From Campylobacter fetus subsp. fetus (GTDB lineage Bacteria > Campylobacterota > Campylobacteria > Campylobacterales > Campylobacteraceae): DNA of 64,000 nucleotides. The stretch lies in contig NZ_LS483431.1 in the NCBI RefSeq assembly GCF_900475935.1, forward strand, positions 496,001-560,000, read 5' to 3'. Of the stretch, positions 1-64,000 are shown piece after piece. The notes under the pieces are model-generated. The model worked only from the letters and a program-made list of their open reading frames with translations, did not search any database and was not told the origin of the DNA. Each line of letters starts with the position of its first letter. Positions within the stretch are counted from its first letter, which is position 1. The translations under genes and the position numbers were made by a program.

Positions 1-448
1 TCCCGACAACTCCTCCAAGAGCTTTAGCAAAAAAGTAATTATTGTCGCCGTAAGCTATATCGTAATTTATATTGTACATTTTGATAAATTCTTTAATCTC
101 GTCATTAGTTCTATCTTCCATTAAAACGCCAACTACTCTTAGATTTTTTTCAAATTTATCTTGTAAATTTACAAGATACGGTATTTCTGCTTTGCAAGGA
201 GGACACCAAGTCGCAAAAAATGCAAATAAAACAGCTTTGTTGTTGTCTTCTATATCAAAGCCTTTTTGATTTCTTTGCATATATAAAGTTTCTCCGCTAT
301 TTAAAGATAGTGAAAATGCTCTGCTATAATCTTCACCTATAACTGCACTGCTGCTTCCTTCCATCGCTGTTTCTTCGTTTTTTCCTTCTTTGCTACATCC
401 GTATGCAAAGATAAGTAAAAATGCTATAATTAAGCTTCTTGATTTCAT
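1..448 (-). CDS. TlpA-like thioredoxin-fold lipoprotein (C-terminus beyond window)
   Basis: Reading the minus strand from an ATG at 448 gives an open frame to the window edge, so about 149 N-terminal residues are present. It begins with a short hydrophobic signal ending in a lipobox (FAYGC), so the protein is probably lipid-anchored and faces the periplasm. A thioredoxin-type active site, WCPPC, follows at about residue 83, preceded by AVLFAFFAT, as in TlpA/ResA proteins. Members of this family reduce or exchange disulfides in exported proteins, for example during cytochrome c maturation; the substrate here is unknown. It is divergent from the cyclo-ligase gene, with a shared 52-base promoter region between them. 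The 3' end is cut by the window. Confidence 0.85.
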   Translation of the reverse strand, partial: MKSRSLIIAFLLIFAYGCSKEGKNEETAMEGSSSAVIGEDYSRAFSLSLNSGETLYMQRNQKGFDIEDNNKAVLFAFFATWCPPCKAEIPYLVNLQDKFEKNLRVVGVLMEDRTNDEIKEFIKMYNINYDIAYGDNNYFFAKALGGVVG

Positions 449-500
449 ATGGTTTCCTAAAGGGTCAAAATGAGATTATATTATACAAAAAGTTTATAAA

Positions 501-1130
501 ATGGTCGTTAAATTTGAAAAAAGTAGTTATAGAAAATTTGCAAAAGAGAAATTGAGAAAAATTATTAAATTTAGAGCAAAATCTTTTAGCTATAAAATCA
601 ACAATGAACTTTTAAATTTAATAAAGCATCTTAAAGTGCGTAATGTGCTTATTTTTACGCCTCTTGCATATGAACCAGATCTGTTGAAACTAAGACGAAA
701 ACTATCTAAAAATCATAATATCTTTATCCCTTTTATGGTAGATAAAAGTTTAAAAATGGTAAAATTGAGACTGCCTTTTAAAATATCTAAATTTAATGTT
801 AAAGAGGCAAACAATTCAAATGCTTTTTTAAAAAGTATTGATCTAGCTGTTATTCCTGTGGTTGGGGTTGACGGAAATATGGCTAGGATAGGACACGGAA
901 TGGGGTATTACGATAGATTTTTTGCTGAGCTTTCATATACGCCTATAACTGTTTTTGTCCAAATAGAGGATTTTTATATTAAAGAAAAAATTTGCAGTTT
1001 ACACGATATAACGTGTGATTTTTATATAACCCCTACAAAAAAATATATTAAAAAGGTTAGTTATGATAGAAGTTGTAGTAGGGATCGGCGCTGGACTCAT
1101 CGGGATCGGCGCTGGATATCTTGTGGCTAA
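501..1130 (+). CDS. 5-formyltetrahydrofolate cyclo-ligase family protein
   Basis: A 209-residue protein of the 5-FCL (MTHFS/YgfA) family, which converts 5-formyl-THF to 5,10-methenyl-THF using ATP in one-carbon metabolism. The family signature RIGHGMGYYDRF is at about residues 129-140, and a Lys/Arg-rich N-terminus (residues 8-25) fits the nucleotide-binding region. The usual family end falls near CDFYITPTKKY. The last 23 residues are an Arg/Trp/Ser-rich tail made only because the frame runs 68 bases into the RNase Y gene. The ribosome-binding site is weak. The overlap suggests translational coupling to RNase Y. Confidence 0.85.
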   Translation: MVVKFEKSSYRKFAKEKLRKIIKFRAKSFSYKINNELLNLIKHLKVRNVLIFTPLAYEPDLLKLRRKLSKNHNIFIPFMVDKSLKMVKLRLPFKISKFNVKEANNSNAFLKSIDLAVIPVVGVDGNMARIGHGMGYYDRFFAELSYTPITVFVQIEDFYIKEKICSLHDITCDFYITPTKKYIKKVSYDRSCSRDRRWTHRDRRWISCG

Positions 1131-2616
1131 AAAGATAAATGATGCAAATTATAGTATCTTTTTAGAACAGGCAAAAGCAAAAGCAAAAGCCATAGAATTT
1201 GAAGCTGAAAGTATCTTAAAAGATGCTAAAGTTAAGGTAAATGAGGCTGAGTTTGAAGCTAAAAAACGTTATGAAGAAAAAGGCAGTAGACTTCAAAAGG
1301 AGTATAATCAAAAGCTAGATGATATCTCTAAAAAAGAGCATGCTATTTTAAATGAACAAGAAATTTTAAAAAATAGCAAAGACGAGTTAGAAAAATCTCA
1401 AAATCAAGCAAAAACTCTTTATGAGGAGGGTTTGAACTTGAAAATTGCATATCAAGATAAACTTAGCGAAACTTTGAAAGTACTAGAACATGTAGCAGGT
1501 CTCACTGAAGATGAGGCTAAAAATATGGTTTTAAGAAAAGTAGAAGAAAAAAGCAGAGCCGAAATAGCACATATCGTTAGAAAATACGAAGAAGAAGCGA
1601 AAAAAGAAGCGAAAAAAAGAGCAAATTATATATTAGCTCAAGCTACTAGCAGATATGCAGGAGAGTTTGCAGCTGAACGTTTAATAAATGTTGTAAATAT
1701 CAAAAATGATGAGCTTAAAGGTCGTATTATAGGAAAAGAGGGCAGAAATATCAAAACTCTTGAAATGGTGCTTGGAGTAGATGTTATTATAGACGATACT
1801 CCTCATGCTATTATTTTGTCGAGTTTTAATCTATATAGACGAGCGATAGCTACTAGAGTGATTGAACTTTTGGTTGAAGATGGAAGAATTCAACCTGCAA
1901 GAATAGAAGAAATTCATAAAAAAGTCTGTGATGAGTTTGAAGCAAGTATACTTGAAGAAGGTGAAAACATTCTTATAGATCTTGGTATTAGCAAAGTTCA
2001 TCCGGAAATTGTTAAATTGATAGGAAAACTTAAATTTAGAGCTAGTTATGGCCAAAATGCACTTGCTCATAGTCTCGAAGTTGCACATTTATCTGGCATT
2101 ATAGCAGCAGAGACCGGCGGAGATGAAAAGTTGGCAAAAAGAGCCGGAATTTTACATGATATAGGAAAAGCTTTAACTCATGAATATGAAGGAAGTCATG
2201 TTGATTTAGGAGCCGAAATTTGCAAACGCTATAAAGAGCATCCGGTTGTCATAAATGCTATTTATGCTCACCATGGACATGAAGAGGCTTTAAGTGTAGA
2301 ATGTGCCGCAGTATGTGCAGCGGATGCACTTTCTGCAGCACGTCCCGGAGCTAGAAGAGAAGTTCTTGAGAGCTTCTTAAAAAGAGTAGAAGAGATAGAA
2401 TCGATAGCAATAAGCAAAGAAGGAATAAAAGGTGCTTACGCTATAAATGCTGGTCGAGAGATAAGAGTTATAGCAAATGCAAAGCTTGTAAATGACGATG
2501 AAGCGGTACTTTTAGCAAAAGAGATAGCTGAAGAAATTCAAGATAAAATTCAGTATCCGGGTGAAATAAAAGTAAATGTTATCAGAGAGCTTAGAGCTAT
2601 AGAATTTGCTAAATAA
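1063..2616 (+). CDS. rny: Ribonuclease Y
   Basis: A 517-residue membrane-anchored endoribonuclease that starts mRNA decay. In order: an N-terminal membrane segment (about residues 3-21, VVVGIGAGLIGIGAGYLVA), a long charged coiled coil (about 30-195), a KH RNA-binding domain with GRIIGKEGRN at about 218, and an HD domain with the metal-binding pair HD at about 364-365 (GILHDIGKA), followed by the conserved HVDLG and YAHHGHE segments. The length is typical of the family. The ATG at 1063 is preferred because it alone keeps the complete membrane anchor, although it lies inside the upstream gene. The anchor contains two copies of a 21-base unit. Confidence 0.95.
   Translation: MIEVVVGIGAGLIGIGAGYLVAKKINDANYSIFLEQAKAKAKAIEFEAESILKDAKVKVNEAEFEAKKRYEEKGSRLQKEYNQKLDDISKKEHAILNEQEILKNSKDELEKSQNQAKTLYEEGLNLKIAYQDKLSETLKVLEHVAGLTEDEAKNMVLRKVEEKSRAEIAHIVRKYEEEAKKEAKKRANYILAQATSRYAGEFAAERLINVVNIKNDELKGRIIGKEGRNIKTLEMVLGVDVIIDDTPHAIILSSFNLYRRAIATRVIELLVEDGRIQPARIEEIHKKVCDEFEASILEEGENILIDLGISKVHPEIVKLIGKLKFRASYGQNALAHSLEVAHLSGIIAAETGGDEKLAKRAGILHDIGKALTHEYEGSHVDLGAEICKRYKEHPVVINAIYAHHGHEEALSVECAAVCAADALSAARPGARREVLESFLKRVEEIESIAISKEGIKGAYAINAGREIRVIANAKLVNDDEAVLLAKEIAEEIQDKIQYPGEIKVNVIRELRAIEFAK
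1081..1122 (+). repeat. Two tandem copies of a 21-base unit in an overlap of two genes
   Basis: The 15-mer GGGATCGGCGCTGGA occurs at 1081-1095 and again at 1102-1116, giving a 21-base period. In the RNase Y frame it encodes GIGAGLI/GIGAGYL of the membrane anchor. In the cyclo-ligase frame it encodes an Arg/Trp-rich tail with DRRW repeated. Because the unit is a multiple of three, gain or loss of a copy would keep both frames. Confidence 0.85.
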
Positions 2617-2628
2617 ATAGGAGTAAAT

Positions 2629-3213
2629 TTGAAAAAAATATTTTTAGGTATAGTTTTTTGTTTTAGTATATTATTTGCAAATGATGAACTTTTGCTAGAT
2701 AGTGCAAATGCCTATAAGGTAGTTTTGCAAACAAATAGCGTACCTTCTGCTCAACTAATAGAAAAATCAAGCGCCATACTAGTTTTTCCTAAATTTGTAA
2801 AAGCGGGATTTATACTAGGCGCAACAGTCGGGCGCGGCGTTATGATGGTAAAACAGAGTGATGGCTGGATGCCTATCGGTGTAAAAATAGGAGGCGCAAG
2901 TCTTGGTTTGCAAGCAGGTTATGAGAGTAGTTATTTAGTTATTTACGTACTTAAAAAAAGCATTATTCAAGATATCAAAGATACTAAATTTACAGTAGGA
3001 GCCGATGCTTCTATCAGTTTTATGGATAGCGGGGCAAATAGAGGAAAAATGAGTGATTTCACGTTCTCAAACGATATGTATGCGTATTCAAATAATAGCG
3101 GATTTTTTGCCGGAGCAAAACTTGGCGGTTCGGTTATAACTTTAGACGATAGATCTAAATTTGATATAAATTCTTACGGATTTAACGCTTTGATAGAAGC
3201 ATTTATGAACTAA
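2629..3213 (+). CDS. SYLF (Ysc84-like) lipid-binding-domain protein, exported
   Basis: A 194-residue protein starting at TTG, with a good ribosome-binding site (ATAGGAG) 5 bases upstream. Residues 1-17 form a signal peptide ending LFAND. The rest matches the SYLF/DUF500 fold: an early helix with SSAILVFP, then the Gly-rich GFILGATVGRGVMMVK, and a C-terminal half rich in glycine and small residues. SYLF domains bind phosphoinositides in eukaryotes; the role of bacterial periplasmic members is unknown. It follows rny by 12 bases and precedes the DedA gene by 8, so they are probably co-transcribed. Confidence 0.8.
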   Translation: MKKIFLGIVFCFSILFANDELLLDSANAYKVVLQTNSVPSAQLIEKSSAILVFPKFVKAGFILGATVGRGVMMVKQSDGWMPIGVKIGGASLGLQAGYESSYLVIYVLKKSIIQDIKDTKFTVGADASISFMDSGANRGKMSDFTFSNDMYAYSNNSGFFAGAKLGGSVITLDDRSKFDINSYGFNALIEAFMN

Positions 3214-3221
3214 GGTTTTAT

Positions 3222-3791
3222 ATGCAAGAGATGTTAAATAGCCTATCGGCTTATGGATATATAATTTTGTTTTTTTATACTCTTGGAGGAGGCATGGTAG
3301 CGATCATAGCTGCCGGGCTTCTTAGTTATGCTGGGAAACTAGATCTTACTACTTGTATAGTTATCGCTGCTATTTCAAATTTTATTGGTGATAGTATACT
3401 TTTTTATCTTGGTAGATATAATAAGCAAGCTATTTTGCCGTATTTTAAATCGCATAAAAGAAAGTTAGCTTTAGCTCAAATTTTATTTAAAAAATACGGA
3501 GATAAGATAATTTTCATTAAAAAATACATTTATGGATTAAAAACTCTAGTTCCTTTAGCTATCGGGCTTACAAAATATAGTATGAAAAAATTTAGCATTA
3601 TAAATGCTATTTGTTCTATATTATGGGCAGTTTCTCTAGGACTTCTTAGCTATTTAGCAGGCGATCTCGTAAGTAGACTTGCTAATTATTTTGGCGATAG
3701 CGTGTTCTTCTTCCCTGTTTTGATGGTAGTTTTGCTTGGTATTATCTGGATATATTTTAGTTTTGCGACTAAAAAAAGGAACAAAATATGA
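3222..3791 (+). CDS. DedA-family membrane protein
   Basis: A 189-residue polytopic membrane protein of the DedA (SNARE-associated/VTT) family. Visible features are an N-terminal hydrophobic stretch, the conserved region around SNFIGDSILFYLGRY (about residues 52-66), a Phe/Lys-rich loop with KYGDKIIFIKKYIYGLK (the family has F.R..P..R..; here the arginine is replaced by lysine), and C-terminal hydrophobic segments. DedA proteins are linked to lipid-carrier or phospholipid flipping and proton-gradient maintenance; the substrate here is not known. The stop overlaps the next ATG (ATGA). Confidence 0.85.
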   Translation: MQEMLNSLSAYGYIILFFYTLGGGMVAIIAAGLLSYAGKLDLTTCIVIAAISNFIGDSILFYLGRYNKQAILPYFKSHKRKLALAQILFKKYGDKIIFIKKYIYGLKTLVPLAIGLTKYSMKKFSIINAICSILWAVSLGLLSYLAGDLVSRLANYFGDSVFFFPVLMVVLLGIIWIYFSFATKKRNKI

Positions 3792-5077
3792 GAAAAATCA
3801 TATATATTTTATTAGCTGTTTTAACTCTGTGTTTAATTTTTCAATTTTATGTTTGCAACTATGCCAAATCTATGTCAAATATGATTCTAGACTCGCTTAA
3901 ACAAAATCAAAATGTAGTTATTTCAAATATAAACCAAAGTAATGGTATTTTTAGCCAGAATTTATCATTTGATTTAGATACTAAAGATCTATTTTTGAGT
4001 AGTATTTCTAAAGAAAATAATGAAAGTTTAAAGATAAATGTAAATTTTAAAAGCAGTTATTTTCTATTTTCTATTTTAAACGGTATTGATATAAACGGTA
4101 CTGTTGAGGTGATAAATCCTATTGATAAAAAAATTATTTCCGAAATTTTTGGTATGAATAAACCTATTTTGATATCTGCAAACACTGGATTAAAAAGTTC
4201 AAATTTAGATTTTAAACTCCAAATACTTCCTATGAATTTTCAAGATGAATATAGTCGGCTTATTAGTGATAAAATCATTTTTGATGTAAGTTTAAACGGC
4301 AATAAAATCAGTAAAATATCATTTTTCGGAGATGATATAAAATTTTCACAAAGCGGACTTTTTGTTCAGCTTTTAAATTTAGAATACTCTATAAGTTATC
4401 CGAGCGAAATAAATTTTGCCGATTTTGATAAGTATGGTATATTTGATAATAATTCTAAATTAAACTTGTCTAAAGTATTGGTAAATTCAGGACTCATCGG
4501 TTTTAATATAGACGATATTTCTATTATTAGTAATTTAAAAACCAATAATGGTATTTTTGATTCAAATTTAAATTTAGATATAAAATCGCTAGATAGTAGC
4601 GGTTTGAGTTTAAATAATATTAATTTAATTACCAGCGTAAGCTCGATAGATATGGAAGCTTGTCGGTATATTATAGAAGCCGCAACAAACAATAGCTCGA
4701 TATCCGATATAGAAAATAAACTATTAGATATAGTTAAACGAGATCCAAAATTTGATATAACTAATTTTAGTTTTGAGAGCAAAGACGGAGATAAATTTGC
4801 GTTTGATTTTTCATTTTGGTTTGATAATGCACGAAATATGATAAAACCAAAAGATATTTTAAATTATTCAAATTTCACCGGAAATTTAATTACTACAAAT
4901 AGGTTATCTAGCGTATCTCCATGGCTTTTAATGACGAAATCTTATGAAGATTATCTTATAGAAAACGGTATTTTGATTGAGTCTGGAAATGGCTATAAAG
5001 CAGATTTTGAGCTAAGCAAAAATAAAGATGATATAATATTTAACAGTTTAGTGCCTTTGAACTCGGTACTTCGTTGA
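3788..5077 (+). CDS. DUF945 (YdgA)-like membrane-anchored protein
   Basis: A 429-residue protein with one N-terminal hydrophobic segment (about residues 4-24) and a large, Asn/Ser/Asp-rich, predicted extracytoplasmic beta-rich domain. The pattern resembles DUF945: repeated LDxKSLDxSGLSLNNINL-type strands, a helix after SSIDMEA, and a C-terminal ENGILIESGNGYKADFELSK segment that corresponds to the family's closing motif. No biochemical function is established. It overlaps the DedA gene by 4 bases. The family assignment is by pattern recognition only. Confidence 0.6.
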   Translation: MRKIIYILLAVLTLCLIFQFYVCNYAKSMSNMILDSLKQNQNVVISNINQSNGIFSQNLSFDLDTKDLFLSSISKENNESLKINVNFKSSYFLFSILNGIDINGTVEVINPIDKKIISEIFGMNKPILISANTGLKSSNLDFKLQILPMNFQDEYSRLISDKIIFDVSLNGNKISKISFFGDDIKFSQSGLFVQLLNLEYSISYPSEINFADFDKYGIFDNNSKLNLSKVLVNSGLIGFNIDDISIISNLKTNNGIFDSNLNLDIKSLDSSGLSLNNINLITSVSSIDMEACRYIIEAATNNSSISDIENKLLDIVKRDPKFDITNFSFESKDGDKFAFDFSFWFDNARNMIKPKDILNYSNFTGNLITTNRLSSVSPWLLMTKSYEDYLIENGILIESGNGYKADFELSKNKDDIIFNSLVPLNSVLR

Positions 5078-5098
5078 TATTTGTTGGGATTCGTCCCA

Positions 5099-5107
5099 CC
5101 CCCCCCC
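5099..5107. repeat. Poly-C tract (nine C)
   Basis: A run of nine C, just after CCCA, lies 21 bases beyond the stop of the DUF945-like gene and about 30 bases before the rRNA promoter. Long C/G runs are rare in this AT-rich sequence, and in Campylobacter they are the usual sites of slipped-strand length variation. Here the tract is in no coding frame that I can support. Confidence 0.9.
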
Positions 5108-5138
5108 ACTTTTTTCATCTCTCTCAAATTTACTCATA

Positions 5139-5174
5139 ATTTTAAGCCTCCTTTAAGCACTACTCTTGTATAAT
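5139..5174 (+). promoter_or_regulatory. Probable rRNA operon promoter
   Basis: A perfect -10 box TATAAT at 5169-5174, preceded by TTG as an extended -10, and by two TTTAAGC elements that resemble the Campylobacter -35 region TTTAAGTNTT, which is less conserved than in E. coli. The predicted start is near 5181, giving a leader of about 365 bases before mature 16S. It is the only strong promoter-like element upstream of the rRNA genes. Confidence 0.65.
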
Positions 5175-5545
5175 TCCAACTCACGAAACGGGAAAGACCT
5201 TTTAACTCTTCTAGTTAGAAATCCTTTTTATTTTCGATGTTTTTTAAATTTATAAATGTTAAACTATTTTTATAGTCAATCTTTGAAATCTAAACAAGTG
5301 ATCGATTGAGCCAGAACTAATTTTAAAGTTAGTTCTATATTAGTATAGAGTAATTATATTATCTTTATACTTATTAATATATAAAAACATTAAAAAGTTT
5401 TTTAGATTAAAAACTTCATAATCATTAATTATCTAAAGATCTGTTTTAGCTCTAAGCTAAAACATTAAATTTAGATTGCTTTTGCAATCTTTGTCTTTAG
5501 TATTACTTCTTAAGTTTAGCTTGCTAAACTGCTAGAGAAGATTTT
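5175..5545 (+). other. 16S rRNA leader with processing stems
   Basis: This stretch has no protein gene. It holds hairpins at 5313-5336 (AGAACTAA/TTAGTTCT), 5443-5463 (GTTTTAGCT/AGCTAAAAC), 5473-5490 (AGATTGC/GCAATCT) and 5513-5530 (AGTTTAGC/GCTAAACT). The segment 5290-5310 is complementary, with a short bulge, to 7116-7134 beyond 16S, so it should form the long-range stalk cut during 16S maturation. I see no tRNA or ORF in it. Confidence 0.7.
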
Positions 5546-7062
<1,517 letters not shown>

Positions 7063-7115
7063 AGAGTACAATACTAGTAAGTCTCACAGCTACTAGTAAA
7101 AGAAAGATACGATAG

Positions 7116-7134
7116 CTCAATCACACTTGTTTAG
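7116..7134 (+). other. 3' arm of the 16S processing stalk
   Basis: CTCAATCACACTTGTTTAG is complementary to the leader segment 5290-5310, apart from a bulge of about two bases. It would bring the two ends of 16S together as a double-stranded substrate for RNase III. Confidence 0.65.
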
Positions 7135-7151
7135 GTTTGAGGGATTGACAT

Positions 7152-7227
7152 GGGGAATTAGCTCAGCTGGGAGAGCGCCTGCTTTGCACGCAGGAGGTCA
7201 GCGGTTCGATCCCGCTATTCTCCACCA
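7152..7227 (+). tRNA. tRNA-Ala (anticodon TGC)
   Basis: A 76-base cloverleaf. The acceptor stem pairs GGGGAAT with ATTCTCC (one G-U pair). The D-loop is GCTCAGCTGGGAGAGC, the anticodon loop is CTTTGCACG with TGC, the T-loop is GGTTCGATCC, and CCA is encoded. It sits in the 16S-23S spacer, the usual place for tRNA-Ala. No tRNA-Ile follows it. Confidence 0.97.
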
Positions 7228-7816
7228 TAGTTTAATATTATAAAAGTTTAATTAGAAAGCTTGATTTTTATATTTAAACTTTCTCATTAGACTTTAGTCT
7301 AAACGTTATTTAAAATATCATTGTTAAAAGTCACAATCAAGTTTTAATAAAATAAAACAATTTTACAGGACTTGTTGAAGCTTTAAATATAGACTAATTT
7401 TAGCAAGTAATTAATCACCAAATCTGTTATCCCAATAACTACAATAGATTAATTATTAAATTTAACATCACAAGCTATTGAGCTTTTAAAACTTACTTAA
7501 TAGTAGTTAATGCTTTCCGTCTTATAAATCTATATTTAAATATTGTAAAACAAACATAATATTTAAGCTTTTAAATTTAATAATTTATTATCTTATATAT
7601 CTGTTTTATCTTTAACAAGGAAGTGATGCAAATTAGAATAATAATCTAAACAAAAATATAAAAACTTCTCAATTCCGAAATACCAAATTTAGTATTTAAG
7701 TTTGTCTTTAAGGCAAATGAACACAATATTTTATTGTGTTGTATTTTAGGCGGTTGGGGGAGTGCTTGCACTTCCCATCGGAACAAGAGCTTTGCTCTTG
7801 CGAGAAGACTAAAAAA
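7228..7816 (+). other. 16S-23S spacer without tRNA-Ile
   Basis: About 590 AT-rich bases with no gene. It contains a hairpin at 7720-7741 (AACACAA/TTGTGTT), GC-rich hairpins at 7758-7776 (GGGAGTG/CACTTCCC) and 7784-7800 (CAAGAGC/GCTCTTG), and, at 7605-7629, the 5' arm of the 23S processing stem. The second tRNA usually found here in epsilonproteobacterial rRNA operons, tRNA-Ile, is absent. Confidence 0.75.
7605..7629 (+). repeat. 5' arm of the 25-bp 23S processing stem
   Basis: This segment pairs with 10853-10877 over 25 positions with a single G-U wobble, enclosing the whole 23S gene. This is the expected shape of the RNase III-cut 23S precursor stalk, although the 5' arm sits about 190 bases before the mature end. 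Confidence 0.85.
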
Positions 7817-10846
<3,030 letters not shown>

Positions 10847-11149
10847 ATATAAGCATCACTTCCTTGTTAAGGATAAATTTGCTTTGTCTTTTTTCTACTA
10901 TGCGACGTTAGATTACGTTTCAAACTTCGGTCACGAACTTTATGTTCGCTCCTTTGTTTTTACTTATCTGCCTTGCCTAGCGAAAAAAACAGTTAGCAAA
11001 AAGTTCAATTAATCTTAGAACTTAAAACGATCCTTGCAAAGAAAATAGTTTTACTCTAGTTAAAACCGAAAAGACTTTTAACGATTATTTAACAAACAGT
11101 GTTAAATAAGAGAATAGCTAAACTATTTTTTATTCTTTTATTTAACACT
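10847..11149 (+). other. 23S-5S spacer
   Basis: About 300 bases without a gene. It starts with the 3' arm of the 23S stem (10853-10877). A small hairpin, CGAAC/GTTCG, lies near 10936-10951. It ends in a long stem, 11097-11115 with 11132-11150, directly against the 5S gene. Confidence 0.7.
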
Positions 11150-11150
11150 G
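11097..11150 (+). repeat. 19-bp stem abutting the 5S gene
   Basis: CAGTGTTAAATAAGAGAAT (11097-11115) pairs with 11132-11150 over 19 positions with one G-U pair and a 16-base loop. The second arm runs up to the first base of 5S. It may act in 5S maturation. There is no T-run after it, so it is not a normal terminator. Confidence 0.8.
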
Positions 11151-11268
11151 CCCGTGGCTATACGTGAATAGGAAACGCCTTGCTCCATCTCGAACCAAGA
11201 AGCTAAGCTTTTCATGGCCGATGATACTCTCTCTTACTGGGATGTGGAAAAGTAGGTCGCTGCGGGCT
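11150..11268 (+). rRNA. rrf: 5S ribosomal RNA
   Basis: About 118 bases. The terminal helix pairs GCCCG (11150-11154) with CGGGC (11263-11267). The conserved internal segments CGCCTTGCTCCATCTCGAACC and GGATGTGGAAAAGTAGGTCGC are present, in the order expected after 23S. It completes the operon 16S, tRNA-Ala, 23S, 5S. Confidence 0.93.
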
Positions 11269-11657
11269 TTGTGTTTATGCTTAATTCTTATTATTTAAAT
11301 CAATCAACTACTTATTATTAATCAAACTATCTATTCTCATTAAAAGTTTTATCAATTAAAAGCTTATTTCTAATGTTTTATGATTGACAAATAACAGATA
11401 TTAGTTTAATCAATATAAATATTTATGAATTTGGCTAATTGTTGTCGGGTTGATAAGATCTTTATAATTAAATTTAATATAGTTAGTTTATTATTTTATA
11501 TTATATCATATATTTATATAGATAAATTTTATTAAATTATTAGGTAGTGTTACCATTATACTCTTTATATATATTTTTATCATATTTGCATTACATTTAA
11601 GTTTGCTTTTTAGGTTGCTAGCTTATAATGAAATATATTATATTTAAGGAGTTTATT
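11269..11657. other. AT-rich region downstream of the rRNA operon
   Basis: About 390 bases with very high A+T and no supportable gene. I found no convincing intrinsic terminator for the rRNA operon here: there is no GC-rich stem followed by T residues. The promoter of the ComEA-like gene should lie near its 3' end, and GCTTATAATG at 11620-11629 contains a possible -10. Confidence 0.5.
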
Positions 11658-12032
11658 ATGAGGTTATTTAGTTTAATAGTTTTACTTGCTAGTTTGGCTT
11701 ATTGTGCAGTAAATTTAAATACTGCTACTAAAGAGGAGCTTATGGCGCTTCCTGGTATAGGAGAAATTAATGCTAATGCTATAATAGAGTATAGAAAACA
11801 TACTGAATTTAAAAGCATAGATGAGATAAAAAACATTAAAGGTATAAGCAATAAGAGATTTAATGTTATAAAAGCCGATCTTGCAACTACAGGTAATACA
11901 GATATTAATAGTATTAAATCAAAAGCTAATATAAAAGATAAAAAAAGTAAAATATCAAATAAAGATAAAGTAAAAAATACTAATAAAACTAAAAGCAAAA
12001 CTAAATCCGAAAAAAATAGTGAAGAACTGTAA
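11658..12032 (+). CDS. ComEA-like helix-hairpin-helix protein
   Basis: A 124-residue exported protein. The ATG at 11658 is preferred over one 30 bases upstream because AAGGAG lies just before it and it starts directly with a signal peptide (MRLFSLIVLLASLAYC). Residues about 17-72 form a tandem helix-hairpin-helix DNA-binding domain (NLNTATKEELMALPGIGEINANAI, then KNIKGISNKRF), as in ComEA, the periplasmic DNA receptor of natural transformation. After it comes a very Lys/Asn/Ser-rich tail of about 45 residues. It stands alone on the plus strand after the rRNA operon. Confidence 0.82.
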   Translation: MRLFSLIVLLASLAYCAVNLNTATKEELMALPGIGEINANAIIEYRKHTEFKSIDEIKNIKGISNKRFNVIKADLATTGNTDINSIKSKANIKDKKSKISNKDKVKNTNKTKSKTKSEKNSEEL

Positions 12033-12116
12033 TAAGTAACTAATAATTACAGCTATATTAACTATTAAATTTACTGCTTTATTTTTTAAATGCGGAGTTG
12101 AGTAGAGTTTTTTGGG

Positions 12117-12147
12117 GAGGGTAAAATAAGAAACTATTAATACCCTC
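12117..12147. other. Inverted repeat between comEA-like and chemoreceptor genes
   Basis: GAGGGTA at 12117-12123 and TACCCTC at 12141-12147 form a 7-bp stem with a 17-base loop. It follows a TTTTTT run rather than preceding one, so a terminator reading would fit the minus strand better. Its role is uncertain; operator or weak terminator are both possible. Confidence 0.35.
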
Positions 12148-12235
12148 TTATTAAAAATATAATAAAGTTTTTTATTTACTTATAATTTAGTAGCTGCAAT
12201 GTATGATTATAGAATAATTTTATTAAAGGATACTT

Positions 12236-13321
12236 ATGTTTTTTTCTAAAAACAGTTCTATAACAGAAACTGAGTACAAAAATGTAGTAAATGAAAATCT
12301 GAAATTGCAAAATGAGAACGAAAGTTTAAAATCAGAACTTAAAAAACTGCAAGATGTTAGTAGCGAAACCATTAAAAATATTGATGCTAAAGAGACGGCA
12401 CCGAATCTTCTTATAGCTAGTTATGAAGATGGAATGGGATTTTTGCAAGGAACCATGGAAGAAAACCTTAAAATGCTTGAAAATATGAATAATTTGAATA
12501 ATCAAACATTTTTAAAAACTGAAAAACTCAGAGAACAGACGACTTTGGTTGTTTCATCTATGGAAAATATCCAGCAAATAGGTAGCGGACTTCAAAATGA
12601 TGCTTCTTCTTTAAATCAAAGTGTGATATCTATAGTTGAAATTATAAATTTAATTAAAGATATATCCGATCAGACAAATTTGCTCGCTCTTAATGCGGCT
12701 ATTGAAGCAGCTAGAGCAGGAGAGCACGGAAGAGGATTTGCAGTAGTCGCAGATGAAGTTAGAAAACTTGCTGAACGCACACAAAAAGCCACTCAAGAAG
12801 TTGAATTAAATATCGGTTCTTTAAAACAAAACTCAAATACGATGATTGATATGAGTCATAAATTTTCTACTTTATCTAATGATGTTATGCAAAGAATTGA
12901 GATTTTCCGTGAAAATATAGACAGCGTGAATGAAAATACTCAAAATATACTCAATCAATCTTTAAATATAACAAATGAGATAAATATCAGTAATGGCAAG
13001 ATTGATCATATAAATTTAAAATTAAGCGGATACAAGGCGATTTTATATAACAAATTTGAAGATATTCCAGATCACACTAGTTGTAGGTTTGGTAAATGGT
13101 TTTCTAGTAGCGTAAAAGATCTGTTGTCAAATAATAAAAATGTGATAGAAGAAGTTTCCGAGCATCATCAAAATGTTCATAACGGTCTTTTGAAAGTTAT
13201 GGATGTAGTTAAAAATGAAAACAATATTAAAGTCGGAATTGAAACGTTAAAAGATGTAGAAAACTCGAGTAAATATGGGTTTGAGATACTTTTGAAAGCA
13301 ATAAAAGCCGTAAGAAAATAG
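12236..13321 (+). CDS. Soluble methyl-accepting chemotaxis protein with C-terminal CZB domain
   Basis: A 361-residue chemoreceptor with no membrane segment and no sensory domain of known type at the N-terminus, only a coiled coil (about residues 10-45). The signalling hairpin tip is highly conserved (about 141-182, [19 protein letters not shown]...). Residues 257-325 form a CZB zinc-binding domain with H280, C283 (HTSCRFGKW) and H310-H315. Proteins of this layout in Epsilonproteobacteria sense cytoplasmic zinc or zinc-linked redox signals such as hypochlorous acid and pass them to CheA. It is a single gene with its own promoter region, 203 bases after the previous gene. Confidence 0.92.
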
Positions 13322-13421
13322 CATTTTATTTTTAAGCCTTTTTAAATTTAAAATAATTGATAATACAAATATAAGATAGTTTTTAAATTTGAGTTGTATA
13401 ATTTCATTAAAAAGGTTACGC

Positions 13422-14723
13422 ATGACAAATAGTGAATTATCAAAACTCGATTTAGAACATATATGGCATCCTTGCACTCAGATGAGTGATCATAAGGATT
13501 TTCCTATTATACCTATTAAACGTGCAAAAGGCGCGATTTTAACTGATTTTGATGGTAATGAGTATATAGACTGTGTTTCTAGCTGGTGGGTAAATATATT
13601 TGGTCATTCAAACGAATATATAAATCAAAAATTAAGTGAACAAACTCAAAATCTTGAACATGTTATAATGGCTGGATTTAGTCACGATGGTATTATAAAA
13701 CTATCAAAAAGGTTGATAGATCTGCTTCCTTATCCTTTAAATAGATGTTTTTATGGAGATAATGGAAGTAGCGCTATAGAAATTGCTCTTAAAATGAGCT
13801 ATCATAAAAATATTATAAATGGCAAAAATAAACCTCTTTTTTTAAATTTAAAAAACTCATATCATGGTGAAACTATAGCGGCGCTTAGCGTCGGAGATGT
13901 AGAGTTGTATAAAAAAATATATAAAAATATTTTAATAAAAACCATAGTCACCCCCGTACCTTTGAGTTTTAAAGGTCGTGAAGTAAGCGACGATGAGGCG
14001 CTTAGCGGTCTAAAAGATATTTTAGAAAGATATGGCAATGAAATTTCCGCATTTGTGCTCGAACCGCTTATTCAGTGCGCAGGAGATATGAATATGTATA
14101 GCGCAAATTTTATAAATAAGGCTTGTGTGATGGCAAAAAAATATGATGTTGATATTATATTTGATGAAATTGCTGTTGGTTTTGGCAGAAGCGGAACTAT
14201 GTTTGCCCTAGAACAGTGTGATGTGGTGCCTGATTTTTTGTGTCTTAGTAAAGGTATAACGGGTGGTTATCTACCTCTTAGCGTTGTTGTTACGAGCGAG
14301 AATATTTACGAGCAGTTTTATGATACTTATGAGAGCCAAAAGGCTTTTTTGCACTCTCATAGCTATACTGGAAATGCGTTGGCGTGCGCATGTGCTAATG
14401 CTACTTTAGATATTTTTGAAACGCAAAACGTGATAGAAAAAAATATATATCTTTCTAAATTTATAAAAAGCGAATTTGAAACATTGTTAAAATATGACTT
14501 TGTCGATAATTTTAGACAAACAGGAATGGTTCTAGCATTTGACCTGATCGGTTTTGAGGGAAAACGAATGGGTTATGAAATTTATAAAAAAGCTTTACAA
14601 AAAGGTCTACTGCTTCGCCCGTTGGCAAACACTATATATTTTATGCCGCCATATGTGATAACTCATGATCAAATAAGCTACACGCTTAGCGTTATAGATA
14701 ATTTATTAAGCGAGCTTAGATAA
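13422..14723 (+). CDS. bioA: Adenosylmethionine-8-amino-7-oxononanoate aminotransferase
   Basis: A 433-residue class III PLP aminotransferase that makes 7,8-diaminopelargonate in biotin synthesis, with S-adenosylmethionine as amino donor. The start region HIWHPCTQM and DCVSSWWVNIFGH are typical BioA signatures. IFDEIAVGFGRSG carries the PLP-contacting Asp, and LSKGITGGYLPL the PLP lysine. The ATG at 13422 is chosen over a TTG 33 bases upstream because AAAGG precedes it and the protein then starts as in homologues. It converges on nth with an 8-base overlap. Confidence 0.93.
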   Translation: MTNSELSKLDLEHIWHPCTQMSDHKDFPIIPIKRAKGAILTDFDGNEYIDCVSSWWVNIFGHSNEYINQKLSEQTQNLEHVIMAGFSHDGIIKLSKRLIDLLPYPLNRCFYGDNGSSAIEIALKMSYHKNIINGKNKPLFLNLKNSYHGETIAALSVGDVELYKKIYKNILIKTIVTPVPLSFKGREVSDDEALSGLKDILERYGNEISAFVLEPLIQCAGDMNMYSANFINKACVMAKKYDVDIIFDEIAVGFGRSGTMFALEQCDVVPDFLCLSKGITGGYLPLSVVVTSENIYEQFYDTYESQKAFLHSHSYTGNALACACANATLDIFETQNVIEKNIYLSKFIKSEFETLLKYDFVDNFRQTGMVLAFDLIGFEGKRMGYEIYKKALQKGLLLRPLANTIYFMPPYVITHDQISYTLSVIDNLLSELR

Positions 14724-15348
14724 CTTTGTCTTCAGAGCTGCAAAGCTCCTTTAAAAAGCAGTTTTCGCATTGTGGTTTTAAGGCTTTACAGGTATATCTG
14801 CCAAATAAAACCATAGCTTGATGAAGAGTGTTTAATTCTGTTTTGAATGCTTTAGTAAGATCGATTTCAGTGGCTTGAGGGGTTTTTGCATCACTTAAAT
14901 TCAGTCTATGAGATACTCTAAAAACGTGTGTGTCTACTGCCATAAGATTTGCATTTTGGTGTTCTATTAAAACAACGTGAGCCGTTTTTTGACCGACTCC
15001 TGCTAACTTTATGAGTTCTTTTTCTTCAAGTGGAATATCGCCTCCAAACTCATCCATAACCGATTTTGCCATTTTTATTAAATTTGCTGCTTTGTTATTA
15101 AAAAAACTACAAGAATTTATCAGTAATTTTAGTGAGGCAAGATTTGCTTCAGACAAGCTTTTGATATCTGGATAGGCGTTAAAAAGTTCAGGAGTTATCA
15201 AATTTACTCTTTTGTCGGTACATTGAGCCGATAGCATCACGCAGACTAGAAGTTCATAGAGATTTTTAAATTTAAGTTCGCTTTTAGCTCCACTAAAGTT
15301 TTGCAAAAATAGTTCTTTAATTTGTTTTATATCTTTTTTTGTTCGCAT
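14716..15348 (-). CDS. nth: Endonuclease III
   Basis: A 210-residue DNA glycosylase/AP lyase that removes oxidised pyrimidines. The helix-hairpin-helix LAGVGQKTAHVVL contains the catalytic lysine K121, and VDTHV the catalytic aspartate D139. The C-terminus has the [4Fe-4S] loop C187-x6-C194-x2-C197-x5-C203. All key residues are intact. The 3' end overlaps that of bioA by 8 bases in the opposite direction. Confidence 0.95.
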   Translation of the reverse strand: MRTKKDIKQIKELFLQNFSGAKSELKFKNLYELLVCVMLSAQCTDKRVNLITPELFNAYPDIKSLSEANLASLKLLINSCSFFNNKAANLIKMAKSVMDEFGGDIPLEEKELIKLAGVGQKTAHVVLIEHQNANLMAVDTHVFRVSHRLNLSDAKTPQATEIDLTKAFKTELNTLHQAMVLFGRYTCKALKPQCENCFLKELCSSEDKVI

Positions 15349-15400
15349 TTTGGGATTTTAGCTAAAAAAACTAAATTTTAAACAAAATTAACGGGGCTTT

Positions 15401-15410
15401 TTGATATAAT
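15401..15410 (+). promoter_or_regulatory. Probable -10 region of the peb4 promoter
   Basis: TTGATATAAT contains a perfect -10 box TATAAT at 15405-15410, with a T-run just upstream as is usual in Campylobacter. The predicted transcript starts about 30 bases before the peb4 ATG. Confidence 0.55.
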
Positions 15411-15446
15411 ATAACGTTTTTTAATTTTATTTTATAAAGGATAAGT

Positions 15447-16256
15447 ATGAAAAAGGGTGTAATTTTAGCTTTAAGCTTAGCTGCTGCAGTTAGTTTAAAT
15501 GCCGCAGTTTTGGCAACAGTAAATGGTCAAAATATAACAGATGAGGATTTAGCTCCAGTATTAGGACCGCACGGATCAGAAACAAGCAACGTACCAGCTG
15601 ATATGAAGAAAAATCTATTGGATAGAGTTATAGAAAGAAAGCTTATGTTGGACCAAGCTAAAAAAGACGGTATAGAAAAAGATGATGAATTTAAAAAAGT
15701 TGTTAAAGAACTTGAAGATAATGTAGCTATAAATATATGGATGAAAAAACAGTTTGACGCTATAAAAGTGGATGAGAAGAAAGCAAAAGATTTTTACGAG
15801 CAAAATAAAGATAAATTTGTAGTTCCAGCTCAAGCAAAAGCAAAACATATTTTAGTTGAGACAGAAAAAGAAGCCGCAGATATCATAAAAAGTTTAAATG
15901 GTTTAAAAGGTGCCGCTCTTGATAAAAAATTCTCAGAAATTGCAAAAGAGAAATCTATAGATAAAAGTTCAGCAGTAAATGGCGGTGAGTTAGGATGGTT
16001 TGGCGAGTCTCAAATGGTAGCATCATTTAGCAAAGCCGCATTTGGACTTAAAAAAGGTGAAATTACTAATAAACCTGTTAAAAGCGAGTTTGGATATCAT
16101 GTTATACTGAAAGAAGATATGAAAGATAAAAGCGCAGTTGGATTTGATAAAGCAAAAGCAAATATAGAAAATCAAATGAAAAGTGAAGAGTTCAGAACTG
16201 TTATGCAAAAAAAAGTAAGCGATCTAAAAAAAGATGCAAAAATAGAGTATAAATAA
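15447..16256 (+). CDS. peb4: PEB4/CBF2-type periplasmic peptidyl-prolyl isomerase
   Basis: A 269-residue SurA-like chaperone. It has a signal peptide (residues 1-19, ending LNAAV), a helical N-terminal domain starting ATVNGQNITDEDL, and a parvulin rotamase domain (about 124-235; AKHILVETEKEA, GGELGWFGESQMV, FGYHVILKED). In C. jejuni PEB4 helps outer-membrane protein biogenesis and affects adhesion. The next gene is fba, the same order as in C. jejuni, which supports the assignment. RBS AAGGATAAG lies before the ATG. Confidence 0.93.
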   Translation: MKKGVILALSLAAAVSLNAAVLATVNGQNITDEDLAPVLGPHGSETSNVPADMKKNLLDRVIERKLMLDQAKKDGIEKDDEFKKVVKELEDNVAINIWMKKQFDAIKVDEKKAKDFYEQNKDKFVVPAQAKAKHILVETEKEAADIIKSLNGLKGAALDKKFSEIAKEKSIDKSSAVNGGELGWFGESQMVASFSKAAFGLKKGEITNKPVKSEFGYHVILKEDMKDKSAVGFDKAKANIENQMKSEEFRTVMQKKVSDLKKDAKIEYK

Positions 16257-16265
16257 GGGTAGAAA

Positions 16266-17330
16266 ATGGGAGTTTTGGATATTGTAAAAGCAGGCGTACT
16301 AAGTGGTGATGATATCACAAAACTCTACGCTTATGCCAAACAAGAAGGGTTCGCTATCCCAGCAGTAAATGTAGTAGGCAGCAATTCCGTAAATGCAGTG
16401 TTAGAAGCCGCAAAAAGAGCAAACTCACCTGTTATAATCCAATTTAGCAATGGCGGCGCCGGTTTTTTTGCCGGTAAGTCATGTCCTAAGCCAGATATTT
16501 TAGGCGCTATAGTAGGTGCTAAGCATGTTCATCTGCTTGCTAGAGAGTACGGCATTCCAGTAGTTTTGCATACAGATCATGCCGCTAGAAAGTTACTGCC
16601 ATGGATAGATGGTCTTATAGAGGCTAGTCGTGAACATAAAAAAGTATTCGGAAGACCGCTTTTTAGTTCTCATATGCTTGATCTCAGCGAAGAGAGCTTA
16701 GAGGAAAATATCTCTACTTGTAAAGAGTATTTAAAAAATTTAAGCGAACTTGATATAAGTCTTGAAATCGAGCTTGGAGTTACCGGAGGAGAAGAGGACG
16801 GTGTTGATAATTCTGGTGTAGATAACTCTCTTCTTTATACTCAACCATCAGAAGTTGCTTATGCTTATTCTGAGTTAGGCAAAATTAGCGATAAATTTAG
16901 TATAGCAGCTAGTTTTGGAAACGTACATGGAGTATATAAGCCGGGAAATGTTGTTCTTCGTCCGGAAATTCTTAAAAATTCACAAGAGTTTATTAAGCAC
17001 AAATTCTCTCTAAATGACGACAAGCCGGTAAATTTCGTTTTTCATGGCGGTAGTGGTAGTGAGTTAAAAGATATTAAAAACGCCGTAAGTTATGGTGTTG
17101 TTAAAATGAATATCGATACTGACACACAATGGGCTTTTTGGGATGGAGTGAGAGAGTACGAAGCGGCTCATCACGGATATCTGCAATCTCAGATCGGAAA
17201 TCCCGAGGGAGAAGACAAGCCAAATAAAAAATACTACGATCCTAGAAAATGGTTAAGATCTGGTGAAGAGAGTATGATAAAAAGACTTCTTGAAGCTTTT
17301 GATAATTTAAACTGTATGAATAAAAATTAG
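16266..17330 (+). CDS. fba: Fructose-bisphosphate aldolase, class II
   Basis: A 354-residue zinc-dependent aldolase that interconverts fructose 1,6-bisphosphate with dihydroxyacetone phosphate and glyceraldehyde 3-phosphate, here probably mainly for gluconeogenesis because campylobacters largely lack glycolytic use of glucose. Visible are the zinc-site region VVLHTDHAARKLL, the catalytic/metal segment LEIELGVTGGEEDG, GNVHGVY, and FHGGSGS, with the phosphate-binding NIDTDTQWAFW at the C-terminus. It lies 9 bases after peb4, probably co-transcribed, and is followed by a terminator. Confidence 0.96.
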   Translation: MGVLDIVKAGVLSGDDITKLYAYAKQEGFAIPAVNVVGSNSVNAVLEAAKRANSPVIIQFSNGGAGFFAGKSCPKPDILGAIVGAKHVHLLAREYGIPVVLHTDHAARKLLPWIDGLIEASREHKKVFGRPLFSSHMLDLSEESLEENISTCKEYLKNLSELDISLEIELGVTGGEEDGVDNSGVDNSLLYTQPSEVAYAYSELGKISDKFSIAASFGNVHGVYKPGNVVLRPEILKNSQEFIKHKFSLNDDKPVNFVFHGGSGSELKDIKNAVSYGVVKMNIDTDTQWAFWDGVREYEAAHHGYLQSQIGNPEGEDKPNKKYYDPRKWLRSGEESMIKRLLEAFDNLNCMNKN

Positions 17331-17333
17331 ATT

Positions 17334-17362
17334 TTGGCGGCTTGTATGCTGCCAAATTTATT
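17334..17362 (+). terminator. Intrinsic terminator after fba
   Basis: TTGGCGGC (17334-17341) and GCTGCCAA (17348-17355) form an 8-bp stem with one G-U pair and a 6-base loop, followed by ATTTATTTT. It closes the peb4-fba unit and separates it from the MotA-like gene. Confidence 0.75.
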
Positions 17363-17418
17363 TTAAATTTAATAATTTTATAAATTTTTAAATTTAGCAT
17401 AAATTTAAGGAACTTTTT

Positions 17419-18744
17419 ATGGATAAAAATGATGCGTTTAGTGATTTGCTTCTACCTGATAGCGGTAAGAGACAAAGTAAAGTAGTTTATTTTAAAATAG
17501 TTTTTCTGCCTGTTTTGATATACGCTATATTTCTGCTTGGGTATTTTCGTATTATAAATTTTAGCGTTGAGCTTCATACTATAGTTATGATGGGAGTTAT
17601 ACTTTTTATAGCGATGCTTTTTGCTAGACATAGTGCTGAGCTTGGATGTTGTTTATTTGAGCAGAGAAAAGATGAGTTTAAAAGAGATCTTAAAAGCTAT
17701 ATTATGAAAAGTCTTTTGATAATAGGAAAAGATCAAAAGTCAAACGGTAGTTTTGATGAGTTTGTAAAAAGATATTCAAATGACGTTAGAAATGATAATT
17801 ACGCCTCAGTTGGTGCTGGAATTTTTCCTATGCTTGGTATACTTGGTACGTTTTTAAGTATAGCTATATCTATGCCGAATTTTAGCTCATCAAGCACAGA
17901 AGCGCTTGAAACTGAGATTTCCACCCTTTTAAGCGGAGTTGGAACTGCATTTTATGTGTCGATATATGGTATTTTTTTGGCTCTTTGGTGGATATTTTTT
18001 GAGAGATTTGGTATGAGTAGATTTGAGAAGCTTATAGCTAGGCAAAAAAATGCTACAAGTACTTTTTTTTGGACAAAAGAGGAGATCGAGCAGAGATATA
18101 TGCAAGAAAGTCTCGGAAATTTCGAGAAGATTAGCGTAATTTTTGAGCATGTTAGCAAGCAGGAATTTTTTGAAGAGTTAAATAAAGCGGTTGAAAGAAA
18201 ATTCCAAAATTTTTCTGATATGCTTAAAGTAGAAGAAGACGCCGTAAAACTAAGCAGTGAACATATAAAGCATACTATGGGAATGCTTATCAAATCTCAG
18301 CGAGATCAAAAAGATATGGTAAAAGTACATGCTGAAATAATTAATGTGCTTAATTCGTTTAATCTAAATTTGAAAGAGATGCAACTAAGATTTAGTGAGC
18401 ATTACACAAGATTGCAAAGTGCTAGTGATGATAAAATAACTAAACTTGAGAGATCCGTAAATGATCTTGGTGGAAATATCTCTAAATTTGAAAATTCGCT
18501 TGAGGGTTTTAGCGTTGAAATTTTAGAGAAACAAAAACAAGCCTTAGAAGGATTTAGAGCTGCTATGATAGATGGTATGCAAGCTTTTAGAGAGGTTTTT
18601 GATGATGAGGGAGCAAAAGGGGATGAGAGCAGCAAAATCATAGAAGAGCTAAAAAAGAGCATTCAAGAGATAGATGATGAGACTAACAGCGCACTAGAAA
18701 AACTAGAAGTAAATACAGAAGCAAATCAAGATGAAATTAGATAA
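17419..18744 (+). CDS. MotA/TolQ/ExbB-type channel protein with long cytoplasmic coiled coil (ZorA-like)
   Basis: A 441-residue membrane protein. Hydrophobic segments lie at about residues 24-44, 50-70, 130-155 and 170-195. The last two carry the proton-channel pattern (GIFPMLGILGTFLSI, then LLSGVGTAFYVSIYGIFLALWW). The remaining 240 residues are charged, predicted cytoplasmic coiled coil. This layout, and the partner with an OmpA-like domain just downstream, matches the ion-driven stators MotAB and, more closely in tail length, ZorAB of Zorya defence. In C. jejuni the orthologous locus (after peb4-fba) is annotated only as membrane protein. The function is not established. It overlaps the next gene by 14 bases. 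Confidence 0.8.
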   Translation: MDKNDAFSDLLLPDSGKRQSKVVYFKIVFLPVLIYAIFLLGYFRIINFSVELHTIVMMGVILFIAMLFARHSAELGCCLFEQRKDEFKRDLKSYIMKSLLIIGKDQKSNGSFDEFVKRYSNDVRNDNYASVGAGIFPMLGILGTFLSIAISMPNFSSSSTEALETEISTLLSGVGTAFYVSIYGIFLALWWIFFERFGMSRFEKLIARQKNATSTFFWTKEEIEQRYMQESLGNFEKISVIFEHVSKQEFFEELNKAVERKFQNFSDMLKVEEDAVKLSSEHIKHTMGMLIKSQRDQKDMVKVHAEIINVLNSFNLNLKEMQLRFSEHYTRLQSASDDKITKLERSVNDLGGNISKFENSLEGFSVEILEKQKQALEGFRAAMIDGMQAFREVFDDEGAKGDESSKIIEELKKSIQEIDDETNSALEKLEVNTEANQDEIR

Positions 18745-19735
18745 TTCAAGAGACGAAAGAAGTAATTTCTGGATATCTTACGCCGATTTGATGGCTGGAC
18801 TTTTGTTTGTTTTTGTGCTGCTCATCGGAGCTATCGTAGTAAAATACGTACTCACACAAGCAGATTTAAATGCTTTAAGAATAGATCTAAATAAAAAAGT
18901 AGAAGCACTTGCTTTTAGTAGTGATGAGTTGAACAAAAAAGAAAAAGCGATAAAAGATTTCATAGAAAAATTACAAAATGCTAAAGATCGCAATTTAGCT
19001 TTATCTGAGATAAATGCACTATTTAATGAGAAACTTGCCGAATTAAGTATTCAGCTTGGAGATATAAATAGTACTCTTAGAGTGGTAAATGAGGAAAATA
19101 AAGAGTTAAGCTCCATTATAAATTTAAAAGATGAACAAATCAGTGATTTAAAAATTGCTTTAACTCAAAAAGAATCCGAATATAACAGTGTTTTGGCTGA
19201 TCTAAATAGTACAAAAGAACGCATAAAAGATTTAGGTGGTATAAAATTAAAAGTGATATCGGATCTAAAGCAAAAACTTGGTAATTCCATACGTATCGAT
19301 GCAAATTCAGGCTCAGTTTCGCTTCCGTCATCTATTTTGTTTGATACAAACTCATTTATGTTAAAAGATAGCGCTAGATTTGATTTGAGACGTACTTTAA
19401 AGGCGTATTTCGATGTGCTTCTAAGCGATGAGATACGACCGAACATTGATAGAATAGTTATAGAAGGTCATACCGATAGCGATGGCAGTTATCTTTATAA
19501 TCTTGAATTATCGCAAAAAAGAGCTTATGAGGTAATGAAATTTATCTACTCATTTTACAAAAATGAAGAACTAGGTAAATACCTTATAGCAAGCGGTAGA
19601 AGTTTTAGCGATCTTGTTTATAAAAACGGAGTTGAGGATAAAGAAGCATCTCGCAGAATTGAGATTAAATTTAGCATCTCGGATAAAGCCACTATAAAAG
19701 AGATAGAAAAAATTCTCAATCAAAATGCAAGGTAA
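18731..19735 (+). CDS. OmpA-domain membrane protein, MotB/ZorB-like partner
   Basis: A 334-residue protein with one N-terminal membrane segment (about residues 16-40). It is preceded by the motif WISYADLMAGLLFVF, whose Asp19 is at the position of the proton-carrying aspartate of MotB/ZorB. A periplasmic coiled coil follows (about 45-175), then an OmpA-like peptidoglycan-binding domain (about 185-325: LFDTNSF, IVIEGHTDSDG, NLELSQKRAYEV, ASRRIEI). A channel protein plus a wall-binding protein is the plan of an ion-driven stator. It overlaps both neighbours (14 and 11 bases). Confidence 0.85.
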   Translation: MKLDNSRDERSNFWISYADLMAGLLFVFVLLIGAIVVKYVLTQADLNALRIDLNKKVEALAFSSDELNKKEKAIKDFIEKLQNAKDRNLALSEINALFNEKLAELSIQLGDINSTLRVVNEENKELSSIINLKDEQISDLKIALTQKESEYNSVLADLNSTKERIKDLGGIKLKVISDLKQKLGNSIRIDANSGSVSLPSSILFDTNSFMLKDSARFDLRRTLKAYFDVLLSDEIRPNIDRIVIEGHTDSDGSYLYNLELSQKRAYEVMKFIYSFYKNEELGKYLIASGRSFSDLVYKNGVEDKEASRRIEIKFSISDKATIKEIEKILNQNAR

Positions 19736-20597
19736 TTTTGATAATTTTGAATGCGTAAATTTTCGTGGTCGTAGTTTTTGGATTTTAAGAGATGACAAAA
19801 TCGGAGGCGAATTTAATGGAAATAAAGCAAGAAAGCTTGAGTATTTTTTAAATTCGGATTTAAGCGGTTTTAAACGCATTATATCTTATGGCTCAAATCA
19901 GTCAAATGCAATGTACAGCCTTAGCGTGTTTGCAAAGATGAAAGAACTAGAGTTTATCTATGTAACCGATCATTTAAGCGGATTTTTAAAAGAGCGTCCG
20001 AGCGGAAATTTGGCTTTGGCTTTGCGAAATGGCATGGTGATTTATGAAAGTAAAAATAGAGCTGATTTCGCTTCAAATTTAAAAAATATCGACGATATTT
20101 TAATTCCTGAGGGTGTGGCTATGAGCGAAGCCGAGTATGGGTTTAAAACTCAAGCTAAGCTTATAGAGGATTTTTCTAATCAAATCGGATTTAAATTTGA
20201 TATATTTTTGCCTAGTGGCACTGGTGCTAGTGCGGCGTATTTAGCTAAAAATTTAAGCCAAATGAAAGTATATACTACGCCTTGCGTGGGCGATAGAGAT
20301 TATCTTGCTTCTATGGTTTTAAATTTAGATAAAGATTCAAAATTGAATATTTTAAATCCGCCAAAAAAATATCATTTTGGGAATTTAAAGCGTGAGCTTT
20401 TTGATATTTATAAAGAGCTTAAAGACTCAACAAATGTTGAGTTTGAGCTGCTTTACGATAGTGTTGGATGGCTTAGTTTACTCTATAATTTAACTGAATT
20501 TAAAAATAAAATTTTATATATTCATCAAGGTGGAATTATAGGAAATGAAAGTCTTTTGGAGCGTTACAAACGTAAATTTAAACTAGATATGGTATAA
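19725..20597 (+). CDS. PLP-dependent 1-aminocyclopropane-1-carboxylate deaminase/D-cysteine desulfhydrase family protein
   Basis: A 290-residue fold-type II PLP enzyme. The family start (FWILRDDKIGGEFNGNKARKLEY) contains the PLP lysine in GNKARKL, and SYGSNQSNAMYSLS the substrate-binding loop. FLPSGTGASAAYL binds phosphate. It is shorter than typical ACC deaminases (about 330) and is missing parts of the middle domain. ACC deamination is unlikely in this organism; D-cysteine or another small amino acid is more plausible, but the substrate cannot be read from sequence. It overlaps the OmpA-domain gene by 11 bases, as at the matching C. jejuni locus. Confidence 0.75.
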   Translation: MQGNFDNFECVNFRGRSFWILRDDKIGGEFNGNKARKLEYFLNSDLSGFKRIISYGSNQSNAMYSLSVFAKMKELEFIYVTDHLSGFLKERPSGNLALALRNGMVIYESKNRADFASNLKNIDDILIPEGVAMSEAEYGFKTQAKLIEDFSNQIGFKFDIFLPSGTGASAAYLAKNLSQMKVYTTPCVGDRDYLASMVLNLDKDSKLNILNPPKKYHFGNLKRELFDIYKELKDSTNVEFELLYDSVGWLSLLYNLTEFKNKILYIHQGGIIGNESLLERYKRKFKLDMV

Positions 20598-20620
20598 TTA
20601 AATAAAGGAGAGAATAGATT

Positions 20621-21907
20621 ATGAAAATTTTATATAGCAACGATAGTAATTTCAAACAAGATTTTGATAAATTAGTAAATCGTTCAAATTTAGATATGCA
20701 AAACGTAATGGAAACGGTAAATAACATTATCTCTGATATAAAAGAGCATGGGGATGAAGCTTTAAACGAGCAGATTTTTAAATTTGATAAGTGGAAAGTC
20801 AATGGCGATCTGCAAATAGAGCGCAGCGATATGGAAAATGCATATAATAATCTAGATCCAGATCTTAAAAAATCTCTAAGTATCGCATATGAACGCATAA
20901 AAATATACCATGAAAAACAGCTAGAAAAAACATGGCTGAGTTTCGAAGATAACGGGAGTATTTTAGGTCAAAAAGTAACTCCTGTAGATAGAGCAGGTCT
21001 TTATATACCAGGAGGTAAAGCGGCATATCCTAGTTCGCTTTTGATGAATGCTGCCCCTGCTATAGTTGCTGGAGTCAAAGATATAGTGGTTTGCACACCT
21101 GCTGTAGGAGGAAATGTAAATGAACTTCTGCTTAGCGCTATGCATCTTCTTGGTATAGAATATGCTTATAAAGTTGGTGGAGCAAGTGCTATTGCGGCTA
21201 TGGCTTATGGTACGAAAACCATAAAAAAAGTAGATGTTATAACTGGGCCGGGAAATATATATGTTGCAACTGCTAAAAAGCTTGTTTTTGGAGATGTAAA
21301 TATAGATATGATAGCAGGACCTAGCGAAATAGGTATTATAGCGGGTGACAGTGCTAATCCACATCATATTGCTATAGATTTGCTTAGTCAAGCTGAGCAT
21401 GATGAAATAGCAAGTAGTTTTTTGATAACTTTTAGTGACAAATTTGCAAATAGCGTCAAAGACGAAATTTATAAGATTTTGCCAACTGTAAGTAGAGAAA
21501 AGATAGCAAGAGCTAGTATAGATAATAAATCTGCCATCATAGTAGCAAAAGATATGGATGAGTGCATAGATTTGATGAATGATTTAGCTGTAGAACACTT
21601 AGAAATCGCCACGAATAATGCGTTTGAGTATCTTGCGCGTATTAAACATGCTGGAGCGATATTTTTAGGTCATTATACTCCAGAAGCGATCGGAGATTAT
21701 TTAGCAGGTCCAAATCACACGTTGCCTACTGGAGGAAGTGCGAGATTTTTCTCACCTCTCGGAGTGAGTAATTTTGTGAAAAAAAGTTCGATTATTTCTA
21801 TGAATAAAAGCTCTATAAATGAGCTTGGAAAAGCCTGTATGAGCCTAGCAAAAGCCGAAGGTCTCGGCGCTCATGAGCTTTCTGTAAAGGTGAGATATGA
21901 GAGTTAA
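20621..21907 (+). CDS. hisD: Histidinol dehydrogenase
   Basis: A 428-residue zinc enzyme that oxidises histidinol to histidine through histidinal, using two NAD+. Typical segments are PVDRAGLYIPGGKAAYPSS, GGASAIAAMAYGT, DVITGPGN, DMIAGPSEIGIIA, SQAEHDE, HAGAIFLG and GPNHTLPTGGSARF (zinc and substrate contacts at the conserved His/Glu/Asp). Length is normal. RBS AAAGGAGA is strong. It is separate from other his genes. Confidence 0.97.
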   Translation: MKILYSNDSNFKQDFDKLVNRSNLDMQNVMETVNNIISDIKEHGDEALNEQIFKFDKWKVNGDLQIERSDMENAYNNLDPDLKKSLSIAYERIKIYHEKQLEKTWLSFEDNGSILGQKVTPVDRAGLYIPGGKAAYPSSLLMNAAPAIVAGVKDIVVCTPAVGGNVNELLLSAMHLLGIEYAYKVGGASAIAAMAYGTKTIKKVDVITGPGNIYVATAKKLVFGDVNIDMIAGPSEIGIIAGDSANPHHIAIDLLSQAEHDEIASSFLITFSDKFANSVKDEIYKILPTVSREKIARASIDNKSAIIVAKDMDECIDLMNDLAVEHLEIATNNAFEYLARIKHAGAIFLGHYTPEAIGDYLAGPNHTLPTGGSARFFSPLGVSNFVKKSSIISMNKSSINELGKACMSLAKAEGLGAHELSVKVRYES

Positions 21908-21963
21908 GACAAAATTCAATATTATTGATGTAAAATATATAAAATCTACCAAAGGAGGTAGTT

Positions 21964-22716
21964 ATGAAAATAGGTGATTATACAAATAGTAACCAAAATT
22001 ACTATTTAGATAGTGCTCAAAAAAATGCAAGTAAAGCACTTGAAAATATATCTGCTCAAAGAGCATTAAGCGGTACCGATAGTTCAAATTTGCTTATAGC
22101 AGACTCTTTGCGTAGCAGTGCAAGTTCGATTTCGCAAGGTGTAAATAATGCAAATGACGCCATTGGAGTACTTCAGATAGCTGATGCTACTTTGCAAAAT
22201 TTAGGCAAAGGGGCAGATAGACTAAATGAGCTTTCTGTTAGAGCAAATAGTGCAATAAACGGACCAGAGCAAATTAGTGCTTTAAATAAAGAAGCAAATG
22301 CTCTAAAAACATCTATGCAAGACTCTTTAAACTCTGCCAGCTTTAATGGTAAAAATATTTTTGGTAATTCGCTTAGTTTCCAAACAGGAAACGGAGAAGT
22401 CGGCATAAACTTAACAGCTCCAAATGTTAATTCTTTGGACATATCTAATCAAAATACTATAAGTGACTTTTTAAAGAGCGTAAATTCGCTTAGAACTGAT
22501 ATCGGAAGTTTACAAAATGGTCTTATAAGCGGAATAAATGCTAGTTTAACCGCGGTTACTTCAACGAAAGCTAGCGAATCTCAATTGCAAAATAACGACC
22601 TAGCAAATAATGTGACTAACTACAACAATGCGAATTTGTTGGTAAACAGCTCAACTATGGCAGCTGCACACAATATGCAAACACTTCAACGTCAAGTATC
22701 TGGACTTTTAGGATAG
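21964..22716 (+). CDS. flaC: Flagellin-like secreted protein FlaC
   Basis: A 250-residue protein with the two flagellin terminal coiled-coil regions (N: SAQKNASKALENISAQRALSGTDSS...; C: ANLLVNSSTMAAAHNMQTLQRQVSGLLG) but no large central domain. Its length matches C. jejuni FlaC, which is secreted through the flagellar apparatus and not built into the filament as a major subunit. The start has an excellent RBS (AAAGGAGG). A weak sigma-28-like sequence (TTGATGT near 21928) may precede it. It is followed by a clear terminator. The C. jejuni neighbours of flaC (DUF4149, prmC, M48) are found elsewhere in this window. Confidence 0.9.
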   Translation: MKIGDYTNSNQNYYLDSAQKNASKALENISAQRALSGTDSSNLLIADSLRSSASSISQGVNNANDAIGVLQIADATLQNLGKGADRLNELSVRANSAINGPEQISALNKEANALKTSMQDSLNSASFNGKNIFGNSLSFQTGNGEVGINLTAPNVNSLDISNQNTISDFLKSVNSLRTDIGSLQNGLISGINASLTAVTSTKASESQLQNNDLANNVTNYNNANLLVNSSTMAAAHNMQTLQRQVSGLLG

Positions 22717-22731
22717 TACTTTAGATAATGC

Positions 22732-22760
22732 AAGCACAAGGTTATTTATCTTGTGCTTTT
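22732..22760 (+). terminator. Intrinsic terminator after flaC
   Basis: AAGCACAAG (22732-22740) and CTTGTGCTT (22750-22758) form a perfect 9-bp stem with a 9-base loop followed by TTTT. The GTG at 22753, a possible start of the next gene, lies inside the 3' arm. Confidence 0.85.
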
Positions 22761-22788
22761 AGAATGTTTTAAACTTAAAGGTAGTTTT

Positions 22789-23730
22789 TTGTTTGGGTAT
22801 ATACGATTTGTTTTGGCATATTTTGTTGTTTTATCCCATATGAATTACACTTTTTTTGGTAAAAATATTGGAGTTTTTGCAGTTGTAATATTCTATATAA
22901 TTGCTGGATTAGTAACATCTAAAATTATAATTAAAATATCTCCATATAATATTAAATACTTTGCTATCGATAGGTTTTTACGTATTTATCCAGCTTTTTT
23001 TACTGTTTCTTCATTGGCTCTTATTTTTTTGATGCTTACAAATTATTCTGAATTTGAGTTTAATTTATTTCATATTTTATTGAATTTTTTATTGATTCCT
23101 CTTAATTATTTTTATTTTATTGATCTGTCCGTTATTAATGCTCCTGTTGGGTTAAATTTTGTGCTTCCTCCGGCATGGTCGCTTGGTGCCGAAGTTCAAG
23201 CTTATTTAGTACTTGTATTTTCGATCTTTTATAAAAAACTTGGAATTCTATTAGCTATGATAAGTCTTTTAATATTTGTTATAGCAAATTTAAATATACT
23301 GCATCCAGATATTTTCGGGTATAGGCTAATATTTGGTGTATTTTTTATGTTTTATACAGGATTTCTTATATATCAAAATAAAATTAAAACGGTTATTTTG
23401 TTTTGCTCTATTGTATTTATCATGTTGTTATACGTATTGATTGCTGATAAAATTTACTTTTTCTCAGTAGAAATAAGCTTAGGTTATCTAATTGGTGTAA
23501 TTATTATTAGTATGCACGAAAGATTAAAAATCAAACTACCTTTTAATAATATATTTGGTTCATTGTCTTACATACTATTTTTGTCACATTTTCTTGGCAT
23601 ATGGTCATGTAGATATATTTTTGGTAAAGATAATTTATTTGCGGTTACCGTAATAAGTATATTCATAAGCCTCTTAGTATATTTTATATGTGAAAGACCT
23701 ATAACAAAATATAGATTAAGTAGAAACTAG
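22789..23730 (+). CDS. Membrane acyltransferase (acyltransferase 3 family)
   Basis: A very hydrophobic protein of about 313 residues with roughly ten membrane segments. It has the acyltransferase-3 opening IRFVLAYFVVLSHMNY, where R and H are the conserved family residues, followed by FYIIAGLVTSK and RFLRIYPAFF, and ends near ERPITKYRL. Such enzymes O-acetylate surface glycans. The longer GTG start (22753) falls in the flaC terminator, so the TTG at 22789, 7 bases after AAAGG, is preferred; this is inference. Its AT-rich codon use and solitary position between flaC and rpoD hint at a later insertion. Confidence 0.75.
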   Translation: MFGYIRFVLAYFVVLSHMNYTFFGKNIGVFAVVIFYIIAGLVTSKIIIKISPYNIKYFAIDRFLRIYPAFFTVSSLALIFLMLTNYSEFEFNLFHILLNFLLIPLNYFYFIDLSVINAPVGLNFVLPPAWSLGAEVQAYLVLVFSIFYKKLGILLAMISLLIFVIANLNILHPDIFGYRLIFGVFFMFYTGFLIYQNKIKTVILFCSIVFIMLLYVLIADKIYFFSVEISLGYLIGVIIISMHERLKIKLPFNNIFGSLSYILFLSHFLGIWSCRYIFGKDNLFAVTVISIFISLLVYFICERPITKYRLSRN

Positions 23731-23740
23731 TTCTACTTAA
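23716..23740. terminator. Hairpin formed by the two converging gene ends
   Basis: TTAAGTAGAA (23716-23725) and TTCTACTTAA (23731-23740) are a perfect 10-bp inverted repeat with a 5-base loop. It covers the last codons of both the acyltransferase gene and rpoD. The flanking T and A runs are short, so it is a probable two-way terminator of moderate strength. Confidence 0.55.
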
Positions 23741-25608
23741 TTTCCCTCTATGTAATTTTTGAGTTTTCTACCTACTTTTGGATGTTTTAGTTTTTTTATG
23801 GCTGAGCTTTCGATCTGTCTGACACGCTCTCTTGTCACGTTTAGTTCTTTTCCTATCTCTTCTAATGTTCTATCGCTTTCATCTTCTAAAAGACCAAAAC
23901 GCATTCTTATAACCGCTTTTTCACGATCGTTTAGCTGATCTAATACTTCATCTATCTGCTCTTTTAAGTCGCCTTTTAGTATCTGTTCCATTGGGCTAAG
24001 AGTTGTTTTATCTTCTACAAAATCGCCGTATTTGCCATCATCTTCACTGCCGATTGGAGCTTCAAGACTTATAGGCTCTTTGGTAATTTTGATAACTTGC
24101 TTAACTTTATCTATACTAAGACCTACCTCTCTTGCTATGATGCTTACATCTGGCTCTTTTCCCTCTTCTTGTAGATATTTTCTATTGATTTTATTTATAC
24201 GGTTTATAGTTTCTATCATATGGATCGGTATGCGTATCGTTCTGGCCTGATCAGCTATAGCGCGACTTATAGCTTGTCTTATCCACCATGTAGCATATGT
24301 TGAAAATTTATAACCTTTTTTATATTCAAATTTATCAACTGCTTTCATAAGACCAATATTTCCTTCTTGAATAAGATCCAAAAACGGAAGTCCGCGATTT
24401 GTATATCGCTTAGCTATACTAACTACTAGCCTTAGGTTTGATTTTGCCATTCTAGCTTTTGCATCGTCACTTATATTTTTACCGCGTTTTATCTGATCTA
24501 ATACTATTTTTAGCTCTTTTGGTTCTAGATTAAATCCAGTTTTGCTAGCTTCTTTTGTTTGAAATAACTTTTTTATCTCTACATAAGTTGATACCATAGT
24601 TGCTTCAGGAACTCTTGATATGATATCTTCTTTTGAAAGCTTTGTTATATCTTTTAGTATGCCTTGATGGTTTTTTTTGAGTTCGGCACTAAACATAGGA
24701 AGACGATATTCAAGGCGTTTTAGCTCTTTATCAAAGTCATCATCGCTTTTTAAAGCCGTTTCCATGGATTTTACTATTTCATTTATAAGTTTGCTTGTAG
24801 GTCCAAGATCCATTAATTTATCTTTCAAAACTTTTTTCTTAAAAGTTAAATTTAACTTTGCTACTAGATCAGCTTCTTCTTCGATAGATATATTTTGTTT
24901 TGCTACTATTTTCATCCATTCTTTTTTGGCTTTTTCAAGAGCTTTAAAGCTTTCTATTACTTTTTCTGCTCTTTTGTCAAGTTTTTTTGGCTGTTTTTTT
25001 GCTGTAGCGCTATCTTCTTTGTTCTCATCATATTCAAATTCATCTTCAGTTGTTTCTTCTTCCTCTTCTTCGCTCTCTTCCTCGTCAAAACTTTTAAAAA
25101 GCTCTTTAACTCGGCGTTCTCTATTTATAAGAGGCTCTTTGTAATCTAAAATAAAATCAATAAGATACGGCACTGAGCAAAAAGCATCTATGATGATATC
25201 TTCTCCAAGCTCGATTTTTTTACTGATTTCTACCTCTTCTTCTTTTGTTAGAAGTGAAATTTGACCCATTTCTCTAAGATACATTCTCACAGGGCTGTCT
25301 GATCGTGACCATTCTAAAAGATCATTCTCACTAGTTAGATCAAATTCCTCTTCTAAGGCGGTATCTATGATTTTTAGCTTGTCTTCTTCTGATTTTTTAG
25401 CTTCTTGTATATTTTTTATCTTTGCCGCTTCTACAGCACTTATCAGCTGTATTTTATAGAGTTCGGCTAGAGTTTCGACTTTTTTTATGGTAGCAACCGT
25501 TGGAGCTTTGTCAAACAATCTTACAAGCTTTTCAAAAGTAACATAACCTTTTGAGTTCTCTTTAAATAACTCTTCTATTTGTGCAAAAGTCTCTTTTGCT
25601 GCACTCAT
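23737..25608 (-). CDS. rpoD: Primary sigma factor RpoD
   Basis: A 623-residue sigma-70. It has region 1.1 at the N-terminus, region 1.2 ([21 protein letters not shown], about residues 105-125), an acidic spacer with 16 or more Glu/Asp at about 174-199, then region 2 ([41 protein letters not shown]), region 3 and region 4 ([18 protein letters not shown]). All promoter-binding parts are present. RBS AAGGAG precedes the ATG. It is transcribed toward the acyltransferase gene. Confidence 0.97.
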
Positions 25609-25716
25609 ATAAAGCTCCTTAAAATTTATTTATCTGTTTTTGTTAAAATTAAGGATTATATCTAAAAAATAATTAAATCTATATAAATGCAGATTTTGAA
25701 ATGCTTTTCAAAAACA

Positions 25717-25732
25717 TGGAACAAAACTTGCT
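25717..25732 (+). promoter_or_regulatory. Sigma-54 promoter of the flagellar rod genes
   Basis: TGGAACAAAACTTGCT matches the -24/-12 consensus (TGGCAC-N5-TTGCT), with GG and GC separated by exactly ten bases. It lies 33 bases before the flagellar gene start. Rod and hook genes in Campylobacter are sigma-54 (RpoN/FlgR) controlled, which fits. Confidence 0.88.
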
Positions 25733-25764
25733 TTATTATTTCTAAATTTAATGCAGGAGAACAT

Positions 25765-26577
25765 ATGCAAAACGGCTATTATCAAGCTACGGGCGCGATG
25801 GTTACGCAGTTTAATAGACTTGATGTAATCACAAATAACCTTGCAAATGTAAATACAATCGGCTATAAAAGAGATGATGTCGTTATAGCTGATTTTGAAC
25901 GAATATTTAAAGAAACTAGAGATATCTTACCTTTGGAAAATCATACAAGAGACGCCGCTAAATTTCTAAATAGAACCATTGATCGAGTTCCGCAGATTAA
26001 TGAAATTTACACTGACTTTAATGTCGGCGGACTTAAAATGACAAATAACCCTCTGGATGTAGCTATAGGAAAAAGCGATCTATTTTTGTTAGTTGATACG
26101 CCAAATGGAGTAAGACTTACAAAAAACGGTGCTTTAAATTTGGACAATGAAGGCTACATTGTGACAAAAGAAGGTTATAGAGTGCTTCCAAATAATTATG
26201 AAAATCAGCCAGAAGAAGTCAGAGGTATTCAAATTCCTCAAGATGCTCCTGTAACTATAGATAAAGATGGAAATATTTACTCAAATAACGAAAATGTTGG
26301 TAGATTTTTTATAGCTCAGCCAAGAGAGATTAGGAATTTGCAAAAAGAGGGTGATAATCTCTTTGTGCTTCCAAATTTAAACGAGTTAAATGATGTAGAA
26401 AATAGCGGTTCCGTCGCTCAAGGATACTCTCAAATTTCAAACGTAAATCCTGTTATTGAGATGGTAAATTTAGTAGAAACAAATCGTCTTGTCGATATGT
26501 ATCAAAGAGTTATGTCGACACATATGAATGATATAAATCAAGAAGCAATTACTAAACTTGCTTCACCAAAAGTTTAA
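25765..26577 (+). CDS. flgG2: Flagellar basal-body rod protein (FlgG2/FlgF type)
   Basis: A 270-residue rod protein. The ATG at 25765 has AGGAGA 5 bases before it. A longer reading frame to 25687 would include the sigma-54 promoter and is rejected. The N-terminal FlgG/FlgF motif is clear (GAMVTQFNRLDVITNNLANVNTIGYKRDD), and the C-terminus has SQISNVNPVIEMVNLVETNRLVDMYQRVM. In C. jejuni two FlgG paralogues sit together and the first is called FlgG2; FlgF is the alternative name. It is followed by flgG after 18 bases. Confidence 0.9.
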   Translation: MQNGYYQATGAMVTQFNRLDVITNNLANVNTIGYKRDDVVIADFERIFKETRDILPLENHTRDAAKFLNRTIDRVPQINEIYTDFNVGGLKMTNNPLDVAIGKSDLFLLVDTPNGVRLTKNGALNLDNEGYIVTKEGYRVLPNNYENQPEEVRGIQIPQDAPVTIDKDGNIYSNNENVGRFFIAQPREIRNLQKEGDNLFVLPNLNELNDVENSGSVAQGYSQISNVNPVIEMVNLVETNRLVDMYQRVMSTHMNDINQEAITKLASPKV

Positions 26578-26595
26578 TTTGTTAAGGATAGATAG

Positions 26596-27384
26596 ATGAT
26601 ACGCTCACTTTATACGGCAGCTACTGGAATGGTAGCTCAGCAAACCCAGATAGATACCACATCGCATAATATAGCAAACGTAAATACAATTGGATATAAG
26701 AAAAATCGTGCAGAATTTGCCGACTTGATGTACCAAACTATGCAGTACGCAGGAACACCGACAAGTACGACAACTATGAGTCCAACTGGTATGGAAGTAG
26801 GTCTTGGAGTGCGTCCTACTGCTATAACTAAAGTATTTGGTCAAGGGTATTTTAAAGAAACAGGGAATAATCTAGATATGGTTATAGCCGGTAACGGTTT
26901 TTTCCAAATTCAGCTTCCTGATGGTACTACTGCTTATACTAGAAATGGTGCATTTAAGCTTGATGGAGACGGAAATATCGTTAATAGTGATGGTTATAGG
27001 CTTCTTCCAGAGATGAATATACCAGCAGACGCAACTCAAATTTCTGTAGGAGTCGATGGCACGGTATCCGTGCTTCAACCAGGAAATCAAGAGATGACTC
27101 AAATAGGTCAGATTGAGCTTGCAAATTTCATAAATCCAAGTGGACTTCACGCTATGGGCGATAATAATTTCTTAGAAACTGCCGCAAGCGGTGCTCCAAA
27201 TATAGGAAACGGCGGTACTGACGGTTTTGGTCAAATAAAACAAGGTTTTGTTGAAATGAGTAACGTGCAATTAGTTGAAGAAATGACCGATCTTATAACC
27301 GGTCAGCGCGCCTATGAGGCAAATTCAAAAGCGATTACAACAGCAGACGAGATGCTTCAAACAGTAAATCAGCTAAAACGATAA
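26596..27384 (+). CDS. flgG: Flagellar distal rod protein FlgG
   Basis: A 262-residue protein of normal FlgG length. It opens IRSLYTAATGMVAQQTQIDTTSHNIANVNTIGYKK, has the LDMVIAGNGFFQIQLPDG core and GFGQIKQGFVEMSNVQLVEEMTDLI...QRAYEANSKAI at the end, all standard for FlgG. It forms the distal drive shaft through the P and L rings. It is transcribed with the upstream rod gene from the sigma-54 promoter. Confidence 0.96.
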   Translation: MIRSLYTAATGMVAQQTQIDTTSHNIANVNTIGYKKNRAEFADLMYQTMQYAGTPTSTTTMSPTGMEVGLGVRPTAITKVFGQGYFKETGNNLDMVIAGNGFFQIQLPDGTTAYTRNGAFKLDGDGNIVNSDGYRLLPEMNIPADATQISVGVDGTVSVLQPGNQEMTQIGQIELANFINPSGLHAMGDNNFLETAASGAPNIGNGGTDGFGQIKQGFVEMSNVQLVEEMTDLITGQRAYEANSKAITTADEMLQTVNQLKR

Positions 27385-27681
27385 TTAGCTAATAATTTTT
27401 AATTTTCTCCTCCTTGCGTCACTCCATTTGTATAATTGCAATGGAGTGAAATTATGAAATATACAGTTTAAATTTAAAAATAAGCATTTATAAAACACTC
27501 ATTAAAGTTAAAATAATTTATTTAATAAATCAAAAAAATTATTAAATAATAAAAAATATAATGATAACAATATTCAAATAATATATAAAATTTTATTGTT
27601 TTTTAAGTTAGCTCATTGTAGACTTTCAATTCCATTATGAAAATAATTGTCAATAACAAACTTATAATTAAGGTTAAATTT
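27385..27681. other. Intergenic region before the iron-uptake operon
   Basis: About 300 AT-rich bases. It contains a 9-bp inverted repeat CACTCCATT/AATGGAGTG at 27420-27448 without a T-tail, a tiny ORF at 27454-27471 (MKYTV) just after GGAGTG, and the Fur-like site at 27557-27575. No larger gene is seen. Confidence 0.6.
27557..27575. promoter_or_regulatory. Probable Fur box of the ftr1-p19 operon
   Basis: TATAATGATAACAATATTC matches 14 of 19 positions of the classic Fur box GATAATGATAATCATTATC, including the unbroken ATAATGATAA core. It lies about 107 bases before the FTR1 start. The homologous C. jejuni operon is iron-repressed through Fur, which supports the reading. Confidence 0.6.
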
Positions 27682-29595
27682 ATGAAAATAATTCTTAAAA
27701 TTCTTTTTATATTACTTATACCCTTTACTGTTCTTTTTGCAAATTATGAAAAAGAGGCAAAAAGCATAGAAGAGATATTTACTCAAGTTATAGAACTTTA
27801 TAAGAACGGTAAGGATACTGAAGCTAGAGAGCTTACTCAAACTGCGTATTTCGGGCATTTTGAAAATTTAGAAGGCGGTATTAGAATAAATCTTGGTCAA
27901 AAAAAAGCTTACTCTATGGAAAAACAGTTTGGAGATATAAGAAAAGCTATCAAAGCGGGTCAAGACGTCGCTAAAATAGAAGCTATGATAGCAAATTTAA
28001 ATACCGAGATAAAAGAAGTTTTGCCTACTATAAGTAGCGGCGTGAAGCTCCAAGCCCAAAAGAGCGATGACGGCGGTTTGGCTGCTGCTGGAATGAGCTC
28101 TTCTGTCTTAGAGTCAAATCCATGGGGTAGCGTTTATGAAAATATAAAATCTAGTTTAGATGATGCTATTTTGGCTTATGACAAAAAAGACGGCGAAGCT
28201 CTTAAAAATGCTATGAATAAAGCTAAATTTAATTATTATAGAAATATGGAGCTTGAAATAGCCGTTAGAAGATATGCCACTCAAAGGCTAGATCAAATGA
28301 TACAGCAGATTATGGGTAACGTGATATCAGAAAATGTAAATATGCAAAAAAATGCATTTGAACAGTCTATAAAAGATATCGACGAGCTTATAAGCAGCGC
28401 TATCAATAAACTTCCAGAAGAGTCTTATGTTTTAGCTCCTAAAATAGAAGTAGAAGAAAAAAAAGTAGTAGATTTTACTCCTACTGTGCAAAATATAAAA
28501 GATAAAATGCAAAATGTACTGTCTCTATACAAAAGCGGTAGTATAAAAGAAGCTATAAGCGAGGCCGGAGATATATATTTTGATGAGTATGAAGCAAGCG
28601 GTATGGAGAGTAAAATAGGGGCTATAGATATCACGCTTAAAACTGCAACTGAGGCTAGTTTTAGCAAGATAGTTTCTCTTATGAAAAGCGGAGTTAGTAG
28701 CGATAAAGTATCGGCAGAGCAATACAATCTATTCTCTTTGCTAGAAACCAGCCTTGAAAAAAGTAGTACCGATCTTAGCGGATGGGCTCTTTTTATATAT
28801 GCGCTTAGTATAATTTTAAGAGAAGGATTTGAAGCTCTCATAATTATCTCCGCAGTAGTAGCTTATCTTATAAAAACCGGAAATAGTAAACATCTAAATA
28901 TCGTCTATAGCTCGATGATAGTGGCTATATTGCTTAGTTTTGCTACAGCGTGGGCCGTAAATTTAATATTTGGCTCAAATATGGCTGCACAAAGCAGAGA
29001 GATAATAGAAGGTGTTGTTATGCTTATAGCAGTCGGACTTCTATTTTATGTCGGATTTTGGCTGCTTAGTAACGCCGGAGCTAAAAAATGGAACCATTAT
29101 ATACAAGGACACATCACTAGTAGCCTTACTAGCGGAGATAGTAAAGCGCTTTGGTGGACTCTGTTTTTAGCAGTATATAGAGAAGGAGCCGAAACCGTGC
29201 TATTTTATCAAGCTCTTATATTTGATGCACGTTCAAACGGCGCTCTTGGTATGGTCGGACTTGGATTTGTTGCTGGTATAGTAATACTTTTTATACTATA
29301 TTTTATCATTAAAGCGTTCTCATTAAAGATAGCTATAAAACCATTTTTCATAGCTACTTCGGCTATTATATTTTATATGTCGATAGTATTTGTGGGTAAA
29401 GGCGTAATGGAGCTTGTGGAAGGAAAATTATTTGTTCCAAACGTTATAGAGTCTATTCCTACTATAACTTGGTTGGGAATTTATCCGTACTATGAGAGTT
29501 TGATACCTCAATTTTTGATGATACTAGCTCTTATAATAGGAGTATATATAATAAAGCAAAAACAAATCAATCTTAATAAAGGAGAACAAGTATGA
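27682..29595 (+). CDS. FTR1-family iron permease with long periplasmic domain
   Basis: A 637-residue protein starting at the ATG at 27682, which has AAGG before it and begins directly with a signal peptide (ILFILLIPFTVLFAN). Residues about 20-365 form a helical periplasmic domain. The last 260 residues hold about seven membrane segments with the two REGxE iron-binding motifs of FTR1 (REGFE at about 380, REGAE at about 499). Together with P19 it takes up iron across the inner membrane, as in the C. jejuni Cj1658-p19 system and E. coli FetM-FetP. An ATG 45 bases upstream is rejected. It overlaps p19 by 4 bases. Confidence 0.93.
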   Translation: MKIILKILFILLIPFTVLFANYEKEAKSIEEIFTQVIELYKNGKDTEARELTQTAYFGHFENLEGGIRINLGQKKAYSMEKQFGDIRKAIKAGQDVAKIEAMIANLNTEIKEVLPTISSGVKLQAQKSDDGGLAAAGMSSSVLESNPWGSVYENIKSSLDDAILAYDKKDGEALKNAMNKAKFNYYRNMELEIAVRRYATQRLDQMIQQIMGNVISENVNMQKNAFEQSIKDIDELISSAINKLPEESYVLAPKIEVEEKKVVDFTPTVQNIKDKMQNVLSLYKSGSIKEAISEAGDIYFDEYEASGMESKIGAIDITLKTATEASFSKIVSLMKSGVSSDKVSAEQYNLFSLLETSLEKSSTDLSGWALFIYALSIILREGFEALIIISAVVAYLIKTGNSKHLNIVYSSMIVAILLSFATAWAVNLIFGSNMAAQSREIIEGVVMLIAVGLLFYVGFWLLSNAGAKKWNHYIQGHITSSLTSGDSKALWWTLFLAVYREGAETVLFYQALIFDARSNGALGMVGLGFVAGIVILFILYFIIKAFSLKIAIKPFFIATSAIIFYMSIVFVGKGVMELVEGKLFVPNVIESIPTITWLGIYPYYESLIPQFLMILALIIGVYIIKQKQINLNKGEQV

Positions 29596-30113
29596 AAAAA
29601 ATACTTTCAGGAATGTTGGCACTAAGCCTTGCAGCAGTTATTACTATGGCAGCTGAGCAGCCTATTGGTGAGCCGATAGAGAAAAACGGTATGGAAATAG
29701 CCGCTGTTTATCTTCAACCTATAGATATGGAGCCAAAAGGTATAGACTTAGCTCCTAGTTTAGCAGATATCCATCTTGAAGCAGATATCCATGCTATAAA
29801 AGGAAATGCAAACGGATTTGGCGAGGGTGAATGGGTGCCTTATCTTAAGATAGCTTATACTTTAAAAAACATAGACAACGGTAAAACACTGCAAGGAACT
29901 CTTATGCCTATGGTAGCAAGCGACGGTCCTCACTACGGCGCAAATTTAAAAATGACCGCCGGAGTTGGTAACTATGAACTTACATTTCATATAGATAATC
30001 CAAGTACTCAAGGTTTTGGACGCCACGCAGACAAAGCAACGGGAGTTGCAAAATGGTGGGCGCCGTTTGATGCAAAATATACATTTAAATATACAGGTGC
30101 TCCAAAAGAGTAA
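29592..30113 (+). CDS. p19: Periplasmic iron-transport protein P19
   Basis: A 173-residue exported protein (signal peptide about residues 1-20, ending ITMAAEQ) of the P19/FetP family. The metal-site residues are recognisable: Glu and Met in the segment EIAAVYLQPIDMEPKG, HLEADIH, and HYGANLKM and FHIDNP later. In C. jejuni P19 is a copper- and iron-binding dimer needed for growth at low iron. It overlaps the FTR1 gene (ATGA) and is followed by a hairpin that may partly end transcription. Confidence 0.95.
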   Translation: MKKILSGMLALSLAAVITMAAEQPIGEPIEKNGMEIAAVYLQPIDMEPKGIDLAPSLADIHLEADIHAIKGNANGFGEGEWVPYLKIAYTLKNIDNGKTLQGTLMPMVASDGPHYGANLKMTAGVGNYELTFHIDNPSTQGFGRHADKATGVAKWWAPFDAKYTFKYTGAPKE

Positions 30114-30135
30114 TCAAGCAGTTTGGCTTAAGTAT

Positions 30136-30179
30136 AAATTTAAAAAGTCCGGCTGATTTTTGGCTGGATTTTTAAATTT
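30136..30179 (+). terminator. Hairpin after p19, possible attenuator
   Basis: AAATTTAAAAAGTCC (30136-30150) pairs with GGATTTTTAAATTT (30166-30179) with one bulged G. The stem is followed by A residues rather than a T-run, so termination would be weak. It may give more ftr1-p19 transcript than downstream ABC transcript. Confidence 0.45.
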
Positions 30180-30282
30180 AAAAGATCTCTGCTTGAGTTT
30201 TAATAAATTTTGCGCCGTTTAAAATGAACTATAAAATTGCGCAATTTATCGGCTAGTGATTTTTTAAATTTAAAAAGGTGCT

Positions 30283-31650
30283 ATGATGGCAATTTTCTTT
30301 TATCAAGTTGTTTTGGCTCTATTTGGGTTTAGTTTTATAATCTCATTTTTAGATGTAAAAGAGCATATTAAAAATATATTTTTACCAGCTGTTGTCGGTA
30401 TTTTCGTCGGTTTTATACTATTTGGGATAACTAAATTTGCTATTATCGCAGATGATGTAAAATTGTTTTTTGATACGCTTTGTTTGGTGGCTCTAGTTTT
30501 ATTTTTATTTTGTTTTAAATTTAAAAATAGTTATGTTGTATCTTTAACCGTCTTTTTACTCGCAGTCGGATACGGATTTGATTACCGTTATATAAGTATG
30601 AATTTCACTATTTTTGCCGGTGAAATTTTAGATAGTTTGAGTCTTAGCAATCTATTTTTGATCTGTTTTGCTCTTGTGGTTTTACTGCTTGCATATTTTA
30701 TTTTAAGATCTGTTTTAAGTCTAGTTTGTAAGTCTGTTAGGCTGTTTTTTGCTATTTTTAGCACTGTGATTTTGATAGTGGATAGAGCTGGATTTTTAAC
30801 TCTTGGCTTAATGCAAAACGGAACCGTTCCTACTTACTCCAATACTCTTTCGGTGGTCGCAAAAATAGTTTATTTCGATAGTTTTTTACCTATTGTATTT
30901 TCACTATTTTTAGCTATTTTAGCTCTTTTTAGTTTAAGTAAGCTTCCTAAAAAAGCCCTTTATAAAGATATTGTTGAGTTTAGAATCATAAATGCCGCTA
31001 GAACGCAGGGATTTAGAAATGCTTTTTTTGCATGGCTGCTTGGAGCGATTATAGTATGTTTTAGTTTATTTTATATATTAGTATCTTCAAGACCGCCTTC
31101 TATAAGTACTCCTATTATAGTAGAGCCGATAAACGGCGAGTTTAAATTCGACGCTGCAGCTTTGCTTGATGGAAAACTCCATAGATATGCTTATATCACC
31201 GATGACGGACATGAAGTTAGGTTTTTTCTTATAAATAGATTTAAAGATAAATTAGCTCCTGTTGCTGTTTTTGATGCGTGCGCGATATGTGGCGATATGG
31301 GATATATAAAAAGCGGCGATAATCTTATATGTATTAGTTGCAATGTAAGAATATTTCTTCCTAGCGTAGGTAAAGCAGGAGGCTGCAATCCTATACCCTT
31401 TGATTATAAATACGACGGCAAAAACGTTACTATAGGTTTGCAAGAGATACAAAAAGGTGCAACATTTTTTAGCAAAATTGTCGAAAAAAAGGTTGTTGAT
31501 CCAGTTAGTAAAAAAGAGATTTCAAATAGCTCTAAGTTCAATTATATTTATTACGGAAGGACGTATTTTTTTGAAAACCATGATAATCAAATGCTGTTTG
31601 AAGAAAATCCGGAAAATTACGTTACTACTTCTGGCGAATTAAAGGAGTGA
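30283..31650 (+). CDS. DUF2318 membrane protein with C-terminal YHS-like domain
   Basis: A 455-residue protein. About eight membrane segments fill residues 1-270. A soluble DUF2318 part follows with CAICG at about 332, CISCNVR at about 347, and GKAGGCNPIPF near 366, a Cys set that probably binds metal or redox centres. The last 45 residues (VDPVSKKEI...IYYGRTYFFENHDNQMLFEENPENY) match a YHS domain, often metal-related. The equivalent gene follows p19 in C. jejuni. It may handle electrons or iron reduction for the permease; this is inference. An ATG 3 bases later is an equal start. Confidence 0.8.
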   Translation: MMAIFFYQVVLALFGFSFIISFLDVKEHIKNIFLPAVVGIFVGFILFGITKFAIIADDVKLFFDTLCLVALVLFLFCFKFKNSYVVSLTVFLLAVGYGFDYRYISMNFTIFAGEILDSLSLSNLFLICFALVVLLLAYFILRSVLSLVCKSVRLFFAIFSTVILIVDRAGFLTLGLMQNGTVPTYSNTLSVVAKIVYFDSFLPIVFSLFLAILALFSLSKLPKKALYKDIVEFRIINAARTQGFRNAFFAWLLGAIIVCFSLFYILVSSRPPSISTPIIVEPINGEFKFDAAALLDGKLHRYAYITDDGHEVRFFLINRFKDKLAPVAVFDACAICGDMGYIKSGDNLICISCNVRIFLPSVGKAGGCNPIPFDYKYDGKNVTIGLQEIQKGATFFSKIVEKKVVDPVSKKEISNSSKFNYIYYGRTYFFENHDNQMLFEENPENYVTTSGELKE

Positions 31651-31654
31651 ATAA

Positions 31655-32899
31655 ATGTTTTTAAATTTGATAAAATCTTCTATAACAGGGTCTAAAGAGA
31701 GTAAAATCCTAGCTTTTATAACTATATTTTTGTCTGTTTCATTGATATCTTGCATGCTGAATATAACTTTAAAAATAGGAGATGAAGTAGCAAAAGAGTT
31801 AAGAAGTTATGGTTCAAACATTGTAGTACTTCCAAAATCAGATAGCTTAAATATAGAAATAGCAGGCAAAAACTACTCTCCTTTGAAAAATGAGGATTAT
31901 CTAAAAGAGAGTGATTTACACAAGATAAAAGAGATATTTTGGAGAAATAATATAACAGCGTTTGCACCGTTTTTAGCCGCTAAAGCCGGTAATTACGATA
32001 TAGTTGGTACTTACTTTAGCAAAGATGCAAATGTAGAAGGAGAGCCGGACTTTAGAAGCGGCGTAGAAAGTTTATATCCGTTTTGGATAGTTGATGGAAG
32101 ATATCCGATTGATGATAGCTTAGATGAGGTTTTAGCAGGAGAAAAGTTAGGTCTTAAAGTCGGAGATGTTTTAAATTTAAATAACTATATCGTAAAAGTC
32201 GTTGGAGTTTTAAAAGGAGCTCAAGACGAGAGTGCGAAACTAGTTACGAGTCTTAAACTAGCTCAAAATATCGCGAATAAGCCAAATTTGATAAACAAAG
32301 CCGAAGTCGCCGCTATGACGATACCAGAAAATGATCTTTCGTTGAAGGCTAGGAGGGATCTTGAGAGTCTTGATAGCGTTGCTTACGATAAATGGTACTG
32401 CTCCGCTTATGTTAGTTCTATAGCTTATCAGATCAGCGAAGAGTATCCAAATGCTTCTGCAAAGGCTGTTTTAAGTGTTAGCGAAGCTCAAAGTGGCATT
32501 ACAAAAAAGATTCAAAATTTAATGGGAGTCGTGAGCGTGATATCGCTTATCGTATCAAGTATAGCTATTACGAGTTTAATGAGTAGCGAAATTCATAGGC
32601 GCAAAAAAGAGATCGGTCTGTTAAAAGCACTTGGAGCAAGCGGGTTTATCATCTATGCTCAGTTTGCAGCCGAAGTTTTTATAGTTTGTATAGCCGCTTC
32701 TTTACTTGGAAGTTTGGCTGGATATGCTTTAAGCTTCATTATAGCTTATCAAATATTTGGAAGTTTTATCGGAGTTAGTTTTATGGTGCTGCCTATCAGC
32801 ATTGTTTTTGGAATGCTTATTTGTATTTTAGGCGGAATACTTCCATTAAGAAGTGTTATAAATTTACTTCCAGCCGAGGTGTTATATGGTAGAAAATAG
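31655..32899 (+). CDS. ABC transporter permease, FtsX/MacB type (first)
   Basis: A 414-residue permease with an N-terminal membrane segment (about residues 17-37), a long extracytoplasmic domain (about 40-280; LRSYGSNIVVLPKSD, VLAGEKLGLKVGDVL), and three C-terminal membrane segments, with the cytoplasmic loop EIHRRKKEIGLLKALGAS that contacts the ATPase. This is the MacB/FtsX/LolC plan of mechanotransmission rather than transport through a pore. It lies 4 bases after the DUF2318 gene and overlaps the second permease by 14. Confidence 0.88.
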   Translation: MFLNLIKSSITGSKESKILAFITIFLSVSLISCMLNITLKIGDEVAKELRSYGSNIVVLPKSDSLNIEIAGKNYSPLKNEDYLKESDLHKIKEIFWRNNITAFAPFLAAKAGNYDIVGTYFSKDANVEGEPDFRSGVESLYPFWIVDGRYPIDDSLDEVLAGEKLGLKVGDVLNLNNYIVKVVGVLKGAQDESAKLVTSLKLAQNIANKPNLINKAEVAAMTIPENDLSLKARRDLESLDSVAYDKWYCSAYVSSIAYQISEEYPNASAKAVLSVSEAQSGITKKIQNLMGVVSVISLIVSSIAITSLMSSEIHRRKKEIGLLKALGASGFIIYAQFAAEVFIVCIAASLLGSLAGYALSFIIAYQIFGSFIGVSFMVLPISIVFGMLICILGGILPLRSVINLLPAEVLYGRK

Positions 32900-34016
32900 A
32901 GCGTTTTTTAGAAAAATTATATTTAAAAGTATAGCAAATAGCGCAGTTAGAAGTTTTGTGATATTTATCTCTATTTTGCTTGGAAGTGCTGTTTGTGCAG
33001 CTTTTATAAATATATATGCAGATATAGACAAAAAAGTTACTAGCGAGTTAAATAGCTATGGTCCAAATGTTATCATAAGTCCGTTAAGCTTAGAAAACGG
33101 ATATATAAAAATGGCTGATTTAGATGCAAAACTAAGCGGCATTAAAGAGTTAAAAGCTAAAAACGAATACCTTTTTGGTAGTGTAAATATAGGCGTTACA
33201 AGAGCGGTTATAATGGGCGTTAATTTCTCGAATTTAAAAGAAATTATGCCGTTTTTAGATATAAAAAGCGGCGAGTTTATAAATATTGATTTTGATGATA
33301 AAAATGCACTTATAGGTGAGGATCTAGCAAAACTAACAGGCGTTAAAGTCGGTGATATCATAGAAATCAGCTCTCCAAACTCAAATGAAGTTTATAAAGT
33401 TAGGATAAAAGGTATCGTTTATGATGGGCAAAAAGAGGACTCTTTGCTTCTTATATCTTTGAGCTTGGCTCAAGAAATTTTAGATAAACCAAATTTAATA
33501 AACTACGCCGAAGCCGCTATAAGCGGTAGTTACGATAGTATAAAATCTCTTTGCTCATCTCTTAGTACTAGCGAGTTTAAATTTGAAGTTATCAGCAAAG
33601 TTTCAAAGGCTCAAGGTCAGATATTAGATAAAATAAAGCTTTTGATGGCTCTTATAGGAGTTACTATTTTGTTTATAACATCGGTTTGTATAAATACTAG
33701 TTTAAGCTCTATTTTGCTATCGAAAATCAAAGAATTTGCGCTTATAAGGGCTATCGGAGCTAGCAAAAGAGATGTTTTAAAAATAATATTTTCCGAAATT
33801 TTGGTTATTAGCATTGCTGGATCGTTTTTAGGAGCTTTAGTCGGCTATTTGTTGGCTATTTTTCTTGGTAATTTGATATTTTCTAGCGGAGTTGATTTTA
33901 GGTTTGTTAGTCTTGTTGTTTCTGTTATTTTAAGTCTTGTTTTTGCATTTATCGCTAGTTATTATCCTGTCAAAAAAGCGTTAAATCAAAATCTTGCAGA
34001 CTTGTTAAGGGAGTAG
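32886..34016 (+). CDS. ABC transporter permease, FtsX/MacB type (second)
   Basis: A 376-residue paralogue of the permease just upstream, with the same layout: N-terminal membrane segment (about residues 20-40), a periplasmic domain (NSYGPNVIISPLS, LIGEDLAKLTGVKVGDII), and three C-terminal membrane segments with KIKEFALIRAIGASKRDVL as the ATPase-facing loop. The two probably form a heterodimer. The substrate is unknown; the setting links it to the P19 iron system. Confidence 0.88.
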   Translation: MVENRAFFRKIIFKSIANSAVRSFVIFISILLGSAVCAAFINIYADIDKKVTSELNSYGPNVIISPLSLENGYIKMADLDAKLSGIKELKAKNEYLFGSVNIGVTRAVIMGVNFSNLKEIMPFLDIKSGEFINIDFDDKNALIGEDLAKLTGVKVGDIIEISSPNSNEVYKVRIKGIVYDGQKEDSLLLISLSLAQEILDKPNLINYAEAAISGSYDSIKSLCSSLSTSEFKFEVISKVSKAQGQILDKIKLLMALIGVTILFITSVCINTSLSSILLSKIKEFALIRAIGASKRDVLKIIFSEILVISIAGSFLGALVGYLLAIFLGNLIFSSGVDFRFVSLVVSVILSLVFAFIASYYPVKKALNQNLADLLRE

Positions 34017-34018
34017 AA

Positions 34019-34681
34019 GTGGAAGTTTTAAATTTAAAAAATATAAGTAAGTATTTCAACGAAGTTAAAGCACTTGATGATATAAATTTTAGTGTAAATA
34101 AAGGTGAATGGATCAGTATAATGGGGCCAAGCGGAAGCGGTAAAAGTACGCTTGTAAATATACTTAGTCTTATGGATAGTCCTACTTGCGGCGAACTGAT
34201 ATTAGGCGGTGAAAATGCAAGCCATCTAAATGATGATCAAATTTTGGAGTTTAGACGTAAGAAAATAGGGCTTGTGTTTCAGCAGTTTCATCTTATACCT
34301 TATCTAAGTGCTATCCAAAACGTAATGTTAAGTCAGTATTATCACAGCTGCATAGATAAAGCTAGTGCTAAAAAAGCTTTAGAAAAAGTCGGACTTGCTC
34401 ATAGAATCGCGCACAAACCAAGTGAGCTTAGCGGCGGAGAGCAACAAAGAGTTTGCATAGCAAGGGCTCTTATAAATGATCCAGATATAATAATAGCCGA
34501 TGAACCGACGGGAAATTTAGACGAGGCAAATGAAAAAATAGTTTTAGAGCTTTTTAAAGAGCTTAAAAATGACGGTAAAACTCTACTGCTCATCACTCAC
34601 AATGAAGAGCTTGGCAGATATGCAGATAAAGTAGTATATCTAAAACATGGAAAACTTGATAGAATAGAGAAATTACAATGA
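34019..34681 (+). CDS. ABC transporter ATP-binding protein, LolD/MacB type
   Basis: A 220-residue ATPase starting at GTG (34019). It has Walker A GPSGSGKST, the Q-loop VFQQFHLIPYLSA, signature LSGGEQQRVCIARAL, Walker B IIIADEPTGNLD, and the switch His in LLITHNEE. It powers the two FtsX-type permeases upstream; the stop of the second lies 2 bases before this start. It overlaps the thioredoxin gene by 4 bases. Confidence 0.93.
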   Translation: MEVLNLKNISKYFNEVKALDDINFSVNKGEWISIMGPSGSGKSTLVNILSLMDSPTCGELILGGENASHLNDDQILEFRRKKIGLVFQQFHLIPYLSAIQNVMLSQYYHSCIDKASAKKALEKVGLAHRIAHKPSELSGGEQQRVCIARALINDPDIIIADEPTGNLDEANEKIVLELFKELKNDGKTLLLITHNEELGRYADKVVYLKHGKLDRIEKLQ

Positions 34682-35175
34682 AAAATATAGTTTTTGTGGC
34701 GGTATTTGCACTGATTTTAGCAGGATGCGGAAGCGGACTTAAACATCATATGGCTTTAAATGATAAAGACGGATTTGACACTATTTACGATCCGGCTCTC
34801 AAAGAGCTTAAAATAGCAAATTGGAACGAACCTTATATACTATTTTTCTTCACTACTATGTGTGGAGCTTGCACGGCTCAAGTACCGGCTTTAAATGAAC
34901 TTGTAAAAGAGTATGGTTCAAAGATAAAAGTTATAGGAGTTATGGGAAATTCTCTCGGGTTTGATGGCGATATGATGGCTTTAAAAGATAAAGGCGTTGA
35001 GTTTATGAGTGTATCAACTAAAAAATCCGTAGATTATTTTTCAAATATCGTTGGAGGAATTATGGGAACGCCGGTTACTTACGTTTTTGATAAAAATGGA
35101 AAAATATCTAAACAATTTTTAGGCTTATATCCTAAATCCGCTCTTGAAAACGAACTAAAACTACTTTTAAACTAG
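34678..35175 (+). CDS. Thioredoxin-like lipoprotein of the iron-uptake operon
   Basis: A 165-residue protein with a lipobox signal (FALILAGCGSG) and a thioredoxin fold. The active site is CGACT (CxxC at about residues 61-64, after FFFTTM), and the cis-proline loop is GTPVTYVFD. It is the last gene of the ftr1-p19 unit. C. jejuni has two thioredoxin-like genes at this place; here only one is seen. It may keep the Cys residues of the DUF2318 protein or P19 system reduced; this is inference. Confidence 0.87.
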   Translation: MKNIVFVAVFALILAGCGSGLKHHMALNDKDGFDTIYDPALKELKIANWNEPYILFFFTTMCGACTAQVPALNELVKEYGSKIKVIGVMGNSLGFDGDMMALKDKGVEFMSVSTKKSVDYFSNIVGGIMGTPVTYVFDKNGKISKQFLGLYPKSALENELKLLLN

Positions 35176-35246
35176 GTTTTATAAAATATTAAATGGTTAT
35201 ATGCTATCCTTGCAAACTTCTAATTTAGAGTTTCAAAGGTGGCATT

Positions 35247-36218
35247 ATGATACAAACTTACGCCGAATGGGATGAGCAAGAGCTATTGATGCTTAGTATC
35301 CCGCATTCTAATAGCGACTGGAAGCCTTATTTAAATGATATTTTAACTAGCTATGAAGAGTTGATAAGCGCTGTTAGCAGTTATCAAAAATTACTTCTTA
35401 TAGCGCCTCAAAAAAGCGACTTTGATAGATTTTCTAAATTTAAAAATGTAGAGTTTTTAGAAGTCTTGACAAATGATACTTGGATAAGAGATTACGGTGC
35501 TATTGATGTAAAATGCGGTTTGAAAACCATTAGTTATGATTTCAAATTTAATGCATGGGGCGGTAAATTTGAAAGTTCTTTAGATAATGACGTCAATAAG
35601 AAACTCTTTTCGCATTTAAAAGGCGAGCTTGTAAGCATTCCGCTTATTTTAGAGGGCGGCAGCATAGAGTTTAACGGTGATGGTGTACTTCTAACTACAA
35701 CCAACTGCCTTTTAAATGATAATAGAAACTCGCTTAGTAAAAATGAGCTTGAAATCAGACTAAAAGAGCTTTTTGGGCTAAAAAAAATTATCTGGTTAGA
35801 ACACGGTTTTATAAAAGGCGATGACACTGATAGCCATATCGATACTCTTGCTAGATTTATATCAAAAGATACTATAGCTTACGCATCTTGCACAGATAAA
35901 AACGATGAACATTATTTGCCTCTTAAAGAAATGGAAAATGAGCTTAAAAAAACAGGGTTTAATCTAGTTCCTCTTGAGCTTCCAAAGCCTGTTATGTTCG
36001 AGGGACGCAGGCTCGGAGCTACTTATTGTAATTTTATATTTGTCAATGGCGCTCTTATAGTTCCTACTTACGGTGATAAAAAAAGCGATGAGCTTGCTTT
36101 AAGTACGCTTAAGCAAGTTTTAAATTTAGATATAATAGGAGTGGATAGCACGGTATTTATCAGGCAAAACGGCAGTCTACACTGCTCTAGTCAAAATAGA
36201 TTTAAGGGAGATAGATGA
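35247..36218 (+). CDS. aguA: Agmatine deiminase (peptidyl-arginine deiminase family)
   Basis: A 323-residue guanidine-modifying enzyme. Conserved segments are TNDTWIRDYGAI (substrate Asp), LEGGSIEFNGDGVLLTT, HIDTLARF (catalytic His/Asp), and GSLHCSSQNR with the nucleophilic Cys near the C-terminus. It should turn agmatine into N-carbamoylputrescine. The aguB-type amidase two genes downstream completes the route to putrescine. It overlaps the cation exporter gene by 4 bases. Confidence 0.88.
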   Translation: MIQTYAEWDEQELLMLSIPHSNSDWKPYLNDILTSYEELISAVSSYQKLLLIAPQKSDFDRFSKFKNVEFLEVLTNDTWIRDYGAIDVKCGLKTISYDFKFNAWGGKFESSLDNDVNKKLFSHLKGELVSIPLILEGGSIEFNGDGVLLTTTNCLLNDNRNSLSKNELEIRLKELFGLKKIIWLEHGFIKGDDTDSHIDTLARFISKDTIAYASCTDKNDEHYLPLKEMENELKKTGFNLVPLELPKPVMFEGRRLGATYCNFIFVNGALIVPTYGDKKSDELALSTLKQVLNLDIIGVDSTVFIRQNGSLHCSSQNRFKGDR

Positions 36219-37090
36219 GAGTATATCCTCCAGTAGTAGCAGGAAGCGTAGCCGTAGTATTGGCTATCATAAAGTTTGCTATAGGTTTGGCTAGCGGTTC
36301 TATGGCTGTTTTGAGCTCCGCTATAGATTCGCTTTTAGACTGCCTTGTATCGGCTTTGAACTATTTTGCGCTTAGAAAATCAAATTCTGATCCAAACTCT
36401 AAATTTAATTTTGGTTATGGCAAAATAGAGGCTTTAGTGGCTCTTTTTGAAGGTGCTTTTATCATAGGGATAGGCATTTTTATCTGTTATTCAAGTGTAA
36501 CGAAAATAATAAATCCAGAAAAATCAATCGAAGTCGGCGCAGGTATGATAGTTATGATTATATCTATTATCCTTACTGGAGCTTTGGTGTTTTACTTGCA
36601 GCGCGAGTATAAAAAAACCGGAAATTTAATAATAAAAGCCGACGCGCTTCATTATCAAACAGATCTTGTGACAAATGCGGCTATTTTAGCGGCTTTGTTT
36701 GCTATATGGCTTAGCGGATATGATATTATAGACGCTCTTTTTGGTATTGGTATTAGCGTTTATATAGTTTTTAGTGCGTTTAAGTTGCTAAAAGAGGGCG
36801 TTTATATCTTACTTGATGGAGCGCTGCCTGAAAGTATGGTAAGTGAGATAATAGATATTATAAATTTAAAACACGAAGTAAAAAGTTATCATTATCTAAA
36901 AAGTCGTATAAGCGGAGAAAAGTACTATTTTAGCGTACATTTGGTATTTGATCCTAGCATATCTCTTAGTAAAGCGCACTCAGTAGCAGACGATATAGAA
37001 AGTGAAATAAGATCTAAATTTAATAGACATAAATGGGTTTTTGATATGCATTTTGATACTGAAGACGATAGAGATAAGGAGGAGTTGTGA
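36215..37090 (+). CDS. Cation diffusion facilitator family transporter
   Basis: A 291-residue CDF exporter with six membrane segments. The first metal-site pair lies in SSAIDSLLDCL (segment II), and the second in ADALHYQTDLVTN (segment V, HxxxD). The C-terminal domain (about 210-291) is the cytoplasmic metal-binding dimer domain with FDMHFD at its end. It probably exports Zn2+, Fe2+ or Mn2+ in exchange for H+. It is wedged between aguA and aguB with overlaps on both sides, the same order as in C. jejuni. A link between metal export and polyamine synthesis is not established. Confidence 0.9.
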   Translation: MRVYPPVVAGSVAVVLAIIKFAIGLASGSMAVLSSAIDSLLDCLVSALNYFALRKSNSDPNSKFNFGYGKIEALVALFEGAFIIGIGIFICYSSVTKIINPEKSIEVGAGMIVMIISIILTGALVFYLQREYKKTGNLIIKADALHYQTDLVTNAAILAALFAIWLSGYDIIDALFGIGISVYIVFSAFKLLKEGVYILLDGALPESMVSEIIDIINLKHEVKSYHYLKSRISGEKYYFSVHLVFDPSISLSKAHSVADDIESEIRSKFNRHKWVFDMHFDTEDDRDKEEL

Positions 37091-37956
37091 AAGTAGCATT
37101 AGTAGCACATAAATTTTATGGAAATAAACCAGATACGATAAAACGTACTACAAAACTTATAGAAGAAGCAGCCAACAAGGGTGCAGAGCTTATCGTGCTT
37201 GAAGAGCTTCATCAAGGCAGTTATTTTTGTCAAGATGAAAGCGTTGATAGTTTTGAGTTGGCAAATGACTTTGAAAGCGATATAGCTTATTGGGCTGAGG
37301 TGGCCCATGAGTTTAAAATAGTTTTAGTTACTTCTTTGTTTGAAAAGCGCTCAGCAGGACTGTATCATAATACTTCTGTTGTGTTTGATAATGATGGAAG
37401 AATAGCCGGAAAATATAGAAAAATGCATATTCCAGATGATCCGAATTTTTATGAAAAGTTCTATTTTGCTCCAGGAGACCTTGGGTTTGAGCCTATAGAT
37501 ACTAGCATAGGCAGACTCGGAGTTTTGGTTTGTTGGGATCAGTGGTATCCAGAGGCTGCTAGACTTATGGCGCTAAAAGGAGCTCAGATACTTATATATC
37601 CAACGGCTATAGGTTGGTTTGATGGCGATAGTGAAGACGAAAAATCCAGACAATTAGAAGCATGGGTTGCTGTACAAAGAGGACATTCAGTAGCAAATGG
37701 ACTACCAGTAGTTACTGTTAATAGAGTAGGTTTTGAAGCTGCTCCAGATGGCAATGGCGGTATTAGATTTTGGGGAAATAGTTTTGTTTTTGGACCTCAA
37801 GGAGAGGAATTGTTTCGTTCAAATAGCACAGATGAGCTTGCCGATATAGTTGATATAGATATAAAAAGATGTGAGCAAGTAAGAAGATGGTGGCCGTTTT
37901 TACGAGATAGAAGAATAGACGCGTATGAAGGACTTTTAAAACGATTTATAGATTAA
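37087..37956 (+). CDS. aguB: N-carbamoylputrescine amidase
   Basis: A 289-residue nitrilase-superfamily enzyme with the triad Glu (LEELHQGSYF), Lys (KYRKMHIPDD) and Cys (LVCWDQWYPEAARLM). These segments are close to those of plant and bacterial N-carbamoylputrescine amidases. The product is putrescine with release of CO2 and NH3. The start is GTG at 37087, overlapping the CDF gene by 4 bases. A two-way terminator follows. Confidence 0.92.
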   Translation: MKVALVAHKFYGNKPDTIKRTTKLIEEAANKGAELIVLEELHQGSYFCQDESVDSFELANDFESDIAYWAEVAHEFKIVLVTSLFEKRSAGLYHNTSVVFDNDGRIAGKYRKMHIPDDPNFYEKFYFAPGDLGFEPIDTSIGRLGVLVCWDQWYPEAARLMALKGAQILIYPTAIGWFDGDSEDEKSRQLEAWVAVQRGHSVANGLPVVTVNRVGFEAAPDGNGGIRFWGNSFVFGPQGEELFRSNSTDELADIVDIDIKRCEQVRRWWPFLRDRRIDAYEGLLKRFID

Positions 37957-37960
37957 TTAT

Positions 37961-37988
37961 AAACTGAGTTATCTAAGTAACTCAGTTT
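37961..37988. terminator. Bidirectional terminator between aguB and gltS
   Basis: AAACTGAGTTA (37961-37971) and TAACTCAGTTT (37978-37988) form a perfect 11-bp stem with a 6-base loop between two converging genes. A-rich and T-rich bases flank both sides, as expected for use from both strands. Confidence 0.88.
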
Positions 37989-37994
37989 ACTAAT

Positions 37995-39209
37995 TCAAAA
38001 AAATAGTAAAAATCCATTGATAATAAGAGCATTAACTAAATCTATGAAAAATGCTCCACAAAGCGGAACTATGATAAATGCCATATGGCTCATACCGTAG
38101 TGATTTGTGACTGTTTGCATATTTACCATTGCTGTTGGAGTCGCTCCTAAGCCAAATCCACAGTGTCCAGCAGCCAAAACCGCAGCATCATAGTCTCGTC
38201 CGCAAAATCTAAAAGTTATAAAAATAGCATAAAATACCATAAGTGCAACTTGAGAGATAAGTATAGTAACGATAGGAAGCGCTAAAGACACGAGCTGCCA
38301 AAGATTTATACTCATAAGAGCATATGCCAAAAATAGAGATAGGCTAACATTCCCTATAACGGATACTTCTCTGTCAAAGACTTCATGAATTTTAAATGCT
38401 TGAAGTAAATTTCTAAGGATAACTCCCATGAATAAACAGTATACAAACGTAGGTAGAGTAAAATTCACGTTTAGCGTTTTTACGTAATCTGATACGAAGT
38501 TTCCTATCAACAGACATAAAGATATAAGTGCTAAAGACTCTATAAAAGATTGCTGAGTGATGAGCTTTTCTTTTCCGGGCTGTTCAAAATTTAAAATAGC
38601 GGATTTGTCTTCCACATTTGTATCTGGTGTTTTTAGCTTGTATTTAGTTATAAGAAATTTAGCCACAGGACCTCCTATAACACCTCCTGCTATAAGTCCA
38701 AACGTAGCGCTTGCCATTGCTACTTCATATGCTGCACTAAAGTTATAAGGCGCTTTTATGAACTCGTTCGCCCAAGCTCCGCCAGTACCGTGACCGCCGC
38801 TCATAGTTATAGATCCTCCAAGCAGTCCTATAAGAGGATTTTCTCCAAGACCTAAGGCCACTCCTATGCCGACTGCGTTTTGCAAAATTAGTAATCCGCT
38901 TATAATAAATAAAAATATAACGAGTTTTACTCCTCCTTTTTTAAGGGATGCAAAATCAGCCAAAAGCCCTATGCTTGAGAAAAACGCCAGCATCAAAGGA
39001 TCTTTGAGAGATGAATCAAAAGCTAAATGTATATTTGCAAAAACATATAAGCACAAAAACAATACAGCCGCTATAATACCGCCTACAACAGGTTCTGGTA
39101 TATTATAGTCTTGCAAAAACTTTACTCTTTTTATCACAAAAGAGCCAAGAAGCAGCACTAAAACCATAACTACTAATGTGGAGTACGAATCTATATTTAT
39201 AGTTTGCAT
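37995..39209 (-). CDS. gltS: Sodium/glutamate symporter GltS
   Basis: A 404-residue inner-membrane carrier that imports glutamate with Na+. About ten membrane segments are visible, in two inverted halves. Gly-rich re-entrant loops are present: GGSITMSGGHGTGGAWANEF in the first half and AAGHCGFGLGATPTAMVNM in the second, both hallmarks of GltS. Length is as expected (E. coli 401). It stands alone on the minus strand. Confidence 0.95.
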   Translation of the reverse strand: MQTINIDSYSTLVVMVLVLLLGSFVIKRVKFLQDYNIPEPVVGGIIAAVLFLCLYVFANIHLAFDSSLKDPLMLAFFSSIGLLADFASLKKGGVKLVIFLFIISGLLILQNAVGIGVALGLGENPLIGLLGGSITMSGGHGTGGAWANEFIKAPYNFSAAYEVAMASATFGLIAGGVIGGPVAKFLITKYKLKTPDTNVEDKSAILNFEQPGKEKLITQQSFIESLALISLCLLIGNFVSDYVKTLNVNFTLPTFVYCLFMGVILRNLLQAFKIHEVFDREVSVIGNVSLSLFLAYALMSINLWQLVSLALPIVTILISQVALMVFYAIFITFRFCGRDYDAAVLAAGHCGFGLGATPTAMVNMQTVTNHYGMSHMAFIIVPLCGAFFIDLVNALIINGFLLFF

Positions 39210-39300
39210 TGATATTCCTTTTTTATTATAATTTTATTTATATATAATAATTATGCCAGAAATATTTTAATAAAAATACAAAAAATCACTCCAAAAAATA

Positions 39301-39921
39301 TCAAAGTCTCTCTCTAGCCCTAAAATCGGGCATTAGATTTTCTATAAAATCGTAAAAACTCTTTTGATGATGCGGATAGAGTAGGTGTGTCATCTCGTGA
39401 AGTACGACGTACTCGATAAAGCGTTCATCTTTTGTTATTAAATTTAAATTTAAGTTTATATAGCCTTTTTTGGAGTTGCAACTGCCCCAGCGAGAAGTCA
39501 TTTTTTTAATGCTTACGTGAGTTACTTTTTTGGATATTTTTGGTTGATAAAATTCTATGTATTTTTGAAATATCTCTTTGGCTTTTAAGCGTAGAAATTT
39601 ATCGAACTGTGCTTTACAAGGAGCTAAAATTTGAGTGCCTAAAACTAAAACTTCTTTGATATTTTCATCAAATTTAAGTTCATAAGCATTTCCTAAAAAT
39701 TTGATTTTGTCGTCTTTGGGTTTTATCTTTGCAAGAGTATTTTCTAACCAATTTTCGTTTTTACTAAGCAAATTTAAGATATTTGTTTTCGAGGTAAAAA
39801 AAGGAGCGGATATACTTATATCGCCGTTTGGAGCGACTTTTAGACGTAGATATTTTACAGGTTTATAGTTTATAGTCACATCAAATTTACCAAATTTCAA
39901 ACTAGACGTTTTAGTTGCCAT
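39301..39921 (-). CDS. YgjP/DUF45-type metallopeptidase-like protein
   Basis: A 206-residue protein of the YgjP (M48-like, DUF45) family. The zinc motif HEMTHLLYPHH is at about residues 174-184, with the upstream family signature TSRWGSCNSKKGYINLNLNLI. The catalytic glutamate is present in HExxH. Members are also found fused to type I restriction enzymes, but here it is a single gene. It overlaps the MATE gene by 25 bases and is translated from within it. Confidence 0.9.
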   Translation of the reverse strand: MATKTSSLKFGKFDVTINYKPVKYLRLKVAPNGDISISAPFFTSKTNILNLLSKNENWLENTLAKIKPKDDKIKFLGNAYELKFDENIKEVLVLGTQILAPCKAQFDKFLRLKAKEIFQKYIEFYQPKISKKVTHVSIKKMTSRWGSCNSKKGYINLNLNLITKDERFIEYVVLHEMTHLLYPHHQKSFYDFIENLMPDFRARERL

Positions 39922-41219
39922 TTTTTACTTCTCCAGCGCAGAGTATTTGCAAAAGCTCTTGCCCATTCATCTACGCAAAATCCTATCCAAACACCGATTA
40001 TTCCATATTCTAAAATTATACCAAGATAGTATCCTATAGGAAGTGAAACTCCCCACATAAAAAGTGCTCCCATTATAAATGGAAACCTGGCATCTCCGCT
40101 AGCTCTTAGCGAATTTACCATTATAATATTAAATGTTCTGCCGCTTTCAAGCACTAAAGAAAGCGTGAAAAGAGGCCGCATTATGGATTTTAGCTCCTCG
40201 GTTAAATTTAAACTATTCATTATCTCCTCACGGCTCAAATAAAATATAAAAAGCACTATCCAAGTAATGAGCGCCCCGATTTTCAAGCTTTTAAAAGCTC
40301 TTTTATAAGCTTTGTCAAACTCGCAAGCTCCTACTAAATGACCTATTATTATCTCGTTTGCAAGACTTATTGATGTAGCGGCTAAAAATATAAACATAGA
40401 CATCTGAAAATATATGGTTTGTACACTAAGGCTCGTTTCCCCCATGCTTGCTACAAAACTAAACGCTACCATATATTGACCTATCCAAAGCAAATTTTCT
40501 CCGGCGCTAGGCAGTCCTACTTTTAAGATTTTGGAAAGTATATCTAAACTAAATTTAAAAAATAATCCAAAAAATATATGCACTTTGGCTATTTTTACTA
40601 AAACATACATTAAAAGTATAATTCCCACGCCTCTAGCAAATATAGTAGATATAGCAACTCCGCTTAATCCAAAATTCGGAAGCCCGAATAGTCCAAAAAG
40701 CGCTATAGCATTTCCAAAGATAGTTAAAATGTTCATAAATACGGATATAAGCATTATAGCAAATGCATAATTTTTCACTCTTACAATTGCAGCTATGACT
40801 ATACCAAGGGCTTCTAAAAACAGTGCTAAAGATAGTATATGAAGGTATTTGAAACTATCTTCTATGACTCCTACTGGAATTTGCAGAAGTTCTAAGGCTT
40901 TGTGCGTGTTTAAAAATATAAATGCGGCACATATAAGCCCTAAAATACCGTTAAAACTAAGGCTGATATGAATGGCTCTTGTTGCTAAGTTTATTTTTCT
41001 TGCTCCTAAACTTTGTGCTACTACTACGCTACAGCCTACGCTAAGAAAGCTAAAAACGGTTACAAAAAGGTTGAAAATTTGATTTCCGGCTCCCATAGCT
41101 CCTACTAAATTTACATCTACTTTTGCTACCATAATCGTATTTATAATAAGAGTTAAAGTACGAAGTAGCATATCGAAAAATATCGGAGCTGCCAATCTCG
41201 TTAAATTTAGTTCTTTCAC
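39897..41219 (-). CDS. MATE-family multidrug efflux protein
   Basis: A 440-residue exporter with twelve predicted membrane segments in two homologous halves. The N-terminal half begins LAAPIFFDMLLRTLTLIINTIMV, and family features include GAMGAGNQIFNLF and ANEIIIGHLVGA. It exports cationic drugs using Na+ or H+. The start overlaps the histidine kinase gene by 4 bases, so the kinase, the exporter and the YgjP gene are probably one transcript, and the two-component system may regulate them. Confidence 0.9.
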   Translation of the reverse strand: MKELNLTRLAAPIFFDMLLRTLTLIINTIMVAKVDVNLVGAMGAGNQIFNLFVTVFSFLSVGCSVVVAQSLGARKINLATRAIHISLSFNGILGLICAAFIFLNTHKALELLQIPVGVIEDSFKYLHILSLALFLEALGIVIAAIVRVKNYAFAIMLISVFMNILTIFGNAIALFGLFGLPNFGLSGVAISTIFARGVGIILLMYVLVKIAKVHIFFGLFFKFSLDILSKILKVGLPSAGENLLWIGQYMVAFSFVASMGETSLSVQTIYFQMSMFIFLAATSISLANEIIIGHLVGACEFDKAYKRAFKSLKIGALITWIVLFIFYLSREEIMNSLNLTEELKSIMRPLFTLSLVLESGRTFNIIMVNSLRASGDARFPFIMGALFMWGVSLPIGYYLGIILEYGIIGVWIGFCVDEWARAFANTLRWRSKKWQLKRLV

Positions 41220-42088
41220 TCTTTATCCTTAAAGCCAAAAGTCGAGCCTACACATTTTTGCGAACTTACTATGAGTTCAAAATTATGAAGTTTCAAAATG
41301 AGTTTAACGATGTAAAGTCCAAGCCCAAGCGAACTGTTCCAGTCGTAGTCTTGTGATTTGTAAAATTTTTTTAATATCAGCTTTAGTTCGGCTTCTTCTA
41401 TTCCCTCTCCTGCGTCTTTTATGAAAATTCCGGATTCATTTAGCAGTATTTCTACATCTTTTTTTGAGTATTTAAGAGCGTTTTCGCATAAATTTAAAAC
41501 TACTTGATATATCATATCATAATCTGCTTTTAGGGATTTTTCTCCTATTATTTTGATTTTTTGATCTGGGTATTTTTGTTCTAGATTGCTTATCGCTTCT
41601 TTGCAAAGTTTTCTTGCGTCAAATACGCTTAAATTCGGGGTAATATCGCCGCCAAATACTATTCTTAGCTTGTTTAATATGTTGTTTAATCTATCGCTAT
41701 TTGATATTATTTTGTTTATAAATTTAATTCTTATCTCTTTGCTTACATCATCATCAAGTATTGTTTGAGCAGACATTTTGATAACTGAAATCGGATTTTT
41801 AAACTCATGACTTATGCCGCTTAGCAGATTTTCTAGCTGTGTATTTTTTAACCTGATTTTAACAGATTGTTTTTTTAATTTCTTATCTTTTTTATTAAGA
41901 AGTTCTTTTATCTGTCTTGTTTTATACATAGAAAGTTCGTATGATATATATATTAAAATTATCGATAAAAAAAGGCTTACCGTGATTACTATATAAATTT
42001 TATCTATGAATTCCACGCCAAGTACTAGCCAAAAACAAAACAGAAATAGCGCTATAAAAACAGCGTATAAAGCTTGTATTTTTAGCAA
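41216..42088 (-). CDS. Sensor histidine kinase
   Basis: A 290-residue kinase with two membrane segments close together (about residues 5-25 and 31-50) and almost no periplasmic loop, so it probably senses a signal in or at the membrane. The H-box SGISHEFKNPISVIK contains the phosphorylated His, the N-box is VVLNLCENALKYS, and G-boxes are IKDAGEGIEEAEL and SSLGLGLYIVKLI. It overlaps the response regulator gene by 7 bases. Which C. jejuni system it matches I cannot tell. Confidence 0.9.
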   Translation of the reverse strand: MLKIQALYAVFIALFLFCFWLVLGVEFIDKIYIVITVSLFLSIILIYISYELSMYKTRQIKELLNKKDKKLKKQSVKIRLKNTQLENLLSGISHEFKNPISVIKMSAQTILDDDVSKEIRIKFINKIISNSDRLNNILNKLRIVFGGDITPNLSVFDARKLCKEAISNLEQKYPDQKIKIIGEKSLKADYDMIYQVVLNLCENALKYSKKDVEILLNESGIFIKDAGEGIEEAELKLILKKFYKSQDYDWNSSLGLGLYIVKLILKLHNFELIVSSQKCVGSTFGFKDKE

Positions 42089-42750
42089 AGTTTGTAGCCT
42101 TCGCCGCGAACTGATTTTATATATTCTCCTGCATCTTCTAGCTTTGAGCGAAGACGCTTAATGGCGATATTTATAGTTTTATCGTTGGCGTTTTCTTTCC
42201 AAATTTCTTCTAAAAAATAGTCTCTAGTAAGCAAGATATTTCTATTTTTCATAAACTCATAAAGCAAGCAAAACTCAAGTTTCGTAAGTTCTTTTGTCTT
42301 TCCGTCTACTTTTACTTCGTTTGTTTTTAAATTTAGAATTATGTTTTTAAATTTATAAATGGACGCCGTTTTATTCGAGCGCTTAAGAAGAGCATTTATC
42401 CTAGCAATGAGTTCATTTATCTCAAAGGGTTTTGTTATATAATCATCGCCACCGCTATCAAAACCGTCTAATTTGTCTTTGTTTGAGCTTTTTGCGGTTA
42501 GAAAAATAACTGGTTCATTATATCCTTTTGCTCTTAGAGACGCTACAAATTTAGATCCTTCTATGCCGTTTAAATTTCTATCCACGATAAGAAGATCTGT
42601 ATCTTCTTCGTCTAAAAACTGCTCAACTCGTTTTGTGTCTAAAAAGGTCGTTACGTTAAATCCAGCTCTATTTAAATTGTATTCCAAAAGCTCACAAAGA
42701 TCTATTTCGTCGTCTATGACAATTATATTTGCGCTAATATTTTGATTCAT
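42082..42750 (-). CDS. OmpR/PhoB-family response regulator
   Basis: A 222-residue regulator. The receiver domain (about residues 7-120) has the acidic pair DDE, the phosphorylated Asp in LLIVDRNLNG, Thr in IFLTAKS, and Lys in YITKPFE. The winged-helix domain (about 130-222) ends IKRLRSKLEDAGEYIKSVRGEGYKL. It pairs with the kinase downstream. It is the first gene of the minus-strand unit and is divergent from the MHS transporter gene. Confidence 0.93.
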   Translation of the reverse strand: MNQNISANIIVIDDEIDLCELLEYNLNRAGFNVTTFLDTKRVEQFLDEEDTDLLIVDRNLNGIEGSKFVASLRAKGYNEPVIFLTAKSSNKDKLDGFDSGGDDYITKPFEINELIARINALLKRSNKTASIYKFKNIILNLKTNEVKVDGKTKELTKLEFCLLYEFMKNRNILLTRDYFLEEIWKENANDKTINIAIKRLRSKLEDAGEYIKSVRGEGYKLC

Positions 42751-42904
42751 AAAGTATATTTTATCAAAATATTATTAAACTTTTACCATACAAAATATAT
42801 CTAAATTTAAAAAATAGTATAATTTTTTAAATTTAAAAAATATTTTAAATTCAAGTAGATTAAAGTTACGATTTATCAGCCATTTAATCAAACACTTATA
42901 AAAC

Positions 42905-42916
42905 TTTATGTATAAT
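42905..42916 (+). promoter_or_regulatory. Probable promoter of the MHS transporter gene
   Basis: TTTATGTATAAT ends in a perfect TATAAT at 42911-42916, 36 bases before the ATG, with AT-rich sequence upstream. The 42751-42951 intergenic region between the divergent regulator and transporter genes otherwise holds only AT-rich inverted repeats (AAATTTAAAAAAT type). Confidence 0.5.
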
Positions 42917-42951
42917 TGACAACTTAAAATTCTGGTATTAAGGGAAAGTTT

Positions 42952-44250
42952 ATGTCAAGGGGATTTAGTAGGGATGATCTAAAAATTCTAAGCCTTTCGT
43001 CGCTTGGCGGTATGCTTGAGTTTTATGATTTTATCATATTCGTATTTTTTGCTTCTTATATCTCTCATCTATTTTTTCCTCCCACTCTTGATCCGTTTTG
43101 GGCTTTATTAAATACTTATGGTACATTTGCTGCTGGTTATCTTGCTAGACCTCTTGGTGGGATAATTATGGCTCATTTTGGCGATAAAAACGGACGTAAA
43201 AATATGTTTATGCTCTCTATTTTGCTTATGGTTATACCTACTTTTGCTTTAGGTCTTATGCCTACTTTTGAAAGTATCGGTTACGCTGCTCCCGTGTTTT
43301 TGATATTGGTTCGTTTATTCCAAGGTATCGCTATAGGCGGTGAGCTTCCTGGGGCTTGGGTTTTTATAAGCGAGCATGCTCCAAAGCAAAATTTATATTT
43401 TAGTATAGGAGTTCTTACTTCAGCAGTAGTTGCCGGGATACTTCTTGGAAGTATCGTAACTATGATAGTAAAAAATATCTGGAGCGATGATGCTATACAA
43501 GGCGGAATGTGGCGCGTACCATTTATAATAGGAGGAATTTTTGGGATAATTTCTATTTATCTTAGAACTTATCTTAGTGAAACTCCTATATTTAAAAAAA
43601 TGCAGGAGTTAAACGATATAGATAAAATGCCTATAAAAACAGTTTTTAAAAAGCATAAAATAGATAGCATTATGTCGATGTTCGTAAGCTGGGTTTTGAC
43701 CGGTTGCATAGTCGTAATGATACTTTTGATGCCAAACTTTATGCCAGAAGCGTTCAAAGCTAGCGGTTTAGAAGTAGGCAGATTAACTACTATATATATG
43801 CAGATGGCGTGTATAGTATTTATGTGTGCGGGATGTTTTATCTACGGTAGCGCCTGTGATAAATTTGGAGTTAGCAAGACTACTATTTTATTTTCGGCTA
43901 TATTTATAGTGTCTGTTTTTGCGTATTTTTATATATTATATAACGGCGGAAGCTTTAATGCGGTTTTATCTGCGTATCTGATAGCCGGTTTTTTTGGCGC
44001 TATCGGACCTTGCGGAGCTCCATTTTTTATGACCGCACTTTTTCCAAATAAAATTAGATTTAGCGGAATATCATTTTCTTACAATATAGCTTATGCTATT
44101 GCTGGAGGATTTACTCCGCCGTTTGCTGTAGCTATGGTTCATAGGTTTAATCCTATGTATCTTGGGTATTATATGGTTATTTTAGGTGTCGTATCCGTAC
44201 TATGTGCGTTATGGTTTATCAAATTTAGAGAAGATATAAATAAAGGCTAA
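42952..44250 (+). CDS. MFS transporter, metabolite:H+ symporter type
   Basis: A 432-residue major-facilitator carrier with twelve membrane segments, of the MHS subgroup (like ProP, KgtP, CitA). It opens SLGGMLEFYDFIIFVFFASYIS, has the loop 2-3 motif HFGDKNGRKNMFMLSI and the RLFQGIAIGGELPGAWVFISEHAP segment typical of the subgroup. The substrate is probably a carboxylate, amino acid or betaine; it cannot be named. RBS AAGGGAAAG. The next gene starts 3 bases after its stop. Confidence 0.88.
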   Translation: MSRGFSRDDLKILSLSSLGGMLEFYDFIIFVFFASYISHLFFPPTLDPFWALLNTYGTFAAGYLARPLGGIIMAHFGDKNGRKNMFMLSILLMVIPTFALGLMPTFESIGYAAPVFLILVRLFQGIAIGGELPGAWVFISEHAPKQNLYFSIGVLTSAVVAGILLGSIVTMIVKNIWSDDAIQGGMWRVPFIIGGIFGIISIYLRTYLSETPIFKKMQELNDIDKMPIKTVFKKHKIDSIMSMFVSWVLTGCIVVMILLMPNFMPEAFKASGLEVGRLTTIYMQMACIVFMCAGCFIYGSACDKFGVSKTTILFSAIFIVSVFAYFYILYNGGSFNAVLSAYLIAGFFGAIGPCGAPFFMTALFPNKIRFSGISFSYNIAYAIAGGFTPPFAVAMVHRFNPMYLGYYMVILGVVSVLCALWFIKFREDINKG

Positions 44251-44253
44251 ATC

Positions 44254-46188
44254 ATGGCACTAATAGATCTAATAGAAGTAAGTAAAAGATTTGGCGATAA
44301 AGAGATATTAAAAGACGCTAGTTTTAGCGTAAATGAAAAAGAGCGAATAGCCATTATAGGCAAAAATGGCGGCGGTAAAAGCACTCTTATGAAGATACTT
44401 TGCGGCGCTTATGAAATAGATAAAGGTAGGATCATCACTCAAAATAATTTATCTATCCAGATGCTCTCTCAAGCTCCAAAATTTAGCGATGGGCTTAGCG
44501 TTAAAGATGCTTTAAATAGTGAATTGAAAGAGATATTTGACGCTAGAAGCGAGTATGAGAATGTTTTAAATTTGATATCTGATGAACCAGATAATAAAGA
44601 CTTGTTATCTAAACAAGATGAGCTGGTTAAATTTATAGAGAGCAAAGATGGTTGGAACATAGAAAATAAAATTGAGCGAATTTTAGATAGTTTTGTACTT
44701 AGAGAGTATGAAAATCGCCCTATAAATAGTCTTAGCGGAGGCGAGATAAGGCGCGTAGCTTTGGGCGCTTTGATACTTAAAAAACCAGATGTTCTTTTAC
44801 TTGATGAGCCAACTAACCATCTTGATGTTTATATGGTTAGATTTTTAGAAGAGCTGCTTTTAAGTTCAAACCAAACCATCGTATTTATAAGCCATGATCG
44901 TTATTTTATAGATCGCCTTGCTACTCGTTCAGTAGAGATAGAAGATGGAGGTTTGAGAAATTTTGAAGGCGGATATGCGAATTATTTAACAAAAAAAGAA
45001 GAAATTTTAAAATCTTTAGCCAAAACTCACGAAACACTTATAAAACAGTTAAAAAGCGAAGAAGAGTGGCTAAGACGCGGAGTAAAAGCTAGACTCAAAA
45101 GAAATGAAGGAAGAAAGCAAAGAGTTCTTTCCATGAGAGAAGAAGCAAAGAAAAATCCAAGTCTTATAAGGCGTGTAAAATTAGAGTTAGAGCGTGCTAC
45201 AAAAAGTTTTAATCAAGGCGGAATAAATCAAAATAGAAAAAAAATGCTTTTCGAATGTAAAAATCTATCAAAAAGCATAGATAATAAAATATTATTTAAA
45301 GATTTTAATGCTAGAGTATTGCAAGGCGAGAGAATAGGCATAGTCGGTAGAAACGGCAGCGGAAAATCAACCTTGCTTAAAATTTTACTCGGAGAGCTTG
45401 AGTCTGATACTGGCATCATAGAGCGCGGTGAGATTAAAATAGGCTATTTTGATCAAACAAGACGCGGTATAGATGACGATAAGTCTTTGATTGAACTATT
45501 TTGTCCAAACGGTGGCGATCATATAATGGTTCGAGGTAGAAATTATCATGTTTACGGATATTTAAAAAACTTTTTGTTCCCAAAAGAGTTTTTAGATAAA
45601 CCAGTTTCTGTTTTAAGCGGAGGTGAAAAAAATCGCCTTGCATTAGCTCTTTTATTTACAAAAGAGTACGACTGTTTAATACTTGATGAGCCTACAAACG
45701 ATCTTGATATAGCTACTATCAATATTTTAGAAGAGTATCTACTTAGCTTTGAAGGAGCTATTTTGATAGTTAGTCATGATAGGTATTTTATAGATAAGAT
45801 TACAAATAAATTGTGGGCTTATGAAAACGGCAAAATAGAACAAATTTATATGGAGTATAGCGAATATCTGGATATAGAAGATGAATTAGAACAGTTAAAC
45901 GATATAGAAAAAGAGCTTTCGCTGAGTAGTGAACAAAGCAAAGAAAAGCAAAAAACAGCTCCTGTAAAACTCTCATATAAACAAAATCAAATTCTACAAA
46001 CTTATCCAAATTTAATCGAAGCTCTTGAAACTAGGATAAAAGAGTTAAATCATGCTCTTTCTACTCCTGAAATTTATCAAAAAGTAGGACTTCAAACGTT
46101 ATTTGAAGAGTTAGAAGAGAAAAAAGGCGAGCTAAATTCGCTTGAAAATGAGTATTTTGAAGTGCTTGAGCTTTCTGCTCTAAATTAA
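44254..46188 (+). CDS. ABC-F family ATPase (Uup-like)
   Basis: A 644-residue protein with two ABC domains and no membrane segments. Domain 1 (about residues 4-240): Walker A GKNGGGKST, signature SLSGGEIRR, Walker B LLLDEPTNHLD. Domain 2 (about 328-540): GRNGSGKST, LSGGEKNR, LILDEPTNDLD. A linker of charged helices (about 243-310) and a C-terminal coiled coil (about 550-640) fit the Uup subgroup. ABC-F proteins act on ribosomes. It probably shares a transcript with the MHS transporter and NSS carrier. Confidence 0.92.
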   Translation: MALIDLIEVSKRFGDKEILKDASFSVNEKERIAIIGKNGGGKSTLMKILCGAYEIDKGRIITQNNLSIQMLSQAPKFSDGLSVKDALNSELKEIFDARSEYENVLNLISDEPDNKDLLSKQDELVKFIESKDGWNIENKIERILDSFVLREYENRPINSLSGGEIRRVALGALILKKPDVLLLDEPTNHLDVYMVRFLEELLLSSNQTIVFISHDRYFIDRLATRSVEIEDGGLRNFEGGYANYLTKKEEILKSLAKTHETLIKQLKSEEEWLRRGVKARLKRNEGRKQRVLSMREEAKKNPSLIRRVKLELERATKSFNQGGINQNRKKMLFECKNLSKSIDNKILFKDFNARVLQGERIGIVGRNGSGKSTLLKILLGELESDTGIIERGEIKIGYFDQTRRGIDDDKSLIELFCPNGGDHIMVRGRNYHVYGYLKNFLFPKEFLDKPVSVLSGGEKNRLALALLFTKEYDCLILDEPTNDLDIATINILEEYLLSFEGAILIVSHDRYFIDKITNKLWAYENGKIEQIYMEYSEYLDIEDELEQLNDIEKELSLSSEQSKEKQKTAPVKLSYKQNQILQTYPNLIEALETRIKELNHALSTPEIYQKVGLQTLFEELEEKKGELNSLENEYFEVLELSALN

Positions 46189-46197
46189 GGATAAAAA

Positions 46198-47574
46198 GTG
46201 AATGATAGACAGACGTGGAGTTCTAGGCTTACGTATATTTTAGCGGTTGCGGGTGCTACTGTTGGTTTTGGTGCGACTTGGAGATTTCCTTATTTGGTCG
46301 GACAAAATGGCGGCGGTGCTTATGTTATAACTTTTTGTATAGCTATGATAGTTATAGGAATTCCTATGATTTTAGTAGAAAATGCTATTGGTAGAAGACT
46401 ACATATCAACTCCGTAGATGCCTTTGGAGGCACGGCAAATGGTAAAAAGATACATAAAGCATGGAAAATAGTAGGTTGGATGGGGCTTTGCGGCGCTTTT
46501 GGAATTATGGCTTATTATATGGTTATTGGCGGATGGGTACTTAATTATATTTTTAATATCTTAGTAGGTAATTTAAATTTAAGTAGCGTGACAGATGCCA
46601 TTACTACGGCTGAGTTTTATGATAAAAATATCATCAACGCACCCTTTGCTATCAGTATAGCTACTATTATTTTTGTACTGATAAACTATGTTATTTTAGC
46701 AAGAGGCGCTGTTGCCGGTATAGAAAATGCGGCTAAATATCTAATGCCTATTCTATTTTTATTGATGATTTGTATGGTTATTAGAAACTTAACTTTAGAC
46801 GGCGCTCTAGAAGGAGTTCGGTTTTATTTAACGCCTGATTTTAGTAAAATCAACACTAAACTTTTTATAGATGTTTTGGGGCAAGTATTTTTTGCGCTTT
46901 CACTTGGCTTTGGAGTTATGATAACTCTTTCTAGCTTTGTAAGAAAAGATGAAGATTTGATTAAAACTTCAGTTATCACCGGAGTGTTAAATACGGTTAT
47001 AGCAATTATTGCCGGATTTATGATATTTCCGTCTCTATTTACATTTGGAGTATCTCCTGATAGCGGACCTAGCCTTGTGTTTAAAAGTCTTCCTATAGTA
47101 TTTTCCCATATGTTTGCAGGAGAGGTTTTTGCTATAGCGTTTTTTAGTTTGCTTATGATAGCCGCTCTTACTACGTCTTTACCTATTTATGAAGTTTTAA
47201 TAACCGTTTTAGAGGAAAAATTTAAAATTCAACGCATAAAAGCTATCGTATTTGTTCTTAGTTTTATCTTTATACTTGGCAATATACCATCTCTTATGGC
47301 TACGAATATTCTTTCTGAATTTAGCATTTTTGGTAAAAATATATTTGATGCGTATGACGCTATAAGCGCTACTATATTTTTTGTGCTTACATCTCTTTTG
47401 TGTGCGATTTTTGTTGGTTGGGTATTAAAAGATGAAGCAAAAAAAGAGATTTGTTATGGTACAAGCAGCCATAAAAAAGTAGTCGATATCTGGTTTTTTT
47501 ATATAAAATACATTATACCGTTTTTGATTTTAATCGTATTTGTAAGCAGTTTTTATGATAATTTTATAAAGTAA
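46198..47574 (+). CDS. Sodium-dependent transporter, NSS (SNF) family
   Basis: A 458-residue carrier with about eleven membrane segments. The NSS signature is at the start (RLTYILAVAGATVGFGATWRFPYLVGQNGG), including the residues that bind Na+ and the substrate. It starts at GTG (46198) after AAGGATAAAAA. Bacterial NSS proteins import amino acids with Na+ (LeuT, TnaT type); the substrate is not known. Confidence 0.92.
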   Translation: MNDRQTWSSRLTYILAVAGATVGFGATWRFPYLVGQNGGGAYVITFCIAMIVIGIPMILVENAIGRRLHINSVDAFGGTANGKKIHKAWKIVGWMGLCGAFGIMAYYMVIGGWVLNYIFNILVGNLNLSSVTDAITTAEFYDKNIINAPFAISIATIIFVLINYVILARGAVAGIENAAKYLMPILFLLMICMVIRNLTLDGALEGVRFYLTPDFSKINTKLFIDVLGQVFFALSLGFGVMITLSSFVRKDEDLIKTSVITGVLNTVIAIIAGFMIFPSLFTFGVSPDSGPSLVFKSLPIVFSHMFAGEVFAIAFFSLLMIAALTTSLPIYEVLITVLEEKFKIQRIKAIVFVLSFIFILGNIPSLMATNILSEFSIFGKNIFDAYDAISATIFFVLTSLLCAIFVGWVLKDEAKKEICYGTSSHKKVVDIWFFYIKYIIPFLILIVFVSSFYDNFIK

Positions 47575-47622
47575 ATTTACTAAACTATGATAATATTTAT
47601 TAAAATTTAAAAGAGGTTTTTC

Positions 47623-48822
47623 ATGCTAGAATTTTTGATAGGCGCTTATCTGATTTATACTATTTACAAGATAACTCTTAGTCTAATAGAGATAAATTTT
47701 ATAAATATTAATAGTAAAAAACAAGCAGTAGTATTAAGCGAGACTGATTATAAACAAGCAGCAAAAGTTGCTATTATAAATCAGAAATTTAGTATATCAA
47801 ATACCGTATATTCGGCTATTTTGTTAATTATCTGGTCTATTTGGGGTGCTTCTTTTTTGCAAAATATGATAGCTCCGAATGGCAGTATATTTGAAAATAC
47901 GCTGTTGGTAGTAGTTTTTTTGCTTACTAGCGCTATTTTACAGCTTCCGTTTGATGCGTATAGTTCATTTGTAAAAGATAAGAAACTCGGTTTTTCAAAT
48001 ATCACGTGGAAGATATTTATTGTTGATACTCTAAAGTCGTTTATTATGATAGTTATTTTTGGAGGATTGGTGTCTTGGCTTATACTACTATGTTTTGAGT
48101 GGCTTGGAAATAGCTGGTGGATATGGGCTTTTGGACTTAGTTTTGCTATTATTTTGCTTATAAATTTAATATATCCTACTATCATCGCTCCGATATTTAA
48201 TAAAGTAACACCGCTTGCAAACGAAGAGTTAAAATCGGCTATTGGTTCGCTTCTTACAAAATGCGGTTTTAAAAGTAGTGGAGTTTTTGTGATAGATGCT
48301 AGCAAAAGAGATAAGCGTTTAAACGCATATTTCGGCGGATTTGGAGCCACGAAAAGAGTTGTTTTATTTGATACTTTGATAGAAAAATTAACTCAAAATG
48401 AGATTATAGCGGTTTTAGGACATGAGTTAGGGCATTTTAAGCATAAAGATCTTCTTAAAAATATAGCGCTTATGTTCGTAGTGTTATTTTTACTTTTTGC
48501 TATATTTGGAAATATACCAAACTCTATTTATTCATCACTTGGGCTAAACAGCGGCGGCGGAAGCTTTTTTATATTTTTATTTTTGTATTCTCCTATAGTA
48601 TCTGCGTTTTTTGAGCCGATTATGTCGGCATTTTCAAGGTCTCATGAATTCGGTGCGGATGAATTCGGTGCGTCAGCTACTACAAAAAACGATATGATAC
48701 AAGCTCTTAAGAAATTAGGCAATGAAAACAAAGCTTTTCCTATCTCTCATCCAGTTTATAGCTTTGTTTATCATTCGCATCCTAGTCTTTACGAGAGGAT
48801 AACAAAGCTTGAAAATAGCTGA
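47623..48822 (+). CDS. M48-family membrane zinc metalloprotease (Ste24-like)
   Basis: A 399-residue integral membrane protease with several membrane segments before and between the catalytic motifs. The zinc motif HELGHFKHKD is at about residues 267-276, and the third ligand region is RSHEFGADEFGA (family pattern SRxxExxAD). It should cleave misfolded or specific membrane proteins. In C. jejuni the same order, M48 then prmC then DUF4149, is found next to flaC. The 3' end overlaps prmC by 14 bases. Confidence 0.93.
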   Translation: MLEFLIGAYLIYTIYKITLSLIEINFININSKKQAVVLSETDYKQAAKVAIINQKFSISNTVYSAILLIIWSIWGASFLQNMIAPNGSIFENTLLVVVFLLTSAILQLPFDAYSSFVKDKKLGFSNITWKIFIVDTLKSFIMIVIFGGLVSWLILLCFEWLGNSWWIWAFGLSFAIILLINLIYPTIIAPIFNKVTPLANEELKSAIGSLLTKCGFKSSGVFVIDASKRDKRLNAYFGGFGATKRVVLFDTLIEKLTQNEIIAVLGHELGHFKHKDLLKNIALMFVVLFLLFAIFGNIPNSIYSSLGLNSGGGSFFIFLFLYSPIVSAFFEPIMSAFSRSHEFGADEFGASATTKNDMIQALKKLGNENKAFPISHPVYSFVYHSHPSLYERITKLENS

Positions 48823-49594
48823 TGCTTTACAAAGAGCAAAAGAGCTCGGAGGTTCGAATTTAGCTTTTAGCCTGATGGGTTTTCACCTTAAAAAAGATAG
48901 AGAATGGATATTTTTACACAAAGAAGATAAGTTAGATTTCGTAGATGAGTTTTTAATACTACTAGATAGATATAAAAACGGTGAGCCTTTGCAGTATATA
49001 ACTAGATCTTGTGATTTTTTAGATTACGAGTTTGAGGTCGGAAGAGGAGTTTTAGTACCGCGTTACGAGACTGAAATACTTGTGGAAAAGGTAGCGAGTA
49101 TTGCTAAAAATTTAGAAAATATAAGTATATGCGAAATAGGCATAGGTAGCGGAGTGATAAGTATTAGTCTTGCTAAAATACTAAAAAACTGTAAATTTAC
49201 AGCTACTGATATCAGCGAAGATGCTCTAAAATATGCCAGGAAAAATATATCTAAATTTGGAGTACAGATAGAACTTTTTAATACGTCTTTTTTAGATGGA
49301 GTGGAGGGTGATTTTGATATAATAGTTTCAAATCCACCATATATAGCAAAGGATTATAAACTCGATAAATGGGTCATGAGCGAACCGTCTCAAGCTCTTT
49401 TTGGTGGTGAAAAAGGTGACGAAATACTTAAAAAAATAGTAAATTTGGCAAAAGATAGAACAAAATTTTTAGTTTGCGAAATGGGATATGACCAAAAAGC
49501 AAGTTTATCAAATGAACTTGAAAAAGCAGGTTTTAAATTTGAGTTTTATAAAGATTTGGCTGGATTTGATAGAGGATTTGTAGCTTATAGATAA
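48809..49594 (+). CDS. prmC: Release factor glutamine methyltransferase
   Basis: A 261-residue SAM-dependent enzyme that methylates the GGQ glutamine of release factors RF1/RF2. It has the helical N-terminal domain with PLQYITRSCDFLDYEFEVGRGVLVPRYETEIL, the SAM-binding ICEIGIGSGVISISL, and the catalytic NPPY at about residue 174. The start is TTG at 48809, inside the M48 gene. The TTG is accepted because it gives the usual N-terminus. Confidence 0.95.
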   Translation: MKIADALQRAKELGGSNLAFSLMGFHLKKDREWIFLHKEDKLDFVDEFLILLDRYKNGEPLQYITRSCDFLDYEFEVGRGVLVPRYETEILVEKVASIAKNLENISICEIGIGSGVISISLAKILKNCKFTATDISEDALKYARKNISKFGVQIELFNTSFLDGVEGDFDIIVSNPPYIAKDYKLDKWVMSEPSQALFGGEKGDEILKKIVNLAKDRTKFLVCEMGYDQKASLSNELEKAGFKFEFYKDLAGFDRGFVAYR

Positions 49595-49604
49595 AGGAGA
49601 AACA

Positions 49605-50084
49605 ATGAAAAGAATAAAAGATTTATATCTATTTTTGCTTGGAATTTGCATAGGCGTGGAGATTGCTATCGGGGCTTTTTTGGCTCCAATAGTATTTTTT
49701 CCGACAAAATATATAGGCGAGGGAGTTCTTACTCACTTTCAAAGTGGGCAGCTGATGACTCAGGTTTTTTTGAAGTATAATATCTTGTTGCTTATCGTAT
49801 GCGCATTTTGCGTAATCTATGAGATTATAAATTTAATAAAAAATAAAGACGAGGTATTTAACTTCAAATTTAGTACTTTTATGTTGAGCTTGATAAATGT
49901 TATATTAGGTGCTTCATTTGTTTTTTACTTCACGGATTATATAGTAAATGCACAAAATATGGGGGCCGAGGCTACTCAAACAGCGGCATTTGCAAGTGTT
50001 CATAAGGTAAGCGAAGTTGTAATGAAAATAATGATGCTAGCTCAAGCTCTGCTGTTTTTTATGAGAGCATACTCTAAGCGTTAG
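49605..50084 (+). CDS. DUF4149-type small membrane protein
   Basis: A 159-residue protein with four membrane segments (about residues 7-30, 58-80, 92-118 and 133-154). It begins RIKDLYLFLLGICIGVEIAIGAFLAPIVF, typical for this unnamed family. Function unknown. It lies 10 bases after prmC with RBS AAAGGAGAA, so it is co-transcribed with the M48 and prmC genes. It converges on the FlxA-like gene with a 4-base overlap. Confidence 0.75.
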   Translation: MKRIKDLYLFLLGICIGVEIAIGAFLAPIVFFPTKYIGEGVLTHFQSGQLMTQVFLKYNILLLIVCAFCVIYEIINLIKNKDEVFNFKFSTFMLSLINVILGASFVFYFTDYIVNAQNMGAEATQTAAFASVHKVSEVVMKIMMLAQALLFFMRAYSKR

Positions 50085-50431
50085 CTAGAAGAGGCTGCTT
50101 TTGTAGCTTCTAACATTTGAGCTAGAGTTATTTGTATCCTCGACATCAGACTTGCTTTTTGAGAATTTAATGATTGGAGCATATCTTTTGAATACGGATT
50201 ATTGCTATTTTGCATTTGCGAAATTTGTTGTTCTATTTTCATTAATTGATTTTTGAGTTTTGTTATCTGTTTTTGGAGTTTTTGTGTTGTACTCTCCTCT
50301 TTTTCATCGCTTGTCGTACTGCTTACGTTTTTAGTTGTCATCTCTTTTTCGTTTTTTAAAGAGAGCTTTATGTTAGATCGATTTTCGTTTGAAATTTGAT
50401 AGTTGTTTGCTAAATTTGTATTTATACGCAT
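50081..50431 (-). CDS. FlxA-like small coiled-coil protein
   Basis: A 116-residue hydrophilic protein. The N-terminal 50 residues are Asn/Ser/Thr/Lys-rich and probably disordered; residues about 50-108 form a coiled coil (QKLQKQITKLKNQLMKIEQQISQM...). This pattern resembles FlxA-like proteins, a family often under flagellar control. A possible sigma-28 promoter lies upstream. RBS AAGGAT. Its function is not known; a flagellum-linked secreted or accessory protein is the best guess. Confidence 0.65.
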   Translation of the reverse strand: MRINTNLANNYQISNENRSNIKLSLKNEKEMTTKNVSSTTSDEKEESTTQKLQKQITKLKNQLMKIEQQISQMQNSNNPYSKDMLQSLNSQKASLMSRIQITLAQMLEATKAASSS

Positions 50432-50449
50432 TTTTTATCCTTTTATTGT

Positions 50450-50476
50450 AAATCGTCATAGGCTTATATAATTTAA
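50450..50476 (-). promoter_or_regulatory. Possible sigma-28 promoter of the FlxA-like gene
   Basis: Read on the minus strand, TTAAA is followed after 16 bases by CGATTT, near the sigma-28 pattern TAAA-N15/16-CGATWT. The predicted start is about 10-15 bases before the ATG, leaving room for AAGGAT. Confidence 0.4.
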
Positions 50477-50536
50477 TATAAAAAGCTTTATTAAAGCTGC
50501 TAATTTGTATAATTTTTAAATTTTAAAAGGAATCTT

Positions 50537-50932
50537 ATGCGAATTAGAATTTATTATGAAGATACCGATGCTGGCGGTATAGTTTATCATTCAAACTATA
50601 TAAAATTCTGTGAAAGAGCTAGAAGCGAGATAGTTTTTAAAGCCGGTATCAAATTTAGCAAAGATAGACATTTCGTAGTTACAAAATTACTTGCAAATTA
50701 CATAAAACCGGCTGTTTTGGGTGATATTTTAGAAGTCAAAACTTGCCTTGAAAGCATAGGCAAGGCAAGTTTAAGTTTAAATCAAAATATATATAGAACA
50801 GAAAGCATAAATCAAGTATTAAAAGATCCCGAACTGCTTTTTACGGCAAAAATCACGGTTGGATTTATGCTCTATGGCAAACTTGGCAGGCTCGAGCCTG
50901 AGCTGGTTTCGTTGTTTTCATCTAAACTATAA
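50537..50932 (+). CDS. ybgC: Acyl-CoA thioesterase, YbgC type
   Basis: A 131-residue hotdog-fold thioesterase. The signature YYEDTDAGGIVYHSNYIKFCERARSE (about residues 6-31) contains the catalytic Asp of YbgC/4-hydroxybenzoyl-CoA thioesterases. It hydrolyses acyl-CoA or acyl-ACP and in many bacteria belongs with the Tol-Pal genes, but here it is on its own. RBS AAAAGGAA. The last 61 bases overlap the opposite-strand secreted-protein gene. Confidence 0.93.
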   Translation: MRIRIYYEDTDAGGIVYHSNYIKFCERARSEIVFKAGIKFSKDRHFVVTKLLANYIKPAVLGDILEVKTCLESIGKASLSLNQNIYRTESINQVLKDPELLFTAKITVGFMLYGKLGRLEPELVSLFSSKL

Positions 50933-52119
50933 AATCCAAATTGAGTTGTTTTCATAATTTTCGTATTATAAATAACTTGATTTTCTATGACTTGTTCGTT
51001 TAAAAGAGGATTCGCATCTGTATTTATAAAATTAGTATATAAAAAATCAAAACCAAATATCGTAGAGTAGGCTACCCAGTCATAAGTAATATTTTGTCCT
51101 AAAATTTCATTTATAGTAGTTATTTCATCGTCTAAAGTAGATATCGAGTTGGCTATATACATATTTTTTCTATCAAGAGGTTGAGTCAAACTAAGAAGTG
51201 CGTTGTTGTAATTTATCTGTGTTGATAAAATAGCATACGGATCTAAGTTAAAAACACGAAATTGTGAGCTTAAAAGAGCTGTTTTAATGAGTGGAGTATT
51301 TAGAAAAATAGATGCGTTTTTCAGCCTAGAGTTGTTTTGTAAAATCGGATTTAAATTTAATTTATTGCCGCTAATCTCTTTTATATAAGCATTTTGATTG
51401 ACGCTTAGTATGTAATTGTTTAGAGTATTTCCGAGTCTGCTACCGTCAAAAAATACAGCCACCTTTGCGTTTGAATACTCAAGTAGTTTATCTATCTGAT
51501 CTTTGTAGTCTATACCGCCGAAAAATATATTTTCAGCTTTAATGCTAGTCGAGTTTGTATTTAAAGTAGGTATATAAAATACTAAATCAGAGTATTGCGG
51601 TTTTGAAATGGTTGATATTCCATTATTTGTCAGCGGAGCGATGACATATTTAAATCCTTGTTTTTTTAAATTTAAAATACCGTTTGATAACTTTATAGCA
51701 GATTCGTCATCTGTTAAGAAAAATTTTATATTTGCATTTATACCTCTTTTTAATACGTAAGAAAATATAGCGTTTGTAACTATCAAAGAGTAGCTTTTGA
51801 TCACTTTTTGCGGTATTAAAACGGCTATATTGACGTCTGCTTCTGTTCCCATACGTCTATTTTGCTGCATAGATATCTCGTTTTCAGCGTTTAGAGTATC
51901 AAAAAAACTTCTCAAATCATTAGTCGAATATTGTTCATTGTATCTTGCTAAAAAGCTTATATATAGTTCGTTTTTTATAAGATCTTGCAAACATTTTGTG
52001 TTGCAAATTTGAGGTTCTAAGTTTATATAAAATATTTGAGCCGGAGGTATTTCGGATATAATCTGAGTTTTTGAAAATAAGATGCTTACGCAAGCCAATA
52101 TAGTGATAAATTTTTTCAT
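50872..52119 (-). CDS. Secreted protein of unknown function, periplasmic-binding-like
   Basis: A 415-residue protein with a signal peptide (about residues 1-17, KKFITILACVSILFSKT). I do not recognise a named family. Segments such as NIAVLIPQKVIKSYSL, GFKYVIAPLTNNGI and AKVAVFFDGSRLGNTLNNYI resemble a type I periplasmic-binding fold, as in the LpoA/LppC activators of peptidoglycan synthesis; this is inference only. The same gene lies between ybgC and the glycosylase-like gene in C. jejuni. It overlaps the glycosylase-like gene by 4 bases and ybgC, tail to tail, by 61. Confidence 0.75.
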   Translation of the reverse strand: MKKFITILACVSILFSKTQIISEIPPAQIFYINLEPQICNTKCLQDLIKNELYISFLARYNEQYSTNDLRSFFDTLNAENEISMQQNRRMGTEADVNIAVLIPQKVIKSYSLIVTNAIFSYVLKRGINANIKFFLTDDESAIKLSNGILNLKKQGFKYVIAPLTNNGISTISKPQYSDLVFYIPTLNTNSTSIKAENIFFGGIDYKDQIDKLLEYSNAKVAVFFDGSRLGNTLNNYILSVNQNAYIKEISGNKLNLNPILQNNSRLKNASIFLNTPLIKTALLSSQFRVFNLDPYAILSTQINYNNALLSLTQPLDRKNMYIANSISTLDDEITTINEILGQNITYDWVAYSTIFGFDFLYTNFINTDANPLLNEQVIENQVIYNTKIMKTTQFGFYSLDENNETSSGSSLPSLP

Positions 52120-52757
52120 AAATATCCTTTAATTTTTTTTAAATCATCTATAAATTTCTGTTTATGGCTAGGATTTTTAATGATCCAAAAAGCCGAATAA
52201 GTCGGCATGATAAGACTATCTTTAAATTTAAAAATACCGCCTCGCACACTCTCAAAAGCGCAATTTCTATCTTTTGTAATCCTAAAAAAAACATCTTTAC
52301 CAAAACTAATGATAAGTTTTGGTTTTACTATATCAAATTCTTGCTCAAAGTAAGAATAACACTGATCATACCACGTATCTTTTAGGATCATGTCATCTTT
52401 TGGTCTGCATTTTAGCATATGAGTAAAATATAGCTTTTGGATATCGATTTGAGCAAGATTTAAGCACTCTTTTAACTCATCATTAAAAGCAGCAGATCCG
52501 TTTTTATCTTCATCAAAACTAGGAAAATTCTCTACCAACATAACATTAGAAGATGCTTCTTTACCCCCTAAAACAGCTTTATTTCTACTTTTGCATAGTT
52601 CGCAAAGATTGCAATTTTTTATCTGCTCTTCTAATCTTTTTAAATTTGAAAAATTATTTTTATGAGTTAAAATCTCTGAAATTTCAGCTCTATTTATAAA
52701 TTTATATCCAATTGCCTTATAAAAATATAGTTGGTATAAAATATTATTATTGCTCAT
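52116..52757 (-). CDS. Uracil-DNA-glycosylase superfamily protein with divergent active-site motifs
   Basis: A 213-residue protein like family 4 uracil-DNA glycosylases. The Fe-S cysteines are recognisable: C49-x2-C52 and C117-x15-C133 (a further Cys at 55). The superfamily motifs are altered. The GEAPG-type loop reads VENFPSFDEDKNG (about 75-87), and the HPS-type second motif reads NPSH (195-198), with Asn where His is normal. Uracil excision is therefore uncertain. It is coupled to the secreted-protein gene by a 4-base overlap. Confidence 0.78.
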   Translation of the reverse strand: MSNNNILYQLYFYKAIGYKFINRAEISEILTHKNNFSNLKRLEEQIKNCNLCELCKSRNKAVLGGKEASSNVMLVENFPSFDEDKNGSAAFNDELKECLNLAQIDIQKLYFTHMLKCRPKDDMILKDTWYDQCYSYFEQEFDIVKPKLIISFGKDVFFRITKDRNCAFESVRGGIFKFKDSLIMPTYSAFWIIKNPSHKQKFIDDLKKIKGYL

Positions 52758-52796
52758 TTAATATACTATCTAAAAGGTTTTTAAATTCATATAAAT

Positions 52797-53270
52797 TTAT
52801 AGTTTTGCTAAATTTTTAAGAGCATCTCCATCTACTCTTAGACTTATCCACTCATCAAGAGTTTTTGCACCTATTTTTTTATAAAATGCAAGGCTTGGTT
52901 CATTCCAGTCAAGGCACTCCCATTCAAGCCTTCCAAGAGAGTTATCTATACATTTTTTTGCTAAAAATTTTAAAAATTCTTTACCTATACCTTTGTTTCT
53001 AAAATCTTTTTTAACATATAAATCTTCAAGATATATACCGCCTTTCCCAAGAAATGTTGAAAAAGAGTAGAAATAAATAGCGTAGCCTATTATCTTGTTA
53101 TCTGCTTCACAGACTAATGCGTTTGCGTACTTTTTTATAAATAACGACTCATAGAATATATCTTTTGTGCAATTGACTTGATCGCCCATATTTTCATACT
53201 GTGCAAGCTCTTTTATGAGCGATAAAATATCATCCAAATCATCTTTTACAGCTTCTCTGATACGAAACAT
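52797..53270 (-). CDS. GNAT acetyltransferase, diamine/thialysine type
   Basis: A 157-residue GNAT enzyme. Motif A is IYLEDLYVKKDFRNKGIGKEFLKFLA, with the acetyl-CoA loop RNKGIGK; the end WECLDWNEPSLAFYKKIGAKTL is close to spermidine/spermine or diamine N-acetyltransferases. Putrescine made by AguA/AguB is a conceivable substrate but this is inference. It is followed 39 bases on by the glycosylase-like gene. Confidence 0.85.
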   Translation of the reverse strand: MFRIREAVKDDLDDILSLIKELAQYENMGDQVNCTKDIFYESLFIKKYANALVCEADNKIIGYAIYFYSFSTFLGKGGIYLEDLYVKKDFRNKGIGKEFLKFLAKKCIDNSLGRLEWECLDWNEPSLAFYKKIGAKTLDEWISLRVDGDALKNLAKL

Positions 53271-53336
53271 TTTGTAGCCTTTTGTTTAAATTTAAGGCTA
53301 CAATTATATCATTATATTAATTAATGTAAGTAAAAT

Positions 53337-54620
53337 TTACCCGAGTCTCTCACCGTGACTTGCTATATCAAGTCCCTCTCTTTCTTCATCTTTTGATACT
53401 CTTAAGCCGATTGTTTTGTCTATAATTTTTAATATTATATAGCTCGCTATACCACTATAAACTACCGTTATCGCTACTCCTATTATTTGAATTTTTATAC
53501 TAGACGTAGCTGCGCTTATGCTTTCATCACAAAATACCGCAGTTAAAATCGCTCCTATGATTCCTCCAATACCGTGTATACCAAAAGCATCTAAGCTATC
53601 ATCATAGTTAAATTTTCTTTTTATTACTGTTATGACGTAATAGCAAACCCCCGAAGATATAATACCTATAGCCAAAGCGCCGCTTGCATTTACGTATCCT
53701 GCTGCAGGAGTTATGCCAACTAGTCCGCACACAGCTCCGCTAGCAAATCCAAGAGCTGAGGGTTTATTTTTATGAATCATTTCAAAAAATAGCCAAGTTA
53801 TCGCTCCGATTGCGGTTGCAACTTGAGTTACAAGCATCGCCATTGCGGCTCTTGCGTCTGCTGCTAGAGCGCTTCCTGCGTTAAATCCAAACCAGCCAAA
53901 CCAAAGCATCGCGACGCCAATCAGCGTTAAAACTAGATTATGCGGAGGCATAACTTCTTTTTTATATCCAAGGCGCGGTTTTAATATAATAGCTCCGACA
54001 AGTCCTGCGACCCCTGCATTTATATGTACAACGGTTCCTCCTGCATAGTCCAGTACGCCGTGATGTGCAAGCCAACCGTTGCTTTCCCACACCCAGTGAG
54101 CTGTCGGTGCATAAACAACTAAAACCCAAATAGCTATAAATATCATAAGAGAGCTAAATTTAACTCTCTCTGCGAAAGATCCCGTAATTATAGCACAAGA
54201 TATAATAGCAAAAGTCATTTGAAATACGATAAAAACAGACTCTGGAATGCTACTGGCGTTTGGATGAACTGTGAGAGTTTGCTCGCTTGAGACTACACTT
54301 ACTCCATTTAAAAATAAACGGTCAAATCCTCCTATAAAAGGATTTCCATTCGTAAATGCTATAGAATAACCTATAATCATCCAAAGTACGCTTACCATCG
54401 CTACTGTCGTGAAGCTTTGCATCATTGTTGCTAGTATATTTTTCTTTCTTACCATACCCGCGTAAAAGAGTGCTATACCAGGTATTGTCATAAAAAGTAC
54501 CAAAGACGTGCTTATAAGTAGCCATGCGGTATTTCCGCTATCTATTTTATCAAACGAAACTACCCAATCGCTACTAAAAAGCGGAGCTGTAAATGATATT
54601 AAAAATAAGTAGTTTTTCAT
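53337..54620 (-). CDS. amtB: Ammonium transporter AmtB
   Basis: A 427-residue channel with a signal-like N-terminus (SFTAPLFSSD) and eleven membrane segments. The two pore histidines lie in GTVVHINAGVAG and FGIHGIGG. It opens GNTAWLLISTSLVLFMTIPGIALFYAGMVRKKN, standard for Amt proteins. It conducts ammonia and is blocked by GlnK, encoded 9 bases upstream in the same unit. Confidence 0.97.
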   Translation of the reverse strand: MKNYLFLISFTAPLFSSDWVVSFDKIDSGNTAWLLISTSLVLFMTIPGIALFYAGMVRKKNILATMMQSFTTVAMVSVLWMIIGYSIAFTNGNPFIGGFDRLFLNGVSVVSSEQTLTVHPNASSIPESVFIVFQMTFAIISCAIITGSFAERVKFSSLMIFIAIWVLVVYAPTAHWVWESNGWLAHHGVLDYAGGTVVHINAGVAGLVGAIILKPRLGYKKEVMPPHNLVLTLIGVAMLWFGWFGFNAGSALAADARAAMAMLVTQVATAIGAITWLFFEMIHKNKPSALGFASGAVCGLVGITPAAGYVNASGALAIGIISSGVCYYVITVIKRKFNYDDSLDAFGIHGIGGIIGAILTAVFCDESISAATSSIKIQIIGVAITVVYSGIASYIILKIIDKTIGLRVSKDEEREGLDIASHGERLG

Positions 54621-54629
54621 TTTATTTTC

Positions 54630-54968
54630 CTATATAGCATCTTCGCCGCGCTCATTTGTACGTATTCTTATAACTTCATCTAAATTTGATACAAATATTT
54701 TTCCGTCTCCGGTTACGCCTGTTTTTGCCGCCGATATAATTGCATTTACTATATTTTTAACTTCATGATCGTTGGCGGCTATTTCCACTTTTAGTTTTGG
54801 TATATAATTTATCAGATACTCTGTTCCTCGGTAGTTTTCTACGTGTCCTTTTTGTTTTCCATAACCTTTTATCTCTGTTATAGTTATACCGCAGACTCCT
54901 ATTTTATCAAGTTCGCTTCTAACGTCCTCAAGTTTATGAGGTCTTATAATAGCTGTAACTAACTTCAT
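54630..54968 (-). CDS. glnK: Nitrogen regulatory PII protein GlnK
   Basis: A 112-residue PII protein, the canonical length, from the ATG at 54968. A TTG 15 bases upstream is possible, but AAAGG sits between them at the right spacing for the ATG. The T-loop GYGKQKGHVENYRGTEY contains the tyrosine that is uridylylated in other bacteria, and AAKTGVTGDGKIFV binds ATP. It controls AmtB. Confidence 0.95.
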   Translation of the reverse strand: MKLVTAIIRPHKLEDVRSELDKIGVCGITITEIKGYGKQKGHVENYRGTEYLINYIPKLKVEIAANDHEVKNIVNAIISAAKTGVTGDGKIFVSNLDEVIRIRTNERGEDAI

Positions 54969-55011
54969 CTTTCTGCCTTTCAAATTAAATTTTTAAAATT
55001 GTATAAAAAAT

Positions 55012-55017
55012 ATTATA
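55012..55017 (-). promoter_or_regulatory. Probable -10 of the glnK-amtB promoter
   Basis: Read on the minus strand this is TATAAT, preceded by a T-rich stretch (TTTTATTT), 43 bases before the glnK ATG. A specific nitrogen regulatory site is not evident. Confidence 0.4.
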
Positions 55018-55117
55018 AAATAAAACTTAAATAATAAAAAATTAGTAGATAATTTAAAATTAACTTTTAAAGTGATTAAAAGAGATCTAAATTTAAAAGC
55101 AAACAAAACTTAAAAGG

Positions 55118-55143
55118 TTTTTTAAGTAATTATTTGATAAAAT
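55118..55143 (+). promoter_or_regulatory. Probable promoter of the rpmH-rnpA-yidC unit
   Basis: TTTTTTAAGTAATT at 55118-55131 matches the Campylobacter -35 region TTTAAGTNTT closely, and GATAAAAT at 55136-55143 is the -10. The predicted start is about 25 bases before rpmH. Confidence 0.6.
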
Positions 55144-55174
55144 CCAAGACTTAATTTATGACAAAAGGAAAGTT

Positions 55175-55309
55175 ATGAAAAGAACTTATCAACCACATAA
55201 AACTCCTAAAAAGAGAACTCATGGTTTTCGTGGAAGAATGAAGACCAAAAATGGTAGAAAAGTGATAAATGCTAGGCGTGCCAAAGGCAGAAAAAGACTA
55301 GCTGCATAG
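55175..55309 (+). CDS. rpmH: 50S ribosomal protein L34
   Basis: A 44-residue basic protein ([19 protein letters not shown]..., ending [11 protein letters not shown]), which is the whole L34 family. It starts after AAAAGGAAAG. It precedes rnpA, the almost universal order near the bacterial chromosome origin, although no dnaA or origin is seen in this window. Confidence 0.98.
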
Positions 55310-55329
55310 TTATTTATAGATAGGCAAAC

Positions 55330-55662
55330 TTGATTATAGATAGGTTCAGCTCTATTAGCGATAGCAAAGAGTTTATACGTGTTTATCAAGGTGCTAAAAA
55401 GTGGCACTTTGAATGCGCAGTTATCTATTTTTTAGAGTCTGATACTACTAAATTTGCAGCAGTCGCCAGTAAAAAGGTTGGAAAGGCAGTCGTAAGAAAT
55501 AGAATAAAAAGAGTTTTAAGGTCTGCTTTTTTTAACTTTAGTAGCGAGCTTAAAGATGGTATTTATATTTTAATAGCAAAGGCGGGACTAGAAAAAATGC
55601 CATTTGATAAAGTAGAAAAAAATCTTAAATGGGCTTTGAAAAAGGTGGATTCCATAAAATGA
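55330..55662 (+). CDS. rnpA: Ribonuclease P protein component
   Basis: A 110-residue basic protein starting at TTG (55330). The RNR motif region KKVGKAVVRNRIKRVLRSAFF (about residues 56-76) contacts the P RNA, and the N-terminus carries the short FSSISDSKEF segment. It supports tRNA 5' maturation. The stop overlaps the yidD start (ATGA). Confidence 0.96.
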   Translation: MIIDRFSSISDSKEFIRVYQGAKKWHFECAVIYFLESDTTKFAAVASKKVGKAVVRNRIKRVLRSAFFNFSSELKDGIYILIAKAGLEKMPFDKVEKNLKWALKKVDSIK

Positions 55663-55997
55663 AAGTAATTTTTTGGAATTTTATTGTTTTTTATAAAAAG
55701 TACATTTCGCCAATCCTGCCAAAATCCTGCCGCTACTATCCAACTTGTTCAGAATATGCCTTATGGCAACTAAGATATAATGGATTTTTTTACTCTATAG
55801 TTGCTATTTTTTTAAGGATTTTAAGGTGTAATCAACTATTTCGTGGTGGCATAGATTATCCATTAGTAAAAAGAAAATTTACGCCTTATACTATCTTTTC
55901 AAAAAACAAACCGTGTAAAATGAATTTTTGGTTTGTTCCTCATAGAAAAGGTGGGTTTTATTTGATAAAAGTATTTGATTCATTAAAGGAAACATAG
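55659..55997 (+). CDS. yidD: Membrane-insertion efficiency factor YidD
   Basis: A 112-residue YidD protein. The ATG at 55659 is chosen over one 30 bases upstream because it overlaps the rnpA stop and starts at the family N-terminus. The signature is KYISPILPKSCRYYPTCSEYAL, with conserved Cys, followed by RILRCNQLFRGGIDYP. The tail from about residue 80 is longer than needed for the core. It helps YidC insert proteins. Confidence 0.95.
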   Translation: MKVIFWNFIVFYKKYISPILPKSCRYYPTCSEYALWQLRYNGFFYSIVAIFLRILRCNQLFRGGIDYPLVKRKFTPYTIFSKNKPCKMNFWFVPHRKGGFYLIKVFDSLKET

Positions 55998-57592
55998 TGT
56001 TAGATAAACTTTCAACCCAAAAAAGACTTCTTATAGCTACGGTTATTTCCATACTATTTTTTATAACTTATGATTATTTTTTTATTCCTAAAAGAACTGT
56101 CGATATAAATCAAACTGCTTCTTATGCAGAACAAAATAGTTCATCGGCAAATAGCGCTCCAGCTTCACAAGATAGCATAAATGCTTCAGATAGCGCAGCT
56201 CCTGTTACTTCTAATGCTAGTAAAAATATAGTTCAAATTTCGGGAAAAACATATAATGCAACTATAGATGAACTAGGACGAATTAGTAGTTTTGTACTAA
56301 ATGAGTCCAAATTTAAAGATGAAAACGACAAACAGATCTCTCTTGTGAGTTTAAATCACTCTCCGCTTCCACTAGAAATTAGATTTTCAAATAAAGATTT
56401 AAATGAAGAAGCTTTTAAAGTAGCTTATACTAGCAGTGCAGAAACTATAGATGTTACCAAGTCTCCGGCCAATGTGGTTTTGACTCAAGCTTTAAACGGC
56501 GTTACTTTGACTAAAACGATTACTTTTTATCCAGACGGAGCTTATGATCTTAAAGTAGAACTTAGTAAAAACGAAGATTATTTTATCACCCCTGGATTTA
56601 GACCAAATGTTGTTGTAGATGGATATACCGTTCATGGAACATTAATGAGAAAAAGCGACGGCAGTCTTGAGATAATAGAAGATAAAAAAGCAAAAGGCGA
56701 CGAGAGATTTACGGGCGTAGATATCTTAGCTAATAGCGATAGATACTATACGACATTATTTTATGAAGTAGATAAAACACTAGATGTTTATATACAAAAC
56801 GATAGTGCTGAAAATACGCTATCATTCGTAAAGAGTTCGGGTAGTTTTAGCACTAAAGGTTATATAGGTCCAAAAGATCATAAAATTTTAAAATCTATTG
56901 ATCCAAATTTGGTTGATGTTATAGAATATGGATGGTTTACATTTATAGCAAAACCAATGTTTTTACTACTTAGTTGGCTGCATAATTATATAGGGAATTG
57001 GGGTTTTGCCATAGTCGCTCTTACTATCGTGATAAGAATTGTGTTGTTTCCTCTAACCTATAAAGGTATGGTGTCTATGAATAAATTAAAAGATCTAGCA
57101 CCAAAAATGAAAGAGATTCAAGCAAAATACAAAGGCGATCCTAGTAAGCTAAATGCTCATGTAATGGAGCTTTACAAGAAAAACGGCGCAAATCCTATGG
57201 GGGGATGTTTGCCGATACTTATTCAAATTCCGATATTTTTTGCGATTTATAGAGTATTATTAAACGCTATTGAATTAAAAGGCGCTCCTTGGATATTTTG
57301 GATAAAAGATCTTGCGATTATGGATCCGTATTTTATACTTCCTGTTTTGATGGGTGCTACTATGTTTATTCAGCAAAAAATTACTCCCGCAAACTTTACA
57401 GACCCTATGCAAGAAAAAATCATGAAGTTTTTACCTTTGATATTTACATTTTTCTTTGTAACTTTCCCTGCAGGTCTTACGCTTTACTGGTTTATAAATA
57501 ATCTTTGTTCGGTTGCTCAGCAACTTGTGGTAAATAAAATATTTAAAAAACAGAAAGAGCAAGCTATTATGGAGAAAAATCATGAGCGTTAA
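55997..57592 (+). CDS. yidC: Membrane protein insertase YidC
   Basis: A 531-residue insertase starting at GTG, sharing one base with the yidD stop. It has an N-terminal membrane segment (about residues 11-28), a periplasmic beta domain (about 50-310), and the conserved five-segment core (about 318-520) with GNWGFAIVALTIVIRIVLFPLT including the groove arginine, YKKNGANPMGGCLPILIQIPIFFAIY, and LTLYWFINNLCSVAQQ. It inserts and folds inner-membrane proteins with or without Sec. Confidence 0.97.
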   Translation: MLDKLSTQKRLLIATVISILFFITYDYFFIPKRTVDINQTASYAEQNSSSANSAPASQDSINASDSAAPVTSNASKNIVQISGKTYNATIDELGRISSFVLNESKFKDENDKQISLVSLNHSPLPLEIRFSNKDLNEEAFKVAYTSSAETIDVTKSPANVVLTQALNGVTLTKTITFYPDGAYDLKVELSKNEDYFITPGFRPNVVVDGYTVHGTLMRKSDGSLEIIEDKKAKGDERFTGVDILANSDRYYTTLFYEVDKTLDVYIQNDSAENTLSFVKSSGSFSTKGYIGPKDHKILKSIDPNLVDVIEYGWFTFIAKPMFLLLSWLHNYIGNWGFAIVALTIVIRIVLFPLTYKGMVSMNKLKDLAPKMKEIQAKYKGDPSKLNAHVMELYKKNGANPMGGCLPILIQIPIFFAIYRVLLNAIELKGAPWIFWIKDLAIMDPYFILPVLMGATMFIQQKITPANFTDPMQEKIMKFLPLIFTFFFVTFPAGLTLYWFINNLCSVAQQLVVNKIFKKQKEQAIMEKNHER

Positions 57593-58535
57593 AATAGAGG
57601 CAAAAGATCTGCAATCCGCCTATCTAAAAGCTGCAGAAGAGCTCCATTGTTCAGTTACTGATCTAACAGATATAAAAATAATCCAAAATCCAAGTAGAGG
57701 TCTTTTTGGGTTATTTAAAAAAGATGCCATTATAGAAGCTAATTGCTCCTCTCTAAGAAAACACCATGATTCTAAAAATAGTTTTAAAGAGTCTAAGAAT
57801 GACTCTTTTGAGTATAAAAAAGATAGAAAAAAACGTTCTACAAAATACCAAAACGATAAATTTGAAAAAAATGATAAACAAAAAGTAGAAAAACCTACAA
57901 AACCTGTAAATATATCAAATTTAGAAGATAAAAAAGAGCCTCTTGAAATTCATAAAGAGGTTAAAGAGATCTTGCATGAACCAAAAACCAAACGACTAGA
58001 GATAGATCACTCTATTTTTGATACTTTTCATAAGAGCGATGATGCTAAAAATTCGCCTACTAGGTTAAAACTAAAGCCAAACGACTGCATAGACGAGATA
58101 AGATCCGGATTAGAAAAATTATTTAAAGCAAGCTGCTTTGAGATAGAAATTTCAGATGTAAGTGAATTTGATAATGAAACACTTTTTATTAAGCTAGATG
58201 GAGCTGACGCTGCACTTTTAATCGGCAAAGAGGGATATCGTTATAAAGCTATATCATACCTTCTTTTCAACTGGATAAACTCAAAATACAATCTTGGAAT
58301 TCGCTTAGAAATAGCCGAGTTTTTAAAAAATCAAGAGAGTGGGATAGCTGCATATTTATCAGGAGTTATCGATAGAGTAGAGACTACAGGAAGGGCTCAA
58401 ACAAAACCTCTTGATGGAGTTTTAGTTAAGATAGCACTTGAGCAGCTAAGACAGAGATTTCCTAATAAATATGTCGGTATAAAAAGCGGCGATGAAGGTC
58501 GCTATGTAGTCGTAAATGACTTTTACAAAAAATGA
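57582..58535 (+). CDS. jag: Jag/KhpB-type RNA-binding protein
   Basis: A 317-residue protein. The Jag N-terminal domain (residues 1-55: VKIEAKDLQSAYLKAAEEL, GLFGLFKKDA) is followed by a Lys/Asp/Ser-rich linker (about 60-165), a KH domain (about 165-240, LIGKEGYRYKAISYLLF) and an R3H-like domain (about 245-315). The R3H motif seems degenerate: the place of R-x3-H reads LDGVLVKIAL. It overlaps yidC by 11 bases and mnmE by 4. KhpB proteins bind many small RNAs. Confidence 0.92.
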   Translation: MSVKIEAKDLQSAYLKAAEELHCSVTDLTDIKIIQNPSRGLFGLFKKDAIIEANCSSLRKHHDSKNSFKESKNDSFEYKKDRKKRSTKYQNDKFEKNDKQKVEKPTKPVNISNLEDKKEPLEIHKEVKEILHEPKTKRLEIDHSIFDTFHKSDDAKNSPTRLKLKPNDCIDEIRSGLEKLFKASCFEIEISDVSEFDNETLFIKLDGADAALLIGKEGYRYKAISYLLFNWINSKYNLGIRLEIAEFLKNQESGIAAYLSGVIDRVETTGRAQTKPLDGVLVKIALEQLRQRFPNKYVGIKSGDEGRYVVVNDFYKK

Positions 58536-59848
58536 ATATAGTCGCACTTGCTAGCGCTTATGGCGTTGGAAGTATTTCGATAGTAAGATTAAGCGGAGAT
58601 GGTGCTTATGATCTGGCGATAAATTTATGTAAAAAACCTCTTATTCCGCGCTATGCTCATCTAAGAAAATTGTATTGTGAAAATATGGTTTTTTTGGATG
58701 AAGCCATAGTTATTTATTATAAAGCTCCATTTAGTTTTACGGGTGAGGATGTTGTGGAGTTTCAAACTCACGGCGGCGTTGTTGTAGCAAATTTAATTAT
58801 AGATGAACTTTTAAGGCTCGGAGCTAGAGTGGCAAATCCCGGAGAGTTTAGTAAAAGAGCTTTTTTAAACGGCAAAATGGATCTAGTTAAAGCCGAAAGC
58901 ATACAAAGCCTCATAAATGCTAGAAGCGAGGGCGCGGCTAAGATTTTAGCTAGAACAATGAATGGAGAGCTTAGCGTTTTTGTAAATTCATTAAGAGATG
59001 AGCTTATAAAAATACTTGCTTATACTGAAACCTGCATAGATTACGCTGATGATGATCTGCCTAGCGACATTCTACATAGTTCAAAAGATCTACTTTTAAA
59101 TTCCTACAAAAAACTAGAGCATATTATAAATATTTCAAATTCAAAAAAAGGTCTTATCGATGGATATAAAGTAGCTATAATTGGTAGGCCAAATGTCGGT
59201 AAGAGTTCTATTTTAAATTCACTTTTACACTATGAAAGAGCTATCACTAGCGAGACTGCCGGTACTACTAGAGATACTATAGAAGAGCAGATAAAATTTG
59301 GATCTCATTTGGTTCGTATCATCGATACTGCGGGTATTAGAGATGAGTTTGATAGTAGTATAGAAGCCGCCGGAATAGAGTATTCAAAAAGAGCCGCAAG
59401 AGAAGCCGATATTATATTTTGTGTATTTGATAGCTCACAAAAAGCTAGTTTAGAAGATAGGCAAATTTTGGAATTTATATCAAATTTAAATAAAAAAACT
59501 ATTTATGTATTAAACAAATCCGATTTGGAATTTAAATTTGATATAAGCTTAAATGCTGTTTTAGTATCTGCTAAGCTAGACTCTACTCCGCTTAGTAAAG
59601 AGCTTGAGTCTTACTTAAACTCACAAGATACAAACGATATAATGCTAAGCTCAAATCGACAAATAGAAGCTTCAAGGTTAGCTAGCGAGGCGATTAAAAA
59701 TGCACTTGAATTGTTAAATGAAAGTGAGTTAGAGTTATTTGCTTATGAATTAAATATCGCTTTAAAACATATAGGAAGTATAACAAAACCTATGGAAAAT
59801 AGTGAATTATTAGACAAGATGTTTAGCAGTTTTTGCTTAGGAAAATAA
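58532..59848 (+). CDS. mnmE: tRNA modification GTPase MnmE
   Basis: A 438-residue GTPase for the 5-carboxymethylaminomethyl or 5-taurinomethyl-type change at U34 of tRNAs, with MnmG. The N-terminal tetrahydrofolate-binding domain begins IVALASAYGVGSISIVRLSG. The G domain has GRPNVGKSS, TAGTTRD, DTAG and NKSD. The C-terminus is CLGK with the catalytic Cys four from the end. It is shorter than E. coli MnmE (454) but complete. Confidence 0.96.
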   Translation: MNIVALASAYGVGSISIVRLSGDGAYDLAINLCKKPLIPRYAHLRKLYCENMVFLDEAIVIYYKAPFSFTGEDVVEFQTHGGVVVANLIIDELLRLGARVANPGEFSKRAFLNGKMDLVKAESIQSLINARSEGAAKILARTMNGELSVFVNSLRDELIKILAYTETCIDYADDDLPSDILHSSKDLLLNSYKKLEHIINISNSKKGLIDGYKVAIIGRPNVGKSSILNSLLHYERAITSETAGTTRDTIEEQIKFGSHLVRIIDTAGIRDEFDSSIEAAGIEYSKRAAREADIIFCVFDSSQKASLEDRQILEFISNLNKKTIYVLNKSDLEFKFDISLNAVLVSAKLDSTPLSKELESYLNSQDTNDIMLSSNRQIEASRLASEAIKNALELLNESELELFAYELNIALKHIGSITKPMENSELLDKMFSSFCLGK

Positions 59849-59866
59849 TCTTTTTAGAGGTGAAAA

Positions 59867-62062
59867 ATGGACAAAAAAATAGTTAAAGCTCATAAAATAA
59901 GTGATAGCGAGTATGCAAAGATATTAGAAATTCTTGGCCGTGAGCCAAATTTGCTTGAACTTGGGATATTTTCAGCTATGTGGAGCGAGCATTGTAGCTA
60001 TAAATCAAGTAAAAAATACCTAAACGGTTTTCCGACTAAAGCTCCTTGGGTTATACAAGGACCGGGTGAAAATGCCGGAGTTATTGACTGCGGAGATGGC
60101 GTGGCTGCCGTATTTAAGATGGAAAGCCACAATCATCCAAGCTTTATAGAGCCTTTTCAAGGAGCAGCGACTGGAGTCGGCGGTATTTTCAGAGATATAT
60201 TTACTATGGGAGCTAGAGTCGAGGCTAGTTTAAACTCTCTTAGATTTGGTGAGATAAGAGGAGAGGATCCTTTAAATAGACACCAAAGATATCTTGTAAA
60301 AGGCGTTGTAGGCGGTATCGGTCACTATGGAAATTGTATGGGAGTTCCTACTGTAGGAGGCGAAACCACGTTTGATCCTAGTTTTAATGGAAATATTTTG
60401 GTTAATGCTTTTGCCCTTGGAATTTGTAAAAAAAATGAGATATTTTACGCTAAAGCAGAAGGCGTTGGAAATCCAGTAATTTATGTAGGTTCAAAAACAG
60501 GTCGTGATGGTCTAGGCGGCGCAGTTATGGCAAGCGATAGTTTTAATGAAGAAAATAAAAGCTTACGTCCAACTGTTCAAGTAGGCGATCCGTTTGCTGA
60601 GAAGCTGCTCATGGAAGCTTGTTTGGAGTTATTTAAACAAGATTATATAGTAGGTATTCAAGATATGGGTGCAGCAGGGCTTACTTCTAGCAGTTTTGAG
60701 ATGGCAGGACACAGTAGCAGTGGTATGAAAATGTATCTCGATAAAGTTCCTATGAGAGAAGATGGTATGACTCCATATGATCTTATGCTTAGTGAATCTC
60801 AAGAAAGAATGCTTATTTGCGCTAAAAAAGGTTGCGAAGATAAGATAAAAGAGATATTTGCAAAATGGGATCTCTCGGCTGAAATCATAGGTGAGGTAAC
60901 AGATACTGGTATTATGGAGTTATTCTGGCATGATGAGTTAGTAGGAAGTATTCCTATAGATCCGCTTAGCGAGGCTGCGCCTGTGCTTGATAGAGCCGTC
61001 AAAAGACCTGCTTATCTAGGCGAGATAAAGGATTTAAATTTAGAAAATTATCCTAAATTTAAAAATCAAGATGCATTTTTGAAGCTATTAAAAGATCCAA
61101 ATATAAGCAATAAATCATTGATTTATGATCAATATGATGCAAATATCGGCACAAATACGATTAAAAAACCGGGAAATCTAGGTGCTGCTATTATAAGAAT
61201 AAAAGAAAACGGCAGAGCCATTAGTATGGGTATGGAGTGCAACACTAGACATAATTACGTAAATCCAAAAATCGGTGCAGCAGCAGCAGTCGCGGCAAGC
61301 GGCAGAAAAGTTGCTATGAGTGGCGCAACTCCGCTAGCTATAACTGATTGTTTGAACTACGGAAATCCGCAAAATCCAGAAGTTATGTGGCAGTTTGCAA
61401 ATGGCTGTGAGGGTATAAAAGAAGCGTGCGCCGCTTTGCAAACCCCGGTAGTTAGCGGAAATGTTAGTTTATATAATGAAACAGATGGAGTAAGCGTTCA
61501 ACCGACGCCCGCTATAGTAACTGTTGGAGTAAATGAGAACGCAGACAAGAGCCTAAATAGTATTTTTAAAAACTCAGGTACAGCCGTATATTTGCTAGGC
61601 GATACTAGCGGAGAGTTTGGCGGAAGTTTATATGTGAATGCCTTATATGGAGTTTGCAAAGGCGAGTTGAAGGAGATCGACTATAAAAAAGAGAGAGCTC
61701 TTTGGGACCTTGTTATAGAGGCAAATAAAATAGGTATTTTAGAGTTTGCGAATTCCGTAGGAGTAGGTGGAGTTGCTATGACTTTGGCCAAAATGAGCGC
61801 CGTTTCAAATTTAGGTTTTGATGGCGAATGTAAATTTGATGATTCAAAATGGATTTTTGATGAAAGTTTTTCACGCGCCGTTGTTGGAGTAAAAGATGAG
61901 AGTAAATTTAAAGAATTAGCAGATAAACACTCTGTCAAATTTGAAAAAATCGGCTTAAGCACAGGAGAAATATTTAGACTAAATGATATTAAAATAAATT
62001 TAAATGAACTAAAAAATATATATTTTAATGAGTTCTCTAAAATAATTAAAAGCGAAGATTGA
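59867..62062 (+). CDS. purL: Phosphoribosylformylglycinamidine synthase, PurL subunit
   Basis: A 731-residue small-type PurL, which works with separate PurS and PurQ. Markers are [28 protein letters not shown] at the start, [25 protein letters not shown] with the active-site His, [16 protein letters not shown], and the second half from [12 protein letters not shown] to VVGVKDE. It makes FGAM in purine synthesis. It starts 18 bases after mnmE and its stop overlaps the next start. Confidence 0.97.
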
Positions 62063-62802
62063 TGCATATTTTCATTATAATTGCGATTGTTGTTGCTATT
62101 TTTTATATTCTTAGTAAGAGTTATATAAAAAAACCCACCGTAAATTTCGGCGGAAATTTTGATAATAGATCTTTTGATATTTTAGATGCTAAGTTTTTCG
62201 TAAGACTTATAGCAAAAGTTGCAAAAAGCGATGGAGTTGTATCTAAAGAAGAGGCTTATTATATATCTTTAATATTTGATGATATATGCAATAAACTTAA
62301 AAATGCAAGTATCAGATATGAATTAAAAGAAACTTACGAAATAGAAAAAAATAGTTCAAATACTGCATTTAGCATAGCTTTAGAGTATAAGACCAAGCTT
62401 AAGCTTAGTGAGCAAGCTTGTGTAAATATAGTTATGTTTTTACTAAATTTAGCTTACATAGACGGCGAGTTCAACAGCGCTGAAAAAGAGATCTTAAATG
62501 AAGTTTGTGACGGATTTGGTATCGGTAAGTTTATAAAAGATACTCTGTTTGAGCGTTTTGAAAGCGAGTTTAGAAATAAACAAAGTAACCAAAATACTAC
62601 TAACAAAGATCCGTATGAGGTTTTAGAGATCAATAAAGACGCTAGTTTTGATGAGATAAAAAAACAATATAGAAAACTTGCTAAACAAAATCATCCTGAT
62701 TTCTTAATGGGGGCAGACGAAAAAGTCATTAGTAACGCTACAAAGAGACTTCAAGAGATAAATGAAGCTTACGCGGATTTAAAAGCTAAGTTTGGAAAAT
62801 AG
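62062..62802 (+). CDS. DjlA-like membrane-anchored J-domain protein with TerB-like domain
   Basis: A 246-residue protein. The ATG at 62062 (TGATG, touching the purL stop) is chosen over a TTG 3 bases earlier. It has an N-terminal membrane segment (about residues 3-20), a TerB-like helical domain (about 44-165, [20 protein letters not shown] and [14 protein letters not shown]), and a C-terminal J domain (about 183-246) with the HPD motif ([10 protein letters not shown]). It should stimulate DnaK at the membrane. Its C. jejuni equivalent also lies between purL and purH. Confidence 0.9.
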
Positions 62803-62829
62803 ATATTAAATTTAAAAAAGGAGAGATTT

Positions 62830-64000
62830 ATGAGAGCGCTTATCAGTGTGAGCGATAAAAGCGGGATCGAGCATTTTGCAAAAGGACTTGAAAGCTTAGG
62901 TTTTGAGATTTTGAGTACCGGCGGAACTTATAAAACATTAAAAGAAGCAAATTTAAAAGTGGTCGAAGTCAGTGATTATACCAAAAGTCCTGAGATGTTT
63001 GAGGGTCGCGTAAAGACTTTGCATCCAAAAATTCACGGTGGAATTTTACATAAAAGAGATGACGCTAGTCATGTAAAACAAGCAGGTGATTTTGGTATCG
63101 GCGCCATAGATTTAGTTTGCGTAAATTTATATCCGTTTAAAGAGACCACTATCCGAACTGATGATTTTGGCGAGATCATCGAAAATATTGATATCGGCGG
63201 TCCTGCTATGGTAAGAAGTGCGGCAAAAAACTTTAAAGATGTTATCATAGTAACGGACGTAAATGACTACGACACGGTTTTAGAAGCTCTAAAAACCAGC
63301 AGCGATAGCTATGAGTTTAGACTGGGTATGATGATAAAAGCATTCGAGCACACCGCTAGTTACGACTCTATGATAGCAAATTATATGAACGATAGATTTA
63401 AAGGTGGTTTTGGCGAAAAAAGATTTATAAGTGCGGCAAAAGTGTTTGAATGTAGATACGGCGAAAATCCTCATCAAAAAGGTGCTGCTTACGAGTTTGA
63501 CAGCTTTTTGAGTTTAAATTTTACTCAGCTAAAAGGCGAAGCAAGTTTCAATAACATGACAGATATCAACTCAGCCGTTTCTATCGCTAGTAGTTTTGGA
63601 GATACTCCTGCGGTAGCTATCTGTAAACACGCAAACCCTTGCGGTTTTGCTATAGGTAAAGATGTTTTAGATAGCTATGAAAAAGCTTTGAAATGTGATC
63701 CTGTTAGTGCATTTGGCGGAGTAGTAGCGATAAATGGAACTCTCACAAAAGAGCTTGCGCTTAAGACTAAAGAGATATTTATAGAAGTTATCATCGCTGC
63801 AAACGTTGAAGACGGCGTTTTAGAAATTTATAGTGATAAAAAACGTACAAAAATCTTTACTCAAAATAACAAATACCTTGTGCAATCAGGCGATAAATGG
63901 GATTTTAAACACATAGATGGCGGTTTCGTGTTTCAAGAAAAAGATTACGTGAGCGATGATGAAGTTGCAAATGCAAAATTAGTAACCAAAAAACAAGCGG
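62830..64000 (+). CDS. purH: Bifunctional AICAR formyltransferase/IMP cyclohydrolase (3' end beyond window)
   Basis: An open frame of about 390 residues from the ATG at 62830 to the window end; full-length PurH is about 510. It starts [20 protein letters not shown], followed by [30 protein letters not shown] (IMP cyclohydrolase domain), then the transformylase domain with [24 protein letters not shown] and [13 protein letters not shown]. It carries out the last two steps of IMP synthesis. RBS AAAAGGAGA. It is part of the run purL, djlA-like, purH. Confidence 0.96.

Follow-up and report, generated by a model that had tools for sequence, protein, structure and literature searches.

We report that two adjacent genes of Campylobacter fetus subsp. 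fetus, here called A and B, most likely encode a ZorAB-like, ion-driven and wall-anchored envelope machine without Zorya effectors, a reading to which we assign a probability of roughly 0.55 and for which we infer the 5:2 assembly, the identity of the ion, the rotation and the function from comparative analysis. The genes were studied in a 64,000-nucleotide stretch (the window; contig NZ_LS483431.1, positions 496,001 to 560,000). This uncharacterised, motor-like complex is near-universal in Campylobacteraceae, a family that includes human and animal pathogens. Two observations are new here: 1) the length of the rod of B follows a heptad rule, and 2) the membrane Asp of B and a channel Ser of A are lost jointly in one Campylobacter sub-clade. 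The features of the locus, in window coordinates, are as follows.

17333..17356, + strand: terminator-like hairpin between fba and A (consensus match only)
17419..18744, + strand: A subunit, 441 aa, ZorA-like MotA/TolQ/ExbB channel with a cytoplasmic helical tail
17848..17850, + strand: A Thr144 codon; ring residue of the channel that never varies among members with an ion site
17959..17961, + strand: A Ser181 codon, channel ring residue, gone whenever B Asp19 is gone
18067..18741, + strand: A cytoplasmic helical tail, about residues 217-441 (AF2 model)
18731..19735, + strand: B subunit, 334 aa, ZorB-like, with one membrane helix, a long rod and an OmpA domain
18785..18787, + strand: B Asp19 codon, putative ion carrier
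18848..19234, + strand: B periplasmic coiled-coil rod, about residues 40-168, with heptad-step length changes among relatives
19316..19678, + strand: B OmpA-like peptidoglycan-binding domain, about residues 196-316, with His247, Leu260, Arg264, Arg308 and Lys313
19725..20597, + strand: PLP-dependent enzyme of the ACC deaminase / D-cysteine desulfhydrase group, 290 aa, not judged part of the machine

A and B overlap by 14 nt, and B overlaps the PLP open reading frame by 11 nt. Upstream of A lie peb4 (15447) and fba (16266, ending at 17330), and hisD (20621) follows the PLP gene. Downstream of hisD, positions 21964-22716 encode a short flagellin-like protein (250 aa, named by eye) with relatives in the same position in several related genera.

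Domain searches matched A to MotA_ExbB (PF01618, 33.7 bits against a cut-off of 22.9) and B to OmpA (PF00691, 41 bits against 27.2), and the membrane motif of B, FWISYADLMAGLLF, includes Asp19. In the AF2 models, which are monomers (mean pLDDT 77 for A and 83 for B; pTM 0.49 each), the membrane helices of A are followed by a helical tail of about 220 residues (helices 220-246, 248-397 and 404-435), and B is a single predicted helix over residues 11-168 followed by the OmpA domain. These results confirm the description in the initial annotation of a tailed MotA/ExbB channel and an overlapping, Asp-bearing OmpA partner, to which they add the long helical rod that B has between membrane and OmpA domain.

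We examined the residues expected of an ion-driven motor in 145 distinct pairs, and Thr144, Thr176 and Ser181 of A occurred together with Asp19 of B in 133 of them; the pair thus has the Asp in the B helix and the Ser/Thr ring in A that mark a 5:2 motor. At the other end of B, we transferred by alignment the positions of the ZorB residues required for peptidoglycan binding (PMC11890865), and they are kept at His247 in 44/49, Leu260 in 49/49, Arg264 in 48/49, Arg308 in 43/49 and Lys313 in 48/49 sequences.

Between these two ends, the distance from the Trp of the membrane motif to the start of the OmpA domain ranges about twofold, from 137 to 309 residues, among 149 distinct B proteins. Modulo seven, this length leaves a remainder of 1 in 117 proteins, 5 in 20, 4 in 11 and 0 in a single one; remainders of 2, 3 and 6 are absent. 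Since relatives are not independent, length changes were counted by parsimony, using a tree from which the rod had been left out. Exact multiples of seven account for 43 of the 58 changes, 14 are off by 3 or 4, and one is off by 1 (binomial P = 1.4e-24 for an expectation of 1/7, a value that is approximate because the tree was quick and parsimony chooses one history). Offsets of three or four residues are what coiled-coil stutters would give. The tail of A at the same loci, a fair if imperfect control because its C terminus is free, showed multiples of seven in only 6 of 70 length changes. In the main rod class, the fraction of V/I/L/M/F reaches 0.82 and 0.41 at two heptad phases and lies at 0.10-0.22 elsewhere. 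These heptad length steps and the hydrophobic heptad pattern identify the rod as one uninterrupted coiled coil of conserved register. The length rule suggests a stiff shaft linking motor and cell wall, although it does not prove torque. At a helix rise of about 0.15 nm per residue in coiled coils, the rod in the window (about 130 residues) would span about 19 nm and the longest rod about 42 nm, which is beyond the usual periplasm, so the longest rods may tilt or run along the wall. Rods near 300 residues, about 40 nm if straight, occur at L082:8134-9609, L170:4504-5952 and L174:4542-5951. A comparable length rule has been described for phytochrome-regulated diguanylate cyclases, in which linker lengths vary by multiples of seven and the coiled coil integrates the signal (PMC9587094); those linkers likewise differ by sevens or by -4 between dimeric modules, but they are much shorter and belong to unrelated cytoplasmic signalling proteins, and the likeness is an analogy only.

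Zorya-like anatomy without effectors and with a long shaft suggests an ion-driven, wall-anchored envelope machine. For Zorya itself, the proposed mechanism is that ion flow turns ZorA, tail included, against peptidoglycan-bound ZorB, and defence needs the B Asp, peptidoglycan binding and the A tail (PMC11890865). In the Campylobacter pair, the membrane helices of a B dimer would most likely sit inside a ring of five A subunits, and the ions crossing at Asp19 of B against Thr144 and Ser181 of A would probably be protons, as one may guess from the residues of the channel. On the periplasmic side, the B dimer would form a two-stranded coiled coil with OmpA domains at its end, which would grip peptidoglycan. 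Ion flow would then turn the A pentamer and its cytoplasmic tail relative to the wall-fixed B shaft or, in the alternative direction, displacement of the wall may be read out via the shaft; the shaft would have to hold register from the motor to the wall domain. Such a machine would most likely serve the mechanics or the sensing of envelope or peptidoglycan in Campylobacterota rather than the killing of phage. Two sets of genomes count against the proposal: eight keep the pair with a dead ion site, and others, namely the closed genome G124 and genus g10, live without it.

The ion-dead pairs all come from the genus of the window. Asp19 is replaced by Gly in 8 of the 145 pairs, and in all eight Ser181 is replaced as well, by Cys or Ala; among the 137 Asp-bearing pairs, Ser181 is missing in only one. 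Both genes are intact in each of these eight (L006, L007, L009, L010, L011, L012, L013 and L014), and their genomes carry FliG. The ion site was probably lost in a single event, with decay later, since the A tree unites the three ion-dead members included in it on one branch (98/89). In L013 and L014 the OmpA domain is also degenerate and the peptidoglycan motif is lost, with the genes retained. Pairwise dN/dS among ion-dead pairs was 0.03-0.12, except for 0.23 for B of L013/L014, and among ion-site-bearing pairs it was 0.02-0.11. Both genes of the ion-dead sub-clade are under purifying selection, so there, at least, the complex acts without the motor. Together, the heptad rule and this natural loss of the ion site make torque transmission by the rod testable. 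A tentative extension, to which we give clearly less credence than to the envelope machine as such, is a non-defence drive-shaft motor of the ZorAB branch, in which ion-driven rotation in the membrane would act through or against a rigid periplasmic coiled coil whose register to the wall-binding domains is kept by selection across widely differing lengths; one Campylobacter sub-clade would have made of it an ion-dead complex that it still needs, and Zorya would be the weaponised relative of an envelope machine.

The retention of ion-dead pairs also speaks for a structural tether, in which a fixed-register rod would link the inner membrane to peptidoglycan and ion flow would be secondary; the sub-clade that lacks both ion-site residues keeps its genes at mostly low dN/dS, as a tether would allow. 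However, a tether has no need of ion-site residues, which are otherwise almost invariant in A and B, and L013 and L014 retain the genes after losing the motif of the peptidoglycan domain as well. We regard a tether as unlikely, and somewhat less plausible than the drive shaft.

Returning to the envelope machine, its closest known relatives are the ZorAB pairs of Zorya, as shown by sequence search, fold search and the A tree. PADLOC matched A to ZorA (1.2e-15) and B to ZorB (6.5e-57), whereas the curated NCBIfam cut-offs for ZorA and ZorB were widely missed (35.1 bits against 700 for A, 77 bits against 400 for B). A genuine Zorya II at L075 served as positive control and scored 1.8e-118 for ZorA, 2.9e-77 for ZorB and 1e-27 for ZorE in PADLOC; this ZorA-ZorB-ZorE locus (L075:1432-4675) sits on a short contig from g10, which belongs to Campylobacteraceae but is not the genus of the window. 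The top PDB sequence matches of the pair are the ZorA and ZorB chains of 8qyd/8qyh and 8vvi/8vvn, the latter two entries, 8vvn and 8vvi, being the type I and type II ZorAB of Shewanella and Sulfuricurvum kujiense (PMC11890865). The structural search proposed by the initial annotation was run in Foldseek with the monomer AlphaFold models, and the best matches were again ZorA chains for A and ZorB chains for B.

Phylogenetic analysis of A (166 columns) split the family together with Zorya from MotA/TolQ/ExbB with a support of 92/90, and the Zorya rows formed one group (89/99) on a long branch. In the B tree, the family as one clade was not rejected (p-AU 0.45). Both trees have long branches and modest support, and the root between the family and Zorya is not placed. 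A tree with the pair inside MotAB or TolQR, which the initial annotation had named as its refutation, was not obtained, and its placement of the pair nearer to ZorAB than to MotAB, TolQR or ExbBD stands. Within the A tree, families f16 (L080, L081) and f20 (L077, L044) each fall in two places, which suggests transfer or an old duplication inside the phylum.

The pair shares with ZorAB of Zorya I and II (8qyd, 8vvn, 8vvi) the Thr/Ser ring of the channel, the B Asp, the OmpA domain with peptidoglycan-binding residues and the long cytoplasmic A tail. In contrast to them, the Campylobacter pair lacks ZorC, ZorD and ZorE, scores below the curated cut-offs and occupies an inherited core locus. The two also differ in the stretch from membrane to OmpA domain, which is 33 residues in B of the local Zorya II (L075) and 123-291 in the family of the pair.

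We mapped the gene neighbourhood at 92 related loci in nine families of Campylobacterota. ZorA-type and ZorB-type genes are adjacent as in Zorya, with A directly 5' of B at 89 of the 92 loci, and A-B is the sole unit common to them, with no other gene kept. A reference search found none of ZorC, ZorD and ZorE within seven genes of the pair at these loci, and across the whole genome neither the ZorE model nor a ZorC query (the latter run without a positive control) gave a match, in agreement with the effector-free pair that had been proposed. A was detected in 15 of 16 genomes of the window's genus, in 127 of the 134 good Campylobacteraceae genomes, and in f6, f7, f9, f16, f20 and other families of the phylum; matches in f13 were weak (about 1e-8) and were left out of this distribution. 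The order nth-peb4-fba-A-B-PLP, often followed by hisD, recurs in most sampled genera of Campylobacteraceae, in support of the adjacency to peb4-fba noted earlier. The distribution is thus that of a fixed, near-universal locus, not the patchy, mobile or defence-island distribution of Zorya.

Searching 72,556 plasmids returned no match covering 80% of A or B. A Paracoccus yeei plasmid (L128:3506-5564) encodes a hypothetical protein and, after it, a protein of the OmpA family that lacks an Asp-bearing membrane motif. When one genome per species was scanned for the B-motif pattern (84,980 species), only three contigs, all from Campylobacterota, matched; the pattern is GC-biased and strict, which makes this a weak test outside the phylum, and a restriction of the pair to Campylobacterota is for that reason only likely. 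The effector, cut-off and distribution tests all speak against a Zorya system: A and B are ordinary inherited chromosomal genes that probably work like a ZorAB motor but do not belong to Zorya.

These data also weigh on the possibility of a stand-alone anti-phage sensor, which would sense perturbation of the envelope by phage and either recruit unlinked nucleases or act alone. In its favour, the closest relatives are defence proteins, of which ZorAB is the sensing part (PMC11890865). We nevertheless consider it improbable, more so than the tether, and the phage-sensing role raised by the initial annotation is not upheld: the pair is effector-free, holds one locus amid housekeeping genes across nearly the whole family and is not patchy, has no plasmid match over most of A or B, and is retained in ion-dead form, whereas Zorya requires the B Asp (PMC11890865).

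A flagellar role was judged by a survey of FliG. The pair is present without FliG in G173 and G188, and FliG is present without the pair in G124, G163 and G166, which rules out a flagellar accessory role. Genus g10 is without the pair, its sole weak A match (G024) being its Zorya II, and five tested genomes of the genus are without FliG. The pair resembles MotAB as an ion-driven A/B membrane pair with an OmpA-type peptidoglycan anchor on B, and it shares the MotA/TolQ/ExbB channel family with TolQR and ExbBD. In contrast to MotAB, it shows neither a MotB plug (MotB_plug scored 17.4 bits, under the 24-bit cut-off) nor a flagellar link; in contrast to TolQR and ExbBD, its B carries an OmpA domain in place of a TolR/ExbD domain, and A falls outside the TolQ/ExbB group. 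In the whole genome (1.76 Mb, one contig) A is single-copy, and the five further MotA/ExbB-family proteins look like MotA, TolQ and three ExbB, judged by size and neighbours. A divergent flagellar stator or Tol/Ton energiser, suggested by the channel family and the MotB-like OmpA domain, is accordingly very improbable, given the FliG survey, the separate A branch, the sub-threshold plug and a genome that already encodes its own MotA, TolQ and ExbB.

Regarding the PLP enzyme, the coupling to the pair that the initial annotation proposed was not borne out. The operon peb4-fba-PLP-hisD stands without AB in f20 (L214, L216), f18 (L217) and f7 (L222); in the f6 genome G402, fba-PLP-hisD is intact and AB lies on a separate contig; and in the closed genome G124 of genus g4 (L213:6500-9813), fba is directly followed by PLP and hisD, and no A was found. 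These AB-free operons in f7, f18, f20 and G124 rule out the enzyme as a partner of AB. It occurs in 21 of 29 other genomes tested, part of them without AB. Most economically, the pair would have arrived between fba and PLP in the Campylobacteraceae lineage and been lost from G124, which thus offers a natural deletion of AB. The PLP reading frame has a GNKARKLE stretch with an invariant core; by comparison with ACC deaminase, we presume that this stretch holds the PLP lysine.

By synteny, we take Cj0598/Cj0599 to be this pair in C. jejuni. In the open-access literature searched, no functional study of Cj0598/Cj0599 was found, and cj0598 is listed as 'function unknown' (PMC5841378). The pair indicates ZorAB-like motors outside phage defence, which bears on the origin of Zorya, and profile models may give false Zorya calls on such pairs. 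With the PADLOC model PDLC00609 (ZorB1), B reaches 6.5e-57 although it is not part of a Zorya system, and defence finders that rely on profiles may therefore report orphan ZorB in Campylobacter.
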